From Ruania alkalisoli (GTDB lineage Bacteria > Actinomycetota > Actinomycetes > Actinomycetales > Beutenbergiaceae), in contig NZ_CP063169.1 in the NCBI RefSeq assembly GCF_014960965.1, positions 2,327,581 through 2,391,580 of the forward strand: a DNA stretch of 64,000 bases, read 5' to 3'. The stretch's first letter is position 1. Every line of letters begins with the position of its first letter. A program made the position numbers and the translations under genes. Below, piece by piece: positions 1-64,000 of the stretch. The notes under the pieces are model-generated. The model did no database searches, was not told the origin of the DNA, and saw only the letters and a program-made list of their open reading frames with translations.

Positions 1-1356
1 TGTGTCCAGCACCGAGTGCAACTGTTCCTGGAGCAGGGTGAAACTCACCGCGTCCGCCGGCACAACGGCCTCGGAGTCCTCGATCAGGTCACCGAATTCG
101 GAGTCGCCGTCTTCTCCCAGTGGAGTGTGCAGGGAGATCGGCTCTCGTCCGTACTTCTGGACCTCAACCACCTTCTCAGGCGTCATGTCGAGTTCCTTGG
201 CGAGTTCCTCCGGGGTGGGTTCACGCCCCAGGTCCTGCAGCATCTGCCGCTGTACCCGCGCAAGCTTGTTGATGACCTCGACCATGTGCACTGGGATGCG
301 GATCGTGCGAGCCTGGTCCGCCATCGCGCGAGTGATCGCCTGCCGGATCCACCACGTCGCATAGGTGGAGAATTTGTACCCCTTGGTGTAGTCGAACTTC
401 TCCACAGCGCGGATCAGTCCGAGGTTCCCCTCCTGAATCAGGTCGAGGAACAACATGCCACGCCCGGTGTAGCGCTTGGCCAGTGACACCACCAGCCGCA
501 GGTTGGCCTCCAGCAGATGATTCTTGGCCCGGCGCCCATCCTGGGCGATCCACTGCATCTCGCGCCGCAGCTTCGGCGCCATCGACTGGGACTCGCTGCC
601 GAGCTTTTCCTCGGCGAACAGACCTGCCTCGATCCGTTTCGCGAGTTCGACTTCCTGCTCGGCGTTCAGCAGTGCGACCTTGCCGATCTGCTTCAGGTAG
701 TCCTTGACCGGATCAGCAGTCGCACCGGCGGTCACCACCTGCTGCGCAGGAGCGTCGTCATCATCGGAGTCGGAGTAGACGAATCCGCCCGCTTCCTCAG
801 TCTCCGCGTTTGCTGCCGCAGCCTCAGCGGTGGCAGCAGCGTTCTCCTCGGTGGCCGGCGCCTCGGTTTGAATGCCATCAGTATCGGCCTCGACCGGCTG
901 CGGCCCGGAGGATTTCGCGCCAGCAGCCGGTCGCTTCGCCGCGGCCTTCTTGCTCGATGCCTTGGTGGCGGGCTTCTTCGCCGACGCCTTCTTACCGGTC
1001 CCGCTGGAGCCGCTCGTCGCCTTCCCGCGCGAGCCCGAGGAGGCATTGGCCGAGGCCGCCTCATCCCGGCCATCACCGGCTGAAGCACCTGGCTCGTCCA
1101 CCGTGGCGGTGGTCTGGCGACGCGAGGCCGCGTTGGCGACGGCACGTGCCGGGACATCGGTGACGACGATCTTGGCATTCTGCATAGCGCCCAGAACCTC
1201 CTTGAGACGGCGGGGTTTGACGTCGGCCTGCTCACACGCCTCGCGGAACTCGGTCGCGCTGAGCGATCCTCGCTCCAGACCCGTTCGGAACGCCTTCTGC
1301 AGAGCAGCATGCTCAAACTCGCGGGGCAGCACGACAGACGAACGAGGCGACGGCAC
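1..1356 (-). CDS. sigA: Primary RNA polymerase sigma factor (SigA/HrdB type), C-terminus beyond the window
   Basis: Directs core RNA polymerase to housekeeping promoters. The reading frame is open from a GTG at 1356 to the left edge (452 codons seen). Residues 1-70 are a helical N-terminal region, about 75-205 an Ala/Lys/Glu-rich low-complexity linker typical of actinobacterial primary sigmas. Region 1.2 begins near residue 212 ([16 protein letters not shown]), region 2 with [31 protein letters not shown] at about 285-345, and region 3 after that. Region 4 is missing because the window ends (last residues SVLDT). The GTG start has AAAGG about 10 bases upstream. Family assignment is secure; sigA rather than a paralogue is inferred from the long N-terminus and full region 1.2. 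Confidence 0.95.
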
Positions 1357-1658
1357 AGAGAACCTTTCGGCGGGGAGAATGGGCGCAGGACGGCGAACTG
1401 AACGTCGCGGCGTCCTACAATTATAACTGCCTCACACCGATGTGCCCGCGCAAGCGAGCAGGAACATCGGACGCTGCGTCCAACCACGCACAATGCCGAG
1501 ATTGACCGGCCGCTGAGTGAAGCCTGATCTGGTCAACAGCATCGTGGACGCCATTGTTCCCACGGGCGATGCCGCCGACGGCGATCAGGAACAGTCGTTC
1601 CCTGGTTCCAGCCTTGTCACCCACCGATCATGGCCGCTGCAACCGGGCGACAGGTGCT
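1357..1658. other. Intergenic region between sigA and the universal stress protein gene
   Basis: About 300 bases between the sigA start and the end of the usp gene, which are transcribed in the same direction. It carries the sigA upstream region with a TATAAT hexamer. A 67-codon open frame on the minus strand (1421-1624) has no recognisable family signature and overlaps the promoter, so it is not called as a gene. Confidence 0.5.
1420..1425 (-). promoter_or_regulatory. Candidate -10 element of sigA
   Basis: Perfect TATAAT on the minus strand, 63 bases before the sigA GTG. A clear -35 at standard spacing is not visible (TTGCGC lies 22 bases upstream, too far), so the call rests on the -10 alone. 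Confidence 0.45.
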
Positions 1659-2051
1659 TCATCTTCCGCTGTCGACTCGCTCTGGCTTGACGGCCAGCAC
1701 CGGGCACGGGGAGTCCAGCAGGATGCGCTGCGCGTTGGACCCCAGGATGAGTTTGCCCAGCGGGGACCTGCGGCGGAGTCCGATCACGATCACGCTCGCG
1801 TCGACCTCCTCTGCGGTACTCATGAGCACCTCAGCCACATCATCGCCGAGAGCCACGGTCCGTACGTCGGCGGTCATGCCTTCCACTGCCGATCGCGCCT
1901 CCTGGACGGCTCCGTCCAGATCCGAGGGTTCTGCTCCACGAGGGGCATGCACGAGGACTGTCAGGTCCTCCTGCCGACGCCCGGCCTCGGCGACTCCGGC
2001 CTCGAGCGCTGCGCGCCCTTCGGCAGTTGCGATGAATCCGGCCACGATCAC
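1659..2051 (-). CDS. Universal stress protein (UspA family)
   Basis: Small cytoplasmic nucleotide-binding stress protein of about 130 residues, the usual length of a single Usp domain. It starts with a beta strand (VIVAGFIAT) and ends with the ATP-binding signature: VIGLRRRSPLGKLILGSNAQRILLDSPCPVLAV fits the G-x2-G-x9-G-S/T pattern of ATP-binding Usp proteins, with some substitution in the first glycine pair. The GTG at 2051 is chosen because GGGAGG sits about 8 bases upstream and the protein then begins at the first strand; the frame is open further upstream to 2150. Its physiological trigger cannot be read from sequence. Confidence 0.85.
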   Translation of the reverse strand: MIVAGFIATAEGRAALEAGVAEAGRRQEDLTVLVHAPRGAEPSDLDGAVQEARSAVEGMTADVRTVALGDDVAEVLMSTAEEVDASVIVIGLRRRSPLGKLILGSNAQRILLDSPCPVLAVKPERVDSGR

Positions 2052-2146
2052 GTCGCGCTCCTCCCGTTGCCCACGCGCCGACCCTAGCGTGTCCGGAGGG
2101 GTGCAGCAGAAGTTGCACCATGTGACTGAGCCGCGCGCGAGTCTCC

Positions 2147-3298
2147 TCACGCCGACGCGTCAGTCACAGTGCGGGCCCAGCCTGGTGCGATTCCGGCCGC
2201 AAGCACCGATGTCATCACCTCCCCGAGACTGTGATCGAGGTCGAGCGATCGCACACGTTCAAGCAGAACAGCAGCCTGTGCGCCGTCACCGGACCACCAC
2301 GCGACCCACGATGCCGCCGCCAAAGGCGCCACACGCCAGCGGCGCGTGGCATGTGAGGCAAGGAGAGTCATCGCCTGCAGTGCGACGTCAACTCGAGGAA
2401 CTGAGGGGCGAAGCACGCCCGAGAACACGTCCGCCAGGGCATCGGTCCGTTCCTCGTCCTCGAGCATCCGTCCGGTCACGACCCAGAGGAGCACACCGTC
2501 TCGCACCCAGGGATCGGTCAGTCCTGCCAGGACCTTCCCCACCAGGGCAGGTTCGGGGCACTGACCATGCGGCTGCGCGGCTTCGGCGACCGGGCCGGCG
2601 ACCATGTCGACCAGTTCCAGCCAGCGTGCTGACGACTCTGGCCGCCAGCACTGCGCACCGAGCCCGTTGCGCCGGAGATGTCGTGCCGCCGCCGCACTCG
2701 CCGACCTGCGCCCAGGGGCGGCGACATCGACCTGCGCCGCCAGATCCTCTCGACATGAGACGTAGGAGCGCCCCTGGTAGACGAACGCTGCGGTCACTGC
2801 GGAGTGGTCCAGCACGGATGCTGGTCGTCCACCCACGGGGCAACACGGAGTCCGGCCACACTCGACGCACCGGAATGCCCGAGTCGCGAGCAGCCACGTG
2901 CTGCGCGCATCAGCTACTGAACTCTGCAGCCACCAGCGCAGCGCTCTCCCGCTCCGTCCACCGAACCGGAGAGTCTCGTCCCACGGCTCTTCGGTCACGA
3001 TGACGCAGAGCACGTGATCCGCCCCGTCCCGGGCCAGGTGCTGCATCACGTCAGCTTGTACGTGCGGGTCGTCCAGATCGGCCAGGTCGAACCGGACGAC
3101 GAGCCCCGTTCCAGATCCTTCCGACCCCGTGTGCACGCCGATCAGGACGATCGACTCGTGCGGCCTGAAGCCAAGCAGGTAGGGCACCCAGGAGAGCACA
3201 TCGACCGGATCATGCACGTCAATGCCGATCGTGGTCAGTTGCGCTGCTAGCTCAGGTGATTGAACGGCGGATTCGTGTGTGTGGTCCTCGAAGTACAT
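2147..3298 (-). CDS. DUF4192 domain-containing protein
   Basis: Protein of about 383 residues in the actinobacterial DUF4192 family, whose function is unknown. The family hallmark is near the N-terminus: SPELAAQLTTIGIDVHDPVDVLSWVPYLLGFRPHESIVLIGV. A cysteine-rich stretch in the middle (RCVECGRTPCCPVGG) could bind a metal, but this is inference. The ATG at 3298 gives MYFEDHTHES; upstream in-frame starts exist and no strong ribosome site decides between them. It is divergent from the polyprenyl synthase gene. A second, shorter family member lies at 46520-47416 in the island. Confidence 0.8.
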   Translation of the reverse strand: MYFEDHTHESAVQSPELAAQLTTIGIDVHDPVDVLSWVPYLLGFRPHESIVLIGVHTGSEGSGTGLVVRFDLADLDDPHVQADVMQHLARDGADHVLCVIVTEEPWDETLRFGGRSGRALRWWLQSSVADARSTWLLATRAFRCVECGRTPCCPVGGRPASVLDHSAVTAAFVYQGRSYVSCREDLAAQVDVAAPGRRSASAAAARHLRRNGLGAQCWRPESSARWLELVDMVAGPVAEAAQPHGQCPEPALVGKVLAGLTDPWVRDGVLLWVVTGRMLEDEERTDALADVFSGVLRPSVPRVDVALQAMTLLASHATRRWRVAPLAAASWVAWWSGDGAQAAVLLERVRSLDLDHSLGEVMTSVLAAGIAPGWARTVTDASA

Positions 3299-3432
3299 GG
3301 AGTCATCACACGCCTTTCGCAAGAAGGCCCGGCCGCGCCCACTAGGGGGCTGTGGACGAGCCGTCATCCGTCACCCCGGTCGCTACCAACGGTCGCCGGG
3401 TGAGCGGCGCCAGCCACGTCACCAAGCGCCCG

Positions 3433-3438
3433 TACGCT
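3433..3438 (+). promoter_or_regulatory. Candidate leaderless -10 (TACGCT) of polyprenyl synthase
   Basis: TACGCT lies exactly 6 bases before the GTG at 3445, the spacing expected if transcription begins at the start codon. Confidence 0.45.
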
Positions 3439-3444
3439 AGAGAG

Positions 3445-4557
3445 GTGACCACCGACTCCGTGAACCTCAACTCGGCGTATGAACGTCTGGAATCGATACG
3501 CACCGCCGTGTCCGCGCGAGTACTCGCCAGCTTCGAGGAGACTGTCGCGGCGCACGAGGTCATCGGGCCAGAGATCCAGCCGCTCATAGCGGTCGCACGG
3601 TCGCTGCTACCGGGAGGAAAGCGTCTGCGGGCGGGATTCACCGCAGCGGGCTGGTGCGCCTTCGGCGGGCAGTTCGATGCCGAAGAGGTCGTGGCCGCCG
3701 GCGCCGGTGTTGAACTGTTCCAGGCTGCGGCTCTCGTCCACGACGACATCATCGACGATTCACATACCCGCCGCGGAATCGAGGCCGCTCATCTCCAGCT
3801 TGCCCGGCTGCACCAGCACCACCACCTGACCGGAGACGGCCCCAGATTCGGTCGTGCCGGAGCAATCCTCTTGGGTGACCTCCTGCTCGTAGCGGCTGTT
3901 CGCGAGTTCGACCGTGCCCTCGACGGCCTGGGCGGGAACGCTCGCGGAAGCGCCTCGCGGATCGTCACCGAGATGATGGCAGGTGTCACATTGGGCCAGT
4001 ATCTGGACATCTACGCGCAGTCAGCGCAGGAGGTCGAGGACCCCGCCGTCGTCCTCGACCGGGCAGAGCGAGTCCTTCGTGCCAAGTCAGCTCGTTACAG
4101 CGTGGAGCAGCCTCTATGCCTGGGTGCGGCGATGGCGGGCGGCGAGGCGGAGGACATTCGCCGATGCGCCGCGATAGGCGTTCCGATCGGCGAGGCGTTC
4201 CAGCTCAGGGACGACCTCCTGGGAGTCTTCGGTGATCCGGACGTGACCGGAAAGCCTGCCGCGGACGACCTGCGTGAAGGCAAGCGAACGGTTCTCGTCG
4301 CCATCGCCCTCGAGCGGGCCGTACCCGAGGATGCAACCAGGCTGCGCGCGGCCCTGGGCGATGCGGCACTGTCCGGCCAACAGGTTCACGCGCTCCGTTC
4401 GATCATCACCGGTACCGGCGCGCCTGCCGTGGTGGAGTCCATGATCCGGACTCGTACCGACGTCGGCTTGGGCGCGCTCGAGGACGCTCAGCTCGCGCCT
4501 GAGGCCGTCGCCATGGTGCGCACACTCGCCGCCGCGGCAGTGGCGAGGTCGTCGTAG
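3445..4557 (+). CDS. Polyprenyl (geranylgeranyl-type) diphosphate synthase
   Basis: Trans-isoprenyl diphosphate synthase that condenses isopentenyl diphosphate with allylic diphosphates to make longer prenyl chains for quinones, carotenoids or other isoprenoids. Length 370 residues. The first Asp-rich motif is DDIID at about residues 99-103 (LVHDDIIDDSHTRRG) and the second is DDLLG near 255 (FQLRDDLLGVFGD); KRLRAGF and the GG(K)R region near 70 bind the IPP side. Product chain length cannot be fixed by eye. The GTG at 3445 is favoured by a TACGCT element 6 bases upstream; a GTG at 3460 is an alternative. It converges on the Rv2175c-like gene. Confidence 0.9.
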   Translation: MTTDSVNLNSAYERLESIRTAVSARVLASFEETVAAHEVIGPEIQPLIAVARSLLPGGKRLRAGFTAAGWCAFGGQFDAEEVVAAGAGVELFQAAALVHDDIIDDSHTRRGIEAAHLQLARLHQHHHLTGDGPRFGRAGAILLGDLLLVAAVREFDRALDGLGGNARGSASRIVTEMMAGVTLGQYLDIYAQSAQEVEDPAVVLDRAERVLRAKSARYSVEQPLCLGAAMAGGEAEDIRRCAAIGVPIGEAFQLRDDLLGVFGDPDVTGKPAADDLREGKRTVLVAIALERAVPEDATRLRAALGDAALSGQQVHALRSIITGTGAPAVVESMIRTRTDVGLGALEDAQLAPEAVAMVRTLAAAAVARSS

Positions 4558-4578
4558 GCACGTACCAGCGGTGCCTAC
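4554..4578. terminator. Convergent-gene hairpin
   Basis: Perfect 8-bp inverted repeat GTAGGCAC/GTGCCTAC with a 9-base loop, overlapping the stop codon of the polyprenyl synthase and ending 2 bases before the last codon of the convergent gene. No U-tract; probably a bidirectional terminator. Confidence 0.5.
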
Positions 4579-4579
4579 A

Positions 4580-4948
4580 TCAGAAGGCCAACGGCTGCGC
4601 GGCGCGGCGCACCGCGTGCGTGCGCCCGGAGCGCAAAGCGTCGATCGGTCGCTCACCGAGCTCAGCATCCTCGGAGAAGAGCCAGATCACGCACTCCACA
4701 TCAGTCAGCCCGGCATCACCGAGCTGGATCAGCGTCCCGCGGAGTGACGCCAGTACCCGTCCCGCGTCCCCCTCCCCCACCGTCAGAAGGTCAGCCGGGA
4801 CCGACCACGCATCGTTCGGACCCTGACGCACAGCGACGAGGCGTCGCTCGGCCAGCATCGTCCGGACATCACGCAACCGGACATCAAGGGCGTCGGCCAC
4901 CTCGGGCAGGCTGAGCCATCTCGTGTCGAGGGCCTCTACATCGTTCAC
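4580..4948 (-). CDS. Rv2175c-like helix-turn-helix DNA-binding protein
   Basis: Small (122 residues) regulator resembling M. tuberculosis Rv2175c, which is known as a substrate of the Ser/Thr kinase PknL. An N-terminal helix-turn-helix is visible at about residues 10-43 (WLSLPEVADALDVRLRDVRTMLAERRLVAVRQG), followed by the Rv2175c C-terminal region (LRGTLIQLGDAGLTDVECVIWLFSEDAELGERPIDALR). A PASTA kinase lies 2 kb downstream on the other strand, the same pairing as Rv2175c/PknL, so regulation by that kinase is a reasonable inference. GTG start with TAGGCT 6 bases upstream. Confidence 0.85.
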   Translation of the reverse strand: MNDVEALDTRWLSLPEVADALDVRLRDVRTMLAERRLVAVRQGPNDAWSVPADLLTVGEGDAGRVLASLRGTLIQLGDAGLTDVECVIWLFSEDAELGERPIDALRSGRTHAVRRAAQPLAF

Positions 4949-4954
4949 AGACGC

Positions 4955-4960
4955 AGCCTA
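4955..4960 (-). promoter_or_regulatory. Candidate leaderless -10 (TAGGCT) of the Rv2175c-like gene
   Basis: TAGGCT on the minus strand, 6 bases before the GTG at 4948. Confidence 0.45.
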
Positions 4961-5160
4961 ACCGCCGACGGCGCCGGGAAGCGATGCACGCCGCGGTCGT
5001 CGTGGACGGGCTCGAGGGCACATCCAGGGTTGTCGCCCTTCGCCATAACCACTACTGTCACATTTGTCCCATCATCCTCATACACCTCAAACAGCCCATG
5101 CGTCACGAGAGACACGCCGTCGCTCGCCCGATGACGCCGGAGACCACCGGGGAGCAACCC

Positions 5161-6969
5161 ATGACCCGCACCACCCGCCGCACATCCGGGCGCCGCACGT
5201 CCAGGTTCACCACCCTCGGGGCTCTCGGCGCAGCCACAGCGGTCGGCCTCGGCGCGACCACGGTGCCCGCAGCTGCAGCGTCGGAGCCGTCCTCGCCGAT
5301 GCCCGTGCGCGGTGAGGTCCTGCGCTCATCAACCCCGCATCTGGCGCCCGTCGTCTCGCACACTCCCACCCGGCGCTCGGAGGTGCTCTACACGGTTCGC
5401 GCGGGTGACACAGTCAGCCACCTCGCACTGCGCTACGACACCACCGTCCGCGCGATCATCGAGGCCAATGACCTCGGAAGCCGGGCCATCATCCGCATCG
5501 GCCAGACGCTGCGCATCCCAGGCACCTCCAGCTCGGGCTCCTCCAGCGGATCCGGTTCCTCCTCCAGCGGTTCGAACAGCTCGAGCAGCTCAAGCTCGGC
5601 TTCCTCGCACCGGGTGGTCGCCGGTGACACGGTCTCCGCCATCGCCGTCCGCTACGGCAGCACCGTCCGGGCGATCATCCAGGCCAATGACCTCGGCTCC
5701 AACGCCCTCATCCGCATCGGCCAGACGCTGCGCATCCCAGGCACCTCCAGTTCTGGCTCCAGTTCCTCAGGCTCGGGCTCAAGCTCCTCCAGCGGATCCG
5801 GTTCCTCCTCCAGCGGTTCGAACAGCTCGAGCAGCTCAAGCTCGGCTTCCTCGCACCGGGTGGTCGCCGGTGACACGGTCTCCGCCATCGCCGTCCGCTA
5901 CGGCAGCACCGTCCGGGCGATCATCCAGGCCAATGACCTCGGCTCCAACGCCCTCATCCGCATCGGCCAGACGCTGCGCATCCCAGGCACCTCCAGTTCT
6001 GGCTCCAGTTCCTCAGGCTCGGGCTCAAGCTCCTCCAGCGGATCCGGTTCCTCCTCCAGCGGTTCGAACAGCTCGAGCAGCTCAAGCTCGGCTTCCTCGC
6101 ACCGGGTGGTCGCCGGTGACACGGTCTCCGCCATCGCCGTCCGCTACGGCAGCACCGTCCGGGCGATCATCCAGGCCAATGACCTCGGCTCCAACGCCCT
6201 CATCCGCATCGGCCAGACGCTGCGCATCCCAGGCACCTCCAGTTCTGGCTCCAGTTCCTCAGGCTCGGGCTCAAGCTCCTCCAGCGGATCGGGCTCAAGC
6301 TCCAGCGGTGGTTCCAGTTCCTCGGGTGACTCCGATGGCGTCGTCCATCGGGTCATCGCCGGTGACACCGTCTCCAGCATCGCGACGCAGTACGGCTCGA
6401 CCGTCAGTGCGATCGTCGAGGCGAACAGCCTCGCCTCCGCCGCACTCATCCGTGTCGGTCAGCAGCTACGCGTTCCGTCCGGGCTCGTGTCCAACACCTT
6501 CCTGCACTACACCTACGGTGCAGACATCACGGCCGCTGCGAACGCGAACAAGCGTGCGCTGCTGGCGACCTCGGTCCCCAGCCGCGCCGAGATGCAGCAG
6601 ATGATCCGCACCACGGCGGAGCAGATGGGTGTGGACCCAGCACTCGCACTGGCGATCGCGTACCAGGAGTCCGGCTTCAACATGCGCGCGGTCTCGCCGG
6701 CGAACGCCATCGGCGTCATGCAGGTCATCCCGTCCTCCGGTGAGTGGGCATCCAATCTCGTCGGGCGCCAGCTCAACCTGCTCAACCCGCAGGACAACGT
6801 CACCGCAGGCATCGCCATTCTCCGCGCTCTCCACCGCGCCACCGATGACGATCGCGAAGCGATCGGCGGCTACTACCAGGGGCTGGGCTCGGTCCAGCGC
6901 AACGGTCTCTACGATGACACCCGGCGCTATGTGGCGAACGTGCAGACGCTCATGACACGCTACGCCTGA
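5161..6969 (+). CDS. Secreted peptidoglycan hydrolase: five LysM domains plus lytic transglycosylase (SLT) domain
   Basis: Exported cell-wall enzyme of 602 residues. A basic signal peptide with hydrophobic core (FTTLGALGAATAVGLGATTVPAAAA) occupies residues 1-42. LysM domains (consensus HRVVAGDTVSAIAVRYGSTV..IIQAN.LGS..LIRIGQTLRIP) lie at about 77-120, 150-194, 232-276, 314-358 and 395-440, joined by Ser/Gly linkers. A C-terminal SLT fold (480-602) has the catalytic Glu in AIAYQESGFN and the AIGVMQV.P motif, so it should cleave the glycan strand. The three middle LysM-linker units are copies of one 246-bp sequence. The ATG is preceded by GGGGAG; longer in-frame starts upstream lack a signal peptide. 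The PASTA kinase gene follows by 38 bases. Confidence 0.93.
   Translation: MTRTTRRTSGRRTSRFTTLGALGAATAVGLGATTVPAAAASEPSSPMPVRGEVLRSSTPHLAPVVSHTPTRRSEVLYTVRAGDTVSHLALRYDTTVRAIIEANDLGSRAIIRIGQTLRIPGTSSSGSSSGSGSSSSGSNSSSSSSSASSHRVVAGDTVSAIAVRYGSTVRAIIQANDLGSNALIRIGQTLRIPGTSSSGSSSSGSGSSSSSGSGSSSSGSNSSSSSSSASSHRVVAGDTVSAIAVRYGSTVRAIIQANDLGSNALIRIGQTLRIPGTSSSGSSSSGSGSSSSSGSGSSSSGSNSSSSSSSASSHRVVAGDTVSAIAVRYGSTVRAIIQANDLGSNALIRIGQTLRIPGTSSSGSSSSGSGSSSSSGSGSSSSGGSSSSGDSDGVVHRVIAGDTVSSIATQYGSTVSAIVEANSLASAALIRVGQQLRVPSGLVSNTFLHYTYGADITAAANANKRALLATSVPSRAEMQQMIRTTAEQMGVDPALALAIAYQESGFNMRAVSPANAIGVMQVIPSSGEWASNLVGRQLNLLNPQDNVTAGIAILRALHRATDDDREAIGGYYQGLGSVQRNGLYDDTRRYVANVQTLMTRYA
5540..6285 (+). repeat. 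246-bp tandem repeat array encoding LysM plus Ser/Gly linker
   Basis: Three successive copies with a period of exactly 246 bases (for example the same motif recurs at 5575, 5821 and 6067). Copies two and three appear identical at the nucleotide level; the first has a shorter Ser/Gly linker before its LysM. The period is divisible by three, so gain or loss of units keeps the frame. Confidence 0.9.
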
Positions 6970-6995
6970 GCGACAGCGAATCGGTCTGCCGAGAA

Positions 6996-7001
6996 TACAC
7001 T
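6996..7001 (+). promoter_or_regulatory. Candidate leaderless -10 (TACACT) of the PASTA kinase
   Basis: TACACT ends 6 bases before the ATG at 7008, inside the 38-base gap after the hydrolase gene, so the kinase may be transcribed separately. Confidence 0.45.
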
Positions 7002-7007
7002 CGGCGC

Positions 7008-8960
7008 ATGGCTACCACTGTCGCCGACCCGCTGATCGGCCGCCTGGTCGACAGCAGGTACGAGATCACCGCGCGCGTCGCACGCGGTGGCATGGCGACC
7101 GTCTACCAAGCGCTCGACCGTCGCCTCGACCGAGTCGTCGCGCTCAAGGTCATGCACGCCCACCTCGCGGAGGGAACCGACGTCGCGGCACGGTTCCGGA
7201 GGGAAGCGCGAGCTGCTGCCCGGTTGGCCCATCCCGGTGTTGTCGGGGTCTATGACCAGGGCAGCGCCGACGAACTGAACTACCTCACCATGGAGTTCGT
7301 TGACGGCACCAACCTGCGTGCGGTGCTACGTCGTCGTGGGGCACTACCGGTCGGGGACGCGCTGCGCTACACCGAGCACGTCCTGAGCGCACTCGCCGCC
7401 GCCCACCATGCCGGCCTGGTGCATCGCGACGTCAAGCCCGAGAACATCCTCGTGGCACGCAGCGGTGAAGTGAAGGTGGCTGACTTCGGGCTCGCGCGTG
7501 CAGTCACTGAGGCGACGGCGGCCTCGACCGGCAGCCTGCTCGGTACCGTCGCCTACCTCTCTCCTGAGATCGTGACCTCGGGTGCGGCTGATGCCAGGGC
7601 GGACGTGTACGCCGTCGGAGCCATGCTCTACGAGATGCTGACGGGTCGGCAGCCGTTCCTTGGTGAAACCCCGATCCAGGTCGCCTATCAGCACGTCCAT
7701 GATGACGTCCCCGACCCCTCCGAATCGGTCCGATGGCTCCCGCTCGACATCGATGATCTCGTCCACGCGTTCACGGCACGGGATCCACAAGACCGGCCGG
7801 CTGACGCCGGAGCCGCGCTCACCCTCCTACGCAGGACCAGAGAGGGGATGGACGTCCACCAGCTCGAGCTCCGCGCGGATGTGGACGGAGTAGATACCTC
7901 GGTCGAGGACCCGGTCGTGACGGCGACTGTTCCTGCAACGGACTCCGTCGTCAGCGATCACGCCGGAGATCAGTCGACCACAGGACTGGAGCAGACCGGC
8001 ACCGTCGCCCTCCCGATCGGCGCAGTGACGGTTGCCGAACCCGGTCGGCCCGCCCGCCGCCGGGTCCGTCGCCGGCGCGGTCTCGGCCTCGCTCTCATCC
8101 TGATCCTCCTGCTGGGCGCCGCAGGTGCGGGCGTCTGGTGGTATCAGACCATCGGACCGGGCGCCTACGCGGCTGTCCCCCCGGTGTCGGGTATGACCGA
8201 GTCCGATGCACTGGGCCTGCTGGAAACCGCCGGGTTCGCCCCACGCACGACCGCAGCGTTCTCTGACGACGTCCCTCAGGGGCGCGTGATCGCCACCGAT
8301 CCGCAGGCCGGCACCGACCTCATCCGCGACGGCGAGGTCGTCGTGGTGGTCTCGCGGGGGGTGGAGATGCTCATCGTGCCCGAGGTGGTCGGCGGGACCG
8401 AGCAGGAGGCTGTCCGCGCGATCACCGACGCGGGTTTCACCGTCGATGATCCGGTCGAGCGTGTCTATTCCCAGGATGCCGAGGCCGGCACGGTCATCGC
8501 GTCATCTCCTGAGGAGGGCGAGGAGGTGGCGCATGACACCCCGGTTGTGCTCACCGTCTCCGACGGGCCCGAACCCATCGTGATCCCCAACGTCGTCGGG
8601 GCGGCCGAGGAGACCGCTGTCTCTGAGCTAGATGCCGCAGGCGCCGCCGTACAGATCGACGGGCGCGTGCACGATGACGAGGTGGCAGAGGGTCACGTTC
8701 TCACGCAGGATCCTGTGGCCGGAGACGGACATCGCGGGGATCTGGTCATGCTCACCGTCTCGCTCGGCCCTGAGCTCGTCGAAGTGCCCGACGTCTACGC
8801 AGAGCAGTACGACGTGGCCGCAGCCGCACTCGAGGAGCTGGGCTTCGTCGTCGAGCGGGAGAACGTCCTCGGTGGCGTCTTCGGCACGGTCAGGTCGCAG
8901 TCGGTTGAGGCAGGCGCGATGCAGCCGCGAGGAACTGTGATCGTACTCAGCGTGGTGTGA
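7008..8960 (+). CDS. Transmembrane Ser/Thr protein kinase with four PASTA domains (PknB/PknL-like)
   Basis: Hanks-type kinase of 650 residues that senses peptidoglycan or its precursors outside and phosphorylates proteins inside. Kinase domain about 15-275: Gly loop RGGMATVY, catalytic Lys in VALKVM, HRDVKPEN catalytic loop near 140, DFG in VADFGLA, APE-like SPE in YLSPEI. A basic stop (RRRVRRRRG) and one transmembrane helix at about 360-381 (LGLALILILLLGAAGAGVWW) are followed by four PASTA repeats to the C-terminus, each with a P.V.G.....A...L...G pattern. The genomic place matches pknL, but mycobacterial PknL lacks PASTA domains, so no symbol is given. All catalytic residues are present. 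Confidence 0.93.
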   Translation: MATTVADPLIGRLVDSRYEITARVARGGMATVYQALDRRLDRVVALKVMHAHLAEGTDVAARFRREARAAARLAHPGVVGVYDQGSADELNYLTMEFVDGTNLRAVLRRRGALPVGDALRYTEHVLSALAAAHHAGLVHRDVKPENILVARSGEVKVADFGLARAVTEATAASTGSLLGTVAYLSPEIVTSGAADARADVYAVGAMLYEMLTGRQPFLGETPIQVAYQHVHDDVPDPSESVRWLPLDIDDLVHAFTARDPQDRPADAGAALTLLRRTREGMDVHQLELRADVDGVDTSVEDPVVTATVPATDSVVSDHAGDQSTTGLEQTGTVALPIGAVTVAEPGRPARRRVRRRRGLGLALILILLLGAAGAGVWWYQTIGPGAYAAVPPVSGMTESDALGLLETAGFAPRTTAAFSDDVPQGRVIATDPQAGTDLIRDGEVVVVVSRGVEMLIVPEVVGGTEQEAVRAITDAGFTVDDPVERVYSQDAEAGTVIASSPEEGEEVAHDTPVVLTVSDGPEPIVIPNVVGAAEETAVSELDAAGAAVQIDGRVHDDEVAEGHVLTQDPVAGDGHRGDLVMLTVSLGPELVEVPDVYAEQYDVAAAALEELGFVVERENVLGGVFGTVRSQSVEAGAMQPRGTVIVLSVV

Positions 8961-8985
8961 CCAGGTTCAGCAGGTTGCCAGGTGG

Positions 8986-9627
8986 TCAACCGAGGGGCTC
9001 GCCCGGCCGCGGCCCGTCCTCTTGGTAGGCGTAGCGTTCCTGACGCCACGCGTCACCGCGTCGATGGTAGCCACGCTGCTCCCAGAACCCGAGCTCGGCT
9101 GAACCGTCCGTCAGATAGTTCCAGCCGCGTACCCACTTCGGTCCCTTCCACGTGTACAGGTGAGGGACGATCAACCGCATCGGTGCACCGCGTTCGTGAG
9201 GTAGCGGTTCTCCGTTCATGTGCGTAGCGAGCAGCGTCCGCGCAGAAAGCAGGTCGTCCACCTGCAGATTGGCGGCGTAGCCGAACTCCGCGAACACCAG
9301 GACATAGCGCACGTCCACGGCCGGCGGCGCCAGCTCGAGTACGTCCGCCGCTCGCGGACCCGCCCAACGCTGATCGAGTGCCGACCAGCGAGTGGCGCAG
9401 TGCATGTCCGCCACGATCTCGTGCACCGGAAGGCGCGCGAGATCGGACCAGTCGAAGACGTGCTCGTGGCCGGTCGCCGTCGATCCACCCACGGTGAACG
9501 CCCAGCGGTCGGGCCGGGGTCGAGGGACGGGCCCGTAGTGCATCAGCTCCGGCTCGGACCGCCAGCGCTGCCCTGGCGGAAGCACTCGGTCGAGCGGAGC
9601 ATCCCGCCCTTCACCACGCCCCACCAC
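8986..9627 (-). CDS. Molybdopterin-dependent oxidoreductase (sulfite oxidase fold)
   Basis: Small (213 residues) SUOX-fold protein of the molybdopterin oxidoreductase family. The likely molybdenum-ligand cysteine is Cys77 in the conserved context VADMHCATRWS, followed by WAGPRAADVLELA, and C-terminal family motifs GAPMRLIVPHLYTWKGPKWVRG. There is no signal peptide or membrane segment, so it looks cytoplasmic, unlike MsrP. The substrate is unknown. The start GTG lies 1 base after the stop codon of the DAHP synthase gene upstream, so the two are probably co-transcribed; several in-frame GTG codons near 9615-9627 make the exact start uncertain. Confidence 0.85.
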   Translation of the reverse strand: MVGRGEGRDAPLDRVLPPGQRWRSEPELMHYGPVPRPRPDRWAFTVGGSTATGHEHVFDWSDLARLPVHEIVADMHCATRWSALDQRWAGPRAADVLELAPPAVDVRYVLVFAEFGYAANLQVDDLLSARTLLATHMNGEPLPHERGAPMRLIVPHLYTWKGPKWVRGWNYLTDGSAELGFWEQRGYHRRGDAWRQERYAYQEDGPRPGEPLG

Positions 9628-9628
9628 C

Positions 9629-10981
9629 TCAGGCTCCTCGGAGCATCTCCGCGACCAGGAAAGCCATCTCGAGGGACTGCTGGTGGTTCAGTCGCGGATC
9701 CACCAGCGTCTCGTACCGCCTGGTCAGGGCATGGTCGTCGATCTCTTCGCTGCCGCCGAGCACCTCCGTCACGTCGGAACCGGTGAGCTCCACGTGCAGA
9801 CCACCTGGGACAGTGCCGAGAGAGCGGTGCACCTCGAAGAATCCCCGCACCTCCTCGATGACGTCACCGAACCGGCGCGTCTTGTAGCCGGTCGCGGAGG
9901 TGATGCCGTTGCCGTGCATGGGATCGCACACCCATGTGACCGGGCGCCCATCGGCGGTGACGCCTTCCACCAGTGCTGGTAGCACATCCCGAATCTTCGA
10001 AGCGCCCATTCGTGTGATAAAGGTGAGACGACCGGGTTCACCATCAGGGTTGAGGCGGTCGATCAACGAGAGCGCGTCCTCGACGGTACTGGTGGGGCCC
10101 AGCTTGACCCCGATCGGATTGCGCACCCGGGCGAAGAAGTCGACGTGGGCACCGTCCAGTTGACGCGTCCGCTCGCCGATCCAGAGGAAGTGTGCCGAGC
10201 AGTCGTATGGCTGCCCAGTGCGCGAGTCGATCCGCGTCAGAGGGCGCTCGTAGTCCAGCAGCAGACCTTCGTGGCTGGAGAAGAACTCCACTGTCCGCAA
10301 CGCGTCGAAGTCAGCACCAGCGGCAGCCATGAACCGGATCGCCCGATCGATCTCGCCGGCGAAGGCGTCGTACTGAGCGTACGCCGGGTTCTCCATGAAT
10401 CCCCGGTTCCACTCGTGCACCCGCCGCAGGTCGGCAAAGCCGCCCTGGGTGAATGCCCGGATCAGATTCAGCGTGGTCGCGGAGTTGTGATACGCATCCA
10501 GCAATCGCTGTGGATCCGGTACGCGCGCCTTCTCGGTGAAGTCGTAGCCGTTGATGATGTCACCACGATAGGCGGGCAACGTCACGCCGTCGCGGGACTC
10601 GGTATCCGAACTCCGAGGCTTGGCGTACTGTCCCGCCATCCGGCCCATCTTGACGATCGGCATGCTGGCGCCGTACGTCAGGACGACCGCCATCTGCAGA
10701 ATCGTCTTGACCTTGTCGCGGATATTGTCGGCGGTGAGCTCGCTGAAGGTCTCCGCGCAATCCCCGCCTTGGAGCAAGAACGCCTCCCCGCGAGAAGCGG
10801 ATGCAAGCAGTTCACGCAACCGGTCCGCCTCTCCGGCGAACACCAACGGCGGTGACGTCTCCAGGCGGTCAGTGGCCGCATGCAGGGCCTCCGGGTCCGG
10901 CCAGTGTGGCTGCTGGCGAGCCGGAAGCTCGCGCCACTGCTCGAGACCGGACAGGACGGCTGGATCATGAAGGACGCTCAC
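9629..10981 (-). CDS. aroG: Class II 3-deoxy-7-phosphoheptulonate (DAHP) synthase
   Basis: First enzyme of the shikimate pathway: condenses phosphoenolpyruvate and erythrose 4-phosphate. Length 450 residues, the usual size for the plant/actinobacterial class II enzyme. Family motifs include FLLQGGDCAETF, KMGRMAGQYAKPRS, LPAYRGDIING, FFSSHEGLLLDYE, GERTRQLDGAHVDF and CDPMHGNG. The GTG at 10981 is chosen because a TATCCT element lies 7 bases upstream and the protein then begins with VSVLHDPAVLSGLEQWR; the frame is open another 36 codons. The same enzyme (Rv2178c) follows pknL in M. tuberculosis. aroG is used in the mycobacterial sense. Confidence 0.95.
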   Translation of the reverse strand: MSVLHDPAVLSGLEQWRELPARQQPHWPDPEALHAATDRLETSPPLVFAGEADRLRELLASASRGEAFLLQGGDCAETFSELTADNIRDKVKTILQMAVVLTYGASMPIVKMGRMAGQYAKPRSSDTESRDGVTLPAYRGDIINGYDFTEKARVPDPQRLLDAYHNSATTLNLIRAFTQGGFADLRRVHEWNRGFMENPAYAQYDAFAGEIDRAIRFMAAAGADFDALRTVEFFSSHEGLLLDYERPLTRIDSRTGQPYDCSAHFLWIGERTRQLDGAHVDFFARVRNPIGVKLGPTSTVEDALSLIDRLNPDGEPGRLTFITRMGASKIRDVLPALVEGVTADGRPVTWVCDPMHGNGITSATGYKTRRFGDVIEEVRGFFEVHRSLGTVPGGLHVELTGSDVTEVLGGSEEIDDHALTRRYETLVDPRLNHQQSLEMAFLVAEMLRGA

Positions 10982-10988
10982 GCGCCCC

Positions 10989-10994
10989 AGGATA
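10989..10994 (-). promoter_or_regulatory. Candidate leaderless -10 (TATCCT) of DAHP synthase
   Basis: TATCCT on the minus strand, 7 bases before the GTG at 10981; supports the short start. Confidence 0.5.
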
Positions 10995-11115
10995 CGTGCG
11001 ACGGCGGCCGGACCCGAATCACAGAAGTCTCCCCTGTCCACCGGCCGCCACGTGCGGTGCCCGGATCGTACGTCCGGGCACCCGGACATCGCACGTGATC
11101 ACGGTTGGGCAGCCC

Positions 11116-12354
11116 TCAGTGGCCAGTGGTTTCCGCGGGCACGAGCGGCTGGCCGATCTGAGCGAGCAGGTCGACGAACCAGCCGGCGGAGACGTCGAAA
11201 GCCTTCCCTCCACCGATCCTCGGGAACGCGATCGCGGTCAGCTGGTCACCGTTCTCCTCGTCGTGCCCGATCACGCCCGACTCCCCCGCCATCGCCGTGT
11301 CGACGGCAAGGTCTGTCATGGAACGGATCAGCGCGAGATCCTCCTCGTTCGCGGGCGCGGATCGCGAGAAGTAGCCGGACTTCTGCACCATCACCTTCTC
11401 GGCACCGATCAGCTCGGCGAACTGCTTGGCGAACCACGCACCCGGATTGATGGTGTCGAGCATGACGTGACCGAAAGGATCCCGCTTGACCTCCTCGCCC
11501 GCAGCTTCCAGCTCAGCCACGATCTCCGGCACACCAGCACCCTCGGAGAGGAAGATGTTGACGTTGCCGACCTCATCCATGATCGCGCGCAAGCGGGTGG
11601 CCTCTGCCTGCAGGTCGATCTTCAACTCGGGTAGCAGGACCGCGTGGATATCCCACCGCTCCTGGGTCAGGCCCAGCGCCGGGTTCCACGTCTGCTCCTG
11701 CCACCAGCTGCGGTAATCCCGCGCAGCCGCCGCCGTCAGCCACCCGCAGTGACGACCCATCACCTCGTGCACGATCAGCATGCGGGGGTTGGACCGGTGC
11801 TCGCCAATGATGTTCTGGGCAAAACGGGACGCCTGCTGAGCCGCCGTGGTCGCACCCAGCGACTGCCGGATCGGCACGATGTCGTTGTCGATCGTCTTGG
11901 GCAGGCCGACAACGGTCAGGTGGTAGTCGTTCTGCTCCAGATACGCGGCCAGGTCAGCAGCGGTGGTGTTGGTGTCGTCACCACCGATCGTGTGGAGCAC
12001 GTCCACGCCGTCGGAGCGCAGTCGCTCTGCAGCCACCTGCAGCGGATCCTCGCCCTCGTTGACCAAACCTCGCTTGACGAGATCCTTGGCGTTGGTGAGT
12101 TTCACCCGGCTGTTCCCGATCGGTGAACCTCCGAATCTGTCCAGCACGTCGATCGCCTCACGCGCGGCCTCGTCGACGACGACGTAATTCCCTGTCAGCA
12201 ACCCGTGGTAGCCGTATTGGTAGGCGATGATCTCCGCATCCGGGAGAACGTCTCCGTAGCGACGCACCAACCCCGCAACGGCAGCGGACAGGCAGGGCGC
12301 GAATCCGCCCGCGGTAAGCAGTGCGATCCGGCGGATCGGAGCGTTCTGTGACAT
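11116..12354 (-). CDS. pfp: Pyrophosphate-type 6-phosphofructokinase
   Basis: Converts fructose 6-phosphate to fructose 1,6-bisphosphate in glycolysis. Length 412 residues. Family motifs: LTAGGFAPCLSA (nucleotide-loop region), the substrate motif PKTIDND, and MGRHCGWL. The phosphoryl-donor motif reads TIGGDDTN: the second Asp replaces the Gly of ATP-dependent enzymes (GGDGS), which in this family marks use of pyrophosphate and a reversible reaction. That donor preference is an inference from the residue. The ATG at 12354 has AAAGG about 6 bases upstream; an earlier in-frame ATG at 12387 has none. Donor specificity is the main uncertainty. Confidence 0.92.
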   Translation of the reverse strand: MSQNAPIRRIALLTAGGFAPCLSAAVAGLVRRYGDVLPDAEIIAYQYGYHGLLTGNYVVVDEAAREAIDVLDRFGGSPIGNSRVKLTNAKDLVKRGLVNEGEDPLQVAAERLRSDGVDVLHTIGGDDTNTTAADLAAYLEQNDYHLTVVGLPKTIDNDIVPIRQSLGATTAAQQASRFAQNIIGEHRSNPRMLIVHEVMGRHCGWLTAAAARDYRSWWQEQTWNPALGLTQERWDIHAVLLPELKIDLQAEATRLRAIMDEVGNVNIFLSEGAGVPEIVAELEAAGEEVKRDPFGHVMLDTINPGAWFAKQFAELIGAEKVMVQKSGYFSRSAPANEEDLALIRSMTDLAVDTAMAGESGVIGHDEENGDQLTAIAFPRIGGGKAFDVSAGWFVDLLAQIGQPLVPAETTGH

Positions 12355-12514
12355 TCTCGACCTTTCGATGAGGGTGGGGCGGCACATGGACCGTGCTTCG
12401 CTCGGTTCCGTCTCTCATGCTACTGATCGCCGCGTCGCCCTCAGGTTCGCTACCGGCACCGACACCACCCGGCTCCGCCACCCGTGGGCGCTCGTCGCCA
12501 CGGCAGCCGCGCCG

Positions 12515-12520
12515 TACAGT
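12515..12520 (+). promoter_or_regulatory. Candidate leaderless -10 (TACAGT) before the small membrane protein gene
   Basis: TACAGT ends 6 bases before the ATG at 12527. Confidence 0.4.
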
Positions 12521-12526
12521 GGAGAC

Positions 12527-12985
12527 ATGCCCGAGCCCGATCCCGACGAGCGTGAGCCAGGGCGCTCGTCACCGCAACCGTCCGACCGCGAGGTCGAGCG
12601 GCGATGGGCCGAGTTGACCGCCCAACTGGGCGACCTCGGCACTCAGGAGAATGCCAAGGACGACCACGAGCCCGTCGCCGGTGCGGACGAGACCGGTGCT
12701 GCGCCGTCGGGGCCCCGGGACTACGAGGTGGCCGAGGACGGTGAGGAGACGGGCTTCGTCCCCCCGGACCCGCCCCCGCTGCGCGGGAGCGACCCGCTGC
12801 CGACTCTGGCGTGGCTGGCCGCCCTCGGCGGCCCGGTGGCAACGGTGATTTTCCTGATCGTCTGGCCTTCAGCACCCTCATGGGTGTACCTGGCGGCTAT
12901 CATGGGATCTGTCGTCGGTTGGTTGGTCCTGCTGTGGCGGATGCCCCGCTCGCGCGACGACTCCGACGACGGTGCCGTCGTCTGA
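12527..12985 (+). CDS. Two-helix membrane protein of unknown function
   Basis: Protein of 152 residues with no family I recognise. The first 90 residues are acidic, hydrophilic and Pro-rich (PEPDPDEREPGRSSPQPSD, EDGEETGFVPPDPPPLRG). Two transmembrane helices follow at about 92-113 (PTLAWLAALGGPVATVIFLIVW) and 119-138 (WVYLAAIMGSVVGWLVLLW), with a short acidic C-terminal tail. The layout resembles small actinobacterial membrane proteins with a cytoplasmic disordered N-terminus. It reads in the same direction as, and 67 bases ahead of, the acyl-CoA ligase. Confidence 0.7.
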   Translation: MPEPDPDEREPGRSSPQPSDREVERRWAELTAQLGDLGTQENAKDDHEPVAGADETGAAPSGPRDYEVAEDGEETGFVPPDPPPLRGSDPLPTLAWLAALGGPVATVIFLIVWPSAPSWVYLAAIMGSVVGWLVLLWRMPRSRDDSDDGAVV

Positions 12986-13052
12986 CCGCACATCTGTGTG
13001 CTCACGGTTTACAGTGTGGGCACTCGTCACGTCTCTGCCGAAGGAGCCAGCC

Positions 13053-14861
13053 ATGAATGAGGTCGACGTCCCGCTGATGGTCACCACGCCCGATGAGCTG
13101 GCGATTCCTGATCTCTTGGTCGACTGGGCCTCGCAGGATCCGCAGCGCGTGCTGCTCGAGCTGCCTGACAGTGGGAGCTGGACACCCGTCACTGCGAAGG
13201 AGCTGCACGAGCAGGTGCTCGGCGTGGCGCGGGGCCTGATCGCCGGAGGGATGCAGGCAGGTGACAGGGTAGCGATCCTGTCACGCACCCGTGCCGAGTG
13301 GACGATCGCCGATTTCGCGATCTGGTACGCCGGGGGCGTGACCGTCCCGATCTACGAGACGTCCTCGGTCGAGCAGGCCGCGTGGATCCTGTCCGACTCC
13401 AAGGCGCGACGGGTCTTCGCCGAGACCGCTGAGCTCGCCGCACTCGCCCGGGAGGCCGCCGGAGAGTCCGGCCTCGACGACGTCTGGGTATTCGACGACG
13501 GCGCCCTCGACCAGCTCACCGCCAACGGTTCCGATGTCACATCCGATGCCGTGCGCGAGCGGTACGACGCCCTCCGGCTCGCCGATCTGGCGACGATCAT
13601 CTACACGTCGGGCACCACGGGGCTGCCCAAGGGGGTCGCGCTCAGCCACGGCAACTTCGTCGAGCTCGCGCGCAACGCGTGCGCCGCGCTGGGCAAGGAG
13701 ATCCTGCACGACAATGCGCGCACGTTGTTGTTCATGCCACTGGCTCACGTCTTCGCGAGGTTCGTCTCGGTCCTGACGATCTGCGCTGGTGTACCCATCG
13801 GTCACGTAGGAGATCCGACGACGCTCCTGACGCACATCGGCGCGTTCCGGCCGACCTTCATCCTCTCCGTCCCCCGGGTCTTCGAGAAGGTCTACAACTC
13901 CTCTGAGCAGAAGGCTGCCGCCGGCGGAAAGCTCAAGATCTTCCAGTGGGCGGCTGGGGTGTCCACGGCCTACTCGCGCTCGCTGGACGCCGGCGGTCCC
14001 GGGTTCGCCCTGCGCACCAAGTACGCACTCGCGGACAAACTCGTGCTGCACAAGATCCGGGCAGCCCTTGGTGGCCAGGTCGAGTTCGCGATCTCCGGCG
14101 GCGCACCGCTCGGCGAGCGGCTGGGCCACTTCTTCCGTGGAGTCGGCGTCACGGTGCTCGAGGGCTACGGTCTTACAGAGACCACAGCCCCGGTCTCTGT
14201 GAACGTCCCCGCCCGTTCGAAGATCGGGACTGTCGGTCCCCCACTACCGGGGATCAGCCTGCGGATCGCGGACGACGACGAGATCCTGGCGAAGGGCATC
14301 GCCGTCTTCGGTCGCTACCACGACAACGCCGAGGCCACTGCCGAGGCGTTCACCGACGGCTGGTTCCGTACCGGTGACCTAGGTGCGATCGACGAGGACG
14401 GCTACCTGCGCATCACCGGCCGGAAGAAGGAGATCATCGTCACCGCCGGAGGGAAGAACGTCATTCCCTCACAGTTGGAGGACAAGATTCGGGCGCATGC
14501 TCTCGTCAGCCAGTGCGTCGTGATCGGTGATCAGCAGCCGTTCGTCGCGGCGCTGCTCACCCTCGACGCCGAGATGCTGCCGACGTGGCTGTCGAACCAG
14601 GGCCTGCCAGAGATGCCGGTCCACGAGGCCGCCCAGCACCCACAGGTCAACGAAGCACTTCAGTCCGCGATCGACCACGCCAACGCCTCGGTCTCGCGGG
14701 CAGAATCGGTACGAAAGTTCGAGATTCTCACCGATGACTTCACCGTGGCCGACTATCTGACCCCGAAAATGAGTGTGAAGCGGTCACTCGTGCTGGCCGA
14801 CTACGCCGAGACGATCGAGGCGCTCTACGCCAAGGCCGCAGCGGAGCGCACGGGCAACTGA
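13053..14861 (+). CDS. Long-chain fatty acid-CoA ligase (AMP-binding, FadD15-like)
   Basis: Activates fatty acids to acyl-CoA through an acyl-adenylate. Length 602 residues. AMP-binding motif IIYTSGTTGLPKG near residue 180, GYGLTET near 370, the linker TGDLG near 440, and the catalytic C-terminal Lys region RKKEIIVTAGGKNV. AAGGAG lies 7 bases before the ATG. A fadD15 homologue sits at the equivalent place in mycobacteria, close to the DnaQ-UvrC-like fusion and trpD. Cytoplasmic; chain-length preference cannot be told from sequence. Confidence 0.93.
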   Translation: MNEVDVPLMVTTPDELAIPDLLVDWASQDPQRVLLELPDSGSWTPVTAKELHEQVLGVARGLIAGGMQAGDRVAILSRTRAEWTIADFAIWYAGGVTVPIYETSSVEQAAWILSDSKARRVFAETAELAALAREAAGESGLDDVWVFDDGALDQLTANGSDVTSDAVRERYDALRLADLATIIYTSGTTGLPKGVALSHGNFVELARNACAALGKEILHDNARTLLFMPLAHVFARFVSVLTICAGVPIGHVGDPTTLLTHIGAFRPTFILSVPRVFEKVYNSSEQKAAAGGKLKIFQWAAGVSTAYSRSLDAGGPGFALRTKYALADKLVLHKIRAALGGQVEFAISGGAPLGERLGHFFRGVGVTVLEGYGLTETTAPVSVNVPARSKIGTVGPPLPGISLRIADDDEILAKGIAVFGRYHDNAEATAEAFTDGWFRTGDLGAIDEDGYLRITGRKKEIIVTAGGKNVIPSQLEDKIRAHALVSQCVVIGDQQPFVAALLTLDAEMLPTWLSNQGLPEMPVHEAAQHPQVNEALQSAIDHANASVSRAESVRKFEILTDDFTVADYLTPKMSVKRSLVLADYAETIEALYAKAAAERTGN

Positions 14862-14911
14862 GCTGGCCTCGGCGGCGGGGTGTCGCCAGCGGTGATGTCA
14901 CCGGTGGCGCG

Positions 14912-14917
14912 TAGCGT
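14912..14917 (+). promoter_or_regulatory. Candidate leaderless -10 (TAGCGT) of the exonuclease/GIY-YIG gene
   Basis: TAGCGT ends 5 bases before the GTG at 14923 and 8 before the ATG at 14926. Confidence 0.35.
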
Positions 14918-14922
14918 GCCCG

Positions 14923-16839
14923 GTGATGATCGAGAACCTGCTTCGTCCCGCCGTCGGCGGGCGGTTGCTGCAGCCTGAGGACCCCCGTGCGGCCATGGCC
15001 GCCGGCGCCCGTCCGGTGCAGCTGGGCCTCGACGAGATCGGGACGCCGTTGGTGGAGGCGACCTTCGTCGTCGTCGACCTGGAGACCACGGGCGGCTCAC
15101 CGAGGGAGAGCGCCATCACCGAGATCGGTGCGGTCAAGGTGCGCGGCGGTGAAACGGTCGGCGAGTTCCAGACCCTGGTCAACCCCGGAACGGGTATCCC
15201 TCCCACGATCACGGTGCTGACCGGAATCACGAATGCGATGGTGACGTCGGCGCCGCGGATTGCCGAGGTGCTTCCAGCCTTCCTGGAGTTCTCCCGCGGC
15301 GCGATCCTGGTGGCCCACAATGCGAGGTTCGACGTCGGCTTCCTCCGTGCTGCGTGCGAACAGATGGACCTGCCCTGGCCCCGACCGCAGATTGTCGACA
15401 CCGTGGCCTTGGCGCGCAGGGTGGTCACCAGGGACGAGTCCCCCAACCACAAGCTGGCGAGTCTGGCGCGTCTATTCGGATCTGTGACGGCCCCGGACCA
15501 CCGTGCCCTGACGGACGCACGCGCCACGGTCGATGTCCTGCACGGGCTCCTGAGCCGGATGGCGGGGCTCGGCGTCACACATGTGGAGGACCTGACCACC
15601 GCTGCCGATCCCGTACCTGCGACACGCCGTCGCAAAGCCAGTCTCGCAGACGGTCTCCCGACCGGACCGGGCGTCTATCAGTTTCTCGGCCCTTCTGGCG
15701 ATGTGCTCTACGTCGGTACCGCCGTCAACCTGCGCCGGCGTGTCCGTAGCTACTTCACAGCGGCTGAGAAGCGACGACGGATCGCCGAGATGATCGATCT
15801 GGCCACCGCGGTCAGACCGGTGCCGTGCGCGACAGAGCTCGAGGCCGCCGTGCGGGAGCTGCGGGCGATAGCGACCTACCGGCCGCCGTACAACAGGCGT
15901 TCCCGTTCCCCCGAGAAGCAGCCCTGGGTGCGTCTGACCGATGAACCACACCCTCGGCTGTCCATCGTCCGGCATGTCCCGGCCGAGGCGGCCAGCCGCG
16001 CGATCGGCCCGTTCAGCTCCCGTAGCCAGGCCGAGCTGGCAGTCGCCGCGATCGTGGCCGCTACCGGACTGCGTACCTGTAGCCAGCGGCTACCCGCCAC
16101 GCCACGTCCGTCCGCATCAGCGTGCGTGCTCGCCGAGATGGGCTCGTGCGTGGCGCCGTGCGTGCGCGAGACGTCCGAGTACGCCGCACGAGCGAAACGG
16201 GCAGAGGCTGCCCTGAGCGGCGATGCGTCCGGCGTTGTCGCGGCCGCCAGAGCAACCATCGTGCGACTGTCCCGGCATCAACGGTACGAGGAGGCCGCGC
16301 GGCGGCGAGACGAGCTGGTTGCCTACCTCCGGGCCGCATCCCGCACCGAACGGCACGACGGGATACGCGCAGCGCGCCAGCTGATCGCGGCCCGGCGCCA
16401 TTCCGGCGGCGGCTGGGAACTGCTGCTCCTGCGGTATGGACGATTTGCCGGTACAGCCGTCAGCGGCCGCGGTGCTCCCGTCATGGGTGTGGTGCGGACG
16501 CTCGCCGCGAGCGGTGAGGATGTCAGCCCACCCGCAGGCCGTCCGGGTGCTGCCACCGCCGAGGAGACCGAACTGGTCCTGCGCTGGCTGGAACGCCCCG
16601 GAACACGACTGGTCGAGCTCGACTGCGGTGAGACCGGCACAGCCACAGGAATGGGCTGGGCGCTTCCGTTGCGCGGCGCCTCGGCGCTCCTGCCGCGGCT
16701 TCAGGAGCTCATCGTCAGTCAGACTGAGCAGGGTGTACTGGAACCGGGAAGCGACGGCGTCGCCTCCGGTCCCGCCGGCGGTTCCCCGTCCGCTGTGGTG
16801 GCCCGGCCTGCCACCAGGGGTGCCTCAGGCGCGGCATGA
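14923..16839 (+). CDS. DEDDh 3'-5' exonuclease fused to a UvrC-like GIY-YIG nuclease module
   Basis: Fusion protein of 638 residues. An N-terminal DnaQ-like exonuclease (about 45-210) has motif I VVVDLETTG, motif II LVAHNARFDVGFL and motif III HRALTDARATVD with the DEDDh histidine. A GIY-YIG domain of the UvrC N-terminal type follows at about 246-325 (GPGVYQFLGPSGDVLYVGTAVNLRRRVRSYF), then the UvrC-like Cys-containing middle region. It lacks the C-terminal endonuclease V-like and helix-hairpin-helix parts of true UvrC. The same fusion is known in actinobacteria (M. tuberculosis Rv2191); a role in DNA repair is inferred. Confidence 0.92.
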   Translation: MMIENLLRPAVGGRLLQPEDPRAAMAAGARPVQLGLDEIGTPLVEATFVVVDLETTGGSPRESAITEIGAVKVRGGETVGEFQTLVNPGTGIPPTITVLTGITNAMVTSAPRIAEVLPAFLEFSRGAILVAHNARFDVGFLRAACEQMDLPWPRPQIVDTVALARRVVTRDESPNHKLASLARLFGSVTAPDHRALTDARATVDVLHGLLSRMAGLGVTHVEDLTTAADPVPATRRRKASLADGLPTGPGVYQFLGPSGDVLYVGTAVNLRRRVRSYFTAAEKRRRIAEMIDLATAVRPVPCATELEAAVRELRAIATYRPPYNRRSRSPEKQPWVRLTDEPHPRLSIVRHVPAEAASRAIGPFSSRSQAELAVAAIVAATGLRTCSQRLPATPRPSASACVLAEMGSCVAPCVRETSEYAARAKRAEAALSGDASGVVAAARATIVRLSRHQRYEEAARRRDELVAYLRAASRTERHDGIRAARQLIAARRHSGGGWELLLLRYGRFAGTAVSGRGAPVMGVVRTLAASGEDVSPPAGRPGAATAEETELVLRWLERPGTRLVELDCGETGTATGMGWALPLRGASALLPRLQELIVSQTEQGVLEPGSDGVASGPAGGSPSAVVARPATRGASGAA

Positions 16840-16878
16840 TGGGTGAACCGATCCACTCAACCCATGAAGGAGTCGCAC

Positions 16879-17160
16879 ATGATCACGGCGATCGTCCACA
16901 TCGACGTTGAAGCCGACCGAATCCCGGAAGTCGCCGCACAGGTGGCCGAACTTCCGGGCGTCACCGAGGCCTACTCGACTACAGGCGACGTCGACATCAT
17001 CGCTGTCGTGCGGGTCGCCCAGCACGACATGCTGGCGGACGTCATCGCGGATCGGGTCTCCAAGGTCAGCGGTGTGGTGCGCACCCGGACTTACATCGCA
17101 TTCCAGGCATACTCACAGCACGATCTGGAAGCGGCATTCGCCCTCGGTCTGGACGACTAG
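16879..17160 (+). CDS. Stand-alone Lrp/AsnC ligand-binding (RAM) domain protein
   Basis: Protein of 93 residues consisting only of the effector-binding alpha/beta domain of Lrp/AsnC regulators: ITAIVHIDVEADRIPEVAAQVAELPGVTEAYSTTGDVDIIAVVRV followed by the second half ending VVRTRTYIAFQAYS. There is no helix-turn-helix, so it cannot bind DNA alone; known stand-alone domains form rings that bind amino acids. AAGGAG stands 8 bases before the ATG at 16879, which decides the start over two upstream ATGs. It converges on trpD, so a role in sensing an amino acid near a tryptophan gene is tempting but unproven. Confidence 0.88.
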   Translation: MITAIVHIDVEADRIPEVAAQVAELPGVTEAYSTTGDVDIIAVVRVAQHDMLADVIADRVSKVSGVVRTRTYIAFQAYSQHDLEAAFALGLDD

Positions 17161-17196
17161 CACGATGCGCGTGCCTGGAACCGCCGCTCAGCACGC

Positions 17197-18276
17197 CTAG
17201 TCCTGGGACGAGTTGCCAGCCGCACTGGCGCGCACCCAACGTGCCAGTGCCTCGCTCGCCGCACCGTCATCGATCGCGCGCTGCGCGACCTCCACACCGG
17301 CAGCGAGCCGATCGACGAGCGAACCCTCGGCCGTACCGGGGGCTCCGCCGTGGGCCACCAGCCCAGCAGCGGCGTTCAGCACGACGGCATCACGTACCGG
17401 CCCCAGCGCACCGGCGAGCAGCTCACGGGCCACCCGCGCGTTCACCTGCGCGTCCCCGCCACGGATGTCGTCCAGGGAAGCCCGTGGCATACCGAAGGCG
17501 CTCGTGGCATCCAGCTCGTGCTCGCGTACCTGCCCGTCGACGGCCTCCCAGATGCGGACGGGGGCAGTCGTGGCGAGCTCGTCGAGTCCGTCCTCACTGC
17601 GGAACACCAGTGCGCGGGTTCCCCGTTCGGCGAGCACACCGGCCATGATCGGAGCCATCCGGAGATCACCGACTCCGATCGCTCCGGACCGGGGCCGGGC
17701 GGGGTTGGTGAGTGGACCGAGCACGTTGAACGCTGTAGGGACCCCGAGGCCGCTCCGTGTCGTCGCGGCGTACCGGAAGCTCGGATGGAAGACCCGTGCG
17801 AACAGGAAGGTGATCCCGGCCTGGTCAGCGACTCGCTCCACGTCCTCCGGGGTGAGATCGAGCCGGACACCGAGTTCTTCCAGGACGTCCGCTGAACCGG
17901 AGGCCGACGACGCCGCCCGATTACCGTGCTTGACCACCCGTACCCCTGCACCGGCTACGACAAGAGCCGCCATCGTCGAGATGTTGACGCTGCGGTGGCG
18001 ATCTCCCCCGGTGCCCACGATGTCCACGGCATCCTGGTCGATCGTGACGGGCAGCGCATGCCGGAGCATCGCCTCCGCGAGTCCCGTGACCTCGGCGACA
18101 GTCTCTCCCTTGGCTCGCAACGCCACGAGGAATCCGCCGAGTGCAATCGGTTCGCTGTTTCCGGACATGACTTGATCCATGACCCAAGCGGTATCGACAG
18201 CGCTCAGATCCTCCCCCGCCACCAGCCGGGTGATCAGATCCGGCCAACTTGGACCGGACAGCGTGGCCGCCGTCAC
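17197..18276 (-). CDS. trpD: Anthranilate phosphoribosyltransferase
   Basis: Second step of tryptophan synthesis: transfers phosphoribose from PRPP to anthranilate. Length 359 residues. PRPP/anthranilate motifs are DIVGTGGDRHRSVNISTMAALVVAGAGVRVVKHGNRAASSASGSADVLEELG and FARVFHPSFRYA. The GTG at 18276 overlaps the stop codon of the upstream receiver-domain gene (GTGA), so translation is coupled. No other trp gene is in the window, as in mycobacteria where trpD is isolated. Confidence 0.95.
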   Translation of the reverse strand: MTAATLSGPSWPDLITRLVAGEDLSAVDTAWVMDQVMSGNSEPIALGGFLVALRAKGETVAEVTGLAEAMLRHALPVTIDQDAVDIVGTGGDRHRSVNISTMAALVVAGAGVRVVKHGNRAASSASGSADVLEELGVRLDLTPEDVERVADQAGITFLFARVFHPSFRYAATTRSGLGVPTAFNVLGPLTNPARPRSGAIGVGDLRMAPIMAGVLAERGTRALVFRSEDGLDELATTAPVRIWEAVDGQVREHELDATSAFGMPRASLDDIRGGDAQVNARVARELLAGALGPVRDAVVLNAAAGLVAHGGAPGTAEGSLVDRLAAGVEVAQRAIDDGAASEALARWVRASAAGNSSQD

Positions 18277-18695
18277 CGGCGACGCACGAGATCGGCGACG
18301 GTCTCCTGCAAGGTGATCGGATCCAGCGGCATGGACACCACCGCGTCGGCCTCGGACCAGGACGCCAACCATGCATCCTGCGGCCGGGCGATCAGTAGCA
18401 GGACGGGTGGGCACTGATAGATCTCGGTCTTGAGAGATCGGCACAAGCCCATTCCACCGAACTTCGCTGACTCCCCGTCGAGGATCACCAGGTCGTAACG
18501 GCCGTTCTCCACGTAATCCACGACCGCCGCCGGCGTGGCTGTCTCCTGCCACAGGATCCGTGGACTGTCGATCGAAGCCCGCCGTCCCACGCCGGTCAGC
18601 ACCAGCTCGCGGGTGGTGGAGTCGTCGCTGTACAGCAGCACCGACACCGTCTCTTCAGCCTCGGGAGCCCTTGCTTCGTGCTGCACGGCGGTCAT
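18273..18695 (-). CDS. Degenerate response-regulator receiver protein upstream of trpD
   Basis: Protein of 140 residues with a CheY-like fold and no output domain. Visible elements: first strand with acidic pair (VSVLLYSDDS), candidate phosphoacceptor Asp at about residue 73 (YDLVILDGES) and the fourth strand VLLLIA. The conserved Lys-Pro of the fifth strand is replaced by Met-Pro (VVSMPLDP), so classical phosphorylation signalling is doubtful. It is followed by trpD with a 4-base overlap. GGAAGGA precedes the ATG. A regulatory link to trpD is inferred only from the coupling. Confidence 0.75.
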   Translation of the reverse strand: MTAVQHEARAPEAEETVSVLLYSDDSTTRELVLTGVGRRASIDSPRILWQETATPAAVVDYVENGRYDLVILDGESAKFGGMGLCRSLKTEIYQCPPVLLLIARPQDAWLASWSEADAVVSMPLDPITLQETVADLVRRR

Positions 18696-18958
18696 GCTGA
18701 TCCTTCCGTCCCGGGCGCTGGGCCCGCACCATCGTGGTCCACCATCATCCTAGCCTCCGACGCGCCGAGCCGATCCCGGCTGCGCCGATCACGGGACGTC
18801 GTCACGCGCCTGACTCGGCGGGTCCGGATACGACGTTCGCCAGGTATCCGTCATCTCGTCCGACCGGACGACGCGCCGACAGATCACGTTTCGCCTACGA
18901 TTCCGCCAGTCCAGCAGATGAAGCCGTTCTCCGGTGTCCATCACGCCTCCAGAACCGC

Positions 18959-18964
18959 CATAAT
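18959..18964 (+). promoter_or_regulatory. Candidate leaderless -10 (CATAAT) of ctaE
   Basis: CATAAT ends 6 bases before the GTG at 18971; no Shine-Dalgarno is present. Confidence 0.4.
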
Positions 18965-18970
18965 GTCTGC

Positions 18971-19606
18971 GTGTCGTCTGCAACCTCCACCCCGCACCTG
19001 GCGGTGAACCGACCCAACCTCACACAGGTGGGCACCATCGTGTGGCTCTCGTCTGAGCTCATGTTCTTCGCCGGGCTGTTCGCGATGTACTTCACCCACC
19101 GATCGGTCGCCGGACCGGAGGTGTGGAACGAGGGCTACGAGTTCCTCAACATCACGTTCTCCGGGATCAACACGGTGATCCTGGTGCTCAGTTCGGTCAC
19201 CTGTCAGTTGGGCGTGTGGGCGGCCGAGCGATTCCAGCCCGTGCGGACGGGCTCACTGTTCCAAGTGTCCAAGTGGGGCATGCAGGAGTGGTACATCCTG
19301 ACGTACCTCATGGGCGCCACCTTCATCGCCGGCCAGGTGTATGAGTACGCCGAGCTCGCTCACATGGGTCTCACCCTGCAGAACTCCACATACGGCTCCG
19401 TCTTCTATCTCGCCACCGGTTTCCACGGCCTGCACGTGATCGGCGGACTCATCGCGTTCCTGTTCGTGCTGCTGCGCTCGTTCTCTGCACACCGATTCGG
19501 TGAGCATGAAGCGACGACTGCCTTGGTCGTCTCCTACTACTGGCACTTCGTGGACGCTGTGTGGATCGTCCTCTTCGGCGTCATCTACTTGCTCCCCATG
19601 CTCTGA
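18971..19606 (+). CDS. ctaE: Cytochrome c oxidase subunit III
   Basis: Integral membrane subunit of the aa3-type oxidase. Length 211 residues with five predicted transmembrane helices, the short five-helix form typical of actinobacteria. Family motifs: [17 protein letters not shown], the [10 protein letters not shown] helix and a terminal [19 protein letters not shown]. The GTG at 18971 gives the sequence [25 protein letters not shown]. It leads the ctaE-qcrC-qcrA-qcrB operon, the standard arrangement for genes of the bcc-aa3 supercomplex. Confidence 0.95.
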
Positions 19607-19658
19607 CGCAGACCTGCGCAACCCACCGTTCCCCCATCTGATTCGAGGATTCGTAGAA

Positions 19659-20438
19659 GTGAAGGCTTTAGCGGCCAGGCGACGGCACCGGCTAGCGCCC
19701 GTCATCCTGATGACGCTGGCACTCCTGTTCACCGGAGTTGTGTACGCGGCCATCGCCCCGAGCGCGGCACAGGCCGATACCGCCAGCGCGGACGACCTGA
19801 CCGAGGGTGAGCGGCTGTTCATCACCAACTGCTCGACCTGTCACGGGCTCGACGCCGAGGGAACGCCCGAGGCGCCATCCTTGATCGGTGTGGGTGCCGC
19901 CTCCGTGCACTTCCAGATCGTGACCGGTCGGATGCCGATGGACGCCAACTCACCCCAGGCGGAGGCAAAGCCCCCGCAGTTGGACGAACAGCAGGCGCAG
20001 CAGGTCGCTGCCTACATTGCCTCCCTCGGTCCTGGGCCATCGATCCCGTCCGCAGAGCAGGTCGATCCCACCCTCGGTGACGCTGCCGCCGGTGGCGCCC
20101 TGTTCCGGACGAACTGCGCCATGTGCCACAACGCTGTCGGTGCAGGAGGGGCGCTGACCGAGGGCAAGTACGCGCCAGCGCTCTATGAGTCCACCCCGAC
20201 CGAGATCTACGAGGCGATGCTGACCGGTCCGCAGTCGATGCCGGTGTTCAACGACGCCACGCTGACCGAAGAAGACAAGCGCGACGTCATCGCCTACCTC
20301 ATCGAGCAGCGCGAGCCCAATCCCGGCGGTCTCAGCCTCGGCTCTCTCGGACCGGTATCCGAGGGACTCTGGGTGTTCGTGGTCGGAATGGGTGTGCTGA
20401 TCTGCGCCGCCGTGTGGATCGGATCGAGGTCGTCATGA
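19659..20438 (+). CDS. qcrC: Diheme cytochrome c subunit of the bc1 complex
   Basis: Membrane-anchored diheme cytochrome c that passes electrons directly from the Rieske protein to oxidase subunit II, replacing soluble cytochrome c in actinobacteria. Length 259 residues. A basic N-terminus and signal/anchor helix (LAPVILMTLALLFTGVVYA) precede two haem motifs, CSTCH and CAMCH. A C-terminal helix (GLWVFVVGMGVLICAAVWIG) anchors it. The GTG start is preceded by GAGGA. Stop overlaps the qcrA start by 4 bases (ATGA). Confidence 0.95.
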   Translation: MKALAARRRHRLAPVILMTLALLFTGVVYAAIAPSAAQADTASADDLTEGERLFITNCSTCHGLDAEGTPEAPSLIGVGAASVHFQIVTGRMPMDANSPQAEAKPPQLDEQQAQQVAAYIASLGPGPSIPSAEQVDPTLGDAAAGGALFRTNCAMCHNAVGAGGALTEGKYAPALYESTPTEIYEAMLTGPQSMPVFNDATLTEEDKRDVIAYLIEQREPNPGGLSLGSLGPVSEGLWVFVVGMGVLICAAVWIGSRSS

Positions 20439-21463
20439 GTGAAGAACACAACGAACTGGCAGAACCGAGCACGGCGGATTCGTTCGAGAACCCTGGACTT
20501 GGCCACCATCGGCCCCGCCTGGGTGACGAAGATCCCCGGGCGGCAAAGCGGTCCGAGCGGCAGGTCGTCGCTCTGTTCACCGTCTCGATCCTGGCCACCA
20601 TCGGCGGCATCGTGGGCTACTTCGCGTTCCCCGTCGCCGAGGCGGACGCCGGTAACGTCCGCATGTCCACCCTGGTCCTCGGCCTGGGGCTGGGCCTGGG
20701 GATGCTGGGCATCGGCGCCGCGGCGGTCCACTGGGCGAAGAGCCTGATGAACGACCACGAGAAGGTCGAGGAGCGTCACGAGCAGCGCGGCGACGACGCC
20801 ACCCGCGAGCGTGCGGTCGAAATGTTGCAGGAGGGAGTGGCTGATTCCGGCATCGCCCGGCGCCCGGTCCTCAAGGGAGCACTCGGTACGGCACTGGCGC
20901 TCGCCCCTCTGAGTTTCGTCGTGCCGCTGGTCGGCAACCTTGGTGCGGACTGGAACGTGTCGAAGTTCCGCCACACCGCGTGGGCCGGAACACCAGACGG
21001 CGGACCTCGGTATCTCGCGACCGACCCGACCGATCGCCGCATCAAGGCATCGGACATCACCCGAGGCAGCATGGTGCACGTGATGCCGTACCGCCTCCCC
21101 GAGGAGGAGCACTACCTCGAGGAGAAGGCCAAGGCCGTTGTCATCGTCATCCGCGTCGATCCTTCGATCCTGAAGGAGCCCGAGGAGCGGCGCGGCTGGT
21201 CCTATGACGGGATCGTGGCGTATTCGAAGGTCTGTACTCACGTCGGGTGCCCCGTCGCACTCTACGAACAGCAGACACATCACGTCCTGTGCCCGTGCCA
21301 CCAGTCCACCTTCGACATCACCGATCAGGCGAAGGTCGTCTTCGGTCCAGCGAAGCGGCCCCTGCCGCAGTTGCCGATCGCAGTCGACGACGAGGGGTAC
21401 CTGTACGCCCAGCAGGACTTCGACGAGCCAGTCGGCCCGAGCTACTGGGAGCGTGAACGATGA
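20435..21463 (+). CDS. qcrA: Rieske iron-sulfur subunit of the bc1 complex
   Basis: Carries electrons from menaquinol to cytochrome c within the bc complex. Length 342 residues, longer than canonical Rieske proteins. It has three hydrophobic segments, the actinobacterial trait: about 48-70, 80-97 and 150-170. The [2Fe-2S] ligand boxes are CTHVGC and CPCHQS, with the intervening VALYEQQTHHVL. It overlaps qcrC upstream and qcrB downstream by ATGA, so the three subunits are translated together. Confidence 0.95.
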   Translation: MSEEHNELAEPSTADSFENPGLGHHRPRLGDEDPRAAKRSERQVVALFTVSILATIGGIVGYFAFPVAEADAGNVRMSTLVLGLGLGLGMLGIGAAAVHWAKSLMNDHEKVEERHEQRGDDATRERAVEMLQEGVADSGIARRPVLKGALGTALALAPLSFVVPLVGNLGADWNVSKFRHTAWAGTPDGGPRYLATDPTDRRIKASDITRGSMVHVMPYRLPEEEHYLEEKAKAVVIVIRVDPSILKEPEERRGWSYDGIVAYSKVCTHVGCPVALYEQQTHHVLCPCHQSTFDITDQAKVVFGPAKRPLPQLPIAVDDEGYLYAQQDFDEPVGPSYWERER

Positions 21464-23148
21464 GCGCCCGCACCGAGGTTGCGCAGCAGCGGAAGACATC
21501 CCCGACCGCGGCGGCGGGGGCGGACTTCCTGGACACCCGGGTCGGGGCGTCCAAGATGGTCAAGGAGTTCGCGCGCAAGATCTTCCCGGACCACTGGTCG
21601 TTCCTGCTGGGCGAGATCGCGCTCTTCAGTTTCGTCGTCCTGATCCTGTCAGGCATCTTCCTCACGATGTTCTTCGTGCCGAGCATGACCGAGGTGCATT
21701 ACCCCGAGGATGCGCTGCCGGTCACGATGCAGGGACTGGAGATGTCCGAGGCGTTCGCCTCGACCGTGTACATGTCCTACCACGTGCCGGGGGGTCTGCT
21801 CATGCGCCAGATCCACCACTGGGCCGCCCTGATGTTCGTGGGCGCGATGACCGTGCACATGATGCGGGTGTTCTTCACCGGCGCGTTCCGTCGTCCGCGC
21901 GAGCTCAACTGGCTGGTTGGCTTCACGCTGCTGATCCTCGGCTTGGCCGCTGGGTTCTCCGGCTACTCCCTCCCGGACGACGTCCTCTCAGGGAACGGGC
22001 TACGCATCGCTGACGGCGTACTGCGGGCGATCCCGCTGATCGGCAGCTACGGCAGTTACATGCTCTTCGGTGGCGAGTTTCCCGGCACCGACATCATCCC
22101 GCGCCTGTTCACGGTCCACATCCTGCTGGTTCCCGGCTTGATCCTGGCTCTGATCGCCGTCCACCTCTTCCTGATCGTGTGGCACAAGCACACGCAGTTC
22201 CCAGGGCCTGGGCGCACCGACCGGAACGTCGTGGGTTATCCGCTCTTCCCCGTGTACACCGCCAAGGCCGGTGGCTTCTTCTTCATCGTGTTCGGCGTCC
22301 TCGCCGTGATGGGTGCCACGATGAGCATCAACAACGTCTGGAACTACGGACCGTATGACCCGTCGATCGTCGGGGCAGGTGCCCAGCCGGACTGGTACAT
22401 GCTGTTCCTCGAGGGCGCGCTCCGGCTCATGCCGGGGCAGACCGAGTACGTCATCGCTGGCTACACCCTGTCGCTGAACATCCTGGTCCCCGGTGTGGTC
22501 ATCCCGGGAATCCTGTTCACCTTGCTGGCCCTCTTTCCCTTCATCGAGGGCTTCGCGACCAAGGACACCGGCGAGCACCATGTGCTGGACCGCCCGCGGA
22601 ACGCACCGGTGCGCACTGCCTCTGGTGTGGCGATCCTGACCGTCTTCTTCGTGCTGGTGGCAGCAGGTTCGAACGACCTCATCGCAACCCACTTCCACCT
22701 GTCCTTGAATGCGATCACCTGGGCCTTCCGGGTGCTGTTCTTCCTCCTCCCGGTCGTGACGTTCATCGTGACCAAGCGGATCTGCCTGAGCCTGCAGCGC
22801 AAGGACCGTGAACTCGTGCTGCACGGTCACGAGACAGGTCGAGTGGTTCGTTTCGCTTCCGGTGAGTACATCGAGGTCCACCGTCCTCTGGACGAGCACG
22901 AGCGCTGGGTTCTGGTGGCACATGGACCGCGTCGCCCTCTCGAGATCGCTGCCGAAGAGGATGCCGCTGGGGTTCGCCGGCCGGGCCACCGCCGGGATCG
23001 TCTCCGGCAGGCGCTCTCCCGCTTCTTCTACGAAGATCGGGTCGAACCGGTGACTCCGTCGGAGTTGGCGGCTGCGCACGTTCATGATGAGCACGATGAG
23101 GTTGAGGCCAGTCCTGCTCGCGAGACGATCGGCACACAGTCTCACTGA
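21460..23148 (+). CDS. qcrB: Cytochrome b subunit of the bc1 complex
   Basis: Membrane subunit with the two b haems and quinone sites. Length 562 residues. Haem-ligand helices are seen in YMSYHVPGGLLMRQIHHWAALMF and TVHILLVPGLILALIAVHLFLIVWHKH; the Qo motif is PDWY (AQPDWYMLFLEG), the actinobacterial form of PEWY. A hydrophilic C-terminal extension of about 140 residues is usual for this phylum. It is coupled to qcrA by an ATGA overlap and followed by a hairpin at 23191-23229. Confidence 0.95.
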   Translation: MSARTEVAQQRKTSPTAAAGADFLDTRVGASKMVKEFARKIFPDHWSFLLGEIALFSFVVLILSGIFLTMFFVPSMTEVHYPEDALPVTMQGLEMSEAFASTVYMSYHVPGGLLMRQIHHWAALMFVGAMTVHMMRVFFTGAFRRPRELNWLVGFTLLILGLAAGFSGYSLPDDVLSGNGLRIADGVLRAIPLIGSYGSYMLFGGEFPGTDIIPRLFTVHILLVPGLILALIAVHLFLIVWHKHTQFPGPGRTDRNVVGYPLFPVYTAKAGGFFFIVFGVLAVMGATMSINNVWNYGPYDPSIVGAGAQPDWYMLFLEGALRLMPGQTEYVIAGYTLSLNILVPGVVIPGILFTLLALFPFIEGFATKDTGEHHVLDRPRNAPVRTASGVAILTVFFVLVAAGSNDLIATHFHLSLNAITWAFRVLFFLLPVVTFIVTKRICLSLQRKDRELVLHGHETGRVVRFASGEYIEVHRPLDEHERWVLVAHGPRRPLEIAAEEDAAGVRRPGHRRDRLRQALSRFFYEDRVEPVTPSELAAAHVHDEHDEVEASPARETIGTQSH

Positions 23149-23190
23149 TCGCGTTACGGTGGGACTGTGGGGCCGTCATCACGGCGGTCG

Positions 23191-23229
23191 CCACGTGATC
23201 GTGGGGGGTGGCTCCCACGATCACGGTGG
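23191..23229 (+). terminator. Probable terminator of the ctaE-qcrCAB operon
   Basis: Inverted repeat CCACGTGATCGTGGG / CCCACGATCACGGTGG with an 8-base loop and a single bulged base, 42 bases after the qcrB stop and about 50 bases before sodA. There is no U-tract. Confidence 0.6.
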
Positions 23230-23280
23230 CAGAGTTCTGCCACCGCTTCGGATTGCCACGTCTCTACAGGAGGACACCCG

Positions 23281-23892
23281 ATGGCTCAGTACACGCTTCC
23301 TGACCTGCCGTATGACTACGCGGCGCTTGAACCGCACATTTCCGGCAAGATCATGGAGCTGCACCACGACAAGCACCACGCGGCCTATGTCGCGGGTGCG
23401 AACACGGCGCTGGAGAAGCTCGAGGGGGCTCGCGCCTCAGATGATCTTGGTGCGGTGAACCTGCTCGAGAAGAATCTTGCGTTCAACCTGGGCGGCCACA
23501 TCAACCACACGATCTTCTGGAACAACCTCTCGCCGGATGGCGGTGGAGAGCCGGAGGGTGAACTCGGCGCTGCGATCACCGAGTTCTTCGGCTCGTTCTC
23601 GGCGTTCCAGAGTCACTTCGCGGCGAACGCCGCCGGTATCCAGGGATCGGGCTGGTCTGTTCTAGGCTGGGACAGCCTCGGTGAGCGGCTGGCCATCTTC
23701 CAGCTCTTCGACCAGCAGGCCAACGTCCCCGTCTCCATCACTCCGCTTCTGATGCTGGACATGTGGGAGCACGCCTTCTACCTGGACTACCTCAACGTCA
23801 AGGCTGAGTACATCAAGGCATTCTGGAACATCGCCAACTGGCAGGATGTCGCAGCGCGTCTTGAGAAGGCACGTTCCAGCTCGACCGTCTGA
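23281..23892 (+). CDS. sodA: Superoxide dismutase (Fe/Mn family)
   Basis: Dismutates superoxide to peroxide and oxygen in the cytoplasm. Length 203 residues, single-domain. Metal ligands are visible: His in [14 protein letters not shown], His in [13 protein letters not shown], and Asp and His in [19 protein letters not shown] stands about 8 bases before the ATG. There is no signal peptide. Metal choice (Mn or Fe) cannot be settled from sequence. Its position between the bc1 and aa3 operons, next to a transposase remnant, differs from the mycobacterial order. Confidence 0.95.
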
Positions 23893-23925
23893 GCCCGCTG
23901 AACGCAAGCCCTGCAGCCCGCGTAT

Positions 23926-23963
23926 CGCCGCCCGCATCTGCCTCTGAGCAGGTGCGGGCGGCG
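23926..23963 (+). terminator. Terminator downstream of sodA
   Basis: A 16-bp stem (23926-23941 pairing with 23948-23963, one G-U pair) with a 6-base loop, 33 bases after the sodA stop. Very GC-rich, no U-tract. Confidence 0.7.
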
Positions 23964-24039
23964 CTGTGTGCTGTAGATCGGAGCGAAACACTCCAGGAGC
24001 GTGCATGCCCTCGGCATGATTGGTCCCACCTGTCGTTGA

Positions 24040-24405
24040 TGATCCACCCTCGTCAGCCCATCCTGACGAGCATGCCCGGAGTCGGCGTCAGGACCGCAGC
24101 CCTGTTCCTCACCGAAGTCGCCGGCACGCACTTCCCCAACGTCGGCACCTCGCTGCCTACGCCGGCCTCGCCTCGTCACCCGGAGATCCGGCTCCGCCAT
24201 CCGCGGCGAGTGTTCGTCACGCCGCGGGATCAAGTTCCGGTAGAACGCGATGTTCCTCTCCGCCTTCGCAGCCCTTCGCGACCCCGGCTCCGCGCCTACT
24301 ACGGTCACCAGACCGCTGGAGGGAAACGTCACAACCAGGCGCAGCTCGCTCTCGCGAGATGCCGGTCCGACGTCCTCGACGCATTGCTCTACAGGGCACC
24401 AACTC
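24040..24405 (+). pseudogene. Decayed IS110-family transposase, C-terminal fragment
   Basis: Remnant of the C-terminal domain of an IS110-type transposase, readable only by switching frames. It begins PILTSMPGVGVRTAALFLTEVAGTHFPNVG, continues in another frame as HLAAYAGLA, then VTRRSGSAIRGE..SSRRGIKFR followed by a stop codon and NAMFLSAFAALRDPGS, and ends in a further frame as RAYYGHQTAGGKRHNQAQLALARCRSDVLDALLY. At least two frameshifts and one nonsense codon make it non-functional. The N-terminal DEDD half is missing. It differs from the intact IS110 element at about 50.65-51.98 kb. The rest of the 23893-24580 gap holds only two terminators. Confidence 0.8.
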
Positions 24406-24527
24406 ATCAGCGATGCTCAGCACCCTGCCACGCCGATACCGGAATCACTCATTCGACTCGACGCACGACATAGGGGCACCCCAGGCACCCCAATGGAGAC
24501 GCTTCGCACCGGCATCCACCATGCACG

Positions 24528-24562
24528 ACGCCCGTGGGCCCTGCGTGAGGGCCCACGGGCGT
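24528..24562 (-). terminator. Terminator of the ctaC-ctaD-ctaF operon
   Basis: Perfect 15-bp stem (24528-24542 with 24548-24562) and a 5-base loop, 18 bases downstream of the ctaF stop codon on the minus strand. Confidence 0.75.
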
Positions 24563-24580
24563 GGTCGCGCGGCAGGTAGG

Positions 24581-25024
24581 TCAGTGGGCGTGGTGGTTGC
24601 GGCTGAACTCCAGCACGTGCCCCACCAGGCCCACAAGGGCGATACCAGCACCGATGCCCAGCAGCCACCAACCGACGGCAGCCCCCAGGAACACGAAGGA
24701 GACGGCGATACCAAGCACCAGCGGCCACCAACTCCACGGTGAGAACGTGCCGTACTCACCGGCTGCGTCAGCCACGTCGGCCATGGGGTCGTCCTCAGGG
24801 CGCGGATCGATACGACGACTGAGGATCATCAGGTAGAAGCCGACCATCCCCCAGAGTCCGACCACCAGCGCCAGCGCAGTCGACCCGACGGGCTCCCAGC
24901 CGGACCAGAGCCCGTACAGCACGAACATCGGAACGAAGAATCCGATCAGCCCGAGGAAGAAGATCGCTTCCACCCGCATCGGCTTGTACGGTTCGGTCCG
25001 CGGGCCATGCGACGTCGCGTTCAT
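24581..25024 (-). CDS. ctaF: Cytochrome c oxidase subunit IV (actinobacterial type)
   Basis: Small membrane subunit of the aa3 oxidase, 147 residues with four transmembrane helices ([81 protein letters not shown]). The segment [33 protein letters not shown] between helices 2 and 3 is typical of the family. ATG overlaps the ctaD stop by 4 bases (ATGA). Last gene of the operon, followed by a strong hairpin. Confidence 0.93.
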
Positions 25025-26811
25025 CGTGCGTCTCCGTCCTGTGTGCTCGCGCGATCCTGTCCCAACTCGGCCTCACCCCGGCGATCAGCGTCACCGTAGA
25101 CCTTGTCCAGCAAGTCCGGTTCTGGTTCCGCGTGGTCCATCGCGGCCACCTCCGGGTGGTGCAGGTCGAAGGCCGGGCGTTCTGACCGGATCCGAGGCAG
25201 AGTGGTGAAGTTGTGGCGTGGTGGCGGGCAGGAGGTGGCCCACTCGAGTGAGTTGCTGTAACCCCACGGATCGTCAACCTCGACATCTGGCGCAGTACGC
25301 CACGTCTTGTAGACATTCCACAGGAACGGCAGTGTCGACAGCGCGAGCACGACCGCCGAAATCGTGGAGAGCTGATTCATCCACACGAAATCCGGCTCCG
25401 GCAGGTAGTCCGGAACACGACGCTGCATGCCCATGACACCCAACCAGTGCTGGATGAGGAAGGTGCCGTGGAATCCGAAGAACAACAGCCAGAAGTGGAT
25501 CTTCCCCCACCGATCGTCGAGCATCTTTCCCGTGAACTTCGGCCACCAGAAGTAGAAGCCCGCGAACATCGCGAACACGACCGTTCCGAAGACCACGTAG
25601 TGGAAGTGCGCGACCACGAAGTACGTGTCCGTGACGTGGAAGTCAAGCGGCGGGCTTGCGAGGATGATGCCGGTGAGACCACCGAAGAGGAAGGTCACGA
25701 GGAATCCGATGCACCAGAGCATCGGAGATTCGAACGTGAGTTTGCCGCGCCACATCGTGCCGATCCAGTTGAAGAACTTCACCCCGGTCGGTACTGCGAT
25801 GAGCATGGTCATCACGGAGAAGAACGGCAGGAGCACCTGTCCCGTGGAATACATGTGGTGTGCCCACACGGTCACCGAGAGCCCGGCGATCGCGATCGTG
25901 GCGAACACGAGACCCATGTACCCGAAGATCGGTTTGCGAGAGAACACCGGGAGAATCTCGGAGACGATACCGAAGAACGGCAGCGCGATGATGTAGACCT
26001 CAGGGTGGCCGAAGAACCAGAAAAGGTGCTGCCACAGCATCGCTCCGCCGTTCTCGGCAGCGAAGATCTGGGAACCGAGGATACGGTCAGCGCCGAGTCC
26101 GAAGAGTGCGGCGGCCAGGATCGGGAACGCCATCAGCGCCAGGATCGAGGTGAGGAGGATGTTCCAGGTGAAGATCGGCATCCGGAACATCGTCATTCCC
26201 GGCATTCGCATGCACAGGATCGTGGTGATGAAGTTGACCGACCCGAAGATCGTGCCGAAGCCGGTCATCGCCAGGCCCATCACCCACAGGTCACCGCCGA
26301 GCCCAGCGGTGTACGTAGCGTTCGACAGTGGTGTATAGGCGAACCAGCCGAAACTCGCGGCCCCACGCGGGGTGAGGAAACCCGCACTGGCGATGATCCC
26401 CCCGAACAGGAAAAGCCAGTAGGCGAACATGTTCAGCCGCGGGAAGGCGACGTCGGGTGCTCCGATTTGCAGCGGCACCAGGATGTTGCCGAAACCGACG
26501 AACAACGGCGTCGCGAACAGCAACAGCATGATCGTGCCGTGCATGGTGAACAACTGGTTGTACTGCTCGCCGCTGGCGACAACCTGGATGCCGGGTTCGA
26601 AGAGTTCGGCCCGGATCAGCAGGGCGAGCAGACCACCGAAGCAGAAGAACACGAAGGACGTGATCAGGTAGAGATAGCCGATCGTCTTGTGATCGGTCGT
26701 GGTCATCCACGCCACGACAGTCTTGCCTAGGTGCTGGCGCTCTTTCGCCAGCCCGGGCACGACCTCACCGGCGTCGGTGACCGTGTTGTGCACGTCGTCC
26801 TGGACGGCCAT
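25021..26811 (-). CDS. ctaD: Cytochrome c oxidase subunit I
   Basis: Catalytic subunit of the aa3 oxidase with haem a, haem a3 and CuB. Length 596 residues, twelve transmembrane helices. CuB and haem ligands and the cross-linked His-Tyr appear in [25 protein letters not shown] and [15 protein letters not shown]. The K-channel/proton motifs around GHPEVY are intact. It directly follows ctaC (ATG overlaps the last base of the ctaC stop) and overlaps ctaF by ATGA. Confidence 0.97.
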
Positions 26812-27704
26812 CAGTGCTCAGCTCCCTCATCCTCGTCGCCGCCGATGGGGCTGGAGACGTCCGCAGCGTTCTGCCGGTCGTACTCGGTACCGAGATCGCC
26901 GGTCTGATCCGCGGCACGGAGCTCCTCCATCTGTGCCGCGTACTCGGCCTCAGAGACCACTGCGACGTTGAAGTACATGTAGCCGTGGTACTCACCGCAC
27001 AGCTCGGCGCACTTGCCGAGGTAGGTTCCCTCTTCATTCGGAGTCAGGATGAAGGAGTTCACCTCATTCGGAATGGTGTCTTCCTTGTAGAGGAAGGCAG
27101 GAACCCAGAATGAGTGCGCGACGTCCCTGCTGCGCAACGTGAACTCCACCGTCTGTCCGACAGGCAGGTAGAGGGTGGGGAACTCCTCGGTCGCCGCCAT
27201 GGTGCCGTCGAGTTGCACCTGCGTGCCGGTATCCCAGACGCCCTCATCGGTGTAGACGAAATCCCACGTCCACTGGCGTCCGTAGACGTCGATGTGGACG
27301 TCGGCCTCGACGTCAGGGTTGGTGATCTCTTCCTGGAGAGTGGCGGTGTAGTAGAACAGCACCCCCACCATCACCAGCGGGACGAACGTATAGAGCAGTT
27401 CTAGTGGGAGGTGGTACCGCAGCTGCACGGGAAGGCGGTCGTCACCCTTGCGCTTGCGATAGACGATCACGCACCAGATGATCAGGCCCCAGGTGATGAC
27501 GCCCACGATCAACGCGGCGATCCAGGATCCGTTCCACAATGTGACGACGTCGTCGCTGTGCTCGGTGATGCCTGGGCTACCGGGCAACCACCCCCGCGAG
27601 ACCTGTTCCGCAGAGCACCCGGCGAGAGCCAGTGCTGAGACGAGCCCGAGCGTCCCGAGGCCGACCGCGCGGCGCCTCGTGGTGCGGGGAGAGGGCGTTG
27701 GCAC
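26811..27704 (-). CDS. ctaC: Cytochrome c oxidase subunit II, lipoprotein
   Basis: Carries the CuA centre that accepts electrons from QcrC. About 297 residues with this start. A signal peptide ends in the lipobox LALAGC (Cys30), then two transmembrane helices ([23 protein letters not shown] and [21 protein letters not shown]). The cupredoxin domain has the CuA ligands in [10 protein letters not shown] and [16 protein letters not shown]. Start choice: GTG at 27704 ([15 protein letters not shown]) has GAGGA just upstream and gives a normal lipoprotein signal; GTG at 27728 or ATG at 27761 are alternatives. First gene of ctaC-ctaD-ctaF. Confidence 0.94.
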
Positions 27705-27876
27705 GATCCTCAAGCCTTCCGACGTCACGATCCTGATATACCGGGCCGCCGCTGCGTGCACACAGCGCTGACACAGCGCTATCGCTCCAACGACCGGCCG
27801 ACTAGAGCCACCCTATCGTCAAATCTCTCCAGCGAGCGCATGAACCACGCCTCGACGAGGATCGGGTGACGTGGGC

Positions 27877-28815
27877 TCAGTGTGCCGCGAGCACGTCCAC
27901 GACGTGGGCGTAGGCAGGGCTCTCCTCAGATGGCGGTGTCAGGACCACCACCCGCGATCCGACCGGGACATCGACAAGCATGTCGACGATTGATCCGGTG
28001 CCCACGAATCCCGCATAGGGGCCGGCTCCCCGGCCTGCGTCACTAGCCCAGCTACTGCCCGCGGGCGATCCGTCCCAGGCCGTCGTCGCATACCCGATCG
28101 CGACCGACTGCCCCATCGCCACCGGTTCCCCGTCACCCTCGGCGATGACGATCGTCTCGACCTCAGAAGGCTCCTCTGCCCCGTCTGGTACGGCTACCGA
28201 CGCCGGCTCGCCAAGTCCACCGGTCACGGCGACCGGTAGGGCGTCCGCCCCGCTCACCTCGGTGGCGTCGCTCTGGCCTGTTGCGTCCGGGCCGTAGGCC
28301 TCGACGAGATCGACGACGAAGACGATCGTGTCGTCCGGGCCGATCCCGGCGTCTGCGTTGCCGCCGGATGGACCGTAGCCGAGCTCGCTCGGGATGCTCA
28401 GCAGAAGCCGTGAGCCGACGGCGTGCCCAGGGATTCCCTGCGTCCACCCCTGGACCACGCTGTTCAGTGAGAACATCGACGGCGTCTCGCGGCTGTAGGA
28501 GTCGTCGAACGTCTCCTGGTCACCCCACACAATGCCTGCGTAGTGGGCCACGACGACAGCCTGCTCCTGGACTTGCGGACCATCACCTTCGCTGAGCACC
28601 TCGACCTGGAGCCCCTCGGGCGCCTGCTCGCTCGGGAACTCGAACGTCGGCGCCTCACCGAAGTCACCGCTCGCATCGGGCATGGCGGTCGATTGCTCCG
28701 TGGTGGTCTCCTCAGGAGGCGCGTTCCCCTCTTCTGCCTGGCCAGCGGCGCAGGCCGTCAGCAGGAGTCCAGCAGTCGTCAGGAGCGCCAAGGCGCGGGC
28801 GGTGCGTCGGTTCAC
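27877..28815 (-). CDS. FKBP-type peptidyl-prolyl isomerase lipoprotein with a second, degenerate FKBP-like half
   Basis: Exported folding factor, 312 residues. Signal peptide with lipobox LLLTAC (Cys22), an acidic linker, then an FKBP domain at about 60-175: VVVAHYAGIVWGDQETFDDSYSRETPSMFSLNSVVQGWTQGIPGHAVGSRLLLSIPSELGYG..DTIVFVVDLVEA. A second related half (about 205-312: GQSVAIGYATTAWDGS..GSSWASD....VGTGSIVDMLVDVPVGSRVVVLTPP) keeps the scaffold but lacks the usual active-site pattern. GTG start at 28815. No operon partner; erpA lies upstream in the same direction behind a terminator. Confidence 0.88.
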   Translation of the reverse strand: MNRRTARALALLTTAGLLLTACAAGQAEEGNAPPEETTTEQSTAMPDASGDFGEAPTFEFPSEQAPEGLQVEVLSEGDGPQVQEQAVVVAHYAGIVWGDQETFDDSYSRETPSMFSLNSVVQGWTQGIPGHAVGSRLLLSIPSELGYGPSGGNADAGIGPDDTIVFVVDLVEAYGPDATGQSDATEVSGADALPVAVTGGLGEPASVAVPDGAEEPSEVETIVIAEGDGEPVAMGQSVAIGYATTAWDGSPAGSSWASDAGRGAGPYAGFVGTGSIVDMLVDVPVGSRVVVLTPPSEESPAYAHVVDVLAAH

Positions 28816-28890
28816 GGGGTGTGCTTTCGTCTCGGGTCAGGGGCGGGCAGCCAGGCTCGACCGGGCGCGGGTCGTGCGCTCTCACGCGAA

Positions 28891-28926
28891 ACGGCCGCGC
28901 TGCCCTCGGGAGGGTTGCGCGGCCGT
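28891..28926 (-). terminator. Terminator of erpA
   Basis: ACGGCCGCGC pairs with GCGCGGCCGT (10 bp) around an inner CCCT/AGGG stem, 21 bases after the erpA stop codon on the minus strand. Confidence 0.7.
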
Positions 28927-28947
28927 CACTCGTGCTCGGCGGATGGT

Positions 28948-29307
28948 TCAGTGGAACGAGTCACCGCAGGCACATGAGCCGCCGGCGTTGGGGTTGTCGA
29001 TCGTGAAACCTTGCTTCTCGATAGTGTCAGCGAAGTCGATCGTGGCTCCCGCGAGGTACGGAACGCTCATCTTGTCCACGATCACCTCGACGCCCTCGAA
29101 CTCGCGCACCGCATCGCCGTCAAGGTAGCGCTCGTCGAAGTAGAGCTGATAGATCAGCCCGGAACATCCGCCTGGCTGGACGGCCACCCGCAGGCGCAGG
29201 TCGTCTCGTCCTTCCTGCTCAAGCAAGGTCTTCACCTTGGTCGCGGCGACGTCGGTCAGGACGACCTCGTGCTCGAGCGCTTCCGTGGTGGGGGTGGTCT
29301 GCGTCAT
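28948..29307 (-). CDS. erpA: Iron-sulfur cluster insertion protein (A-type carrier)
   Basis: Carries and inserts [Fe-S] clusters into target enzymes. Length 119 residues. The three conserved cysteines are in QPGGCSGLIYQLYF and at the C-terminus GGSCACGDSF. GGAGAGA lies about 6 bases before the ATG at 29307, which fixes the start well inside a longer open frame. Its likely clients in this window include LipA and the Rieske protein. The gene is next to the glycerate kinase gene as in M. tuberculosis (Rv2204c-Rv2205c). Confidence 0.95.
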   Translation of the reverse strand: MTQTTPTTEALEHEVVLTDVAATKVKTLLEQEGRDDLRLRVAVQPGGCSGLIYQLYFDERYLDGDAVREFEGVEVIVDKMSVPYLAGATIDFADTIEKQGFTIDNPNAGGSCACGDSFH

Positions 29308-29422
29308 GTGTCTCTCCGAAAGTCGTGCGCGCCGGTCGCCCGGCCTGCTGCCGGAGCAACGCCTGCCGTGCCTGCGGTATTCCTCCGGCACGACGAGCAG
29401 GTCACTCCCTCTCCAGAGTACG

Positions 29423-30580
29423 TCACAGTGCCCAGGTGCGTCGGATCCGTTCCCCACGTCTCACGATGTCGTCCCACGGGTCACCCGGAGGTGGTCCCGG
29501 CTGGCCACCGAGGCCTCGCGTGGGAGCGTCTCGGATCGGATAGGTCGCGCTCACTCCCACGCGCGCGCCATCGCGCCGGCTCACCTGCACCTGCTCCCCC
29601 ACGGCGACGACCGGAACACCGTAGGCCATCGCGGCCTGCCCGGCAGCAGCGACCACGCCGGTGTGCATCGCGGTGCCGTCGAGTGTGGTGCAGCCCGTCA
29701 CCACCAGGTCGACCCCTCCGGCGAGCTCGGGCAAGGCGGTCTCCGCTGCCACCACCTCCGCACCGGGCAGAATCCGTCCGCCGAGCATGGCAAGGACGTA
29801 TGCGGAGCCCCCTCCGGCCCCGGTACCCGGGTCGCGGGTGGGCCGCACCACCGGCCGGGGGCGGCTGGCAAGGCTAGGTGCAGGCCCTCCATCCGGCCCG
29901 GGGCGGCTGCCTACCTGGTCGACGAGTGCGCCGACACGACGTTCGGCTTCCTGGGCGACGGCCGGCCCGACTCCGGGGAGCTGCGCCAGCGCTGCGCCGG
30001 CGCCGTGCAGACCCAGCAGCGGCCGGTCGGTGGCCGCCGCGACGTCGATCTGCACGTGCCTGAGCCGGTGCCGCAACTCCTCGACCGCGGCGAGGCCCCC
30101 AGCCTCCCCGAGCAGCACCCCCAACCGCTGCAGCAGCCCAATGCCCCCATCGTGCACTGCGGACTCGCCTAGGCCCACGACCACACGAGCCGCGCCCGTC
30201 TCCACGGCTGCCACCAACAGGTCCGCCACCGGCTCAGTCGTTCCCTCGCGCACGAGCCGCGCAGCCGTTCGGGTTCCCACCTCGTCCCAGCCCAGCACAG
30301 CACTGGTCTCGACATATGCCGTACCTCCCGCACGACCGGGCACATGTAGCAATGCGGCCGGCACCTGCTCGTCCGGGTCCCACACGCCTGCCCGCACCAC
30401 CACCGGCACGAGCTCACCGCCACGAGCATGGCGCACGGACTCGACGAGCTCGGCTGCACCATCGCTCATCGGACGTTCCACGACGTCGTGGCCGGCTTCA
30501 ACCCAGCCGTACGCCAGCCCCCGTGTCGCGTCGACGGCGGAAACCGGGCCCATGCGGCCAGGGCAGATAAGTACGCGCAC
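29423..30580 (-). CDS. Glycerate kinase family protein
   Basis: 385 residues of the GarK/GlxK-type glycerate kinase family, which phosphorylates D-glycerate. Motifs seen: the N-terminal MRVLICPGRMGPVSAVDATRGLAYGW (family usually xxxPDSFKGSLSA, so the phosphate-binding region is diverged), VVVGLGESAVHDGGIGLLQRLG (family GIGGSATNDGG), and GGGSAYVLAMLGGRILPGAEVV with DLVVTGCTTLDGTAMHTGVV (family DLVITGEGxxDxQT). Several signature positions differ (Glu for Gly/Ser, Cys for Glu), so catalytic activity on glycerate is less certain. GTG start. Confidence 0.78.
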   Translation of the reverse strand: MRVLICPGRMGPVSAVDATRGLAYGWVEAGHDVVERPMSDGAAELVESVRHARGGELVPVVVRAGVWDPDEQVPAALLHVPGRAGGTAYVETSAVLGWDEVGTRTAARLVREGTTEPVADLLVAAVETGAARVVVGLGESAVHDGGIGLLQRLGVLLGEAGGLAAVEELRHRLRHVQIDVAAATDRPLLGLHGAGAALAQLPGVGPAVAQEAERRVGALVDQVGSRPGPDGGPAPSLASRPRPVVRPTRDPGTGAGGGSAYVLAMLGGRILPGAEVVAAETALPELAGGVDLVVTGCTTLDGTAMHTGVVAAAGQAAMAYGVPVVAVGEQVQVSRRDGARVGVSATYPIRDAPTRGLGGQPGPPPGDPWDDIVRRGERIRRTWAL

Positions 30581-30652
30581 TCGCCCAGTCTCTCAGGCGC
30601 CGCACGGAGCCGAGCAACGCCCGCACCGTCCGGAAGACCTGACGACCTCGAC

Positions 30653-30658
30653 TAGGCT
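30653..30658 (+). promoter_or_regulatory. Candidate leaderless -10 (TAGGCT) of the DUF3043 gene
   Basis: TAGGCT ends 6 bases before the GTG at 30665. Confidence 0.45.
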
Positions 30659-30664
30659 GCGATT

Positions 30665-31252
30665 GTGTTCGGACGCAAGAAGAATGAGGACCTCACGCCC
30701 ACGGTCGAGGACGAGACCCCTTCCGGAAAGGGGCGCCCCACACCGCGCAGACGTGACGCTGAGGCACGGAACAAGCGTCCCCTCGTCCCGACCGATCGCA
30801 AGGCCGCTCGGCGAGAGCAGCGCGCGAAGTACGCCGAGGCACGTGAACGGATGAACCAGGCGATGGTCACCGGCGATGACCAGCACATGCCCGCCCAGCA
30901 TCGGGGACCTGTGCGCCGGTACTTGCGAGACTACGTCGACGCGCGCTGGAACCTGGGCGAGCTGTTCCTCCCGATCGCGGCTCTGATCGTGCTCATCATG
31001 CTCGGTGCCAGCTTCATCCCCGCGCTCGGGAACGTGGCTCTGCTCGCGTTCTACTCGCTCTACATCATCGTCTTCATCGCCCTGGCCGACGCGATCATCC
31101 TCGCCGTCCGGCTGCGTCGGAAGGTCCGCGCCAAGTTCGGACAGGACCGAGTGGGCCGCGGCGTGATCCTCTACGTGATCATGCGCGCCTTCCAACTGCG
31201 CCGTACGCGCCTTCCGAAGCCGCAGATCAAACGGGGCGAGTTCCCGGCCTGA
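30665..31252 (+). CDS. DUF3043 membrane protein
   Basis: Actinobacterial membrane protein of unknown function, 195 residues. A basic, charged N-terminus (MFGRKKNEDLTPTVEDETPSGKGRPTPRRRDAEARNKRPL, then RKAARREQRAKYAEARERMNQAMVTGD) is followed by the family core RDYVDARWNLGELFLPIAAL. Two transmembrane helices lie at about 99-117 and 122-145. The C-terminus is basic again and cytoplasmic. It is the homologue of M. tuberculosis Rv2206 by content and by position next to the glycerate kinase. Confidence 0.88.
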   Translation: MFGRKKNEDLTPTVEDETPSGKGRPTPRRRDAEARNKRPLVPTDRKAARREQRAKYAEARERMNQAMVTGDDQHMPAQHRGPVRRYLRDYVDARWNLGELFLPIAALIVLIMLGASFIPALGNVALLAFYSLYIIVFIALADAIILAVRLRRKVRAKFGQDRVGRGVILYVIMRAFQLRRTRLPKPQIKRGEFPA

Positions 31253-31286
31253 GGCCGCACCCGCGGGCTGGCACGTTCGGGAAGCA

Positions 31287-31292
31287 TAGGAT
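31287..31292 (+). promoter_or_regulatory. Candidate leaderless -10 (TAGGAT) of the aldo/keto reductase
   Basis: TAGGAT ends 6 bases before the ATG at 31299, inside the 46-base gap after the DUF3043 gene. Confidence 0.5.
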
Positions 31293-31298
31293 CGATCC

Positions 31299-32312
31299 AT
31301 GCACTTCCGACACCTCGGCCGCTCCGGCCTGAAGATCAGCGAGATCACCTACGGCAACTGGATCACGCACGGCTCGCAGGTTGAAAATGACACAGCCACT
31401 GCCTGTGTGAGAGCCGCGCTCGACGCCGGGATCACCTCCTTCGACACCGCCGACGTCTACGCCAATACCAAGGCGGAGGAGGTCCTGGGCGCGGCACTCG
31501 CGCACGAGCGCCGAGAGAGCCTGGAGATCTTCACGAAGGTCTATTTCCCCACCGGTCCGATGGGTCCGAATGACACCGGCTTGTCCCGCAAGCACATCAT
31601 GGAGTCGATCAACGGCTCACTGCGGCGCCTGGACACAGACTACGTCGACCTGTATCAAGCGCACCGGTATGACTACGCCACACCGCTCGAGGAGACGATG
31701 CAGGCGTTCGCCGACGTCGTGCGCGCTGGGAAGGCGCTCTACATCGGAGTCAGTGAGTGGACGGCCGAGCAGCTGCGCGCCGGACACGCCTTGGCGAAGG
31801 AGCTCGGGATCAGCCTGATCTCCAGTCAGCCGCAGTACTCCATGGTCTGGCGTGTGATCGAGGACGAGGTGGTCCCCACCTCGTCCGAGCTGGGCATCTC
31901 CCAGATCGTATGGTCACCGGTGGCGCAGGGTGTCCTGACCGGGAAGTATCTTCCCGGCCAAGCCGCTCCCGACGGTTCACGCGCGGCCGATACCAAGGGC
32001 GGCGCGAAGATGATCGAGGGGCTGCTCGGACGCGAGGACCTCCTGCGCCGGGTCCAGGATTTGCGCCCTGTCGCGCAGGAACTAGACCTGACCATGGCTC
32101 AGCTCGCTGTGGCCTGGGTGCTGCAGAACGACAATGTCGCCGCCGCCCTCATCGGTGCCTCCCGGCCCGAGCAGGTGGCTGAGAACGTCGCGGCCGCCGG
32201 CATTCGGATTCCAGGGGAGCTGATGAAGAGGATCGATGAGATCCTCGCCGACAGCGTGGTGCGCGATCCCCGGCAGACGGAGAAGTCCTCGCCGACCGAG
32301 CGTCTCTGCTAG
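31299..32312 (+). CDS. Aldo/keto reductase (Kv-beta / YghZ-like subgroup)
   Basis: NADPH-dependent oxidoreductase of 337 residues with a TIM-barrel fold. The catalytic tetrad is visible: Asp and Tyr in FDTADVYANTKAEE, Lys in EIFTKVYFP, His in LYQAHRYD. The C-terminal coenzyme motif AALIGASRPEQVAENVAA is present. Overall layout, including WSPVAQGVLTGKY, resembles the Kv-channel beta subunit and L-glyceraldehyde 3-phosphate reductase subgroup. The substrate is unknown. It converges on pyrD across a hairpin-rich spacer. Confidence 0.92.
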   Translation: MHFRHLGRSGLKISEITYGNWITHGSQVENDTATACVRAALDAGITSFDTADVYANTKAEEVLGAALAHERRESLEIFTKVYFPTGPMGPNDTGLSRKHIMESINGSLRRLDTDYVDLYQAHRYDYATPLEETMQAFADVVRAGKALYIGVSEWTAEQLRAGHALAKELGISLISSQPQYSMVWRVIEDEVVPTSSELGISQIVWSPVAQGVLTGKYLPGQAAPDGSRAADTKGGAKMIEGLLGREDLLRRVQDLRPVAQELDLTMAQLAVAWVLQNDNVAAALIGASRPEQVAENVAAAGIRIPGELMKRIDEILADSVVRDPRQTEKSSPTERLC

Positions 32313-32345
32313 GCGGTCACTCGCTTCCGCGCGTTGCTCGCTTCC

Positions 32346-32415
32346 GGGCAGGTCCGCACCGCACATGGTGTAGACCTGCCCCAGCGTCCTCCCACGGCCT
32401 CGCGCTCGGGGCCGT
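32346..32415. terminator. Two hairpins between the convergent aldo/keto reductase and pyrD genes
   Basis: GGGCAGGTC/GACCTGCCC (32346-32354 with 32373-32381) encloses an inner CACC/GGTG stem. A second CACGGCC/GGCCGTG hairpin spans about 32392-32415. They lie between two stop codons and would serve both strands. Confidence 0.6.
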
Positions 32416-32429
32416 GCTGCGGCTCCGTG

Positions 32430-33452
32430 TTATACGAGGGTCCGCCGGTTGATGCGGCCAGGCCAGGCAGGGCCGGAGTAGATGAAGCTGGTATACGCCT
32501 GCACGAGGGTCGCCCCCGCGTGCAGGTAGTCGCACACATCGGCTGGGGTCGAGATGCCCCCGACACCGATCACCACGGCATCTGGGCCAAGTACGGCCCG
32601 CACACGGCCGACCACATCGAGCCCGCGAGCACGCAATGGCGGTCCGGACAGCCCGCCGGCACCGTGGTCGTGGTCGATCGTGGTGTTCACGGCGACGACC
32701 CCGGCCAGCTCCAGCTCGACCGCCAGCCGAGCGATCGCATCCACGTCAGCGTCTGCCAGGTCCGGTGCGATCTTGACAAGGACGGGAACCTCCCGCGCTG
32801 CGGCCGCGACAGCCGCGTCACGGACCGACGCGAGGATGGGACGCAGGGCCTCGGTCTGCTGTAGATCGCGCAGCCCAGGGGTGTTGGGTGAGGACACGTT
32901 CACCACCATGTAATCGACGTACGGCGCCAGCGCCCGCGCGCTGGTGACGTAGTCAGCGACTGCATCCCGGGCCGGCGTCACCTTCGACTTGCCGATATTG
33001 GCACCGATGATCATGCGACGACCGTGGGCGGTCCGTCGCACACGCGCCAGCCGCCGGGCCGCCGCGTGGGCACCCGCGTTGTTGAAACCCATCCGGTTCA
33101 CCAACGCTCGCTCACTCACCAACCGGAACAGTCGCGGCGGTGGGTTGCCGGGCTGCGCGTGCGCGGTGACGGTCCCGACCTCAACGAACGCGAACCCGAG
33201 AGCGTCGAGCCCGGCGGCCATGGTGGCGTTCTTGTCGAAGCCTGCCGCCGCTCCGAGGACGCCACCGATCTCTCGCCCGAACACCTCCCGCGACGGCACC
33301 CGTCCAGGTCTGCCGATCGTGGCACGCAACGTCTCCCGTAGCGGTCCGGCGGCGCCGGCACACCGGATGAGGACGCTGGCCACTCGATGAGCGACCTCGG
33401 GCTCGATCCGGGTGAACACGTGGGAGAAGAACACGCTGTAAGGACTGGCCAC
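32430..33452 (-). CDS. pyrD: Quinone-dependent dihydroorotate dehydrogenase (class 2)
   Basis: Oxidises dihydroorotate to orotate in pyrimidine synthesis and passes electrons to menaquinone at the membrane. Length 340 residues. An N-terminal membrane-associating helix region (SVFFSHVFTRIEPEVAHRVASVLIR) marks class 2. FMN and active-site motifs: GAAAGFDKNA, VEVGTVTAHAQPGNPPPRLFRL, NRMGFNNAGA, VNVSSPNTPGLRDLQ with the catalytic Ser, VKIAPDL, GVVAVNTTI and GGLSGPPLR. The GTG start is preceded 6 bases upstream by TAGGCT. Confidence 0.95.
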   Translation of the reverse strand: MASPYSVFFSHVFTRIEPEVAHRVASVLIRCAGAAGPLRETLRATIGRPGRVPSREVFGREIGGVLGAAAGFDKNATMAAGLDALGFAFVEVGTVTAHAQPGNPPPRLFRLVSERALVNRMGFNNAGAHAAARRLARVRRTAHGRRMIIGANIGKSKVTPARDAVADYVTSARALAPYVDYMVVNVSSPNTPGLRDLQQTEALRPILASVRDAAVAAAAREVPVLVKIAPDLADADVDAIARLAVELELAGVVAVNTTIDHDHGAGGLSGPPLRARGLDVVGRVRAVLGPDAVVIGVGGISTPADVCDYLHAGATLVQAYTSFIYSGPAWPGRINRRTLV

Positions 33453-33458
33453 AGCCTC

Positions 33459-33464
33459 AGCCTA
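33459..33464 (-). promoter_or_regulatory. Candidate leaderless -10 (TAGGCT) of pyrD
   Basis: TAGGCT on the minus strand, 6 bases before the GTG at 33452 and immediately beyond the stop codon of the upstream membrane protein gene. Confidence 0.45.
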
Positions 33465-33468
33465 ATGG

Positions 33469-33909
33469 TCAGCCGTGAGCGATCCGCGCCGGTGAGGACC
33501 GCCACATCCAGAACAGTCCGAGAAGGGGCAGCGCGGCAGGGATGTACCCGTACCCGGCTCCGAAGTGGGACCAGACACTGGCATGCGGAAACAGGTCTGG
33601 GCGGATCAGGCTCAACGTCCCGACGGCCAGAACTCCGGCAAGCTCGAATGACACCGTCACCCACGCGAGGCGGCGCATCCGGCGGCCGTTGTGCGCCATG
33701 GCGACGGTCGCCCCGAGGTACACCACGGCCGCAACTGCCGAGAGTGTGTAGGCCAGGGGCGCCTCGGCGGCATCACGGATCAGCTGCACAGCAGCCCGAG
33801 CAGTGGCGGAGATCGCGAAGATCCCATAGACGAAGATCAGCACCCGCCCCGCACCGTAGGCCGGACGGCGAGTGTCCTCGGCGCCAGTGGTCTCGGACTG
33901 CTGGCTCAC
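33469..33909 (-). CDS. Four-helix membrane protein of unknown function
   Basis: Protein of 146 residues, unrecognised family. After a short polar N-terminus (SQQSETTGAEDTRRPAYGAG) four hydrophobic segments follow: RVLIFVYGIFAISATARAA, PLAYTLSAVAAVVYLGATVAMA, LAWVTVSFELAGVLAVGTLSL and YIPAALPLLGLFWMW. The helix-2 to helix-3 loop is basic (HNGRRMRR). The GTG start overlaps the stop of the upstream membrane protein gene (GTGA), so the two are coupled and may form a complex. Confidence 0.8.
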   Translation of the reverse strand: MSQQSETTGAEDTRRPAYGAGRVLIFVYGIFAISATARAAVQLIRDAAEAPLAYTLSAVAAVVYLGATVAMAHNGRRMRRLAWVTVSFELAGVLAVGTLSLIRPDLFPHASVWSHFGAGYGYIPAALPLLGLFWMWRSSPARIAHG

Positions 33910-34268
33910 CCTGTCCCTCCTGTCGCCCAGATCTGATTCACCCGCAGTTGCAGGGCGATCAGTGTCAGACAGGCCGCGATGAGCACCACCGAGCTCCACC
34001 GCGACCGCTCCGCGACGGCGACGACGGCCGCCGCCGGGAGCAGCAGCGCCGTCGTAATCAGGTACCCCCACAACAAGACTCCATCCACGGTATGGCCGCG
34101 CGCGGTCAGCACGCCGGCGATCACCATCTGCACCACGATCGCGAACTCGATCCCGGCACCGGCAACGAGCTGACGCAGGATCACCGCCTCGTTGCGGACG
34201 GTTCGCACTGCGGCCCACAGTCCGAGCAGCACAGCTGCACCGACAAGTACGGCGATGACGATGGACAC
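33906..34268 (-). CDS. Small membrane protein coupled to the downstream membrane protein
   Basis: Protein of 120 residues with four predicted helices: SIVIAVLVGAAVLLGLWAAV, FAIVVQMVIAGVLTA, GVLLWGYLITTALLLPAAAVVAVA and SSVVLIAACLTLIALQL. No family is recognised. The GTG at 34268 is chosen over a longer frame because TACCCT lies 6 bases upstream and the protein then begins with its first helix. Its stop overlaps the next start by 4 bases. Equivalent paired small membrane genes are common in actinobacterial chromosomes, but no role is known to me. Confidence 0.75.
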   Translation of the reverse strand: MSIVIAVLVGAAVLLGLWAAVRTVRNEAVILRQLVAGAGIEFAIVVQMVIAGVLTARGHTVDGVLLWGYLITTALLLPAAAVVAVAERSRWSSVVLIAACLTLIALQLRVNQIWATGGTG

Positions 34269-34274
34269 GGGTGC

Positions 34275-34280
34275 AGGGTA
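34275..34280 (-). promoter_or_regulatory. Candidate leaderless -10 (TACCCT) of the membrane-protein pair
   Basis: TACCCT on the minus strand, 6 bases before the GTG at 34268. Confidence 0.4.
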
Positions 34281-34356
34281 GTCCGTCTGTGCTGGTGAAC
34301 GCCGATTCCGACCGATGGCCGGACCGGTCAGCGCTCCCACCGGTCCTGGCCTCGCA

Positions 34357-34362
34357 TACGAT
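34357..34362 (+). promoter_or_regulatory. Candidate leaderless -10 (TACGAT) of pepA
   Basis: TACGAT ends 7 bases before the GTG at 34370 and overlaps the alternative ATG at 34361, which favours the GTG. Confidence 0.4.
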
Positions 34363-34369
34363 GCATGGC

Positions 34370-35842
34370 GTGACGGATCTGACACTCACCAGCAAGAGCC
34401 CGGAACGACTGAGCACCGACGTCCTCGTCGTGGGCGTTGCCGACGAGGACGGCAAGCCCCGGATCGAGGGGGCACAGGCCCTGAGCCGAACGACCCGTAG
34501 TTCGCTCGAACGGGCAATCACGCTTCTCGGCGTGACAGGACGCGCGGGTGAGGTGACGAAGATCCCGGCCGGCGGCGACGTGAGGGCCGACCTGCTCCTG
34601 CTGACAGGGACCGGAGCGCCGGCGCAGGACGATCAGGTCGCGCGCGAGCGCCTGCGCCGCGCTGCCGGTGCAGCTCTGGCCGGACTCGCCGGATCGCCCC
34701 GGGTGAGCATCGCTCTCCCGGTCGCTGACACTGCCGACCTGCAGGCGGTCGCCGAGGGCGCGCTGCTCGGCTGCTATCGCATGGCGAGCGCACGCGAGGC
34801 TCATGCCGCTGCGCGCGAGATCCAGCTCGTCGCCTCACCCAGCGGCAAGGCTGCACGCGCCGCCCTCGACCGCGCTCGCACCGTCGCCGAGGCCGTGCAC
34901 GGCACCCGGGACCTGGTCAATCTCTCCCCCAACGTTCTCTACCCGGAGTCCTTCGCCACCCGTGCGCGCGACCTTGCCAAGGGTACGAAGGTGAAGGTCA
35001 GCGTGCTCGACGAGAGGGCCCTCGCCGATGGTGGCTATGGCGGCCTGCTCGGGGTGGGCAAGGGCTCAGCCCGCGGCCCCCGGCTGGTGCGCCTGGAGTA
35101 CCGCCCGTCACGTGCGCGCCGGCATGTCGCGCTTGTGGGCAAGGGCATCACCTTTGACTCCGGAGGTCTCTCGCTCAAGCCAGCCAAGGGCATGGAGACG
35201 ATGAAGAACGACATGGCGGGTGCGGCTGCTGTCCTGCATACGGTGCTCGCTGCAGCCAGGTTGGGGCTTCCCATCGCCGTCACCGGATGGTTGGCACTGG
35301 CTGAGAACATGCCCTCGGGGTCGGCGCAGCGCCCCTCCGACGTCATCACGATCCGTGGCGGGAAGACTGTCGAAGTCCTCAATACCGACGCCGAAGGCCG
35401 CTTGGTCATGGCCGATGCGCTCGTCGCAGCGACCGAGGAAGGGCCCGACGCTGTCATCGACATCGCCACCCTGACCGGAGCGCAGATGGTTGCTCTCGGC
35501 AACCAGGTCAGCGCCGTCATGGGCAATGACGACGTGCGCGAGCAGGTCCTCAGCGCCGCTGACCGGGCCGGCGAGCAGTTCTGGCCTATGCCGCTGCCGG
35601 AGGAACTGCGCGCGTCGATGAACACTCCGATGGCCGACATCGCGAATATGGGCGAGCGCTACGGCGGCATGCTGGTCGCCGGCCTGTTCCTGCAGGAGTT
35701 CGTGGGCGAGACCCCTTGGGCGCATCTCGACATCGCCGGACCGGCCTTCAACGACTCCTCGCCACGTCACTACGTCCCCAAGGGCGGAACGGGCGTGGGT
35801 GTGCGCACGCTCGTGGAGCTCCTCAGCGCCGCCAGCGCGTGA
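34370..35842 (+). CDS. pepA: Leucyl aminopeptidase (M17 family)
   Basis: Dizinc/dimanganese aminopeptidase that removes N-terminal residues from peptides in the cytoplasm. About 490 residues. Metal and active-site motifs are intact: LVGKGITFDSGGLSLKPAKGMETMKNDMAGAAAV and the signature NTDAEGRLVMADAL. The C-terminal part LDIAGPAF..GGTGVGVRTLVELL is typical. Start: GTG at 34370 is preferred on promoter spacing; ATG at 34361 would add three residues. In mycobacteria pepB (Rv2213) occupies the same place before dlaT. Confidence 0.94.
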   Translation: MTDLTLTSKSPERLSTDVLVVGVADEDGKPRIEGAQALSRTTRSSLERAITLLGVTGRAGEVTKIPAGGDVRADLLLLTGTGAPAQDDQVARERLRRAAGAALAGLAGSPRVSIALPVADTADLQAVAEGALLGCYRMASAREAHAAAREIQLVASPSGKAARAALDRARTVAEAVHGTRDLVNLSPNVLYPESFATRARDLAKGTKVKVSVLDERALADGGYGGLLGVGKGSARGPRLVRLEYRPSRARRHVALVGKGITFDSGGLSLKPAKGMETMKNDMAGAAAVLHTVLAAARLGLPIAVTGWLALAENMPSGSAQRPSDVITIRGGKTVEVLNTDAEGRLVMADALVAATEEGPDAVIDIATLTGAQMVALGNQVSAVMGNDDVREQVLSAADRAGEQFWPMPLPEELRASMNTPMADIANMGERYGGMLVAGLFLQEFVGETPWAHLDIAGPAFNDSSPRHYVPKGGTGVGVRTLVELLSAASA

Positions 35843-35957
35843 GCATCCCCACATCCGCCTGCGCACGCTCGGGTTGGGGGGAGAGGCCGTCAGTGCCAAG
35901 ATGGACGTGCCCACCGCCCCCGGTCCCGGTGGGGTCGTCGGCGACGAGGAGGTGGAC

Positions 35958-37355
35958 GTGACCACAGCGCAGAAGCCGTGGGATGTCGTCGTCCTGGGTG
36001 CCGGCAGCGGTGGTTATGCCGCAGCGCTGCGCTCGGCCCAGCTCGGCCAGACAGTGGCGCTGGTGGAGAGGGACGAGCTGGGTGGTACCTGCCTGCACCG
36101 CGGGTGCATCCCGACCAAGGCGATGTTGCACGCGGCCGAAGTCGCCGATCAGGTGCGTGAGGCTGCCAGGATCGGCCTGCGGCTCACGTTCGACGGGGTC
36201 GACGGCGGCACACTGCTCGAGCATGCCGATCGCATCGTGGGCCGCCTGCACCGGGGTCTGCAGGGACTGATCCGGGCCAGCGGCATCGAGGTGGTGCGGG
36301 GCCACGGGCGCCTGAGCGCACCGGATACGGTCCGCGTCACGGCTCCCGACGGCGGCACGAGCGACATCATCGGCCGCCACCTCGTGCTCGCCACCGGTTC
36401 CCGTAGCCGCCTCCCCGCGGCTTTTGAACGCAGTGAGCGGATCATTACCTCCGATGAGGCTCTACGTCGCACCCAGATCCCCCGCCGGGTCATCGTGCTC
36501 GGTGGTGGCGTGATCGGCGTGGAGTTCGCCAGTCTGTGGCGTTCCCTCGGTGCGGAGGTGACCATCGTGGAGGCGCTAGACCGGCTGCTGCCCGGAGAGG
36601 ACCCGACGATCTCGGCAGGTCTGATGCGGGCGTTGCGCAACCGGGGCATCGACGTGCGAACCGGTACCCAGGTGCGCTCCGCCGACGACTCCGGCGACGG
36701 AGTCACAGTTCGTCTGGCCGACGGTGAGGTCATTGCTGCCGACGTCATGCTCGTCGCGGTGGGTCGGCAGCCCGTGACCGAGGATCTGGGTCTGACCGAG
36801 GTCGGAGTCGAACTCGACGAGGGCTGGGTCAGGACGGACCCGCAGTTGCACACCGGCATCGGGTCGATCTACGCCGTCGGCGATCTTGTCCGGGGACCGC
36901 AACTCGCGCATCGTGGCTTCGGACACGGGATCGCTGTCGCCGAACGCATCGCCGGCCAGAATCCGCTACCCCTACCGGATGAGCAGATCCCGCGGGTGAC
37001 CTACAGCGACCCGGAGGTCGCGTCGGTCGGCCTGACCGAACCCGCCGCCAGGGAGCGGTTCGGCGCGGACGGCGTCGAGACTGTCGAGTATCCCCTCACC
37101 GGGAACGGGAAGAGCCAGATCCTGGGCACGTCCGGAATGGTGAAACTGGTACGGCAGACTGGAGGACCGATCGTCGGTGTGCACCTGCTCGGAAGCCGCG
37201 TGGGCGAGCAGATCGGCGAGGCACAACTCTGGGTTGGCTGGGAGGCATACCCTCAAGACATCACCCCGTTCATTCATGCACACCCCACACAGAACGAGGC
37301 ACTGGGCGAGGCCGCACTGGCCCTGGCCGGTCAGCCGTTGCACGCTCACTCGTGA
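35958..37355 (+). CDS. lpdA: Dihydrolipoyl dehydrogenase (E3)
   Basis: FAD enzyme that reoxidises the dihydrolipoyl groups of 2-oxoacid dehydrogenase complexes and the glycine cleavage system with NAD+. Length 465 residues. N-terminal FAD motif [14 protein letters not shown], redox disulfide [16 protein letters not shown]-binding [13 protein letters not shown], and the C-terminal His-Glu pair [13 protein letters not shown]. The GTG at 35958 has GAGGAGG about 5 bases upstream. It is followed 32 bases later by the E2 gene, so E3 and E2 are co-expressed; no E1 gene is in the window. Confidence 0.95.
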
Positions 37356-37387
37356 GAAGACCCTTCGAGAAGGAGACTGAAGAGGCC

Positions 37388-39181
37388 ATGTCCCAATCCG
37401 TACAGATGCCCGCCCTCGGTGAGAGTGTCACCGAAGGCACAGTCACCCAGTGGCTGAAGTCCGTGGGTGACACGGTGGAGGTGGACGAGCCGCTGCTCGA
37501 GGTCTCCACCGACAAGGTCGACACCGAGGTCCCCTCCCCCGTCGCCGGTGTACTTGAGAAGATCCTGGTCGATGAGGACGAGACGGTCGAGGTGGGTGCC
37601 GACCTCGCTGTGATCGGTTCCGGTGAGGGAGGCGGTGGGTCCACCGAAGCCGCTGAGGAGTCATCGGCGCAGGAGACTGGCGACGAACCCGCACAGAGCG
37701 CTCCGGACGAGCAGGCACCGGCACAGCAGGAAGCCGCTGAGGCGAGCCCGGCCGAGGAGTCCGCACCCGAACCCCAGTCAACGCCGGCTGCAACGCCCAG
37801 TGGCGGCTCCGGTGACCGGACTGCAGTCACACTGCCCGCCCTCGGTGAGAGCGTCACCGAAGGCACAGTCACCCAGTGGCTGAAGTCCGTGGGTGAGACG
37901 GTCGAGGTGGACGAGCCGCTGCTCGAAGTCTCCACCGACAAGGTCGACACCGAGGTCCCCTCCCCCGTCGCGGGCACGTTGCTCGAGGTGCTCGTCTCCG
38001 AGGACGAGACCGTCGAGGTAGGTGGAACACTGGCCTATGTGGGTTCGGGTTCCGCTCCCGCCGCCTCCGCTGAAGAGGCGGAGTCCACCGAGAAGGAGGA
38101 GAAGCCGGAACCGGCGGCTCAACCTGCATCGGAGGAGAAGCCTGCCCCCGAGAAGCCGTCAGCAACGGAATCAGCACCGGCGCCCGCCCCTCAGCCCCAG
38201 GAGAAGCCGCAGCAGACGCCCGCCTCGGCAGCCAGCGAGTCCGGCGACTCATCCTCGACGCTTCCTTACGTCACGCCGCTGGTGCGCAAGCTGGCGGCCG
38301 ACAAGGGTGTCGACCTGAGTGATGTCCCGGGAACCGGCGTCGGTGGTCGCGTGCGCAAGCAGGACGTCCTCGACGCCGCAGAGAAGGCGGCTGCTCCGGC
38401 GCCCGCCGAAGCGGCGCCTGCTGCACGTTCGGCGTCGTCGGCTCCGTCCGTCGAGGTCTCCCCCTTGCGGGGGACGACCGAGAAGATGTCCCGGCTGCGT
38501 AAGATCGTCGCCCAGCGCATGGTGGAGTCACTGCAGACGTCGGCGCAACTCACCACGGTCGTCGAGGTGGATGTCACCAAGGTCGCGCGACTGCGTGCGC
38601 GCGCCAAGGAGGAGTTCGCGTCCCGCGAGGGTGTGAAGCTGACCTTCCTGCCGTTCTTCACCCTCGCCGCGACCGAGGCACTCAAGCAGTTCCCGAAGCT
38701 CAACGCGAGCATCGACGGTGACGAGGTCGTCTATCACGGCAGCGAGAACGTCGGGATCGCGGTGGACACCGAGCGAGGCTTGGTGGTGCCCGTCATTAAG
38801 GACGCCGGGGATCTCAACATCGCCGGTATCGCTCGCAAGATCTCTGACCTGGCGTCCCGCACGCGGGCCAACAAGGCCACACCCGACGAGCTGGGCGGTG
38901 GCACGTTCACCATCACCAACACCGGATCGGGCGGAGCGCTGTTCGACACCCCGATCCTCCTGCAGCCGCAGGTGGGCATCCTGGGTGTGGGCACCATTGT
39001 CAAGCGTCCGGTCGTGGTGACCGACGCCGACGGCGCCGAGGTGATCGCGGTCCGCTCGATGGTGTATCTGGCGCTCTCCTACGACCACCGGCTGGTCGAC
39101 GGTGCCGACGCCGCACGGTTCCTCACGGCGATGAAGACTCGCATCGAAGAGGGCAAGTTCGAGGCGGCGCTCGGGTTGTGA
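37388..39181 (+). CDS. Dihydrolipoamide acyltransferase (E2) with two lipoyl domains
   Basis: Core subunit of a 2-oxoacid dehydrogenase complex (597 residues). Two lipoyl domains at about 1-78 and 148-222 each carry the lipoylated Lys in [12 protein letters not shown]. Between and after them lie Ala/Pro/Glu-rich flexible linkers. The peripheral-subunit binding domain is near 300-340 ([34 protein letters not shown]), and the catalytic domain ends with the active-site [16 protein letters not shown]. Matches mycobacterial DlaT, which serves pyruvate dehydrogenase; sucB-type substrate is the alternative. lipB and lipA, which make its cofactor, are 2.5 kb downstream. Confidence 0.94.
37407..37971 (+). 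repeat. Direct repeat of lipoyl-domain DNA within the E2 gene
   Basis: Segments 37407-37545 and 37833-37971 (139 bases each, offset 426) are nearly identical in nucleotide sequence, differing at only a few positions, many of them synonymous. The two lipoyl domains therefore come from a recent duplication or are kept alike by gene conversion. Confidence 0.85.
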
Positions 39182-39214
39182 CCGGTGCATCTGCACCACT
39201 GCTGAACCACTGAT

Positions 39215-39248
39215 CAGGGTGCCCGCGGCGACGGCCGCGGGTACCCTG
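39215..39248 (+). terminator. Terminator after the E2 gene
   Basis: A 15-bp stem (39215-39229 with 39234-39248, one G-U pair) and 4-base loop, 33 bases after the E2 stop and 26 before the epimerase start. No U-tract. Confidence 0.7.
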
Positions 39249-39274
39249 CATCTATCTCGGCACAGGGAGGCAAC

Positions 39275-40189
39275 GTGGCAGTCGTTCTCATCGCCGGATC
39301 CTCAGGATTCCTTGGCTCGTCGCTGACCGAGCGGCTCCGCTCGCAGGGCCACGAGGTACGCCGACTGGTTCGCCGGTCGAGCCTCGCACCGGACGAGCTC
39401 AGCTGGGATCCAGCGGCCGGCCGGCTGGAGTTGTCCGCCCTTGACGACGTCACCCACGTCGTCAATCTCGCTGGCGCCGGAGTGGGCGACAAGCGCTGGA
39501 CACGAGCTCGCAAGCAAGCGATCCTCAGTTCCCGGGTAGCATCCACGGCACTACTCGCGTCGCGGATCGCCGCTGTGGAGGATGGTCGCATCACGCTGGT
39601 CAACGCGTCTGCCGTCGGCTACTACGGTGATCGTGGCGACGAGGAGCTCACAGAACAGGTACCGGCTGGTGACGGGTTTCTCGCCGGCGTGTGCCGCGCC
39701 TGGGAGCGTGCTGCCGATCCAGCACGCGAGGCCGGCCACCGGGTGGTGCACCTGCGCACGGGAATCGTGCTCGATCCGGCCGGTGGCGCACTGGCGCGGA
39801 TGCTGCCGCTGATCCGCCTCGGCCTGGCCGGTCCGCTCGGCTCGGGTCGGCAGTGGTGGCCGTGGATCACCCAGGAGGATGTGCTCGGCGCGACGACGCA
39901 TCTGTTGTTCAGGACGGACGTGGCCGGGCCGGTGAACATCGTCGGGCCACAGCCCCAGCGCAACCGTGACGTCATCGCCGCCCTAGCCACGGCAGCACAT
40001 CGGCCGTCTCTGCTTCCGGTGCCGACGTTTGCCCTACGGATCGCCCTCGGCGAGTTCGCCACCGAACTCACTGCCTCGCAGCGCGCGCTCCCCCAGGCCC
40101 TAGTGGACTCCGGCTACACCTTTACCTGGCCCGACCTCGCGACGGCAGCCGAACACCTGATCTCAGCCCCTGGTCGGGACAGCGCCTGA
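39275..40189 (+). CDS. TIGR01777-family NAD(P)-dependent epimerase/dehydratase-like protein (DUF1731)
   Basis: Extended short-chain dehydrogenase of 304 residues; function of the family is unclear. Rossmann motif VLIAGSSGFLGSSL at the N-terminus; NASAVGYYGDRGDEELTE contains the family active-site region (Tyr in YYG); the C-terminal DUF1731 segment is PTFALRIALGEFATELTASQRALPQALVDSGYTFTWPDL. GGGAGG lies 6 bases before the GTG. In M. tuberculosis the equivalent gene (Rv2216) also follows dlaT and precedes lipB. Confidence 0.92.
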   Translation: MAVVLIAGSSGFLGSSLTERLRSQGHEVRRLVRRSSLAPDELSWDPAAGRLELSALDDVTHVVNLAGAGVGDKRWTRARKQAILSSRVASTALLASRIAAVEDGRITLVNASAVGYYGDRGDEELTEQVPAGDGFLAGVCRAWERAADPAREAGHRVVHLRTGIVLDPAGGALARMLPLIRLGLAGPLGSGRQWWPWITQEDVLGATTHLLFRTDVAGPVNIVGPQPQRNRDVIAALATAAHRPSLLPVPTFALRIALGEFATELTASQRALPQALVDSGYTFTWPDLATAAEHLISAPGRDSA

Positions 40190-40257
40190 CCTCATCGACA
40201 TCGCTGGACGGCGGAGGGCGGGACTGCGCAGCCCGGTGGCTGTCCAGGCAGCCCGTC

Positions 40258-41634
40258 CTACGTCGCGCACGGCTGGACTGTCGACACCCGCCAGGCGTGC
40301 TCGACCAGCCCCATCTCGATCGCGGTGCAGCGGCCCTCCACCGGCTCGATGAAGGAGAGCGTGCCATCAGGCCCGTGACGCTCATAGGCAGTCTGCGACA
40401 GCATCATCTGCGCCCGCGCCTCGTCCGGTCCCACGTCGAGGATCTCGATTCCACTCGCTGTGCTCGTCAGGCCTTCGATCTCCACGTCTGCCTCGTGCAG
40501 AGCCGCCAGCAGCGCCGCATCTGCCGCGGCGGCGTCGGATCCTGGCACGGTCAGGGCCGCCAACAGGTCATGGTCTCGCGCCTGGAGTGCCTCGTCCCGC
40601 AGCGCGGTCAGTTCCGCCACTCGAGCAACCAGATCCTGCTCGCGGAAGATCGCCGTCCGGAGCCCTGTGCGAGGCAGTGGTCCGGGACCGGTGTGTAGTT
40701 CGGACATCACCACAGCAGTCAGGAGCACGATCGCCGCAGCGATCGTCAGACCTGGCCGCCATCTGCGTCGGCGATGACGAGCGACCCGCCTGCGATGGGT
40801 GGGAGCAAGCGCCGTCGCCGTACGGGCTGCGTGGTTGCGCAGCGTCGCGGCTGCGAGGATCCTCGGCTCGGCTGGCCGGATCGGCGTGTCGTAGCTCCGC
40901 AATTGGTCCGCTGCGTCCTGTGCGACGGGTCGCCGTGCCGCATCGTCGGCGAGCAGGTCAGTCAGTGCATCCAGGACCCGCGACCGCTCACCATCGCTTG
41001 CCGCGTGCACGGCGACGGCTGCTACTCCGTACACATCGGCCGGGGCGCCAGGACGTGCCCCACCGCTGACCTCGGGTGCCTGGAAGCCCGGAGTGCCGCA
41101 CTCCCGTTCTGGCAGCGCAGAGACGTCGACGAGGACCGGGCGCACCCCGGCAACGGAAAGGGACCGGTCGCCGTCCAGCTCGGGGCGAACGGATTCGTTC
41201 TGGCTTCCACGTGCGGGCGCCAGCAGCACGTTGGACGGCGCGATGTCCCCGTGCACGATTCCCGCTGCGTGCAGGCTGGCCAGAGTACGCAGGAGCCGGG
41301 CCGCCAGGCTGAGGCACTCCGGCGCCGTCAGGCCATCACGGGCGGTCCGCAGCGTCCCCACCGTGGGGCCGTCGACATACTCCGAGGCGACGGCGACATC
41401 ACCGTTAGGCATGTCAATGGACGCCACCGCCCGTGCCACACCGCCCTCGGGAAGTTCGCGCAATGCCTCCCATCGCCTCCGGAGCCGACTGCCTTCTTCG
41501 GCGCAGGAGACCCTGATCACCCGGAGCACGACCGTCCGGCCGGAGGCGTCCTGCGCCTTCCAGAGCGCATCGCGACCGCCAGCACCCGCCAGCCCTGTCA
41601 CGTTGTACCCGGGCACCCTTACGTGCTTGACCAT
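40258..41634 (-). CDS. Membrane-anchored protein kinase-like protein, probable pseudokinase
   Basis: 458 residues: a cytoplasmic kinase-like domain (about 8-260), a basic stretch (RRRVARHRRRRWRPG), one transmembrane helix (LTIAAAIVLLTAVVMSEL) and an extracellular domain of about 130 residues ending in a Cys pair (GRCTAIEM..STVQPCAT). The beta-3 Lys is replaced by Arg (VVLRVIRV), the catalytic loop reads IVHGDIAPSNVLL (HGD for HRD, Ala for Lys), and DFG reads DVS. An APE-like QAPEV remains. Loss of Lys and DFG suggests no or altered catalysis. It lies alone on the minus strand between the epimerase and lipB. ATG at 41634; an upstream start at 41691 is possible. Confidence 0.75.
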   Translation of the reverse strand: MVKHVRVPGYNVTGLAGAGGRDALWKAQDASGRTVVLRVIRVSCAEEGSRLRRRWEALRELPEGGVARAVASIDMPNGDVAVASEYVDGPTVGTLRTARDGLTAPECLSLAARLLRTLASLHAAGIVHGDIAPSNVLLAPARGSQNESVRPELDGDRSLSVAGVRPVLVDVSALPERECGTPGFQAPEVSGGARPGAPADVYGVAAVAVHAASDGERSRVLDALTDLLADDAARRPVAQDAADQLRSYDTPIRPAEPRILAAATLRNHAARTATALAPTHRRRVARHRRRRWRPGLTIAAAIVLLTAVVMSELHTGPGPLPRTGLRTAIFREQDLVARVAELTALRDEALQARDHDLLAALTVPGSDAAAADAALLAALHEADVEIEGLTSTASGIEILDVGPDEARAQMMLSQTAYERHGPDGTLSFIEPVEGRCTAIEMGLVEHAWRVSTVQPCAT

Positions 41635-41737
41635 GACTGGCAGCACATCATGACGGCACCCGATCGTGCAGGGGCTATCCACAGGCCACATGCCGGACGT
41701 CCGCCCACCCGCGACGCGGCCGGGCGGACGGCACGCT

Positions 41738-41743
41738 TACAGT
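41738..41743 (+). promoter_or_regulatory. Candidate leaderless -10 (TACAGT) of lipB
   Basis: TACAGT ends 7 bases before the ATG at 41751. Confidence 0.4.
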
Positions 41744-41750
41744 GGTCTCC

Positions 41751-42455
41751 ATGCGCACCTATCGGTGGGATCTGGGAGCCCGGCTCATCCCCTACCGTGA
41801 GGCGTGGCAGTACCAGCGCGATGTGCACGCCAGCGTGGTGGCCGGAGGCGAGGACGAACTGATCCTGGTCGAGCACGAGCCGGTCTACACGGCCGGACGC
41901 CGGACCGCTTCCTGGGACCGTCCTGGACCCGGCGTCGACGTCGTGGACGTCGATCGCGGTGGCCGGATCACCTGGCATGGGCCGGGACAGCTCGTCGTCT
42001 ATCCGATCGCGCGACTTGCCGCACCGATCGATGTCGTGGCCTACGTGCGGGCCCTGGAGCAGGCGGTCATCGACGCGCTCCTGCAGTGGGGGGTTCATGG
42101 CGACCGCGTCGAGGGCCGGTCGGGAGTGTGGGTCCTGGGCGATGACGGGGAGCAGGATCGCAAGGTCGCTGCTATCGGGGTGCGGGTGGCCCGGGGCGTC
42201 ACGATGCACGGCCTCGCACTCAACGTCTGCCCCGATCTGAGCGCGTTCGGCTCGATCGTCCCCTGTGGGATCAATGATGCGGGGGTGACGTCCGTCACCG
42301 AGCTCACCGGGTCGCCGTTGAGGGTCGCCGCATGCGCCGGCGTGCTCGAGCCGCATCTACGGCGCCGGCTGGCGCCGCTGCTGGATCGTCCCAGCGTCGG
42401 CCCAGGTGAGGGTGACCGACATGAGCCGGACCGAAGCGAGCCGGTGCACGCGTAG
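41751..42455 (+). CDS. lipB: Lipoyl(octanoyl) transferase
   Basis: Transfers the octanoyl group from acyl carrier protein to lipoyl domains, the first step of lipoate formation. Length 234 residues. Motifs: LILVEHEPVYTAGRR, ITWHGPGQLVVYPI, the catalytic Lys region RKVAAIGVRVARGVTMHGLALNV and the catalytic Cys in SIVPCGI. lipA follows 33 bases later, so the pair forms an operon. Its substrates are the lipoyl domains of the E2 encoded upstream. Confidence 0.95.
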   Translation: MRTYRWDLGARLIPYREAWQYQRDVHASVVAGGEDELILVEHEPVYTAGRRTASWDRPGPGVDVVDVDRGGRITWHGPGQLVVYPIARLAAPIDVVAYVRALEQAVIDALLQWGVHGDRVEGRSGVWVLGDDGEQDRKVAAIGVRVARGVTMHGLALNVCPDLSAFGSIVPCGINDAGVTSVTELTGSPLRVAACAGVLEPHLRRRLAPLLDRPSVGPGEGDRHEPDRSEPVHA

Positions 42456-42488
42456 GCTGACAGATCACAGGCGAGGAAGGGAGAACCG

Positions 42489-43490
42489 GTGGCGATCGCC
42501 CCGGAAGGACGACGAATGCTCCGCGTGGAGGCACGCAACGCCGCCGTCCCTATCGAGAAGAAGCCGTCCTGGATCAAGACCCGCGCGATCATGGGTCCCG
42601 AGTACACAGAGCTGCAGTCACTCGTGAAGCGCGAGGGCCTGCACACGGTGTGCCAGGAGGCCGGCTGCCCGAACATCTTCGAGTGCTGGGAGGATCGTGA
42701 GGCGACGTTCCTCATCGGGGGTGACCAGTGCACTCGGCGCTGCGACTTCTGCCAGATCGATACCGGCAAGCCGGCCGCCTTCGACGCCGACGAACCTCGC
42801 CGCGTGGCGGCGTCTGTCCAGGCCATGGGTCTGCGCTATTCGACGGTCACCGGTGTGGCGCGCGACGATCTCGCCGACGGCGGAGCCTGGCTCTATGCCG
42901 AGACTGTCCGCCAGATCCACCAGGTCAATCCGGGTACGGGCGTCGAGCTGCTCATCCCGGACTTCAACGCCGAACCTGAGCAGCTGGCAGAGGTGTTCTC
43001 TTCTCGGCCCGAGGTGCTGGCCCACAATCTGGAGACGGTGCCACGCATCTTCAAGCGGATCCGCCCCGGATTCCGCTACGAACGCTCGCTGAGCGTGCTC
43101 ACGGCCGCCCGCCAGGACGGCCTGGTCACCAAGTCCAATCTCATCCTCGGCATGGGCGAGACCCTGGACGAGGCTGCCGACGCCCTGCAGGACCTGCACG
43201 ACGCTGGTTGCGATCTGGTCACCATCACCCAGTACCTGCGCCCGAGCCCGCGGCACCACCCGGTGGACCGGTGGGTCCGCCCGGAAGAGTTCGTCCAGTT
43301 GTCCGAGGAGGCTGAACGGATCGGATTCGCCGGCGTCATGGCCGGTCCGCTGGTGCGCTCGTCCTACCGCGCCGGCCGGCTGTGGGCGCAAGCCAAGGCG
43401 CGTCGGGGTGAGCAGGTGCCGCCGGAGTTGGCTCATCTGACCGAACCAGGCAGCGCCCGCCAGGAGGCCGCCTCGTTACTCGGCCGCTGA
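42489..43490 (+). CDS. lipA: Lipoyl synthase (radical SAM)
   Basis: Inserts two sulfur atoms into the octanoyl group. Length 333 residues. Auxiliary cluster cysteines [12 protein letters not shown] and radical-SAM cysteines CTRRCDFC are present, along with HNLETVPR and the C-terminal PLVRSSY. The GTG start is preceded by GAGGAAGGGAG. Needs [4Fe-4S] clusters, for which ErpA in this window is a likely carrier. Confidence 0.96.
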
Positions 43491-43620
43491 GTCCGTTCTG
43501 CCTGCCGACGGCGGACCCTCCCCTGCCGAGTCCAGGTCCGGTCAGCGACGGGCGTGGGCGAGGGACGCCGTCGTGGTCCGGCCGGGAGAAGGCGCCACGG
43601 CCGGTAGGCTGTGAGCCATC

Positions 43621-44331
43621 ATGGCGAAGAACACCACAGACTCGGCCACGCCGAAGCCCAAGAAGAAGCGTTGGTATCACCAGATCTGGGAAGTCTTCCA
43701 GATGGTGCGGCGGGAGCAGCCGTCGATCGTGCTCTGGCTGCTGCTGGTGTTCGCCGGCGTGGTGGCCGTGGGTGTGGTCGCCGGAGTGCTCTTCGACCAG
43801 GTGCTCTACTTCTCGTTGTTGTCGGTACCGTTCGGTGTGCTGGCGGCGATGTTCGTACTGGCCCGCCGCGCCGAGACGGTGGCCTACGCGCGTATCGATG
43901 GTGAGCCTGGGGCCGTCTCGGCGGCGCTGGGCACCATCCGACGAGGCTGGAATGTCCAGGAGGAGCCGGTGGCGGTCGACCCGCGCACGCAAGACATGGT
44001 GTTCCGCGCCGTCGGACGACCCGGGGTGGTACTGATCTCCGAGGGCCCGGCGCATCGCGTGCCGAAACTGCTCGAGGGTGAGCGCAAGCGGGTCGCCCGG
44101 GTGATCCCGAACGTGCCGATCGTCCTGTTGCAGTGCGGCAACGAGGAGGGTCAGATTCCGCTGACCAAGATCGCGAACAAGGTGCGGCGCCAGAAGGCGA
44201 CACTGACGCGCAACGAGGTCGCTGAGGTCTCCAAGCGCCTCCGAGCGCTGCGTTCCAACGCCCTGCCCATCCCTAAGGGTGTCGATCCACGCCGCGCGCG
44301 GCCAGACCGCAAGGGCATGCGCGGGCGCTGA
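43621..44331 (+). CDS. DUF4191 membrane protein
   Basis: Actinobacterial membrane protein of unknown function, 236 residues. Basic N-terminus (KPKKKRWYHQIWEVFQMVRREQP), two transmembrane helices at about 38-58 (IVLWLLLVFAGVVAVGVVAGV) and 64-82 (LYFSLLSVPFGVLAAMFVLA), then a soluble domain with RRAETVAYARIDGEPGAVSAALGTIRRGW and a basic C-terminus. Corresponds to Rv2219, which also follows lipA in M. tuberculosis. An ATG after a TAGGCT box 10 bases upstream starts it. Confidence 0.88.
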   Translation: MAKNTTDSATPKPKKKRWYHQIWEVFQMVRREQPSIVLWLLLVFAGVVAVGVVAGVLFDQVLYFSLLSVPFGVLAAMFVLARRAETVAYARIDGEPGAVSAALGTIRRGWNVQEEPVAVDPRTQDMVFRAVGRPGVVLISEGPAHRVPKLLEGERKRVARVIPNVPIVLLQCGNEEGQIPLTKIANKVRRQKATLTRNEVAEVSKRLRALRSNALPIPKGVDPRRARPDRKGMRGR

Positions 44332-44398
44332 CGCCTCGTCATCAACGACTCGATCCCGGCCACGAGTGCAGAGGTAGCCGTGCATCGGTGCCGCGTGA

Positions 44399-44752
44399 TC
44401 AGCTCCTGCTGATGATGGTTCCGGCCGCCCTGTCGTGCACTGCCCGGCCGTCCGGTCCGGTGACGACGGCCGGGATCACCAGGCACAGCAGCACTGTACG
44501 CACCAACGCCCGCAATGGGCCCGCCGGGTCGCTATTGTCTGCCCGCACGCGCAGGCCGAGGAGTCGGTGGCCGATGGAGGATCCCAGCGTTCCCACGAGG
44601 AGGAACGTCATGGCGGCGAAGACCCCGACTGTCGCCAACGGGTGGTAGTCGAAGAAGCCTGCACTGATCGCTGAGGCGATGAGCCAGTCGATCGCGAGGG
44701 CACCGACTCTCCGTCCCCAGAGGGTTTCGCGTGGTTGGTCCTCAGTGGTCAC
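44399..44752 (-). CDS. RDD family membrane protein
   Basis: Small membrane protein of 117 residues. The RDD signature is spread over GRRVGALAIDWLIASA (Arg and Asp), a second helix TVGVFAAMTFLLVGTLGSSIGHRLLGLRV and a third LRALVRTVLLCLVIPAVV, ending in DRAAGTII. Function unknown; corresponds to Rv2219A next to glnA1. The GTG at 44752 is chosen because TACGCT lies 6 bases upstream; an ATG at 44785 would place the -10 inside the gene. Confidence 0.85.
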   Translation of the reverse strand: MTTEDQPRETLWGRRVGALAIDWLIASAISAGFFDYHPLATVGVFAAMTFLLVGTLGSSIGHRLLGLRVRADNSDPAGPLRALVRTVLLCLVIPAVVTGPDGRAVHDRAAGTIISRS

Positions 44753-44758
44753 TGGCTC

Positions 44759-44764
44759 AGCGTA
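44759..44764 (-). promoter_or_regulatory. Candidate leaderless -10 (TACGCT) of the RDD gene
   Basis: TACGCT on the minus strand, 6 bases before the GTG at 44752. Confidence 0.4.
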
Positions 44765-44831
44765 CGTGGGCTGCGTCGGCCACATGGACGTCCAGATGCA
44801 GGACTGCCCCGCGGCACCGACGTCACACCGT

Positions 44832-44869
44832 TTAACATGGCCGACACATTGCGGTCATGGTGGAGAAAC
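44832..44869 (+). promoter_or_regulatory. Candidate GlnR operator upstream of glnA
   Basis: Four half-sites with regular 6-base spacers: TTAAC (44832), GACAC (44843), GTCAT (44854) and GAAAC (44865). This fits two tandem copies of the actinobacterial GlnR box gTnAc-n6-GaAAc, about 60 bases before the glnA start. GlnR control of glnA is well established in Streptomyces and mycobacteria; binding here is inferred. Confidence 0.55.
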
Positions 44870-44928
44870 GCCCGCCGCCTACCGTGATGGCGTCGACCGA
44901 CGAGTGTCCCACCATCAAGGAGCAATGG

Positions 44929-46353
44929 ATGTTCAGTAGTGCCGAGGAGGCCATCGCCTTCACCAAGGAGCAGGACGTCAAGTTCGTTGACGTCCGCTTT
45001 TGCGACCTGCCGGGGGTGATGCAGCACTTCAACATCCCGGTGGAAGCGTTCAATGAGGACGCTTTCAAGGACGGCCTGATGTTCGACGGCTCGTCGATCC
45101 GCGGTTTCCAGGCGATCCACGAATCCGACATGAAGCTCGTGCCGGACGTGACGAGCGCATTCATCGACCCGTTCCGTAAGCAGAAGACGCTGGTGGTGAA
45201 CTTCTCCATCGTCGACCCGTTCACGGACGAGCCGTACTCGCGCGACCCGCGCAACATTGCCGCCAAGGCTGAGGCCTACCTCGCCTCCACCGGAATCGCC
45301 GACACCGTGTTCTTCGGACCGGAGGCTGAGTTCTACGTCTTCGACGACGTGCGATTCCAGACCACGCAGCACTCCTCCTTCTACTACATCGACTCTAACG
45401 AGGCGGCCTGGAACACCGGCCGCGAGGAAGAGGGCGGCAACCTCGGGTACAAGACCCGGTACAAGGGCGGCTACTTCCCCGTCTCCCCCAACGACCAATT
45501 CGCCGATCTGCGCGACACGATGGTGACCCAGCTGCAGGAGGTCGGGCTCGAGGTCGAGCGGGCGCACCACGAGGTGGGCACCGCCGGTCAGCAGGAGATC
45601 AACTACAAGTTCAGCACGCTTCGCGCCGCGGCCGACGATCTGATGAAGTTCAAGTACATCATCAAGAACGTGGCCTGGGAGGCCGGTAAGTCGGCCACCT
45701 TCATGCCGAAGCCGCTCTTCGGCGACAACGGTTCGGGTATGCACTCCCACCAGTCGCTGTGGAAGAACGGCGAGCCGTTGTTCTACGACGAGCGCGGGTA
45801 CGGCGGACTCTCGGACCTCGCTCGCTGGTACATCGGCGGTCTGCTGGCGCACGCTCCCTCGCTGCTGGCGTTCACGAACCCGTCGCTGAACTCTTTCCAC
45901 CGTCTGGTGCCGGGCTTCGAGGCTCCGGTCAACCTGGTCTACTCGGCCCGGAACCGTTCTGCCTGCATCCGTATTCCGGTCACCGGAACCTCGCCGAAGG
46001 CCAAGCGCGTGGAGTTCCGCGTGCCGGACCCGTCCTCGAACCCGTACCTGGCATTCTCCGCGATGCTGATGGCCGGGATCGACGGCATCAAGAACCGTAT
46101 CGAGCCGCCGGAGCCGGTCGACAAGGACCTCTACGAGCTGCCGCCGGAGGAGCACGCACAGATCGCGCAGGTCCCGGACTCCCTCACAGGAGTGCTCGAC
46201 GCTCTCGAAGCCGACCACGACTACCTCACCGAGGGCGATGTCTTCACGCCGGACCTCATCGAGACGTGGATCGACTACAAGCGCACCAACGAGGTGGACG
46301 CGGTCCGTCTGCGGCCGCACCCGCACGAGTTCGAGCTGTACTACGACCTCTGA
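44929..46353 (+). CDS. glnA: Glutamine synthetase, type I
   Basis: Makes glutamine from glutamate, ammonia and ATP; central nitrogen enzyme. Length 474 residues, normal for GSI-beta. Motifs: [41 protein letters not shown] (metal site), [48 protein letters not shown]. The Tyr adenylylation site is in [16 protein letters not shown] lies 6 bases before the ATG at 44929, which is preferred to upstream in-frame starts. A large hairpin follows the gene; the accessory island begins right after it. Confidence 0.97.
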
Positions 46354-46385
46354 TCTGAGGGTTCTCTCCCTCTGTCAGTAGTTGC

Positions 46386-46450
46386 CGAAAACGGCGGCTG
46401 ACCTGCGGAAACGTCTTTCGACGTCTTCCAGCGTCAGTCGCCGTTTTTCG
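46386..46450 (+). terminator. Terminator of glnA
   Basis: Imperfect inverted repeat (46386-46402 with 46433-46450) surrounding an inner ACGTC/GACGT hairpin; the distal arm contains a run of five T. It begins 32 bases after the glnA stop. Confidence 0.65.
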
Positions 46451-46519
46451 TTGGTGTGTGTCACCAGTGTGTCTACGGAACCGGCGGACATCGCCAGACC
46501 GGGCGGCTCACCTAGGGGT

Positions 46520-47416
46520 ATGAAGCTCTCCGTTCACTCCCCCGACGAGCTGGCTGCGGCACTCCCCCACCTGCTCGGGTTCAAGCCCGAGGAGTCGGTC
46601 GTGTTCGTGCCGATGAGCGCCGCCCTACCCATCGCTCGCATCGACCTTCCGACCACTCCGAAAGGCCGCGACGCGGCCTGGGAGGCCATCCGCTCCCCTC
46701 TCGGCCGCTACGCCCGGCCAGGAGCCAGCCTGGGCATCGTCTGCGTCACAGCGGACCGCGAAGAAGCGGATCGAGTCGTCCAGGACTTCGCCGCTCGACT
46801 CGACACGATCGGCATCGACACCGCGCTCATGCTGTGGGCGAACGACTCCGAGTGGCATGACTACTACCTGGGCGAGTCCGGCCATCAGACCGAAGCGGCG
46901 CGCGAGTATGTCGCTGCCGAGATGGCCCCGACAGACCGCCCGCGGCCTGCGGCCAGCCGTGCGTCGTTGGCGTCATCGTTAGTCGGCGACCGGGAACCCG
47001 TCGCGGAGCTCTTGCCCGAGGCTCGGGAAGCCGCCGAGACGACGACGCCACGCGCCGAGGCCAAGTGGGCTGTCGGGCGGCTCAAGAAGTTCCACGCCGA
47101 CAGTCGACCGCTGTCTGATCGTGACGCGGCTCGGCTGCTCGTCGCCGTCGAGACGATCCCGATTCGTGACCGACTGTGGGACGACATGACAACCGACAAC
47201 GCGGGCTCACACGTCTCCCTGTGGACCAACCTGACTCGGAGGGCTCCCGACGAGGTGCGCTCCGCTCCCGCCTCCCTGTTGGGTCTCGCCTCATGGCTGA
47301 GTGGAGACGGTGCCAAGGCTCTGTGCGCGGTGGAGCAGGTGCCGCGAGATAGCCGCTACCCGCTCGCCGGGTTGGTGGCCGCCGTGGTCGAGTCGGCTAT
47401 GCACCCGCGCGAGTAG
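46520..47416 (+). CDS. DUF4192 family protein (second copy)
   Basis: Protein of 298 residues, shorter relative of the gene at 2147-3298. The N-terminal hallmark KLSVHSPDELAAALPHLLGFKPEESVVFVPM matches the family, as does the C-terminal LLGLASWLSGDGAKALCAVEQV. It lacks the Cys cluster seen in the chromosomal copy. No clear Shine-Dalgarno precedes the ATG. It is the first gene after the glnA terminator, in a region with mobile genes; DUF4192 genes are also found on actinobacterial plasmids and integrative elements, so it probably arrived with the island. Confidence 0.78.
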   Translation: MKLSVHSPDELAAALPHLLGFKPEESVVFVPMSAALPIARIDLPTTPKGRDAAWEAIRSPLGRYARPGASLGIVCVTADREEADRVVQDFAARLDTIGIDTALMLWANDSEWHDYYLGESGHQTEAAREYVAAEMAPTDRPRPAASRASLASSLVGDREPVAELLPEAREAAETTTPRAEAKWAVGRLKKFHADSRPLSDRDAARLLVAVETIPIRDRLWDDMTTDNAGSHVSLWTNLTRRAPDEVRSAPASLLGLASWLSGDGAKALCAVEQVPRDSRYPLAGLVAAVVESAMHPRE

Positions 47417-47522
47417 GAGTCGGTCAAGAGGATCGGCCAAGATGCCGACGTTGCTGCACCGCGGCCGGGACCACGGAACAATCCCATCCGACCCGCGCCC
47501 GCACTCTGAGAAGGCAGCTCCG

Positions 47523-47699
47523 ATGGAGACTCCGCGCCGTCGACAGCCCCCAAGCCGCTTGGAGCGCCGACTCGCCCGGCGGGTGAGGCTCCGAGCGCGA
47601 CCAACGAAGGGTTCCCCTGTGCCTGTCGATGTGATGCGCCGTGACGAGATTGTGTGGCTCGACAAAGGGCGGCAGAGCGGCGACGAGCGGTCATTCTGA
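47523..47699 (+). CDS. Small basic protein of unknown function
   Basis: A 58-residue, strongly basic protein (RRRQPPSRLERRLARRVRLRARPTKG, then VPVDVMRRDEIVWLDKGRQSGDER). AAGG lies 8 bases before the ATG. No family is recognised. It sits between the DUF4192 gene and a membrane protein on the other strand. It may be a small cargo gene of the island; the call rests on the ribosome site and coding-like composition only. Confidence 0.45.
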   Translation: METPRRRQPPSRLERRLARRVRLRARPTKGSPVPVDVMRRDEIVWLDKGRQSGDERSF

Positions 47700-47723
47700 C
47701 GTAGCGCCCGTTACGTGTCGGGC

Positions 47724-48071
47724 CTACGCGGTGACCATCGGGGCGTAGCGAGAGGCAGCGCGACGCTCCTTGAACTCGTGCAGACGAACGCGCACCAGCA
47801 ACACGAGACTGACCGGCCCCATGATGGCGAACTTCATCGCGTTCCAGATGAATAGCAGCACGAGGACGTTGAGCCAACCCGGCCCACCTTCACGGATGAT
47901 CGTTGTGCAGACGCTCGCGGCGTACAAGTACGGCACGGCCAGGAGCATCGCGGGGACGCCCCACTTCAAACCCCGGCGGGTGCGGATCAGATCGAGCGCG
48001 ATGTTGGTGGGCATGTAGAAGCGCAGGTAGTACCGGGCGTGTTCGCTGGCGGTCCAGATGAGTCGAAGCAT
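47724..48071 (-). CDS. Small membrane protein of unknown function
   Basis: 115 residues: an amphipathic N-terminus (MLRLIWTASEHARYYLRFYMPTNIALDLIRTRRGLKWG) followed by two transmembrane helices (VPAMLLAVPYLYAASVCTTII and WLNVLVLLFIWNAMKFAIMGPVSLVLLV) and a basic tail (RLHEFKERRAASRYAP). AGAGAGG lies about 10 bases before the ATG at 48071; the frame stays open far upstream but there it is the complement of the neighbouring DprA-like gene. Function unknown; divergent from that gene. Confidence 0.65.
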   Translation of the reverse strand: MLRLIWTASEHARYYLRFYMPTNIALDLIRTRRGLKWGVPAMLLAVPYLYAASVCTTIIREGGPGWLNVLVLLFIWNAMKFAIMGPVSLVLLVRVRLHEFKERRAASRYAPMVTA

Positions 48072-48284
48072 GACGGCAGTCCTCTCTCGGGTCTGGCGAC
48101 AGAGAACCTTGAAGGACTGCCCAGCGAGCCGGACGGTCGTGCCACCACGTCGGGCGCGGTGGCGAACCTTAGAAGAAGTCGCCTTGCTTTCACCATACGC
48201 CTGAGCACGGACAGCTGGAACCCTCGTAGACGGCTGACCTGAGCGCACCTGATCGGTGAATCTTCCGAGCGAGAGGAATCGATC

Positions 48285-49280
48285 ATGGCGACGATGGCCG
48301 AGCAGGTGGCAGGCGAGCGGATGGCTCGCATGGTGTTGTCGATGATCGCGGAGCCGGACGACTCGGTGACCGGACACGTTCTGGCTCGGTTCGGTGGCGT
48401 GGAAACGCTGCGGCTGGTCGAGTCTGACGACCCGATCCCCGATCTGGAGCGTGCGGACGCGATGCTGTGGCGCGAGCACTTGCGGGTGAACCTGACCGCA
48501 GACCTGTTCGAGAGGGTCGCCGCGCCCGCCCAGCGCGGCATCGGCACCTTGATTCCCTCCGACGACCATTGGCCCACCGGCCTCAACGACCTTGGCGTCC
48601 TCGCCCCGTACGTCTTGTGGACACGCGGCGCGACCTCTCTGCTGCGCTCACCCCTGCGTGAGCGGGTCACCATCACCGGAGCACGCTCGGCCACCGCCTA
48701 CGGCCTGGAGATCACCAGTGACCTGGCCGCGAATCTGGCCGACGATGAGCGTGTGATCATCTCCGGTGGCGGTTTCGGGATTGACGGTGCCGCTCACCGC
48801 GGCACGCTGCCCCAAGGCGGGCACACGGTCGCGGTGCTCGCGTGTGGCGTCGACCGGGCCTACCCATCGGCCCACCGTGACATGTTGGAGCAGATCGGTG
48901 ATGTCGGACTGCTGGTGAGCGAGCTGCCTCCGGGCACGGTGCCGGCCCGTCAGCGGTTCCTCGCTCGCGGACGCCTTCTCGCCGCGACCTCGGGTGCGAC
49001 CGTAGTGCCCGAAGCCGCTCCGCGGTCCGGCGCTCTGTACGTCGCCTCCCGCGCCCACCTGCTCGGCCGCGCGGTGGCGGCAGTGCCCGGCCCCGTCACC
49101 AGCATTGTCAGTCAAGGACCGCACGAGCTCATCAAACAGGGTCAAGCCTCCCTCGCCACCGAGACCAGTGACATCACCCGGCTCCTCGATAGCGGGCCTG
49201 CGCGACGCCAGAGAGCTGGCACTTTGGAACTCGGGTATCGGCCAGACCGTGAGCCACCGTCGAGCGGGCGGCTGCTCTAG
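48285..49280 (+). CDS. DprA/Smf-like DNA-processing protein
   Basis: 331-residue member of the DprA family, whose chromosomal form protects incoming single-stranded DNA and loads RecA. The Rossmann-like core is clear: VTITGARSATAYGLEITSDLA, VIISGGGFGIDGAAHRGTL, TVAVLACGVDRAYPSAHRDML, ATVVPEAAPRSGALYVASRAHLLGRAVAAVPGPV. The usual RRNRLIA motif is altered (RQRFLARGRLLAA). GAGAGGA precedes the ATG. Its place in an island beside insertion sequences, away from the usual rnhB/yifB neighbours, suggests a mobile-element version rather than the housekeeping gene. The IS3 element starts 31 bases after its stop. Confidence 0.85.
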   Translation: MATMAEQVAGERMARMVLSMIAEPDDSVTGHVLARFGGVETLRLVESDDPIPDLERADAMLWREHLRVNLTADLFERVAAPAQRGIGTLIPSDDHWPTGLNDLGVLAPYVLWTRGATSLLRSPLRERVTITGARSATAYGLEITSDLAANLADDERVIISGGGFGIDGAAHRGTLPQGGHTVAVLACGVDRAYPSAHRDMLEQIGDVGLLVSELPPGTVPARQRFLARGRLLAATSGATVVPEAAPRSGALYVASRAHLLGRAVAAVPGPVTSIVSQGPHELIKQGQASLATETSDITRLLDSGPARRQRAGTLELGYRPDREPPSSGRLL

Positions 49281-49342
49281 ACGGAGACTGCCGCGCTGGA
49301 CCGAGGTCGTGTGAACCGCACTGGGTCTGATGGAGACTCGGC

Positions 49343-50189
49343 CTATTGGATTCCGACCAGTTGTTGGTCGGTCCGTTGGGCAGCATAGTGTGCCTGTTCG
49401 TACTCGGCCGGGGGCAGGTCGCCGAGGTAGCCGTGGAGGCGTTCGGTGTTGTGCCAGTGCACCCAGCCCAGGGTCGCGAGTTCGACGTCCTCGACTGCTC
49501 TTCCACGGGCCACGCTCATCACGTGCGGGCCCGCGGATGAGCTCGGCCTTGTAGTAGCCGTTCACGGTCTCAGCGAGGGCATTGTCGTAACTGTCGCCGA
49601 CGGTCCCGATCGAGGGGACCGCGCCGATCTCGGCGAGCCGCTCGCCGTAGCGCAGACTGGTGAATTGACTGCCCGCGTCACTGTGACAACGTAGGCCGGT
49701 CAGCTGGGTGCCGCGAGACCAGCGGGCCATCTCGATCGCATCCAGAACCATCTGGGTACGCATGTGGGCTGCGACCCGCCAACCCACGATCATCCGGCTG
49801 AATGCGTCGATGATGAAGCACACGTAGGCGACACCTGCCCAGGTGGGCACGAACGTCAGATCCGTCACCCACAACTGGTTCGGCGCGCTCGCTGTGAAGT
49901 CGCGTTTGACCAGGTCCGGATGCCTCGGCGCGACCGGGCCCGGGCGGGTGGTGCGCACCCGTTTGGTCCGCACCACCCCAGCGATGCCCTCGACGCGCAT
50001 CAGCCGCGCCACCTGGTCCCGGCCGACGTCGTAGCCGGCCCGGCGGGCTGCCTTCCACAGCTTCCGGGCCCCGTAGACGCGGTAGTTCTCCTCCCACAGC
50101 TGGCGTAGCGCCGGCCCCAGATCCGCGTCCCGGAGGGCGCGGGCCGAGGGCGGGCGGTTCCGGGCGGCGTAATACGTGCTCGGAGCCAT
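49343..50189 (-). pseudogene. IS3-family transposase OrfB, frameshifted
   Basis: Catalytic part of an IS3-type DDE transposase. Reading from MAPSTYYAARN, the integrase core shows Asp in WVTDLTFVPTWAGVAYVCFIIDAFSR, Asp in GLRCHSDAGSQF and Glu in DSYDNALAETVNGYYKAE. After LIRGPA one extra base near 49520 shifts the frame; the normal ending (ARG.AVEDVELATLGWVHWHNTERLHGYLGDLPPAEYEQAHYAAQR) is still readable in the next frame to a TAG at 49343. The upstream part (EEIVAFVEANKDDVVAGRRLGVEPICKVLQ) overlaps OrfA and would be joined by programmed frameshifting. The extra base probably inactivates it. Confidence 0.8.
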
Positions 50190-50269
50190 CTGCAGTACCT
50201 TGCAGATGGGCTCGACTCCGAGCCGGCGACCAGCGACGACGTCGTCCTTGTTCGCCTCGACAAAAGCGA

Positions 50270-50650
50270 CTATCTCTTCGAGGGGCGGTCGAGCTCCGCC
50301 GCGAAGAAACTGGCCGCCCTCCGAAGGATTTCGTTGGTCCGGCGCAGCTCGCGGTTCTCCTGCTCCAACGCCTTCATCCGCTCGGACTCCTGGCTGCTCA
50401 CGCCCGGCGCCTGGCCCTCGTCGATGTCAGCCTGCTTGACCCAGGTGCACACCGACTCCGCCCCATACCCGAGCTGGTCCGCGACCCGCTTGACCGTCCC
50501 CTGAAACGTTCCCAACTCGGCCCGAAGGGTGCGCACCATCCTCACCGCCGCGGCCTTCTCCTCCTCGCTGTACCGACGCGACGTCGGCCCACCAGCAACC
50601 TGCTTGCTCGCCATGACTCCATCCTCGCTTCCAAGCTCAGGAGTCTCCAC
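50270..50650 (-). CDS. IS3-family transposase OrfA
   Basis: Helix-turn-helix DNA-binding subunit of 126 residues or fewer. RRYSEEEKAAAVRMVRTLRAELGTFQGTVKRVADQLGYGAESVCTWVKQADIDEG is the HTH part, followed by the leucine-zipper-like coiled coil ERMKALEQENRELRRTNEILRRAASFFAAELDRP. The ATG at about 50614 (MASKQVAGGPTSRRY) is the more likely start, since the first codons of the longer frame lie in the terminal repeat. OrfB overlaps it in another frame. Confidence 0.88.
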   Translation of the reverse strand: METPELGSEDGVMASKQVAGGPTSRRYSEEEKAAAVRMVRTLRAELGTFQGTVKRVADQLGYGAESVCTWVKQADIDEGQAPGVSSQESERMKALEQENRELRRTNEILRRAASFFAAELDRPSKR

Positions 50651-50659
50651 CGAACAGTG

Positions 50660-50910
50660 AAGATGTGGGTGAGCGATCCGGTGTAGGTGCCTGACCTGCC
50701 ATCAAACTGACCCGCCCGAGCGGTGGTGTCCTGCCTAGGATGCGTCGGCTCCCTTCGCCGGATCGCTCACCAGTGCGGAAGGGGTCCGGACCGGGCGGGG
50801 ATGTGACTTCATAGGACCCTGTCGAGCAGCGGTGTCCCGTCACTGTTGTGTCCGCCCGGCCCGGTGCGGTCATCCTCCCGGCTGGCAAACGACCCTCAGG
50901 GAGGAGACGC
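50660..50910 (+). ncRNA. Candidate bridge RNA region of the IS110 element
   Basis: The IS110 family encodes a structured bridge RNA in the non-coding end beside the transposase; in this element the only long non-coding end is upstream of the gene. The stretch contains several self-complementary GC-rich segments. No secondary structure was computed, so exact ends and the target and donor loops are unknown. Confidence 0.35.
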
Positions 50911-50916
50911 CCCAGC

Positions 50917-51978
50917 ATGACCGCGATCATTGAATCACCGCAATCGGCAGGACTGGTCGCCGGCGTGGATGCGCACAAGGATGCCCACCACGTCGTCGCA
51001 CTCGATACCCAAGGTCGCAGGATCGCCGACCGCGCATTCGTGGCAACCGAGCATGGATACCGAGAGTTGCTCGAGTGGCTGACCTCTCTCGGTGAGATCG
51101 CTCGGGTCGGTGTGGAATCGACTGGCTCCTACGCTGCGGGCCTGACCAGGTACCTGCTCGCCCACGGTGTGCAGGTCATCGAGGTCAACCAACCTCGCCC
51201 CCACACTCGCGCCCGGCTGGGCAAGGACGATTCGATCGACGCCGAGGCTGCAGCACGCAAAGTCCTCGCAGGCCAAGCCAGCGCTCGTCCGAAAATGACC
51301 ACAGGTCTGGTGGAGTCCATCCGGGTCTTGCGTCTGACGCGCGAGTCGGCCATCAAGACTCGCACCCAGGCGCTGGTACAGCTCCAAGACGTCCTGATCA
51401 CCGCCCCGGCGGTCCTGCGCGAGCAGATCACCGCACGCAGCGGACGCGGCAAGGCAACCGTGTGCGCGCGTCTTCGCCCGGACCTGGCACAGCTGGATGA
51501 CCCACTCCACGCCGCCAAGTTCGCGCTGCGCGCCCTTGCACGCCGGGCGCTGGAACTGGAGGCAGAGATCGGCGAGATCGACACCCAGCTCGACGCCTTG
51601 GTCGCGCGCGCGGTGCCAACGCTGACGAGCAAGATCGCGATCGGTACCCAGCACGCCGCTCAACTGCTCATCACTGCCGGTCAGAACATCGACCGACTCA
51701 AGTCCGAAGCCGCCTTTGCCAGGCTCTGCGGAGTCGCTCCCATCCCAGTGTCCTCGGGCAGGACCCACCGAATGCGCCTACACCGAGGTGGGGACCGACA
51801 GGCGAACCGAGCGCTGCACATGATCGCCGTCTGCCGGCTCCGATACGATCAACGCACCCGGTCCTACGCCGCCCGCCGAGCCGCTGAAGGCCTGTCAAAA
51901 AAGGACATCCTGCGCTGCCTCAAACGCTTCATCGCTCGCGAGGTCTTCCACGACCTCATAGCACTTGACGGTCTATAG
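50917..51978 (+). CDS. IS110-family transposase (DEDD recombinase)
   Basis: 353 residues, full length. The N-terminal RuvC-like DEDD domain shows Asp in VAGVDAHKDAHHVVAL, Glu in RVGVESTGSY and the Asp pair in GKDDSIDAEAAARKVLAG. The C-terminal Tnp20 domain has the catalytic Ser region ARLCGVAPIPVSSGRTHRMRLHRGGDRQANRALHMIAVCRLR. GGGAGGAG lies about 10 bases before the ATG. No frameshift or stop, so the element may still be active. It is a different lineage from the decayed copy near 24.2 kb. Confidence 0.92.
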   Translation: MTAIIESPQSAGLVAGVDAHKDAHHVVALDTQGRRIADRAFVATEHGYRELLEWLTSLGEIARVGVESTGSYAAGLTRYLLAHGVQVIEVNQPRPHTRARLGKDDSIDAEAAARKVLAGQASARPKMTTGLVESIRVLRLTRESAIKTRTQALVQLQDVLITAPAVLREQITARSGRGKATVCARLRPDLAQLDDPLHAAKFALRALARRALELEAEIGEIDTQLDALVARAVPTLTSKIAIGTQHAAQLLITAGQNIDRLKSEAAFARLCGVAPIPVSSGRTHRMRLHRGGDRQANRALHMIAVCRLRYDQRTRSYAARRAAEGLSKKDILRCLKRFIAREVFHDLIALDGL

Positions 51979-52175
51979 GACCATCCCAGTGCGGTTCACT
52001 CAGCCCGAGAATGCTATCTCCCCTTCTCGCTTCTCGCTTAAGTCGCAAGGCGCCGGCTCGCAGATCCAAGGTCAAGATTTCCGGGTTGATCTGCAGATTC
52101 CTGCGGCGAACTGATTCCGTCAGACTGTGGAGGTATAGAAGCATTCGGGCGCCCGCCCAAGATCTGGAGACACGA

Positions 52176-53285
52176 ATGATGAGCACCGCAACCCTAACCA
52201 TCACGTCGGCCGAAGAGCCACGCCTGCGCCAGGTCATGAAGGACATCCAGAAGGACGTCGCCGCGTACTACGCCGAAACCGCCCGAGGCGGTGACCTCGG
52301 CGTGCACGCCCGCAACTGGCTCAGCCGGGTCCAGAACCTCAACGACCTACTCACCGAACGGCTCGGCGACAAGGTCACCTATCTGGCGCTGTTCAAGCCC
52401 ACGCCGACACCCGGAGCCGAGCTCATCAACGCGGTCAAGTACGCCCGCAACGTGGACCAACACCTGATGTTCGAGGTCTCACCGAGCGAGGACGGCCTTA
52501 TCGGTGGCGCCCACGGCATGCGGACCTACGGCTGCTGGCGCCCCATCCCTGCCGCCACCCACACTGAGCTGCGTCCGGGAACGCAGGCTCTTCTGCCCGC
52601 GTACCAGGCGAACATGGAGGGCAAGGAGCTGACGGGCACGATGCTGGCCGTACTCCGTTTCTTCGCCGACATCGCGCCGCAGATCGTGCACCGCGACCAC
52701 CGCGGTGAGTGGACCGGCTTCCCACTCAAGAGCCAGCCCGCGGTCGGTGATCCCTTGCATCCCGAGGAGCCTGTCGGCGACATCGCGGCCGCGAACGTCT
52801 GGCTCAATGGGCGCCGCCCAAATGGGGACCTACGAGTCGTCATTGGCCAGTTCACAATGGAGGAGTCGCCCTACCTTGTCGGGTTCACTTTCGCCGACCA
52901 ACTCTCCTTCTCCCCGTTCGTCGAAACACCTGAGCAGGTCACCTACGACATGGCCACAGGGTTCGCCTACCTCCAGGGCGACGTAGCCGCCAACGTCGAG
53001 AACGTCACCGACAAGTTCCCCATGCCCCCAGACGGTGCCGTCCTCCGCAGCCCCAAGGACGTGACGACCTGGGCAACCCCACTCACCCAGACCAGCTACG
53101 GAACGGACTGGATGACCGGCTTGACCCCGACAGTTGGCGGCACATCGTCTCTGTCGAGCACCCGGGTTGGCTCCCGGACTATGTTGCGTACGAGCAACGC
53201 CGGGCGTTCCGGCTGTACGCCCAGGTGCCGCCGCGCTAGCCCGTGCCCGGAGCAGCAACCGCGTGGCAGCGGTTGGTCGAGGTGA
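52176..53285 (+). pseudogene. Unknown island gene with an apparent frameshift near 53.06 kb
   Basis: An open frame of 369 residues beginning MMSTATLTITSAEEPRLRQVMKDIQKDVAAYYAETARGGDLG. No family is recognised. It looks coding up to about residue 295 (PDGAVLRSPKD). After that the frame becomes Ser/Thr/Arg-rich and unlike protein, while another frame reads sensibly: DDLGNPTHPDQLRNGLDDRLDPDSWRHIVSVEHPGWLPDYVAYEQRRAFRLYAQVPPR then a TAG at 53237-53239. The simplest reading is one indel at about 53055-53070. It may be a recent inactivation, a sequencing error, or a recoding site. GGAGA precedes the ATG. Confidence 0.6.
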
Positions 53286-53441
53286 GTTCAACGAGTCTGC
53301 TGTGCTGCATGAACCGATGACTTCGGTTTGACCAATCCGTGCAGCAGCTCCATGCATCATCTCGGTGGGGACCATCCCGGCCGCGCGTACCGCTCCCCGC
53401 CGACTGTTGTCGCCATCAGGCGGGAATAAAATCCTTGACTC

Positions 53442-53471
53442 ATGCGAACGCCTCATTCATAGCGTTCGCAT
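53442..53471. terminator. Perfect 10-bp inverted repeat between convergent island genes
   Basis: ATGCGAACGC and GCGTTCGCAT separated by 10 bases, 49 bases beyond the stop codon of the PHP-ATPase gene. Likely a terminator for convergent transcription. The remainder of 53286-53519 shows nothing else. Confidence 0.45.
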
Positions 53472-53519
53472 ACGAACAGAACCGATCCGTGTCGTCCGGC
53501 TTCGGGCACGCCCTCCCGA

Positions 53520-56495
53520 TCACGCCAAGCGGATCCGCAGTCGACGGGCCCGTTCCTCGAACGCGTGCTGGCCACCTTCGAGGATCTCGCAAACTTCGTT
53601 CCGAATTGTCGGATTCTCGAGTCCCCCAGTGGTGTAGGTAATCTCCGGTAGCGCTCCAGGTCTGTGGGCGCTGGCGTTGGCAACAATCACCTGATCGGCA
53701 TCCGTGTTGACCACTAGGTTCGCGTTGTGGGTCACGATGATGATCTGCCGACGCCGTCTTGTCTCGACGAACCGGCCGACGAGCTCGTCGAAGATCGACT
53801 TCGGATCCAAGTTCTCTTCGGGCTGGTCAACGATCAGGGGGCGATCGTCCGACCGGTCGACAGCAAGGTAGAGCAGCAGTAAGACGATGCCTCGCGTGCC
53901 CGGTGATAGCTGCTCGATCTCCACGCCGTCGTACTGAACGCCGTACTTGATCGAGATGTGCGCGGTGTCGTTGAGCCACGACGCAATCCCGTCCGCCCAC
54001 TTACGGAAGGCCTGCTTGTCGGCTCGCGGTGCCTTGGCTTGCTGGATGAAGTGCTGGTCGTGCTCGTCCCTGAAACGCGCCATCGCCTCGGCTACCTCGG
54101 CACTGGCGCCCGACTCCCAGGCAGGCAACAGCTTCTCGCGCACCTGGTTGAGCAGCTCACCATGACCGCGGAACTCTCCCGTCCGCAGGTCTAGCAAGGC
54201 TTCGCCCTGCTTCGCCCACGCCTCGATGTCGACCACTCGCTTGACGCTGAAAGTGAGCTTGCCGAGCGTCCCCGACTCTTCACCGAGCATCTGCCTGAGA
54301 GGCGAATACATCGCCTCCAGCTGCTCCTGTTCCTGGGCAAAGCCGTCGAAGAGTGACGCGTAGGCGTGCTTGCGCTTGAGCATCAGTGCCTTCACCCGAT
54401 CGGAAGCGCCTTCCGCCTGCTTGATACTCGCGTTGAGGGAGACCAGGGCCGCCTCCGTCTTGGCGATCTTGTCGTTGAGTGTTTGCAGCTGTCGCTGCTT
54501 GTTGGCGTCTAGCCCGATCAGCTCGCTGAGTCGCCACGCCTCGGCGCGGAGAACATTCAGGGTCCCGGTCGCTAGATCGACATCGTCGGCGACGTACGGT
54601 GGCAGTTCGTGAGCTGGTTTTGTGGGCTTGGGAAGCGCGGGGCCGACCAGTTCACCGGTTGCCTGACGTAGCGCAGTCAGGCGCTGCTCAACGATCGACG
54701 CAGGATCGCCGGTGAAGCGAAGGTTGAAATTCTGCCATTCGGTTGTGGTCAGACCTGCACTTGCATAGTCACGTTCCAGCTCTACGCGGATCGCGGGTAG
54801 CCGCCGATCGGTGACGTCCTTGATGGCGTCAGCCAGGTCCGAGAGCGACTTGTCGCGTCGCTTGAGGGCATCGACCTCTGCCTGTTTTGCCACTACTGCG
54901 CCGTTAACGGCTTCGAGGCGCTGGGCTCGGGCCTCGCCACCGACGACGACCAAACCTCCACGCGCTCGCTTGTCCTCCGCTAGCAAGGCAGTGAGTCGCA
55001 CCTGCTCCTTCTTAAGACCTGGCAGTTCGTCACCCGCGACGCGTTCGGTCTCGATCTGCTCCGCGAGGTCCTCCATCTCGTTCTGGGCGAACCGCCGAAG
55101 GTCGCGTCCGTGGCTCGCCCGCAGATCGAGAAGCTCGCGGAAGCTCGATGCCCCGAGCCGGTCCTCGTAGAGATGCGCCTCGAAGATGACCCGCTCGATT
55201 TCGGCCAGCAGCTCATCGGTGATTCCTTCGGACGAGCAGAGGCGTTCAACGAATTGCTGCGATAGATACTGGACACGCGGCACGTCGTGATCGAAGGAGA
55301 AGTTGGGCGGAAGCTCGGTGTCAGAGGTCTCGCCGTCAGCCCACGTCAGCTCGACCTTACTCCCGGCGAGATGCCTTCGAGCACGCTGCAAGAAAGTCTG
55401 GTCGGACTCGTTGGTGCTCGCGGCTCCGGCGCCGGCAGCGATGAGATCTGCCAGCGCGGTCTTGCCAGATCCCCTGGCCCCGATGATCGCGACCAGTCCG
55501 GGAGCAAGCTCAATTTCAGGCGTCGCCATCCAGTCCGCATCGGACACCACGATGCGTTCGATGACCCGGTAGTCGAGTGCGCCCTTCTGCGGCTGCTCAC
55601 CAACGATCGCCCGCTCCTTCGGTTCGAGGCAGGCTTGTCGAAGGCTCTCGAAAGTCGCGTCCCCCTTGATCCACGTGTAGCGATCACCATCCGGTTTCCC
55701 CACGCGGTCGAGCTTGTGGGCGTCGCTGCCATGCAGGCACACCTTGCGCCCGTCATACCTCGTGGTCAGCTCGTCGGCACTCAACACGCCCTCGCCCAAC
55801 CAGAACGTGCGCTGCGCCGGTGAACTCGCAAAGATCACGCGGGCCAGACGCTCGATTTCAACACGAACGGCTTCGAGCGAACCGCCGTCATCACGAACAC
55901 CGGAGGTGCCGTCGGTACTACCGGCTGCCGCCCCGATGATGATGTTCTGTTGTGCCCAGGCGCTCTCGTCGAGCGAGTGCTTGAGGTTGTCGAGCGACAC
56001 CTTGAAGAGGTTGGTACCGGCCGCCAGTGCGGCATCATCATCCTTGATCGACGAGTCGTGAGCTTTGCCAAGGCGGATCAAGTCAGCCGGGTCACATACG
56101 TACGACTCCCGTCCCGCCGAAAACTTGAGCGTTCGCAGGAATCGTCGTGCCTCTTCGACGTGATTGGGGTCCTCTGGTGAAACGAGCAGGTGGATGTTGA
56201 CGGGGTGGTCGTTCTTCGTAGCAGTCGGTAGACGCAGCTCGATGTTCGGGAAGATAAGGCCCACATCGGGAAGACGGCCCGCCGTGTGGAACTCGTGCAC
56301 CTTCTCGTACTCGTCGATACTGCAGTAGTCCGTTACGCCGAGGGCCTCGATCTTCGGCTCTGCCTGTTCTATGCGTGTGAGGTAGGCCTCCCAAGCATCC
56401 TGCCCGAACTGGTTGTTCATTGCGGTACCTGGCGTGTGGATGTGTGGGTCCCATCGACGCCACACCGCCCCTCGTGGATCTGCTTGCGACCTCAC
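53520..56495 (-). CDS. PHP-domain ABC/SMC-like ATPase (TrlF type), putative defence protein
   Basis: About 991 residues. An N-terminal PHP phosphoesterase domain (1-300) has metal motifs HIH in WDPHIHTPG, VTDYCSI, NIELRL, HGSDAH near 257. An ABC-type ATPase follows: Walker A IIGARGSGKTALAD near 335, a long coiled-coil middle (about 430-800), signature LSPGTRGIVLLLLYLAV, Walker B RPLIVDQPEENLDPKS near 885, and the switch His in IIIVTHNANLVVN. PHP domains commonly act as nucleases or phosphatases; ATP-gated nucleic-acid attack is an inference. GTG at 56495 overlaps the stop of the small gene upstream (GTGA) and gives VRSQADPRGAVWRRWD; a frame-internal ATG is an alternative. Confidence 0.82.
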   Translation of the reverse strand: MRSQADPRGAVWRRWDPHIHTPGTAMNNQFGQDAWEAYLTRIEQAEPKIEALGVTDYCSIDEYEKVHEFHTAGRLPDVGLIFPNIELRLPTATKNDHPVNIHLLVSPEDPNHVEEARRFLRTLKFSAGRESYVCDPADLIRLGKAHDSSIKDDDAALAAGTNLFKVSLDNLKHSLDESAWAQQNIIIGAAAGSTDGTSGVRDDGGSLEAVRVEIERLARVIFASSPAQRTFWLGEGVLSADELTTRYDGRKVCLHGSDAHKLDRVGKPDGDRYTWIKGDATFESLRQACLEPKERAIVGEQPQKGALDYRVIERIVVSDADWMATPEIELAPGLVAIIGARGSGKTALADLIAAGAGAASTNESDQTFLQRARRHLAGSKVELTWADGETSDTELPPNFSFDHDVPRVQYLSQQFVERLCSSEGITDELLAEIERVIFEAHLYEDRLGASSFRELLDLRASHGRDLRRFAQNEMEDLAEQIETERVAGDELPGLKKEQVRLTALLAEDKRARGGLVVVGGEARAQRLEAVNGAVVAKQAEVDALKRRDKSLSDLADAIKDVTDRRLPAIRVELERDYASAGLTTTEWQNFNLRFTGDPASIVEQRLTALRQATGELVGPALPKPTKPAHELPPYVADDVDLATGTLNVLRAEAWRLSELIGLDANKQRQLQTLNDKIAKTEAALVSLNASIKQAEGASDRVKALMLKRKHAYASLFDGFAQEQEQLEAMYSPLRQMLGEESGTLGKLTFSVKRVVDIEAWAKQGEALLDLRTGEFRGHGELLNQVREKLLPAWESGASAEVAEAMARFRDEHDQHFIQQAKAPRADKQAFRKWADGIASWLNDTAHISIKYGVQYDGVEIEQLSPGTRGIVLLLLYLAVDRSDDRPLIVDQPEENLDPKSIFDELVGRFVETRRRRQIIIVTHNANLVVNTDADQVIVANASAHRPGALPEITYTTGGLENPTIRNEVCEILEGGQHAFEERARRLRIRLA

Positions 56496-56803
56496 TGGAT
56501 ACCCAGCTCTCTGACTGAGCGGCTCGCCGGATGCTTGAACTGCCGCGCGTTGGGGTGTCGGCCTGCTCCGTCCAGGCTCAGCGGTCGCTGGCTCGCGACG
56601 CAAACCGGGTCGCCTTTCGTGGCCGACAAGTCCTCGGTTCGAGCGGCGACGCCTTGGCGGACAAAACGGGCATACCCGGTCCCACTGCTGACGTTGTCGG
56701 CGTCGATGAACATCAGGCCGATGCCGGGGAAGGTCAGTCGCCTGCCGGTGGCTAGCGCGGTCTCTTCAGTTACCCAGGTCATCGAGTCATTTGTGTGTGT
56801 CAC
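56492..56803 (-). CDS. Small protein between the OLD and PHP-ATPase genes
   Basis: 103 residues, family not recognised. Sequence includes MTWVTEETALATGRRLTFPGIGLMFIDADNVSSGTGYARFVRQGVAARTEDLSATKGD and a Pro/Arg/His-containing tail. The main support is architecture: its GTG start overlaps the OLD stop by 4 bases (GTGA) and its TGA stop overlaps the GTG start of the PHP-ATPase in the same way, so ribosomes would pass from gene to gene. A short open frame fitting both junctions exactly by chance is unlikely. It could be an adaptor, inhibitor or sensor subunit, or a remnant of a larger gene. Confidence 0.6.
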   Translation of the reverse strand: MTHTNDSMTWVTEETALATGRRLTFPGIGLMFIDADNVSSGTGYARFVRQGVAARTEDLSATKGDPVCVASQRPLSLDGAGRHPNARQFKHPASRSVRELGIQ

Positions 56804-58740
56804 GATGAGATCCCCAATGCGGCGAGTAGCGCAGCATGCGCTTGCTTCAGCGCGAGGACGCCCTGCGAGCTCAGCAGCACCTCGTCGAGTTCGATGATGT
56901 GGTTCGCGATCTCCTGCTTGGTCGGTACCCGCCACCCCTGGCTCGTGGCCCAGGTCTCCAACGCAGTGGCCCACGGTGCGGCCGTCGCATCAGGCAGGGT
57001 TGGTGGTTCGCCGATGGTGACGTTGGCGTTGAGATCGCGAAGCAGCGTGGTGAACGCGTCTCGGTAGAAGTCTGGTTCCAGGGTGTTCTCGATGCCATGG
57101 ACGCCGATCGCCACGATCCGGTCCTCCGGTATGGCACGACCGATCGCCTCCGCGAGTCTCTCTCCCCCGCCGTCACCGTCGGCGAGGAACGCAACCTTGG
57201 CCGCTTGAAAGTCAAGCTCCGGGTAGGAGTCCTTGGGCATCTCAGACAGTCCGGGCGCCACCTGATACGGCAGGCTGTCTACCCCGATCGCCGCGCGCAT
57301 CAAGGTCGGGAGCACGATCATGTCGGTCGCGCCTTCGGCGATGACCGCACAGCGCGCGGGCGTAAACGCTGCGGCCGAGGCGCCCATAGCGAACATCAGC
57401 GAGGTAAATCCCCCGACCCCTTGCCGCCAGAAGCTGTTCTCCACATGGCTCGTCTCGTCAGAGTCGGGCACGACCGCGCGGATACCGGCACCAAGATCGG
57501 CGGGCAGACAGCCCGGCGAGTGCGTGGTGTAGATGATCTTGTCGGCTTTGTCCTGTTTGGCGAACATCTGCACGAGGTCGGCCTGAGCGTCGATGTGCAG
57601 GCGGGTCTCGGCCTCATCGATCAGGAGGATTGTCGCGCGTCCACTGTCTCGTGCAGCGAGAAAGGAGGTCAGAGCAACGAACATCCGAAGCCCGGCGCTT
57701 CGCTCGTCGAACACCGATGCATGTACGCCATCTTCGACAAGACCGATCCGGAGGATGCTGTTCTCGACGTTGAGTTCGACCTTCAGGTCCGACTGCTGCC
57801 ATGCATTCTTGAAGTAGTTGGCGAGCGTGATGTTCGCCTTGTTCTTGATGGTGTCCCTACGGGACACCTGGCCGGTCTGCACGGCCTGGACGAGTGCGTT
57901 CAAGTCGAGTCCGGCTAACCGCGTCAGGTTTGCGAGCGCTGCCGGCACGTCGCCGAGCAGACCGTCATCGAGGGTGTAGGTAGAAGCCAGCGTTCGATCT
58001 GCCTCGGTGAACATCGCCACGTCTGGGGTGCGGTTCCAGAGTTCTTCCTTAGTCGTCTCCGTGGGGTCGTCACGATCGACCCACGCTCCGAGTGAAGGGA
58101 GCAGCCGCTGCAGAGAGTCGGTATCGGCGAATGCCTTCAGAGCTTCGACGTCCTCGTCGGCTCGTTGGCGCAACGCCTCGATCGGTTCTCGTTCATCGAC
58201 CGGGGCGGCGAGGTACGTGTCAAGGTCTTGCTGGAGCAACCGAAGCTCATCGAGCAACGGTCCGCCGTCAAGCGGTTCGGGTGCTTCCGCGTCCTCGGCC
58301 GCGTCAATGGGAAGTGGTTCTAGGACGGTGGTCGCTGCCAGAGAGTCACTCAAGTCGACTGCCAGTTGCTTCAGCGCTACCTCGGATTTGCGAGGTGCAG
58401 GCCTAACCGTAAAGCTAGGCCCTTCACCGTCGGCGCGACGGCTGACGAAGAACTCGGTTGGTGCCTCCTCGAGTTCGAGGTCCGCAAGATCCTTGCGGAC
58501 CTCGTCGCTGACCAGGTAGCGCAAGCTGACGACTGGAGTGGAGTCGGCGATGCCCGTCGATGCGCGCGACCGCTGTGCTGGAGCCAGAGCGTCGGAGGCG
58601 TCCACGTAGGCAAGTGCCTTGAGGAGCGTCGTCTTACCTGCCTCGTTTGGTCCAACAATGGCAACGAGCTTCTGGTCGAGCTTGATCGTTGTATCGAGGA
58701 GTCGGCCGGCGCCCCGGAGTCGTGCGGAGATGAGTCTCAT
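56800..58740 (-). CDS. OLD-family ATPase with TOPRIM nuclease domain, putative defence protein
   Basis: 646 residues. The N-terminal ABC-like ATPase begins MRLISARLRGAGRLLDTTIKL with Walker A VGPNEAGKTTLL at about 25-36, and Walker B TILLIDEAETRLHID near 370 followed by the switch IIYTTHSPGCLP. The C-terminal TOPRIM domain has the catalytic Glu in CAVIAEGATDMIVLP (about 465) and Asp pair in VAFLADGDGGG (about 517). OLD proteins are nucleases of phage defence and retron/Gabija systems. GGAGGA lies 8 bases before the ATG at 58740. First gene of the three-gene operon. No UvrD-type helicase follows, so it is not a standard Gabija pair. Confidence 0.87.
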   Translation of the reverse strand: MRLISARLRGAGRLLDTTIKLDQKLVAIVGPNEAGKTTLLKALAYVDASDALAPAQRSRASTGIADSTPVVSLRYLVSDEVRKDLADLELEEAPTEFFVSRRADGEGPSFTVRPAPRKSEVALKQLAVDLSDSLAATTVLEPLPIDAAEDAEAPEPLDGGPLLDELRLLQQDLDTYLAAPVDEREPIEALRQRADEDVEALKAFADTDSLQRLLPSLGAWVDRDDPTETTKEELWNRTPDVAMFTEADRTLASTYTLDDGLLGDVPAALANLTRLAGLDLNALVQAVQTGQVSRRDTIKNKANITLANYFKNAWQQSDLKVELNVENSILRIGLVEDGVHASVFDERSAGLRMFVALTSFLAARDSGRATILLIDEAETRLHIDAQADLVQMFAKQDKADKIIYTTHSPGCLPADLGAGIRAVVPDSDETSHVENSFWRQGVGGFTSLMFAMGASAAAFTPARCAVIAEGATDMIVLPTLMRAAIGVDSLPYQVAPGLSEMPKDSYPELDFQAAKVAFLADGDGGGERLAEAIGRAIPEDRIVAIGVHGIENTLEPDFYRDAFTTLLRDLNANVTIGEPPTLPDATAAPWATALETWATSQGWRVPTKQEIANHIIELDEVLLSSQGVLALKQAHAALLAALGISS

Positions 58741-59425
58741 ACAACGTCCTCCGGTCCGTTGGGCTGGTCGGTCACATCCTCCCGATTTGGCGTGGACGTT
58801 CAGCTCGCGATTGGGGCAGCGTCGGAGCGTCCGGCTGTGGAACCCTCCTGGCTCGCTGACAACTCTACCGACGAGATCCGACGCAGCGAGGGAGTTCGGA
58901 GCAGCCGATTCAGACGTGGCGTCGAACTGACCCGGAAGGTCGACTCTTGCTCCGTAGCCCGGTGTCCACCAAACGATGTCAAGGCCGCCCGAGCTTCTAT
59001 CTGAGGGATAGCTGGGCCGGAAGGAACTCCGCAGCCGTGGAGGTGACGTCCCCGCGTCTTTACGAGTGTCTGCGCGAATCCCGATTCGTGCCGTCACCCA
59101 GCGAAGACGTCCCTGTCAATTGCACCGCGCCCACGACAAGCCGGTCAGGCTCCACCGGCGCCCTTATGCACCTCCGCCTCCCACTGTCTTGCAGCGCCCG
59201 CCTTGAGACCCCAGTGTCTCGAAGGAAGACCCCAGTGTCTCGAAGGACGAACGTTGAACGGGCCGTCCATCCGTGGATGCAATCCGCCGCGTGAGGACGA
59301 TCGACTCTGACAGTGGGGGCATGCGACCGGCGGGCCAAAGCACCGAGCTGCGCTCGCATTGCGGTCTCGGCCCGATCCAGTGTGTTAGTCCATAAGTGTC
59401 GGACTCCGATGCCAAGATTGAAGAC
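58741..59425. other. Divergent intergenic region between the OLD operon and the Wadjet operon
   Basis: About 0.68 kb without a convincing gene. It must contain the promoters of both defence operons. Open frames inside it (for example 58947-59294 on the plus strand) are basic, low-complexity and have no family features. A tandem 21-bp repeat is at 59206-59247, and CCACTGTC near 59181 is inverted as GACAGTGG near 59310. Confidence 0.5.
59206..59247. repeat. Perfect 21-bp tandem duplication upstream of jetA
   Basis: Two exact head-to-tail copies (59206-59226 and 59227-59247). Each contains AGACCCCAGTGTCT, with AGAC and GTCT as short inverted arms, so each copy could be a binding site. They lie about 180 bases before the jetA start. 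Confidence 0.7.
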
Positions 59426-60877
59426 ATGTCCGCTTTGGCGTCGGCTCTCGCGTATCAGCGCTTGGTCTCTGAGCATGCATCGTTGCGCTTGCTCCGGGCG
59501 GATCATGCTGCCGTTGCCGCAGCTCTGCTGGCGGCTCATCTCGGCAAGCCGGGCGCACGTCTGGCGGCGGACGATCTGTACGAGTTGATCGATGCCGATC
59601 TTGAAGTCCTTCGTGATCACTTCGAACTGCCGCAAACGGCGCGCGCCTACTGCGACGCCTGGCGAAGGGACGGCTTCATCGTCCGACGTCCGTCGGTCGG
59701 TATTCGCGGGGAGACTCTGGAGCTCTCCTCCGAAGGGCACGTCGCTCTGCGGGTCTTCGCCCAACTCGATGAGCCACGGTCCACGGTCACTCAGTCCCGC
59801 CTGTTGAGTCTTGCCCAGGCGGTTCGACAACTCGCGATCGACACCGATCCCGAGGCGGACCGACGGCTGGCAGCACTGCACGCTGAGCGCGACCGCATCG
59901 ACGAGGAAATCGCCCGCATCAGGACCGGGGACTTCGAGGTCCTCGACAACCGGTCGTCGCTAGAGCGGGTCAACGAGGTCCTCCTCCAGGCTCAGGATCT
60001 ACCAGCCGACTTCGCTGGTGTCCGGTCACGCTTCGAACGGCTTAATCACGAGCTTCGAGCTCGCATCCTCGAAGTCGACGACGCTCAGAGCAGCGTCCTT
60101 GACGATGTGTTCCGGGGCGTTGACCTGATCGAGTCGTCGGATGAGGGACAGACCTTCAGCGCGTTCTCGATGCTCATCCGAGATCCCGAGCGCTCATCGG
60201 CGCTGGATAGCGATCTGTCAGCCGTGCTGGACCGGGACTTCGTTCGCACGCTGTCTCCAGAAGCGAGGCGAACGCTTCGTTCGCTGGTGCACGATCTAAA
60301 GCACAACAGCCGCGAAGTGCACGCCGTACTCACCGAGTTCGCCCGAGGGCTGCGACGCTACGTGTACTCACAAGAGTTTCAGCGCGACCGGGCGCTCCGT
60401 GACGCGCTTCAGGAAGCACTGGCGGCGGCGGTCCTCGCCAGTCGTCAGGTGCGACCGACATCCGCATTCGGTCAGGACATCGAGTTGTCCTCGCTTCGCC
60501 TGTCCAGCGTGGGCGAGATCAACGTGCACGATCCGACCGAGTACGACACCGGCACCGCCCTTGGAGACGCCGAAGCCGGCACCGTGGACCTGATCGCCCT
60601 GGCCGCCATCGCACGGGAGAGCGAGATCGACTTCACCGAGTTGATCGACAACGTGAATCTCGTGGTCGCGCAACGAAGCCCAGTGTCCGTCGGTGAGGTG
60701 CTTGGCCTTCGTCCCGCCACCCAGGGGCTCGCCAGCATCGTCGGGCTGCTGTCACTCGCGACCACGTACGGCAAGGTAGATCCCCTGCATACCGAGCACC
60801 TTGACTGGCTGGGCGCCGACGGCGTGGCTCGCGAAGCCGACGTAGCGGTTCACACCTTCTCTGGGGTGATCGCATGA
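59426..60877 (+). CDS. jetA: Wadjet anti-plasmid system protein JetA (DUF3375, kleisin-like)
   Basis: 483 residues from the ATG at 59426 (GTG at 59396 is an alternative). The N-terminus ALASALAYQRLVSEHASLRLLRADHAAVAAALLAAHLG matches the DUF3375 winged-helix start, and the C-terminal part INVHDPTEY..VDLIALAAIARESEIDFTELIDNVNLVV..SVGEVLGLRPATQGLASIVGLLSLA is the family signature. JetA is the kleisin subunit (MukF-like) of the JetABC SMC motor that extrudes plasmid DNA. jetB overlaps by ATGA. Identification also rests on the jetB and jetC genes that follow. Confidence 0.9.
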   Translation: MSALASALAYQRLVSEHASLRLLRADHAAVAAALLAAHLGKPGARLAADDLYELIDADLEVLRDHFELPQTARAYCDAWRRDGFIVRRPSVGIRGETLELSSEGHVALRVFAQLDEPRSTVTQSRLLSLAQAVRQLAIDTDPEADRRLAALHAERDRIDEEIARIRTGDFEVLDNRSSLERVNEVLLQAQDLPADFAGVRSRFERLNHELRARILEVDDAQSSVLDDVFRGVDLIESSDEGQTFSAFSMLIRDPERSSALDSDLSAVLDRDFVRTLSPEARRTLRSLVHDLKHNSREVHAVLTEFARGLRRYVYSQEFQRDRALRDALQEALAAAVLASRQVRPTSAFGQDIELSSLRLSSVGEINVHDPTEYDTGTALGDAEAGTVDLIALAAIARESEIDFTELIDNVNLVVAQRSPVSVGEVLGLRPATQGLASIVGLLSLATTYGKVDPLHTEHLDWLGADGVAREADVAVHTFSGVIA

Positions 60878-61509
60878 CCGAGGGCACCGTGGATTTGGTC
60901 GCCCCAGAAGGCCGACTGTGGTCGGAGGATCTTGGCACCCTTGCTGAGCAGTCGCGCCGTGCGCTTCTTGAGATCGTCCGAGGTCCGTACCTCTCTGGTC
61001 AACGCCGACCGGTTCTGTGGGCAGCGCTGATCGCGGATGAGCATGCGATTCGCTCTCGGCTTCACGACCTGTTCCTCGACCTGGTGATCGATCGAGTTGA
61101 TGAGTTCGCGTTCGCCCGTAAGGTGCGGACGACCGAGATCGATGTCCCCAGCCCGATGCGAACTGAGAGCCTCAACTTCCTCGATACGGCGATGCTTCTG
61201 GTCCTCCGCCAGTTGTTGCTCGCCTCGCCCGGAGAGAGTCGGGTCATCGTCGGCCAAGACGAGGTCTACGAGCGGCTGATGGTCTACCGGACTGGTGACG
61301 AGAAGACATTCCGGGGCAATCTCAACGGGGCGTGGGGACGCATGGCGAACCGCTTCCGCGTGATCCATGTAGTCGAGGAGGACAGGGCCGAGATCTCCCC
61401 GGTCCTCAAGTTCATCCTCGACCATGACCGCGTCCGTGCTCTCACCGAGCAGTTCCAGAACATCGCGGCGGGTGCCACATCGGCCGCCACATCTGAAGGT
61501 GAGCAGTGA
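60874..61509 (+). CDS. jetB: Wadjet protein JetB (DUF4194, MukE/KITE-like)
   Basis: 211 residues. Accessory winged-helix subunit of the JetABC complex. Family features: LAEQSRRALLEIVRGPYLSGQRRPVLWAALIADEHAIRSRLHDLFLDLVIDRVDEFAFARKV, ESLNFLDTAMLLVLRQLLL, and FRGNLNGAWGRMANRFRVIHVVEEDRAEISPVLKFILD. The ATG overlaps the jetA stop and its own stop overlaps the GTG of jetC (GTGA), so the three subunits are translated as a unit. Confidence 0.9.
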   Translation: MTEGTVDLVAPEGRLWSEDLGTLAEQSRRALLEIVRGPYLSGQRRPVLWAALIADEHAIRSRLHDLFLDLVIDRVDEFAFARKVRTTEIDVPSPMRTESLNFLDTAMLLVLRQLLLASPGESRVIVGQDEVYERLMVYRTGDEKTFRGNLNGAWGRMANRFRVIHVVEEDRAEISPVLKFILDHDRVRALTEQFQNIAAGATSAATSEGEQ

Positions 61510-64000
61510 GCGGCACCGGGACCCTCCTTGATGCCGCCGGGGCCCCGATGGGGCAGTGGCGGCTGGTCGAGGTGCAGCTGGCGAACTGGGGCACCTTCGA
61601 TGGCGCGATCTATCGTGTTCCCGTGGCGCGCCGGGGCCACCTGATCACCGGGCCGTCGGGGTCGGGCAAGTCGTCCCTGCTCGACGCGATCGCAGCGGTG
61701 CTCACCCCTGACAAGTGGTTGCGGCTCAATCAAGCCGCGCAGGGGCCGGGAAGCCGTGACAGCCAGCGGACGCTGCTGACGTACATCCGGGGTGCCTGGA
61801 GCCGCACTGTCGATGAGACCGAGGACCGCATCGTCAGCGCCTACCTGCGGCCACGTGCCACTTGGAGCGGCATTGTGTTGAGGTTCGATGACGGTGCCGG
61901 TCAGGTCTTTTCACTGTGCCGTCTGTTCTTCCTCCGCTCCACCGCAACCGCTGCCGCCGACATCAACGATCTGTGCATGCTTGAGCGGTCCGCGGTGGAT
62001 CTGCGTGACCTTGAGCCCTTCGCGAGTTCCGGTCTGGAGACACGCAAGGCGCAGCAGAACTGGCCAGACGCGGTCGTCACGAGCAACCACGGTCACGGTC
62101 GGTTCTATGCGCGTCTGCGATCCACCTTCGGCATTGCAAACGAGACTGCTCTTCAACTACTACACAAGACCCAGTCAGCGAAGAGCCTCGACAGCTTGGA
62201 CCAGCTCTTCCGCGATTACATGCTGGAGCGTCCCGCGACCTTCGATCTCGCTCAGACGGCCGTGGATCAGTTCGGGGAGCTCAGGGACGCTCACGATCGG
62301 GTGGTCCAGCTGAGGCAACAACGAGACCATCTCTTGAAGCTGCGGATCCATACCGAGAGGTATAACGCCGCGCGTGCCGCGGCCGCCGAGGCGCGACTGC
62401 TGATCGACGCGGTGGAGCCCTACCAGCGGCGTCGGAGTCTCGACCTCGCAACAGCTGAACTTGATGAGTTGAATGAGCGTCTGGTGGTTCTGCGGATCGA
62501 GACGGAGAAGGCCGAACAGGCCTACCTCGATGCCGACACAGCCTGGGACGCGGCGAACAAGCAGGCGCTGCAGCTCGGCGGCGACCAGGCAAATCACCTC
62601 CGCGACCGCATTCGCGCAGCCGAGCAAAACGTCGAGGACGTGCGCAACCGCTGGAAGAGGTTTGCCACCGATCTTGAGAACGCAGGGATCGAGAGCGCAC
62701 CGGAGGACGCGACGACGTTCGCGGAGCTGATGTGCGCCATCGAGGAGATGCTGGGAGACGGCGCGACCGTCGCCGGACCGTCGCACGAGCAACTGGAACG
62801 TCTCTCGAAAGCTCGGCGGGAACACCGACGTCTCGAACGCGCGGTGACATCGCTACGGTCAACGGGCAGCACGGTCCCCGATCACTTGCTATCCATCCGT
62901 ACCATGCTCGCCGAAGAATTGTCCGTCCCCTCGACGGCGCTCCCCTTCGCAGCCGAGCTGATTGAGGTCGACCCCTTCTACTCGGCATGGACCGGTGCCA
63001 TCGAACGGGTGCTTCGGCCCCTCGCGCTGACCTTGCTCGTTCGTTCCGAACACCTCCGGCAGGTTCGGCGCTGGGTTGACGCCCACCGCATCCCAGGGCG
63101 ATTGGTATTCGAAGAGGTGGCGGCAGAGTCTCCCCCGCCGCGTCCCGCCCGCAGTGACAACTCGCTCGTCAACCGGGTGCGGGTCAGTCCGGGACCTTTC
63201 GCTGCGTGGCTCTCCGGGCAACTTTCCGAGCGCTATGACTTCGCCTGCGTCGACTCACCCGACCTGCTTGACAGCCACGTCCGGGCCGTAACCATCAACG
63301 GACAGGTCAAAGCCTCGCGGACCCGCTACGAGAAGGACGACCGCCAGGCGATCGACGACCGCGGCCATTGGGTGCTCGGAGACCGTGAGGCGAAGCTGGA
63401 AGCTCTTGTCCGACAACTCACCGCGGCGGCGAGCGAGCTCGCTGACGCGGCTGGTGTCGTCGAGCGAATCGCCGAGGCGCAGGGAGAAGCCCAGAAGCGC
63501 CGAGGCATCCTTGAGACGCTCCGTGGTCGTCATTGGCACGATCTCGACAACCAGTCAGCAACCCAGGCAGTCCGCACCCTGCAGGAACAGCTCAGTGACC
63601 TCACCCGAGACGACAGCGATCTGATCGCAGCCATCCAGGCTGAGGAACGTGCCCGGGCCGCTCGCAAAGCTGCTGGTGACGATCGGGTCCAAACTCAAGT
63701 CAGCCTGTCGAGCTCGGAGAGCACTGCAGAGGAACTGGCAGGACTCATCGGAAGAATCAAGGCCGACCTGGCCTCAGGGACTGTCCCAGCGTTGAACGAG
63801 ACTACTACTGCGGCACTGAACGAGCGGTTCCGTTCCGTGCGCCGCAACGTGACGCGCGATGTCATCGGCGAGATCGGGCAACAGGTCACACGTCGCCTAG
63901 GCCAGGAGCGGGATGATGCCTTGCGGGATGAGAGGAAGGCGGGCGAGGAATTGGTCTCGCTGGCCACGCAGTTCAACGGGCGCTGGCCCGCAGCGGCTAT
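61506..64000 (+). CDS. jetC: Wadjet protein JetC (SMC/MukB-like ATPase), cut by the window end
   Basis: Open frame from the GTG at 61506 to the right edge, about 831 codons. Starts with QWRLVEVQLANWGTFDGAIYRVPVARRGHLITGPSGSGKSSLLDAIAAVLTP: the ATPase head with Walker A GPSGSGKSS near residue 55-63 and the NWGTF motif of MukB/SbcC-like proteins. Long coiled coils follow from about residue 270, with a globular (hinge-like) part around 480-600. The signature and Walker B lie beyond the window. JetC is the motor that loops DNA; the nuclease JetD should be encoded next. Confidence 0.9.
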   Translation, partial: MSGTGTLLDAAGAPMGQWRLVEVQLANWGTFDGAIYRVPVARRGHLITGPSGSGKSSLLDAIAAVLTPDKWLRLNQAAQGPGSRDSQRTLLTYIRGAWSRTVDETEDRIVSAYLRPRATWSGIVLRFDDGAGQVFSLCRLFFLRSTATAAADINDLCMLERSAVDLRDLEPFASSGLETRKAQQNWPDAVVTSNHGHGRFYARLRSTFGIANETALQLLHKTQSAKSLDSLDQLFRDYMLERPATFDLAQTAVDQFGELRDAHDRVVQLRQQRDHLLKLRIHTERYNAARAAAAEARLLIDAVEPYQRRRSLDLATAELDELNERLVVLRIETEKAEQAYLDADTAWDAANKQALQLGGDQANHLRDRIRAAEQNVEDVRNRWKRFATDLENAGIESAPEDATTFAELMCAIEEMLGDGATVAGPSHEQLERLSKARREHRRLERAVTSLRSTGSTVPDHLLSIRTMLAEELSVPSTALPFAAELIEVDPFYSAWTGAIERVLRPLALTLLVRSEHLRQVRRWVDAHRIPGRLVFEEVAAESPPPRPARSDNSLVNRVRVSPGPFAAWLSGQLSERYDFACVDSPDLLDSHVRAVTINGQVKASRTRYEKDDRQAIDDRGHWVLGDREAKLEALVRQLTAAASELADAAGVVERIAEAQGEAQKRRGILETLRGRHWHDLDNQSATQAVRTLQEQLSDLTRDDSDLIAAIQAEERARAARKAAGDDRVQTQVSLSSSESTAEELAGLIGRIKADLASGTVPALNETTTAALNERFRSVRRNVTRDVIGEIGQQVTRRLGQERDDALRDERKAGEELVSLATQFNGRWPAAA

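Follow-up and report, generated by a model that had tools for sequence, protein, structure and literature searches.

The locus examined here raises the question of whether two large putative nucleases and a small protein between them, all joined by overlapping reading frames, form a dedicated three-subunit defence system, as the original prediction held, or whether this arrangement has another origin. The window, i.e., the whole stretch of 64,000 nucleotides that was analysed, belongs to a genome consisting of a single contig of 4.45 Mb (G000). Direct reading of the sequence confirmed the three leftward frames and the GTGA overlap at both junctions. Overlaps of 4 bases are common in bacterial operons and are weak evidence on their own. 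The features of the locus are as follows:

53520..56495, minus strand: TrlF-family PHP/ABC ATPase, GTG start, 991 aa, motifs intact
56492..56495, minus strand: GTGA overlap between the small frame and TrlF, also found in L060 and G685
56492..56803, minus strand: small frame (relic of a PDC-S06/AAA_13 zinc-hook ATPase), GTG start, 103 aa
56800..56803, minus strand: GTGA overlap between OLD and the small frame, as in Brevibacterium L059 between OLD and the ATPase
56800..58740, minus strand: OLD-type ABC ATPase with C-terminal TOPRIM-like motifs, ATG start, 646 aa
59396..60877, plus strand: Wadjet JetA (DUF3375), model match
60874..61509, plus strand: Wadjet JetB (DUF4194), model match
61506..64000, plus strand: Wadjet JetC, 1113 aa, running off the window
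L068:3425-4579: Wadjet jetD, following jetC in the genome

The 646-aa protein has the ABC ATPase domain with Walker A and B motifs that characterizes OLD nucleases. In Pfam it matched AAA_15 (E 9.5e-16) and AAA_21, which together with its motifs upheld the predicted OLD-type ATPase, and among the best 25 of 113 PADLOC families it partially matched the AriA, AbiLi, GajA and Old models, with a best E of 8.5e-16. The motifs GPNEAGKT, IDE, TTHSP, EGATD at 469 and DGD at 521 were found, which we take to include Walker A, Walker B and TOPRIM-like elements (EGATD and DGD). No TOPRIM Pfam model was detected in this protein at E 0.1; the putative TOPRIM assignment rests on the motifs and on the PADLOC Old model, which aligned to residues 362-486.

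For the 991-aa protein, NCBIfam model NF045780 (TrlF) covered residues 8-986 with 650.8 bits (cutoff 350) and an E of 5.7e-195. This full-length match above the cutoff places it in the TrlF family and agrees with the TrlF-type PHP-ATPase that had been predicted. Its motifs HIHT, TDY, HGSDAH, GARGSGK, DQPE and THN presumably represent PHP and Walker A elements. Since no PHP Pfam model was found at E 0.1, the protein may be called a PHP protein on the strength of its motifs and the NCBIfam match. The name TrlF was not found among the best 25 of the 44 PADLOC families for this protein.

The 103-aa frame gave no family in Pfam, NCBIfam and PHROGs (E 0.1 in each) or in PADLOC (E 1). Its origin was found in Brevibacterium (L059), where an OLD of 85% identity is joined through an identical GTGA overlap to a full 855-aa AAA_13 zinc-hook ABC ATPase matched by the PADLOC candidate PDC-S06 with an E of 3e-169. 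Codons 1-15 of the small frame correspond to codons 1-15 of this ATPase (blastp E 0.009), codons 16-55 to codons 82-121 (E 3e-11) and codons 53-82 to codons 362-391 (E 2e-5). For the counts given below, the pieces were lengthened without gaps to 16-56 and 58-95, the latter being weak, with 52% of bases identical to the Brevibacterium gene. With that gene as a stand-in for the ancestor, the offsets imply two in-frame internal losses of 198 and 729 bp, and the 3' loss amounts to roughly the last 450-465 ATPase codons. In addition, a single continuous alignment with Brevibacterium, at 80% DNA identity, covers the OLD 3' end and the initial codons of the small frame. In an alignment of the L059 ATPase with six relatives, for which the PADLOC scan covered the Brevibacterium member only, 16 of 103 columns were invariant; the small frame keeps nine and loses seven, including the Walker-A G, G and K and one zinc-hook Cys. 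The 103-aa frame is what two internal deletions and the 3' loss have left of a PDC-S06-type ATPase, the former neighbour of OLD. A full copy of the ATPase was not found elsewhere in G000 or in G562 at E ≤ 1e-5, and relatives at E ≤ 1e-20 were present in 3 of 394 genomes of the class.

The small frame as a conserved subunit was sought in the same 394 class genomes, and this candidate was rejected. Matches at E ≤ 0.1 appeared in 74 of them; the best was its own copy with 2.4e-66, followed by G486 with 8.8e-4. The G486 match, the only one of the others to be characterized, covers the P-loop of a gene related, at full length, to the Brevibacterium ATPase, with no OLD in the 524 bp upstream; those in the remaining 72 genomes were weaker. 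Plasmid matches were also weak (8 records, E 0.03-0.8), and in all four of the records inspected the match was to the P-loop part of a gene, complete or truncated, for an AAA ATPase.

Substitution patterns were then compared between the small frame and OLD. Relative to Brevibacterium, OLD has a dS of 0.67 and a dN/dS of 0.125, and the small frame, measured on the ATPase pieces, a dS of 0.78 and a dN/dS of 0.57. The latter lies near the average of 1 and 0.125 and thus about where drift on one of the two branches would place it. With a transition weight of 2, the comparison with the Brevibacterium ATPase yielded 0.71 for the window copy and 0.90 for that of G685. The latter genome carries a diverged copy of the trio (OLD 87% identical), with a small frame that is 54% identical in protein and 77% in DNA and contains no gap and no stop. 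Between the window and G685, 54 nonsynonymous and 17 synonymous changes were counted in the small frame, corresponding to a dN/dS of 1.2 (1.2-1.5 for transition weights of 1-3), compared with 0.16 for OLD. Changes at codon positions 1/2/3 were distributed as 25/29/17 in the small frame vs 46/39/177 in OLD, and DNA divergence was 23% and 13%, respectively. With Brevibacterium as the outgroup, private changes by codon position were 16/10/13 in the window and 5/11/4 in G685, while those common to both were 16/14/28, as if the constraint had been lost before the two copies parted. Some constraint on the small frame is possible, since its dN of 0.29 is below the OLD dS of 0.44. The window and L060 copies differ by 4 nonsynonymous and 3 synonymous changes (dN/dS 0.46), and these 7 changes are too few to decide. 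Overall, amino-acid change in the small frame is largely unconstrained.

The frame itself has nonetheless been kept better than drift predicts. In all three copies seen it is open, of the same length, gap-free and overlapped at both ends, and in simulations with substitutions alone it remained open in about 22% of cases at the window-G685 divergence. Between the window and L060, 8 indel events accompany 51 substitutions in the intergenic stretch from OLD to jetA, and 1 accompanies 2 substitutions in the one that separates TrlF from the 424-aa frame on its left. The absence of frame-shifting events in the small frame would have a chance of 8e-6 at the 8/51 ratio and of 0.02 at a ratio of 0.05, a comparison that is rough since these intergenic stretches may be exceptionally prone to indels. 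The block is a mosaic in its divergence, with 2.5% upstream of OLD and 5-22% in OLD and the small frame, which indicates that recombination was involved.

The neighbours of OLD in other genomes were studied as well. A scan of genome contigs with OLD, covering close relatives only, gave four loci, with identities to OLD of 97% in Nocardioides sp. LHD-245 (L060, genome G562), 85% in Brevibacterium linens and B. antiquum and 79% in N. albidus. In G685, from the genus sample of LHD-245, identity to OLD was 87%. Among the six other genomes with a close OLD (79-97%), the relic and TrlF follow in two (G562 and G685), a full ATPase adjoins in the three from Brevibacterium (G561, G564 and G774), and in one (L061/G563) OLD comes after hsdR in an hsdR-methylase operon, with a GTGA overlap. 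The three Brevibacterium ATPases are 99.4-99.9% identical, with one difference between two of them, and are not independent witnesses. The expected recurrence of the trio was seen in two genomes, but the small protein was not conserved: it is absent beside four of the six close OLDs, three with the full ATPase and one with neither. The order OLD-relic-TrlF is kept in these two genomes, one of them diverged, an observation that sits less easily with a mere stacking of independent modules. In G685, the OLD frame is intact, whereas TrlF, 94-97% identical, is interrupted by two insertions and also carries a frameshift. With L060, the window has in common a block of about 14 kb, 95-96% identical, that extends from position 51999 to just past jetD and ends there. 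G000 and G562 are likely to belong to different genera, since about 200 or more genomes of the genus of G562 were available, against only seven others in that of G000.

Other settings were also varied. In G005 (L004), an N-terminal OLD fragment follows, by a GTGA overlap, a gene with a restriction-endonuclease domain, which we take to be type III res-like. Neither the small frame nor TrlF nor a PDC-S06 ATPase was found in the fetched flanks of eight OLDs at 34-39% identity, of which one lies on a 3.9-kb contig, another is separated by 1.6 kb from the end of its contig and two appear to be near-duplicates of one another. At E ≤ 1e-30, the genus of G562 yielded OLD matches in 11 of 196 genomes and that of G561 in 3 of 57 (own trio genomes counted). 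Among relatives of the genome of the window, 21 of 199 gave a match at E ≤ 0.001, the close ones being its own copy and the G005 fragment only. No OLD - full PDC-S06 - TrlF intermediate occurred among the loci seen, and exact peptide patterns revealed no relatives of OLD or TrlF in viral contigs.

With a threshold of E ≤ 1e-60, TrlF was present in 2 of the 394 class genomes and in 5 of 294 genomes of the family of G562 (own trio genomes counted). Its plasmid relatives amounted to 1122 records, and six of the 40 listed were inspected. Outside the trio, OLD, the relic or a PDC-S06 ATPase was beside TrlF in none of 10 loci within the fetched flanks (only 1.5 kb upstream for L064). An ATGA overlap joins TrlF to the preceding BREX genes pglX, pglZ and brxL in G918 and to a preceding gene of 292 aa without assignment in G346. 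The tail of the relic had no clear similarity to the leaders upstream of TrlF in G918, G616 and G630. That OLD and TrlF occur apart is thus observed, and since both have varied or no partners elsewhere, they look like modules that attach to different operons.

To the right of the trio, the defence setting assumed in the original prediction was corroborated by a complete type I Wadjet, with jetA-jetD all matching the JetA1-JetD1 models at E 1.1e-74 or better. A broken Wadjet was ruled out, given that jetC continues past the window edge and jetD lies in the flank. The right-hand neighbours of the trio differ, with Wadjet in G000 and G562 and a serine recombinase gene nearby in G685, where the fetched stretches gave no match to jet genes. 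The left side has transposase frames of the IS110 and IS3 families (NCBIfam) and the 424-aa frame, which has no hit above cutoff.

Taken together, the data make it quite probable that the locus is a defence island of stacked, mostly independent known modules with a relic between OLD and TrlF. The island is probably mobile, its modules lying end to end: type I Wadjet and, on the opposite strand, OLD, the relic and TrlF. As judged from their families, both proteins would be ATP-gated, OLD being a nicking nuclease and TrlF a metal-dependent PHP nuclease or phosphoesterase, and each would presumably be triggered by infection or foreign DNA. Family and genomic context suggest defence activity and independence in function for the two proteins. 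The main competitor is a genuine two-part system of OLD and TrlF with the relic only as a spacer, for which speaks that the two genes have stayed together in three genomes, with varying genes to their right. This is unlikely, since the broken TrlF of G685 stands next to an intact OLD frame, each protein is alone or with other partners in other loci, and the DNA in common may simply reflect transfer of one island. That the whole trio is decaying and inactive can hardly be the case: the relic itself, the transposase frames to the left and the broken TrlF of G685 would fit, but both large genes retain complete frames and motifs here, and dN/dS between the window and L060 is 0.22 for OLD and 0.10 for TrlF.

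The retained frame requires an explanation of its own, the simplest being selection that keeps TrlF translationally coupled to it. The relic may, tentatively, be kept as a pure translation bridge, with selection acting only on an open, doubly overlapped frame and the amino acids free to change. Ribosomes leaving OLD would then reach TrlF in a fixed ratio, and the 103-aa frame, predicted to have no catalytic role, would at most carry them across. The next simplest cause is a functional, fast-evolving peptide, and a 103-aa subunit of this kind, an adaptor or inhibitor derived from a piece of the ATPase, would turn the trio into a three-part system. It would account for a frame that stays open and doubly overlapped at constant length in every copy seen, with zero frame-shifting changes where several are expected. 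Such a subunit is decidedly improbable, since amino-acid constraint was not detected (no third-position excess), the catalytic and zinc motifs are lost and both OLD and TrlF exist without it. The dedicated three-subunit system of the original prediction was accordingly not borne out, its small component being the remnant of an ATPase deleted twice and evolving at a dN/dS of 1.2.

The clear lesson of the locus is the relic. An overlapped operon can imitate a designed multi-subunit system when deletions in a defence gene leave an in-frame stub, and overlap and co-occurrence, the usual signs for proposing new systems, would have misled here. If the bridge exists, the gene would code for a protein that is itself of no importance. 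The OLD-PDC-S06 gene pair of Brevibacterium is worth a test of its own.

Several known systems resemble parts of the locus. OLD nucleases related to GajA and PARIS also combine an ABC ATPase domain and TOPRIM-like motifs on one chain, although the GajA and AriA models match this OLD only partially. Unlike in Gabija, the UvrD-like helicase partner GajB is absent among the neighbouring proteins scanned (Pfam, NCBIfam). PARIS consists of the AriA ATPase and the AriB TOPRIM protein; the partial AriA match was among the best 25 of 113 PADLOC families, and no TOPRIM Pfam model indicative of an AriB-like partner was found among the neighbours scanned. The small frame resembles PDC-S06, a name found in four papers among the literature matches listed, as a remnant with three pieces homologous to it, and differs in being without the P-loop (Walker A), the zinc hook, two internal segments and the C-terminal half (about 450-465 codons).

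Menshen (NsnABC), to which the layout had been tentatively related, is also a multi-gene system with an OLD nuclease, described in a review as a DUF262 gene plus the nuclease (PMC10952713). The relation did not hold, since none of the three proteins has DUF262 at E ≤ 0.1 (Pfam) and a TrlF protein is found instead. The sole Nsn model among the best PADLOC matches listed was NsnB, a weak partial ATPase match (E 7.3e-8), and the literature matches listed for Nsn names were mostly unrelated acronyms.

Regarding TrlF, only PMC7554251, by its title, concerns this gene among the listed literature matches naming it. Those listed for TrlF with phage defence and PHP domain included no paper with TrlF, and the term PHP domain occurred in none of those listed for OLD nuclease, PHP domain, TOPRIM and defence operon. 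According to PMC7554251, the Photorhabdus TRL operon trlR-trlF-trlG likewise has three genes, among them a TrlF-family member and a small gene, the latter encoding a hypothetical protein of 79 aa with homologues annotated as transcription factors. TrlG has AlbA_2 and HATPase_c_4 domains, and the phenotype, temperature-restricted growth, was linked to mutations in TrlG and none in TrlF (PMC7554251). In contrast to that operon, neither the 79-aa gene nor TrlG was seen in the trio, where TrlF lies between OLD/relic and the 424-aa frame. OLD/TOPRIM auxiliary effectors attached to BREX are similar as nuclease modules added to other defence operons, comparable with TrlF in G918, and differ in that the word PHP is absent from the main text of the paper (PMC12839542). 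Here TrlF appears as an accessory of defence islands that stands alone or behind BREX or OLD. Finally, the type I Wadjet is present as a complete jetABCD divergent from OLD and constitutes a transcription unit separate from OLD, the relic and TrlF.

Compared with the window, the diverged OLD–relic–TrlF copy of genome G685 is a mosaic. The intergenic DNA upstream is 96% identical and OLD only 86%. TrlF is broken there by two insertions and a frameshift (L094, L114), while the OLD frame is intact.

Near TrlF and OLD, the following features were located:
52011-53285 of the window, (+) strand: 424-aa frame
L112:6255-7439, (+) strand: 394-aa gene, divergent from TrlF in genome G616
59396-64000 of the window, (+) strand, and L068:87-4579: type I Wadjet with all four genes (jetABCD), read divergently from OLD

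The 424-aa frame gave no above-cutoff match in Pfam, NCBIfam or PHROGs. It is about 97% conserved in Nocardioides sp. LHD-245 (G562) and in G685, where the match changes frame near codon 371. The start of the 394-aa gene appears by eye to resemble AlbA_2 proteins; a Pfam search of this gene at E 0.001 returned no match.

In three Brevibacterium genomes, a four-base overlap joins OLD and a PDC-S06-type ATPase gene (L059:8001-12505, L062, L103), and this pair is possibly a two-gene system. Elsewhere, a type I hsdR is joined to the same OLD by a GTGA overlap, followed by an N6-methylase gene (L061:4903-9941).

Wadjet initially seemed truncated because jetC extends past the window end, an impression dropped since jetABCD is complete. 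In genome G918, trlF comes immediately after the BREX genes pglX-pglZ-brxL, the junction being an ATGA overlap (L111, G918:C3:289000-303000).
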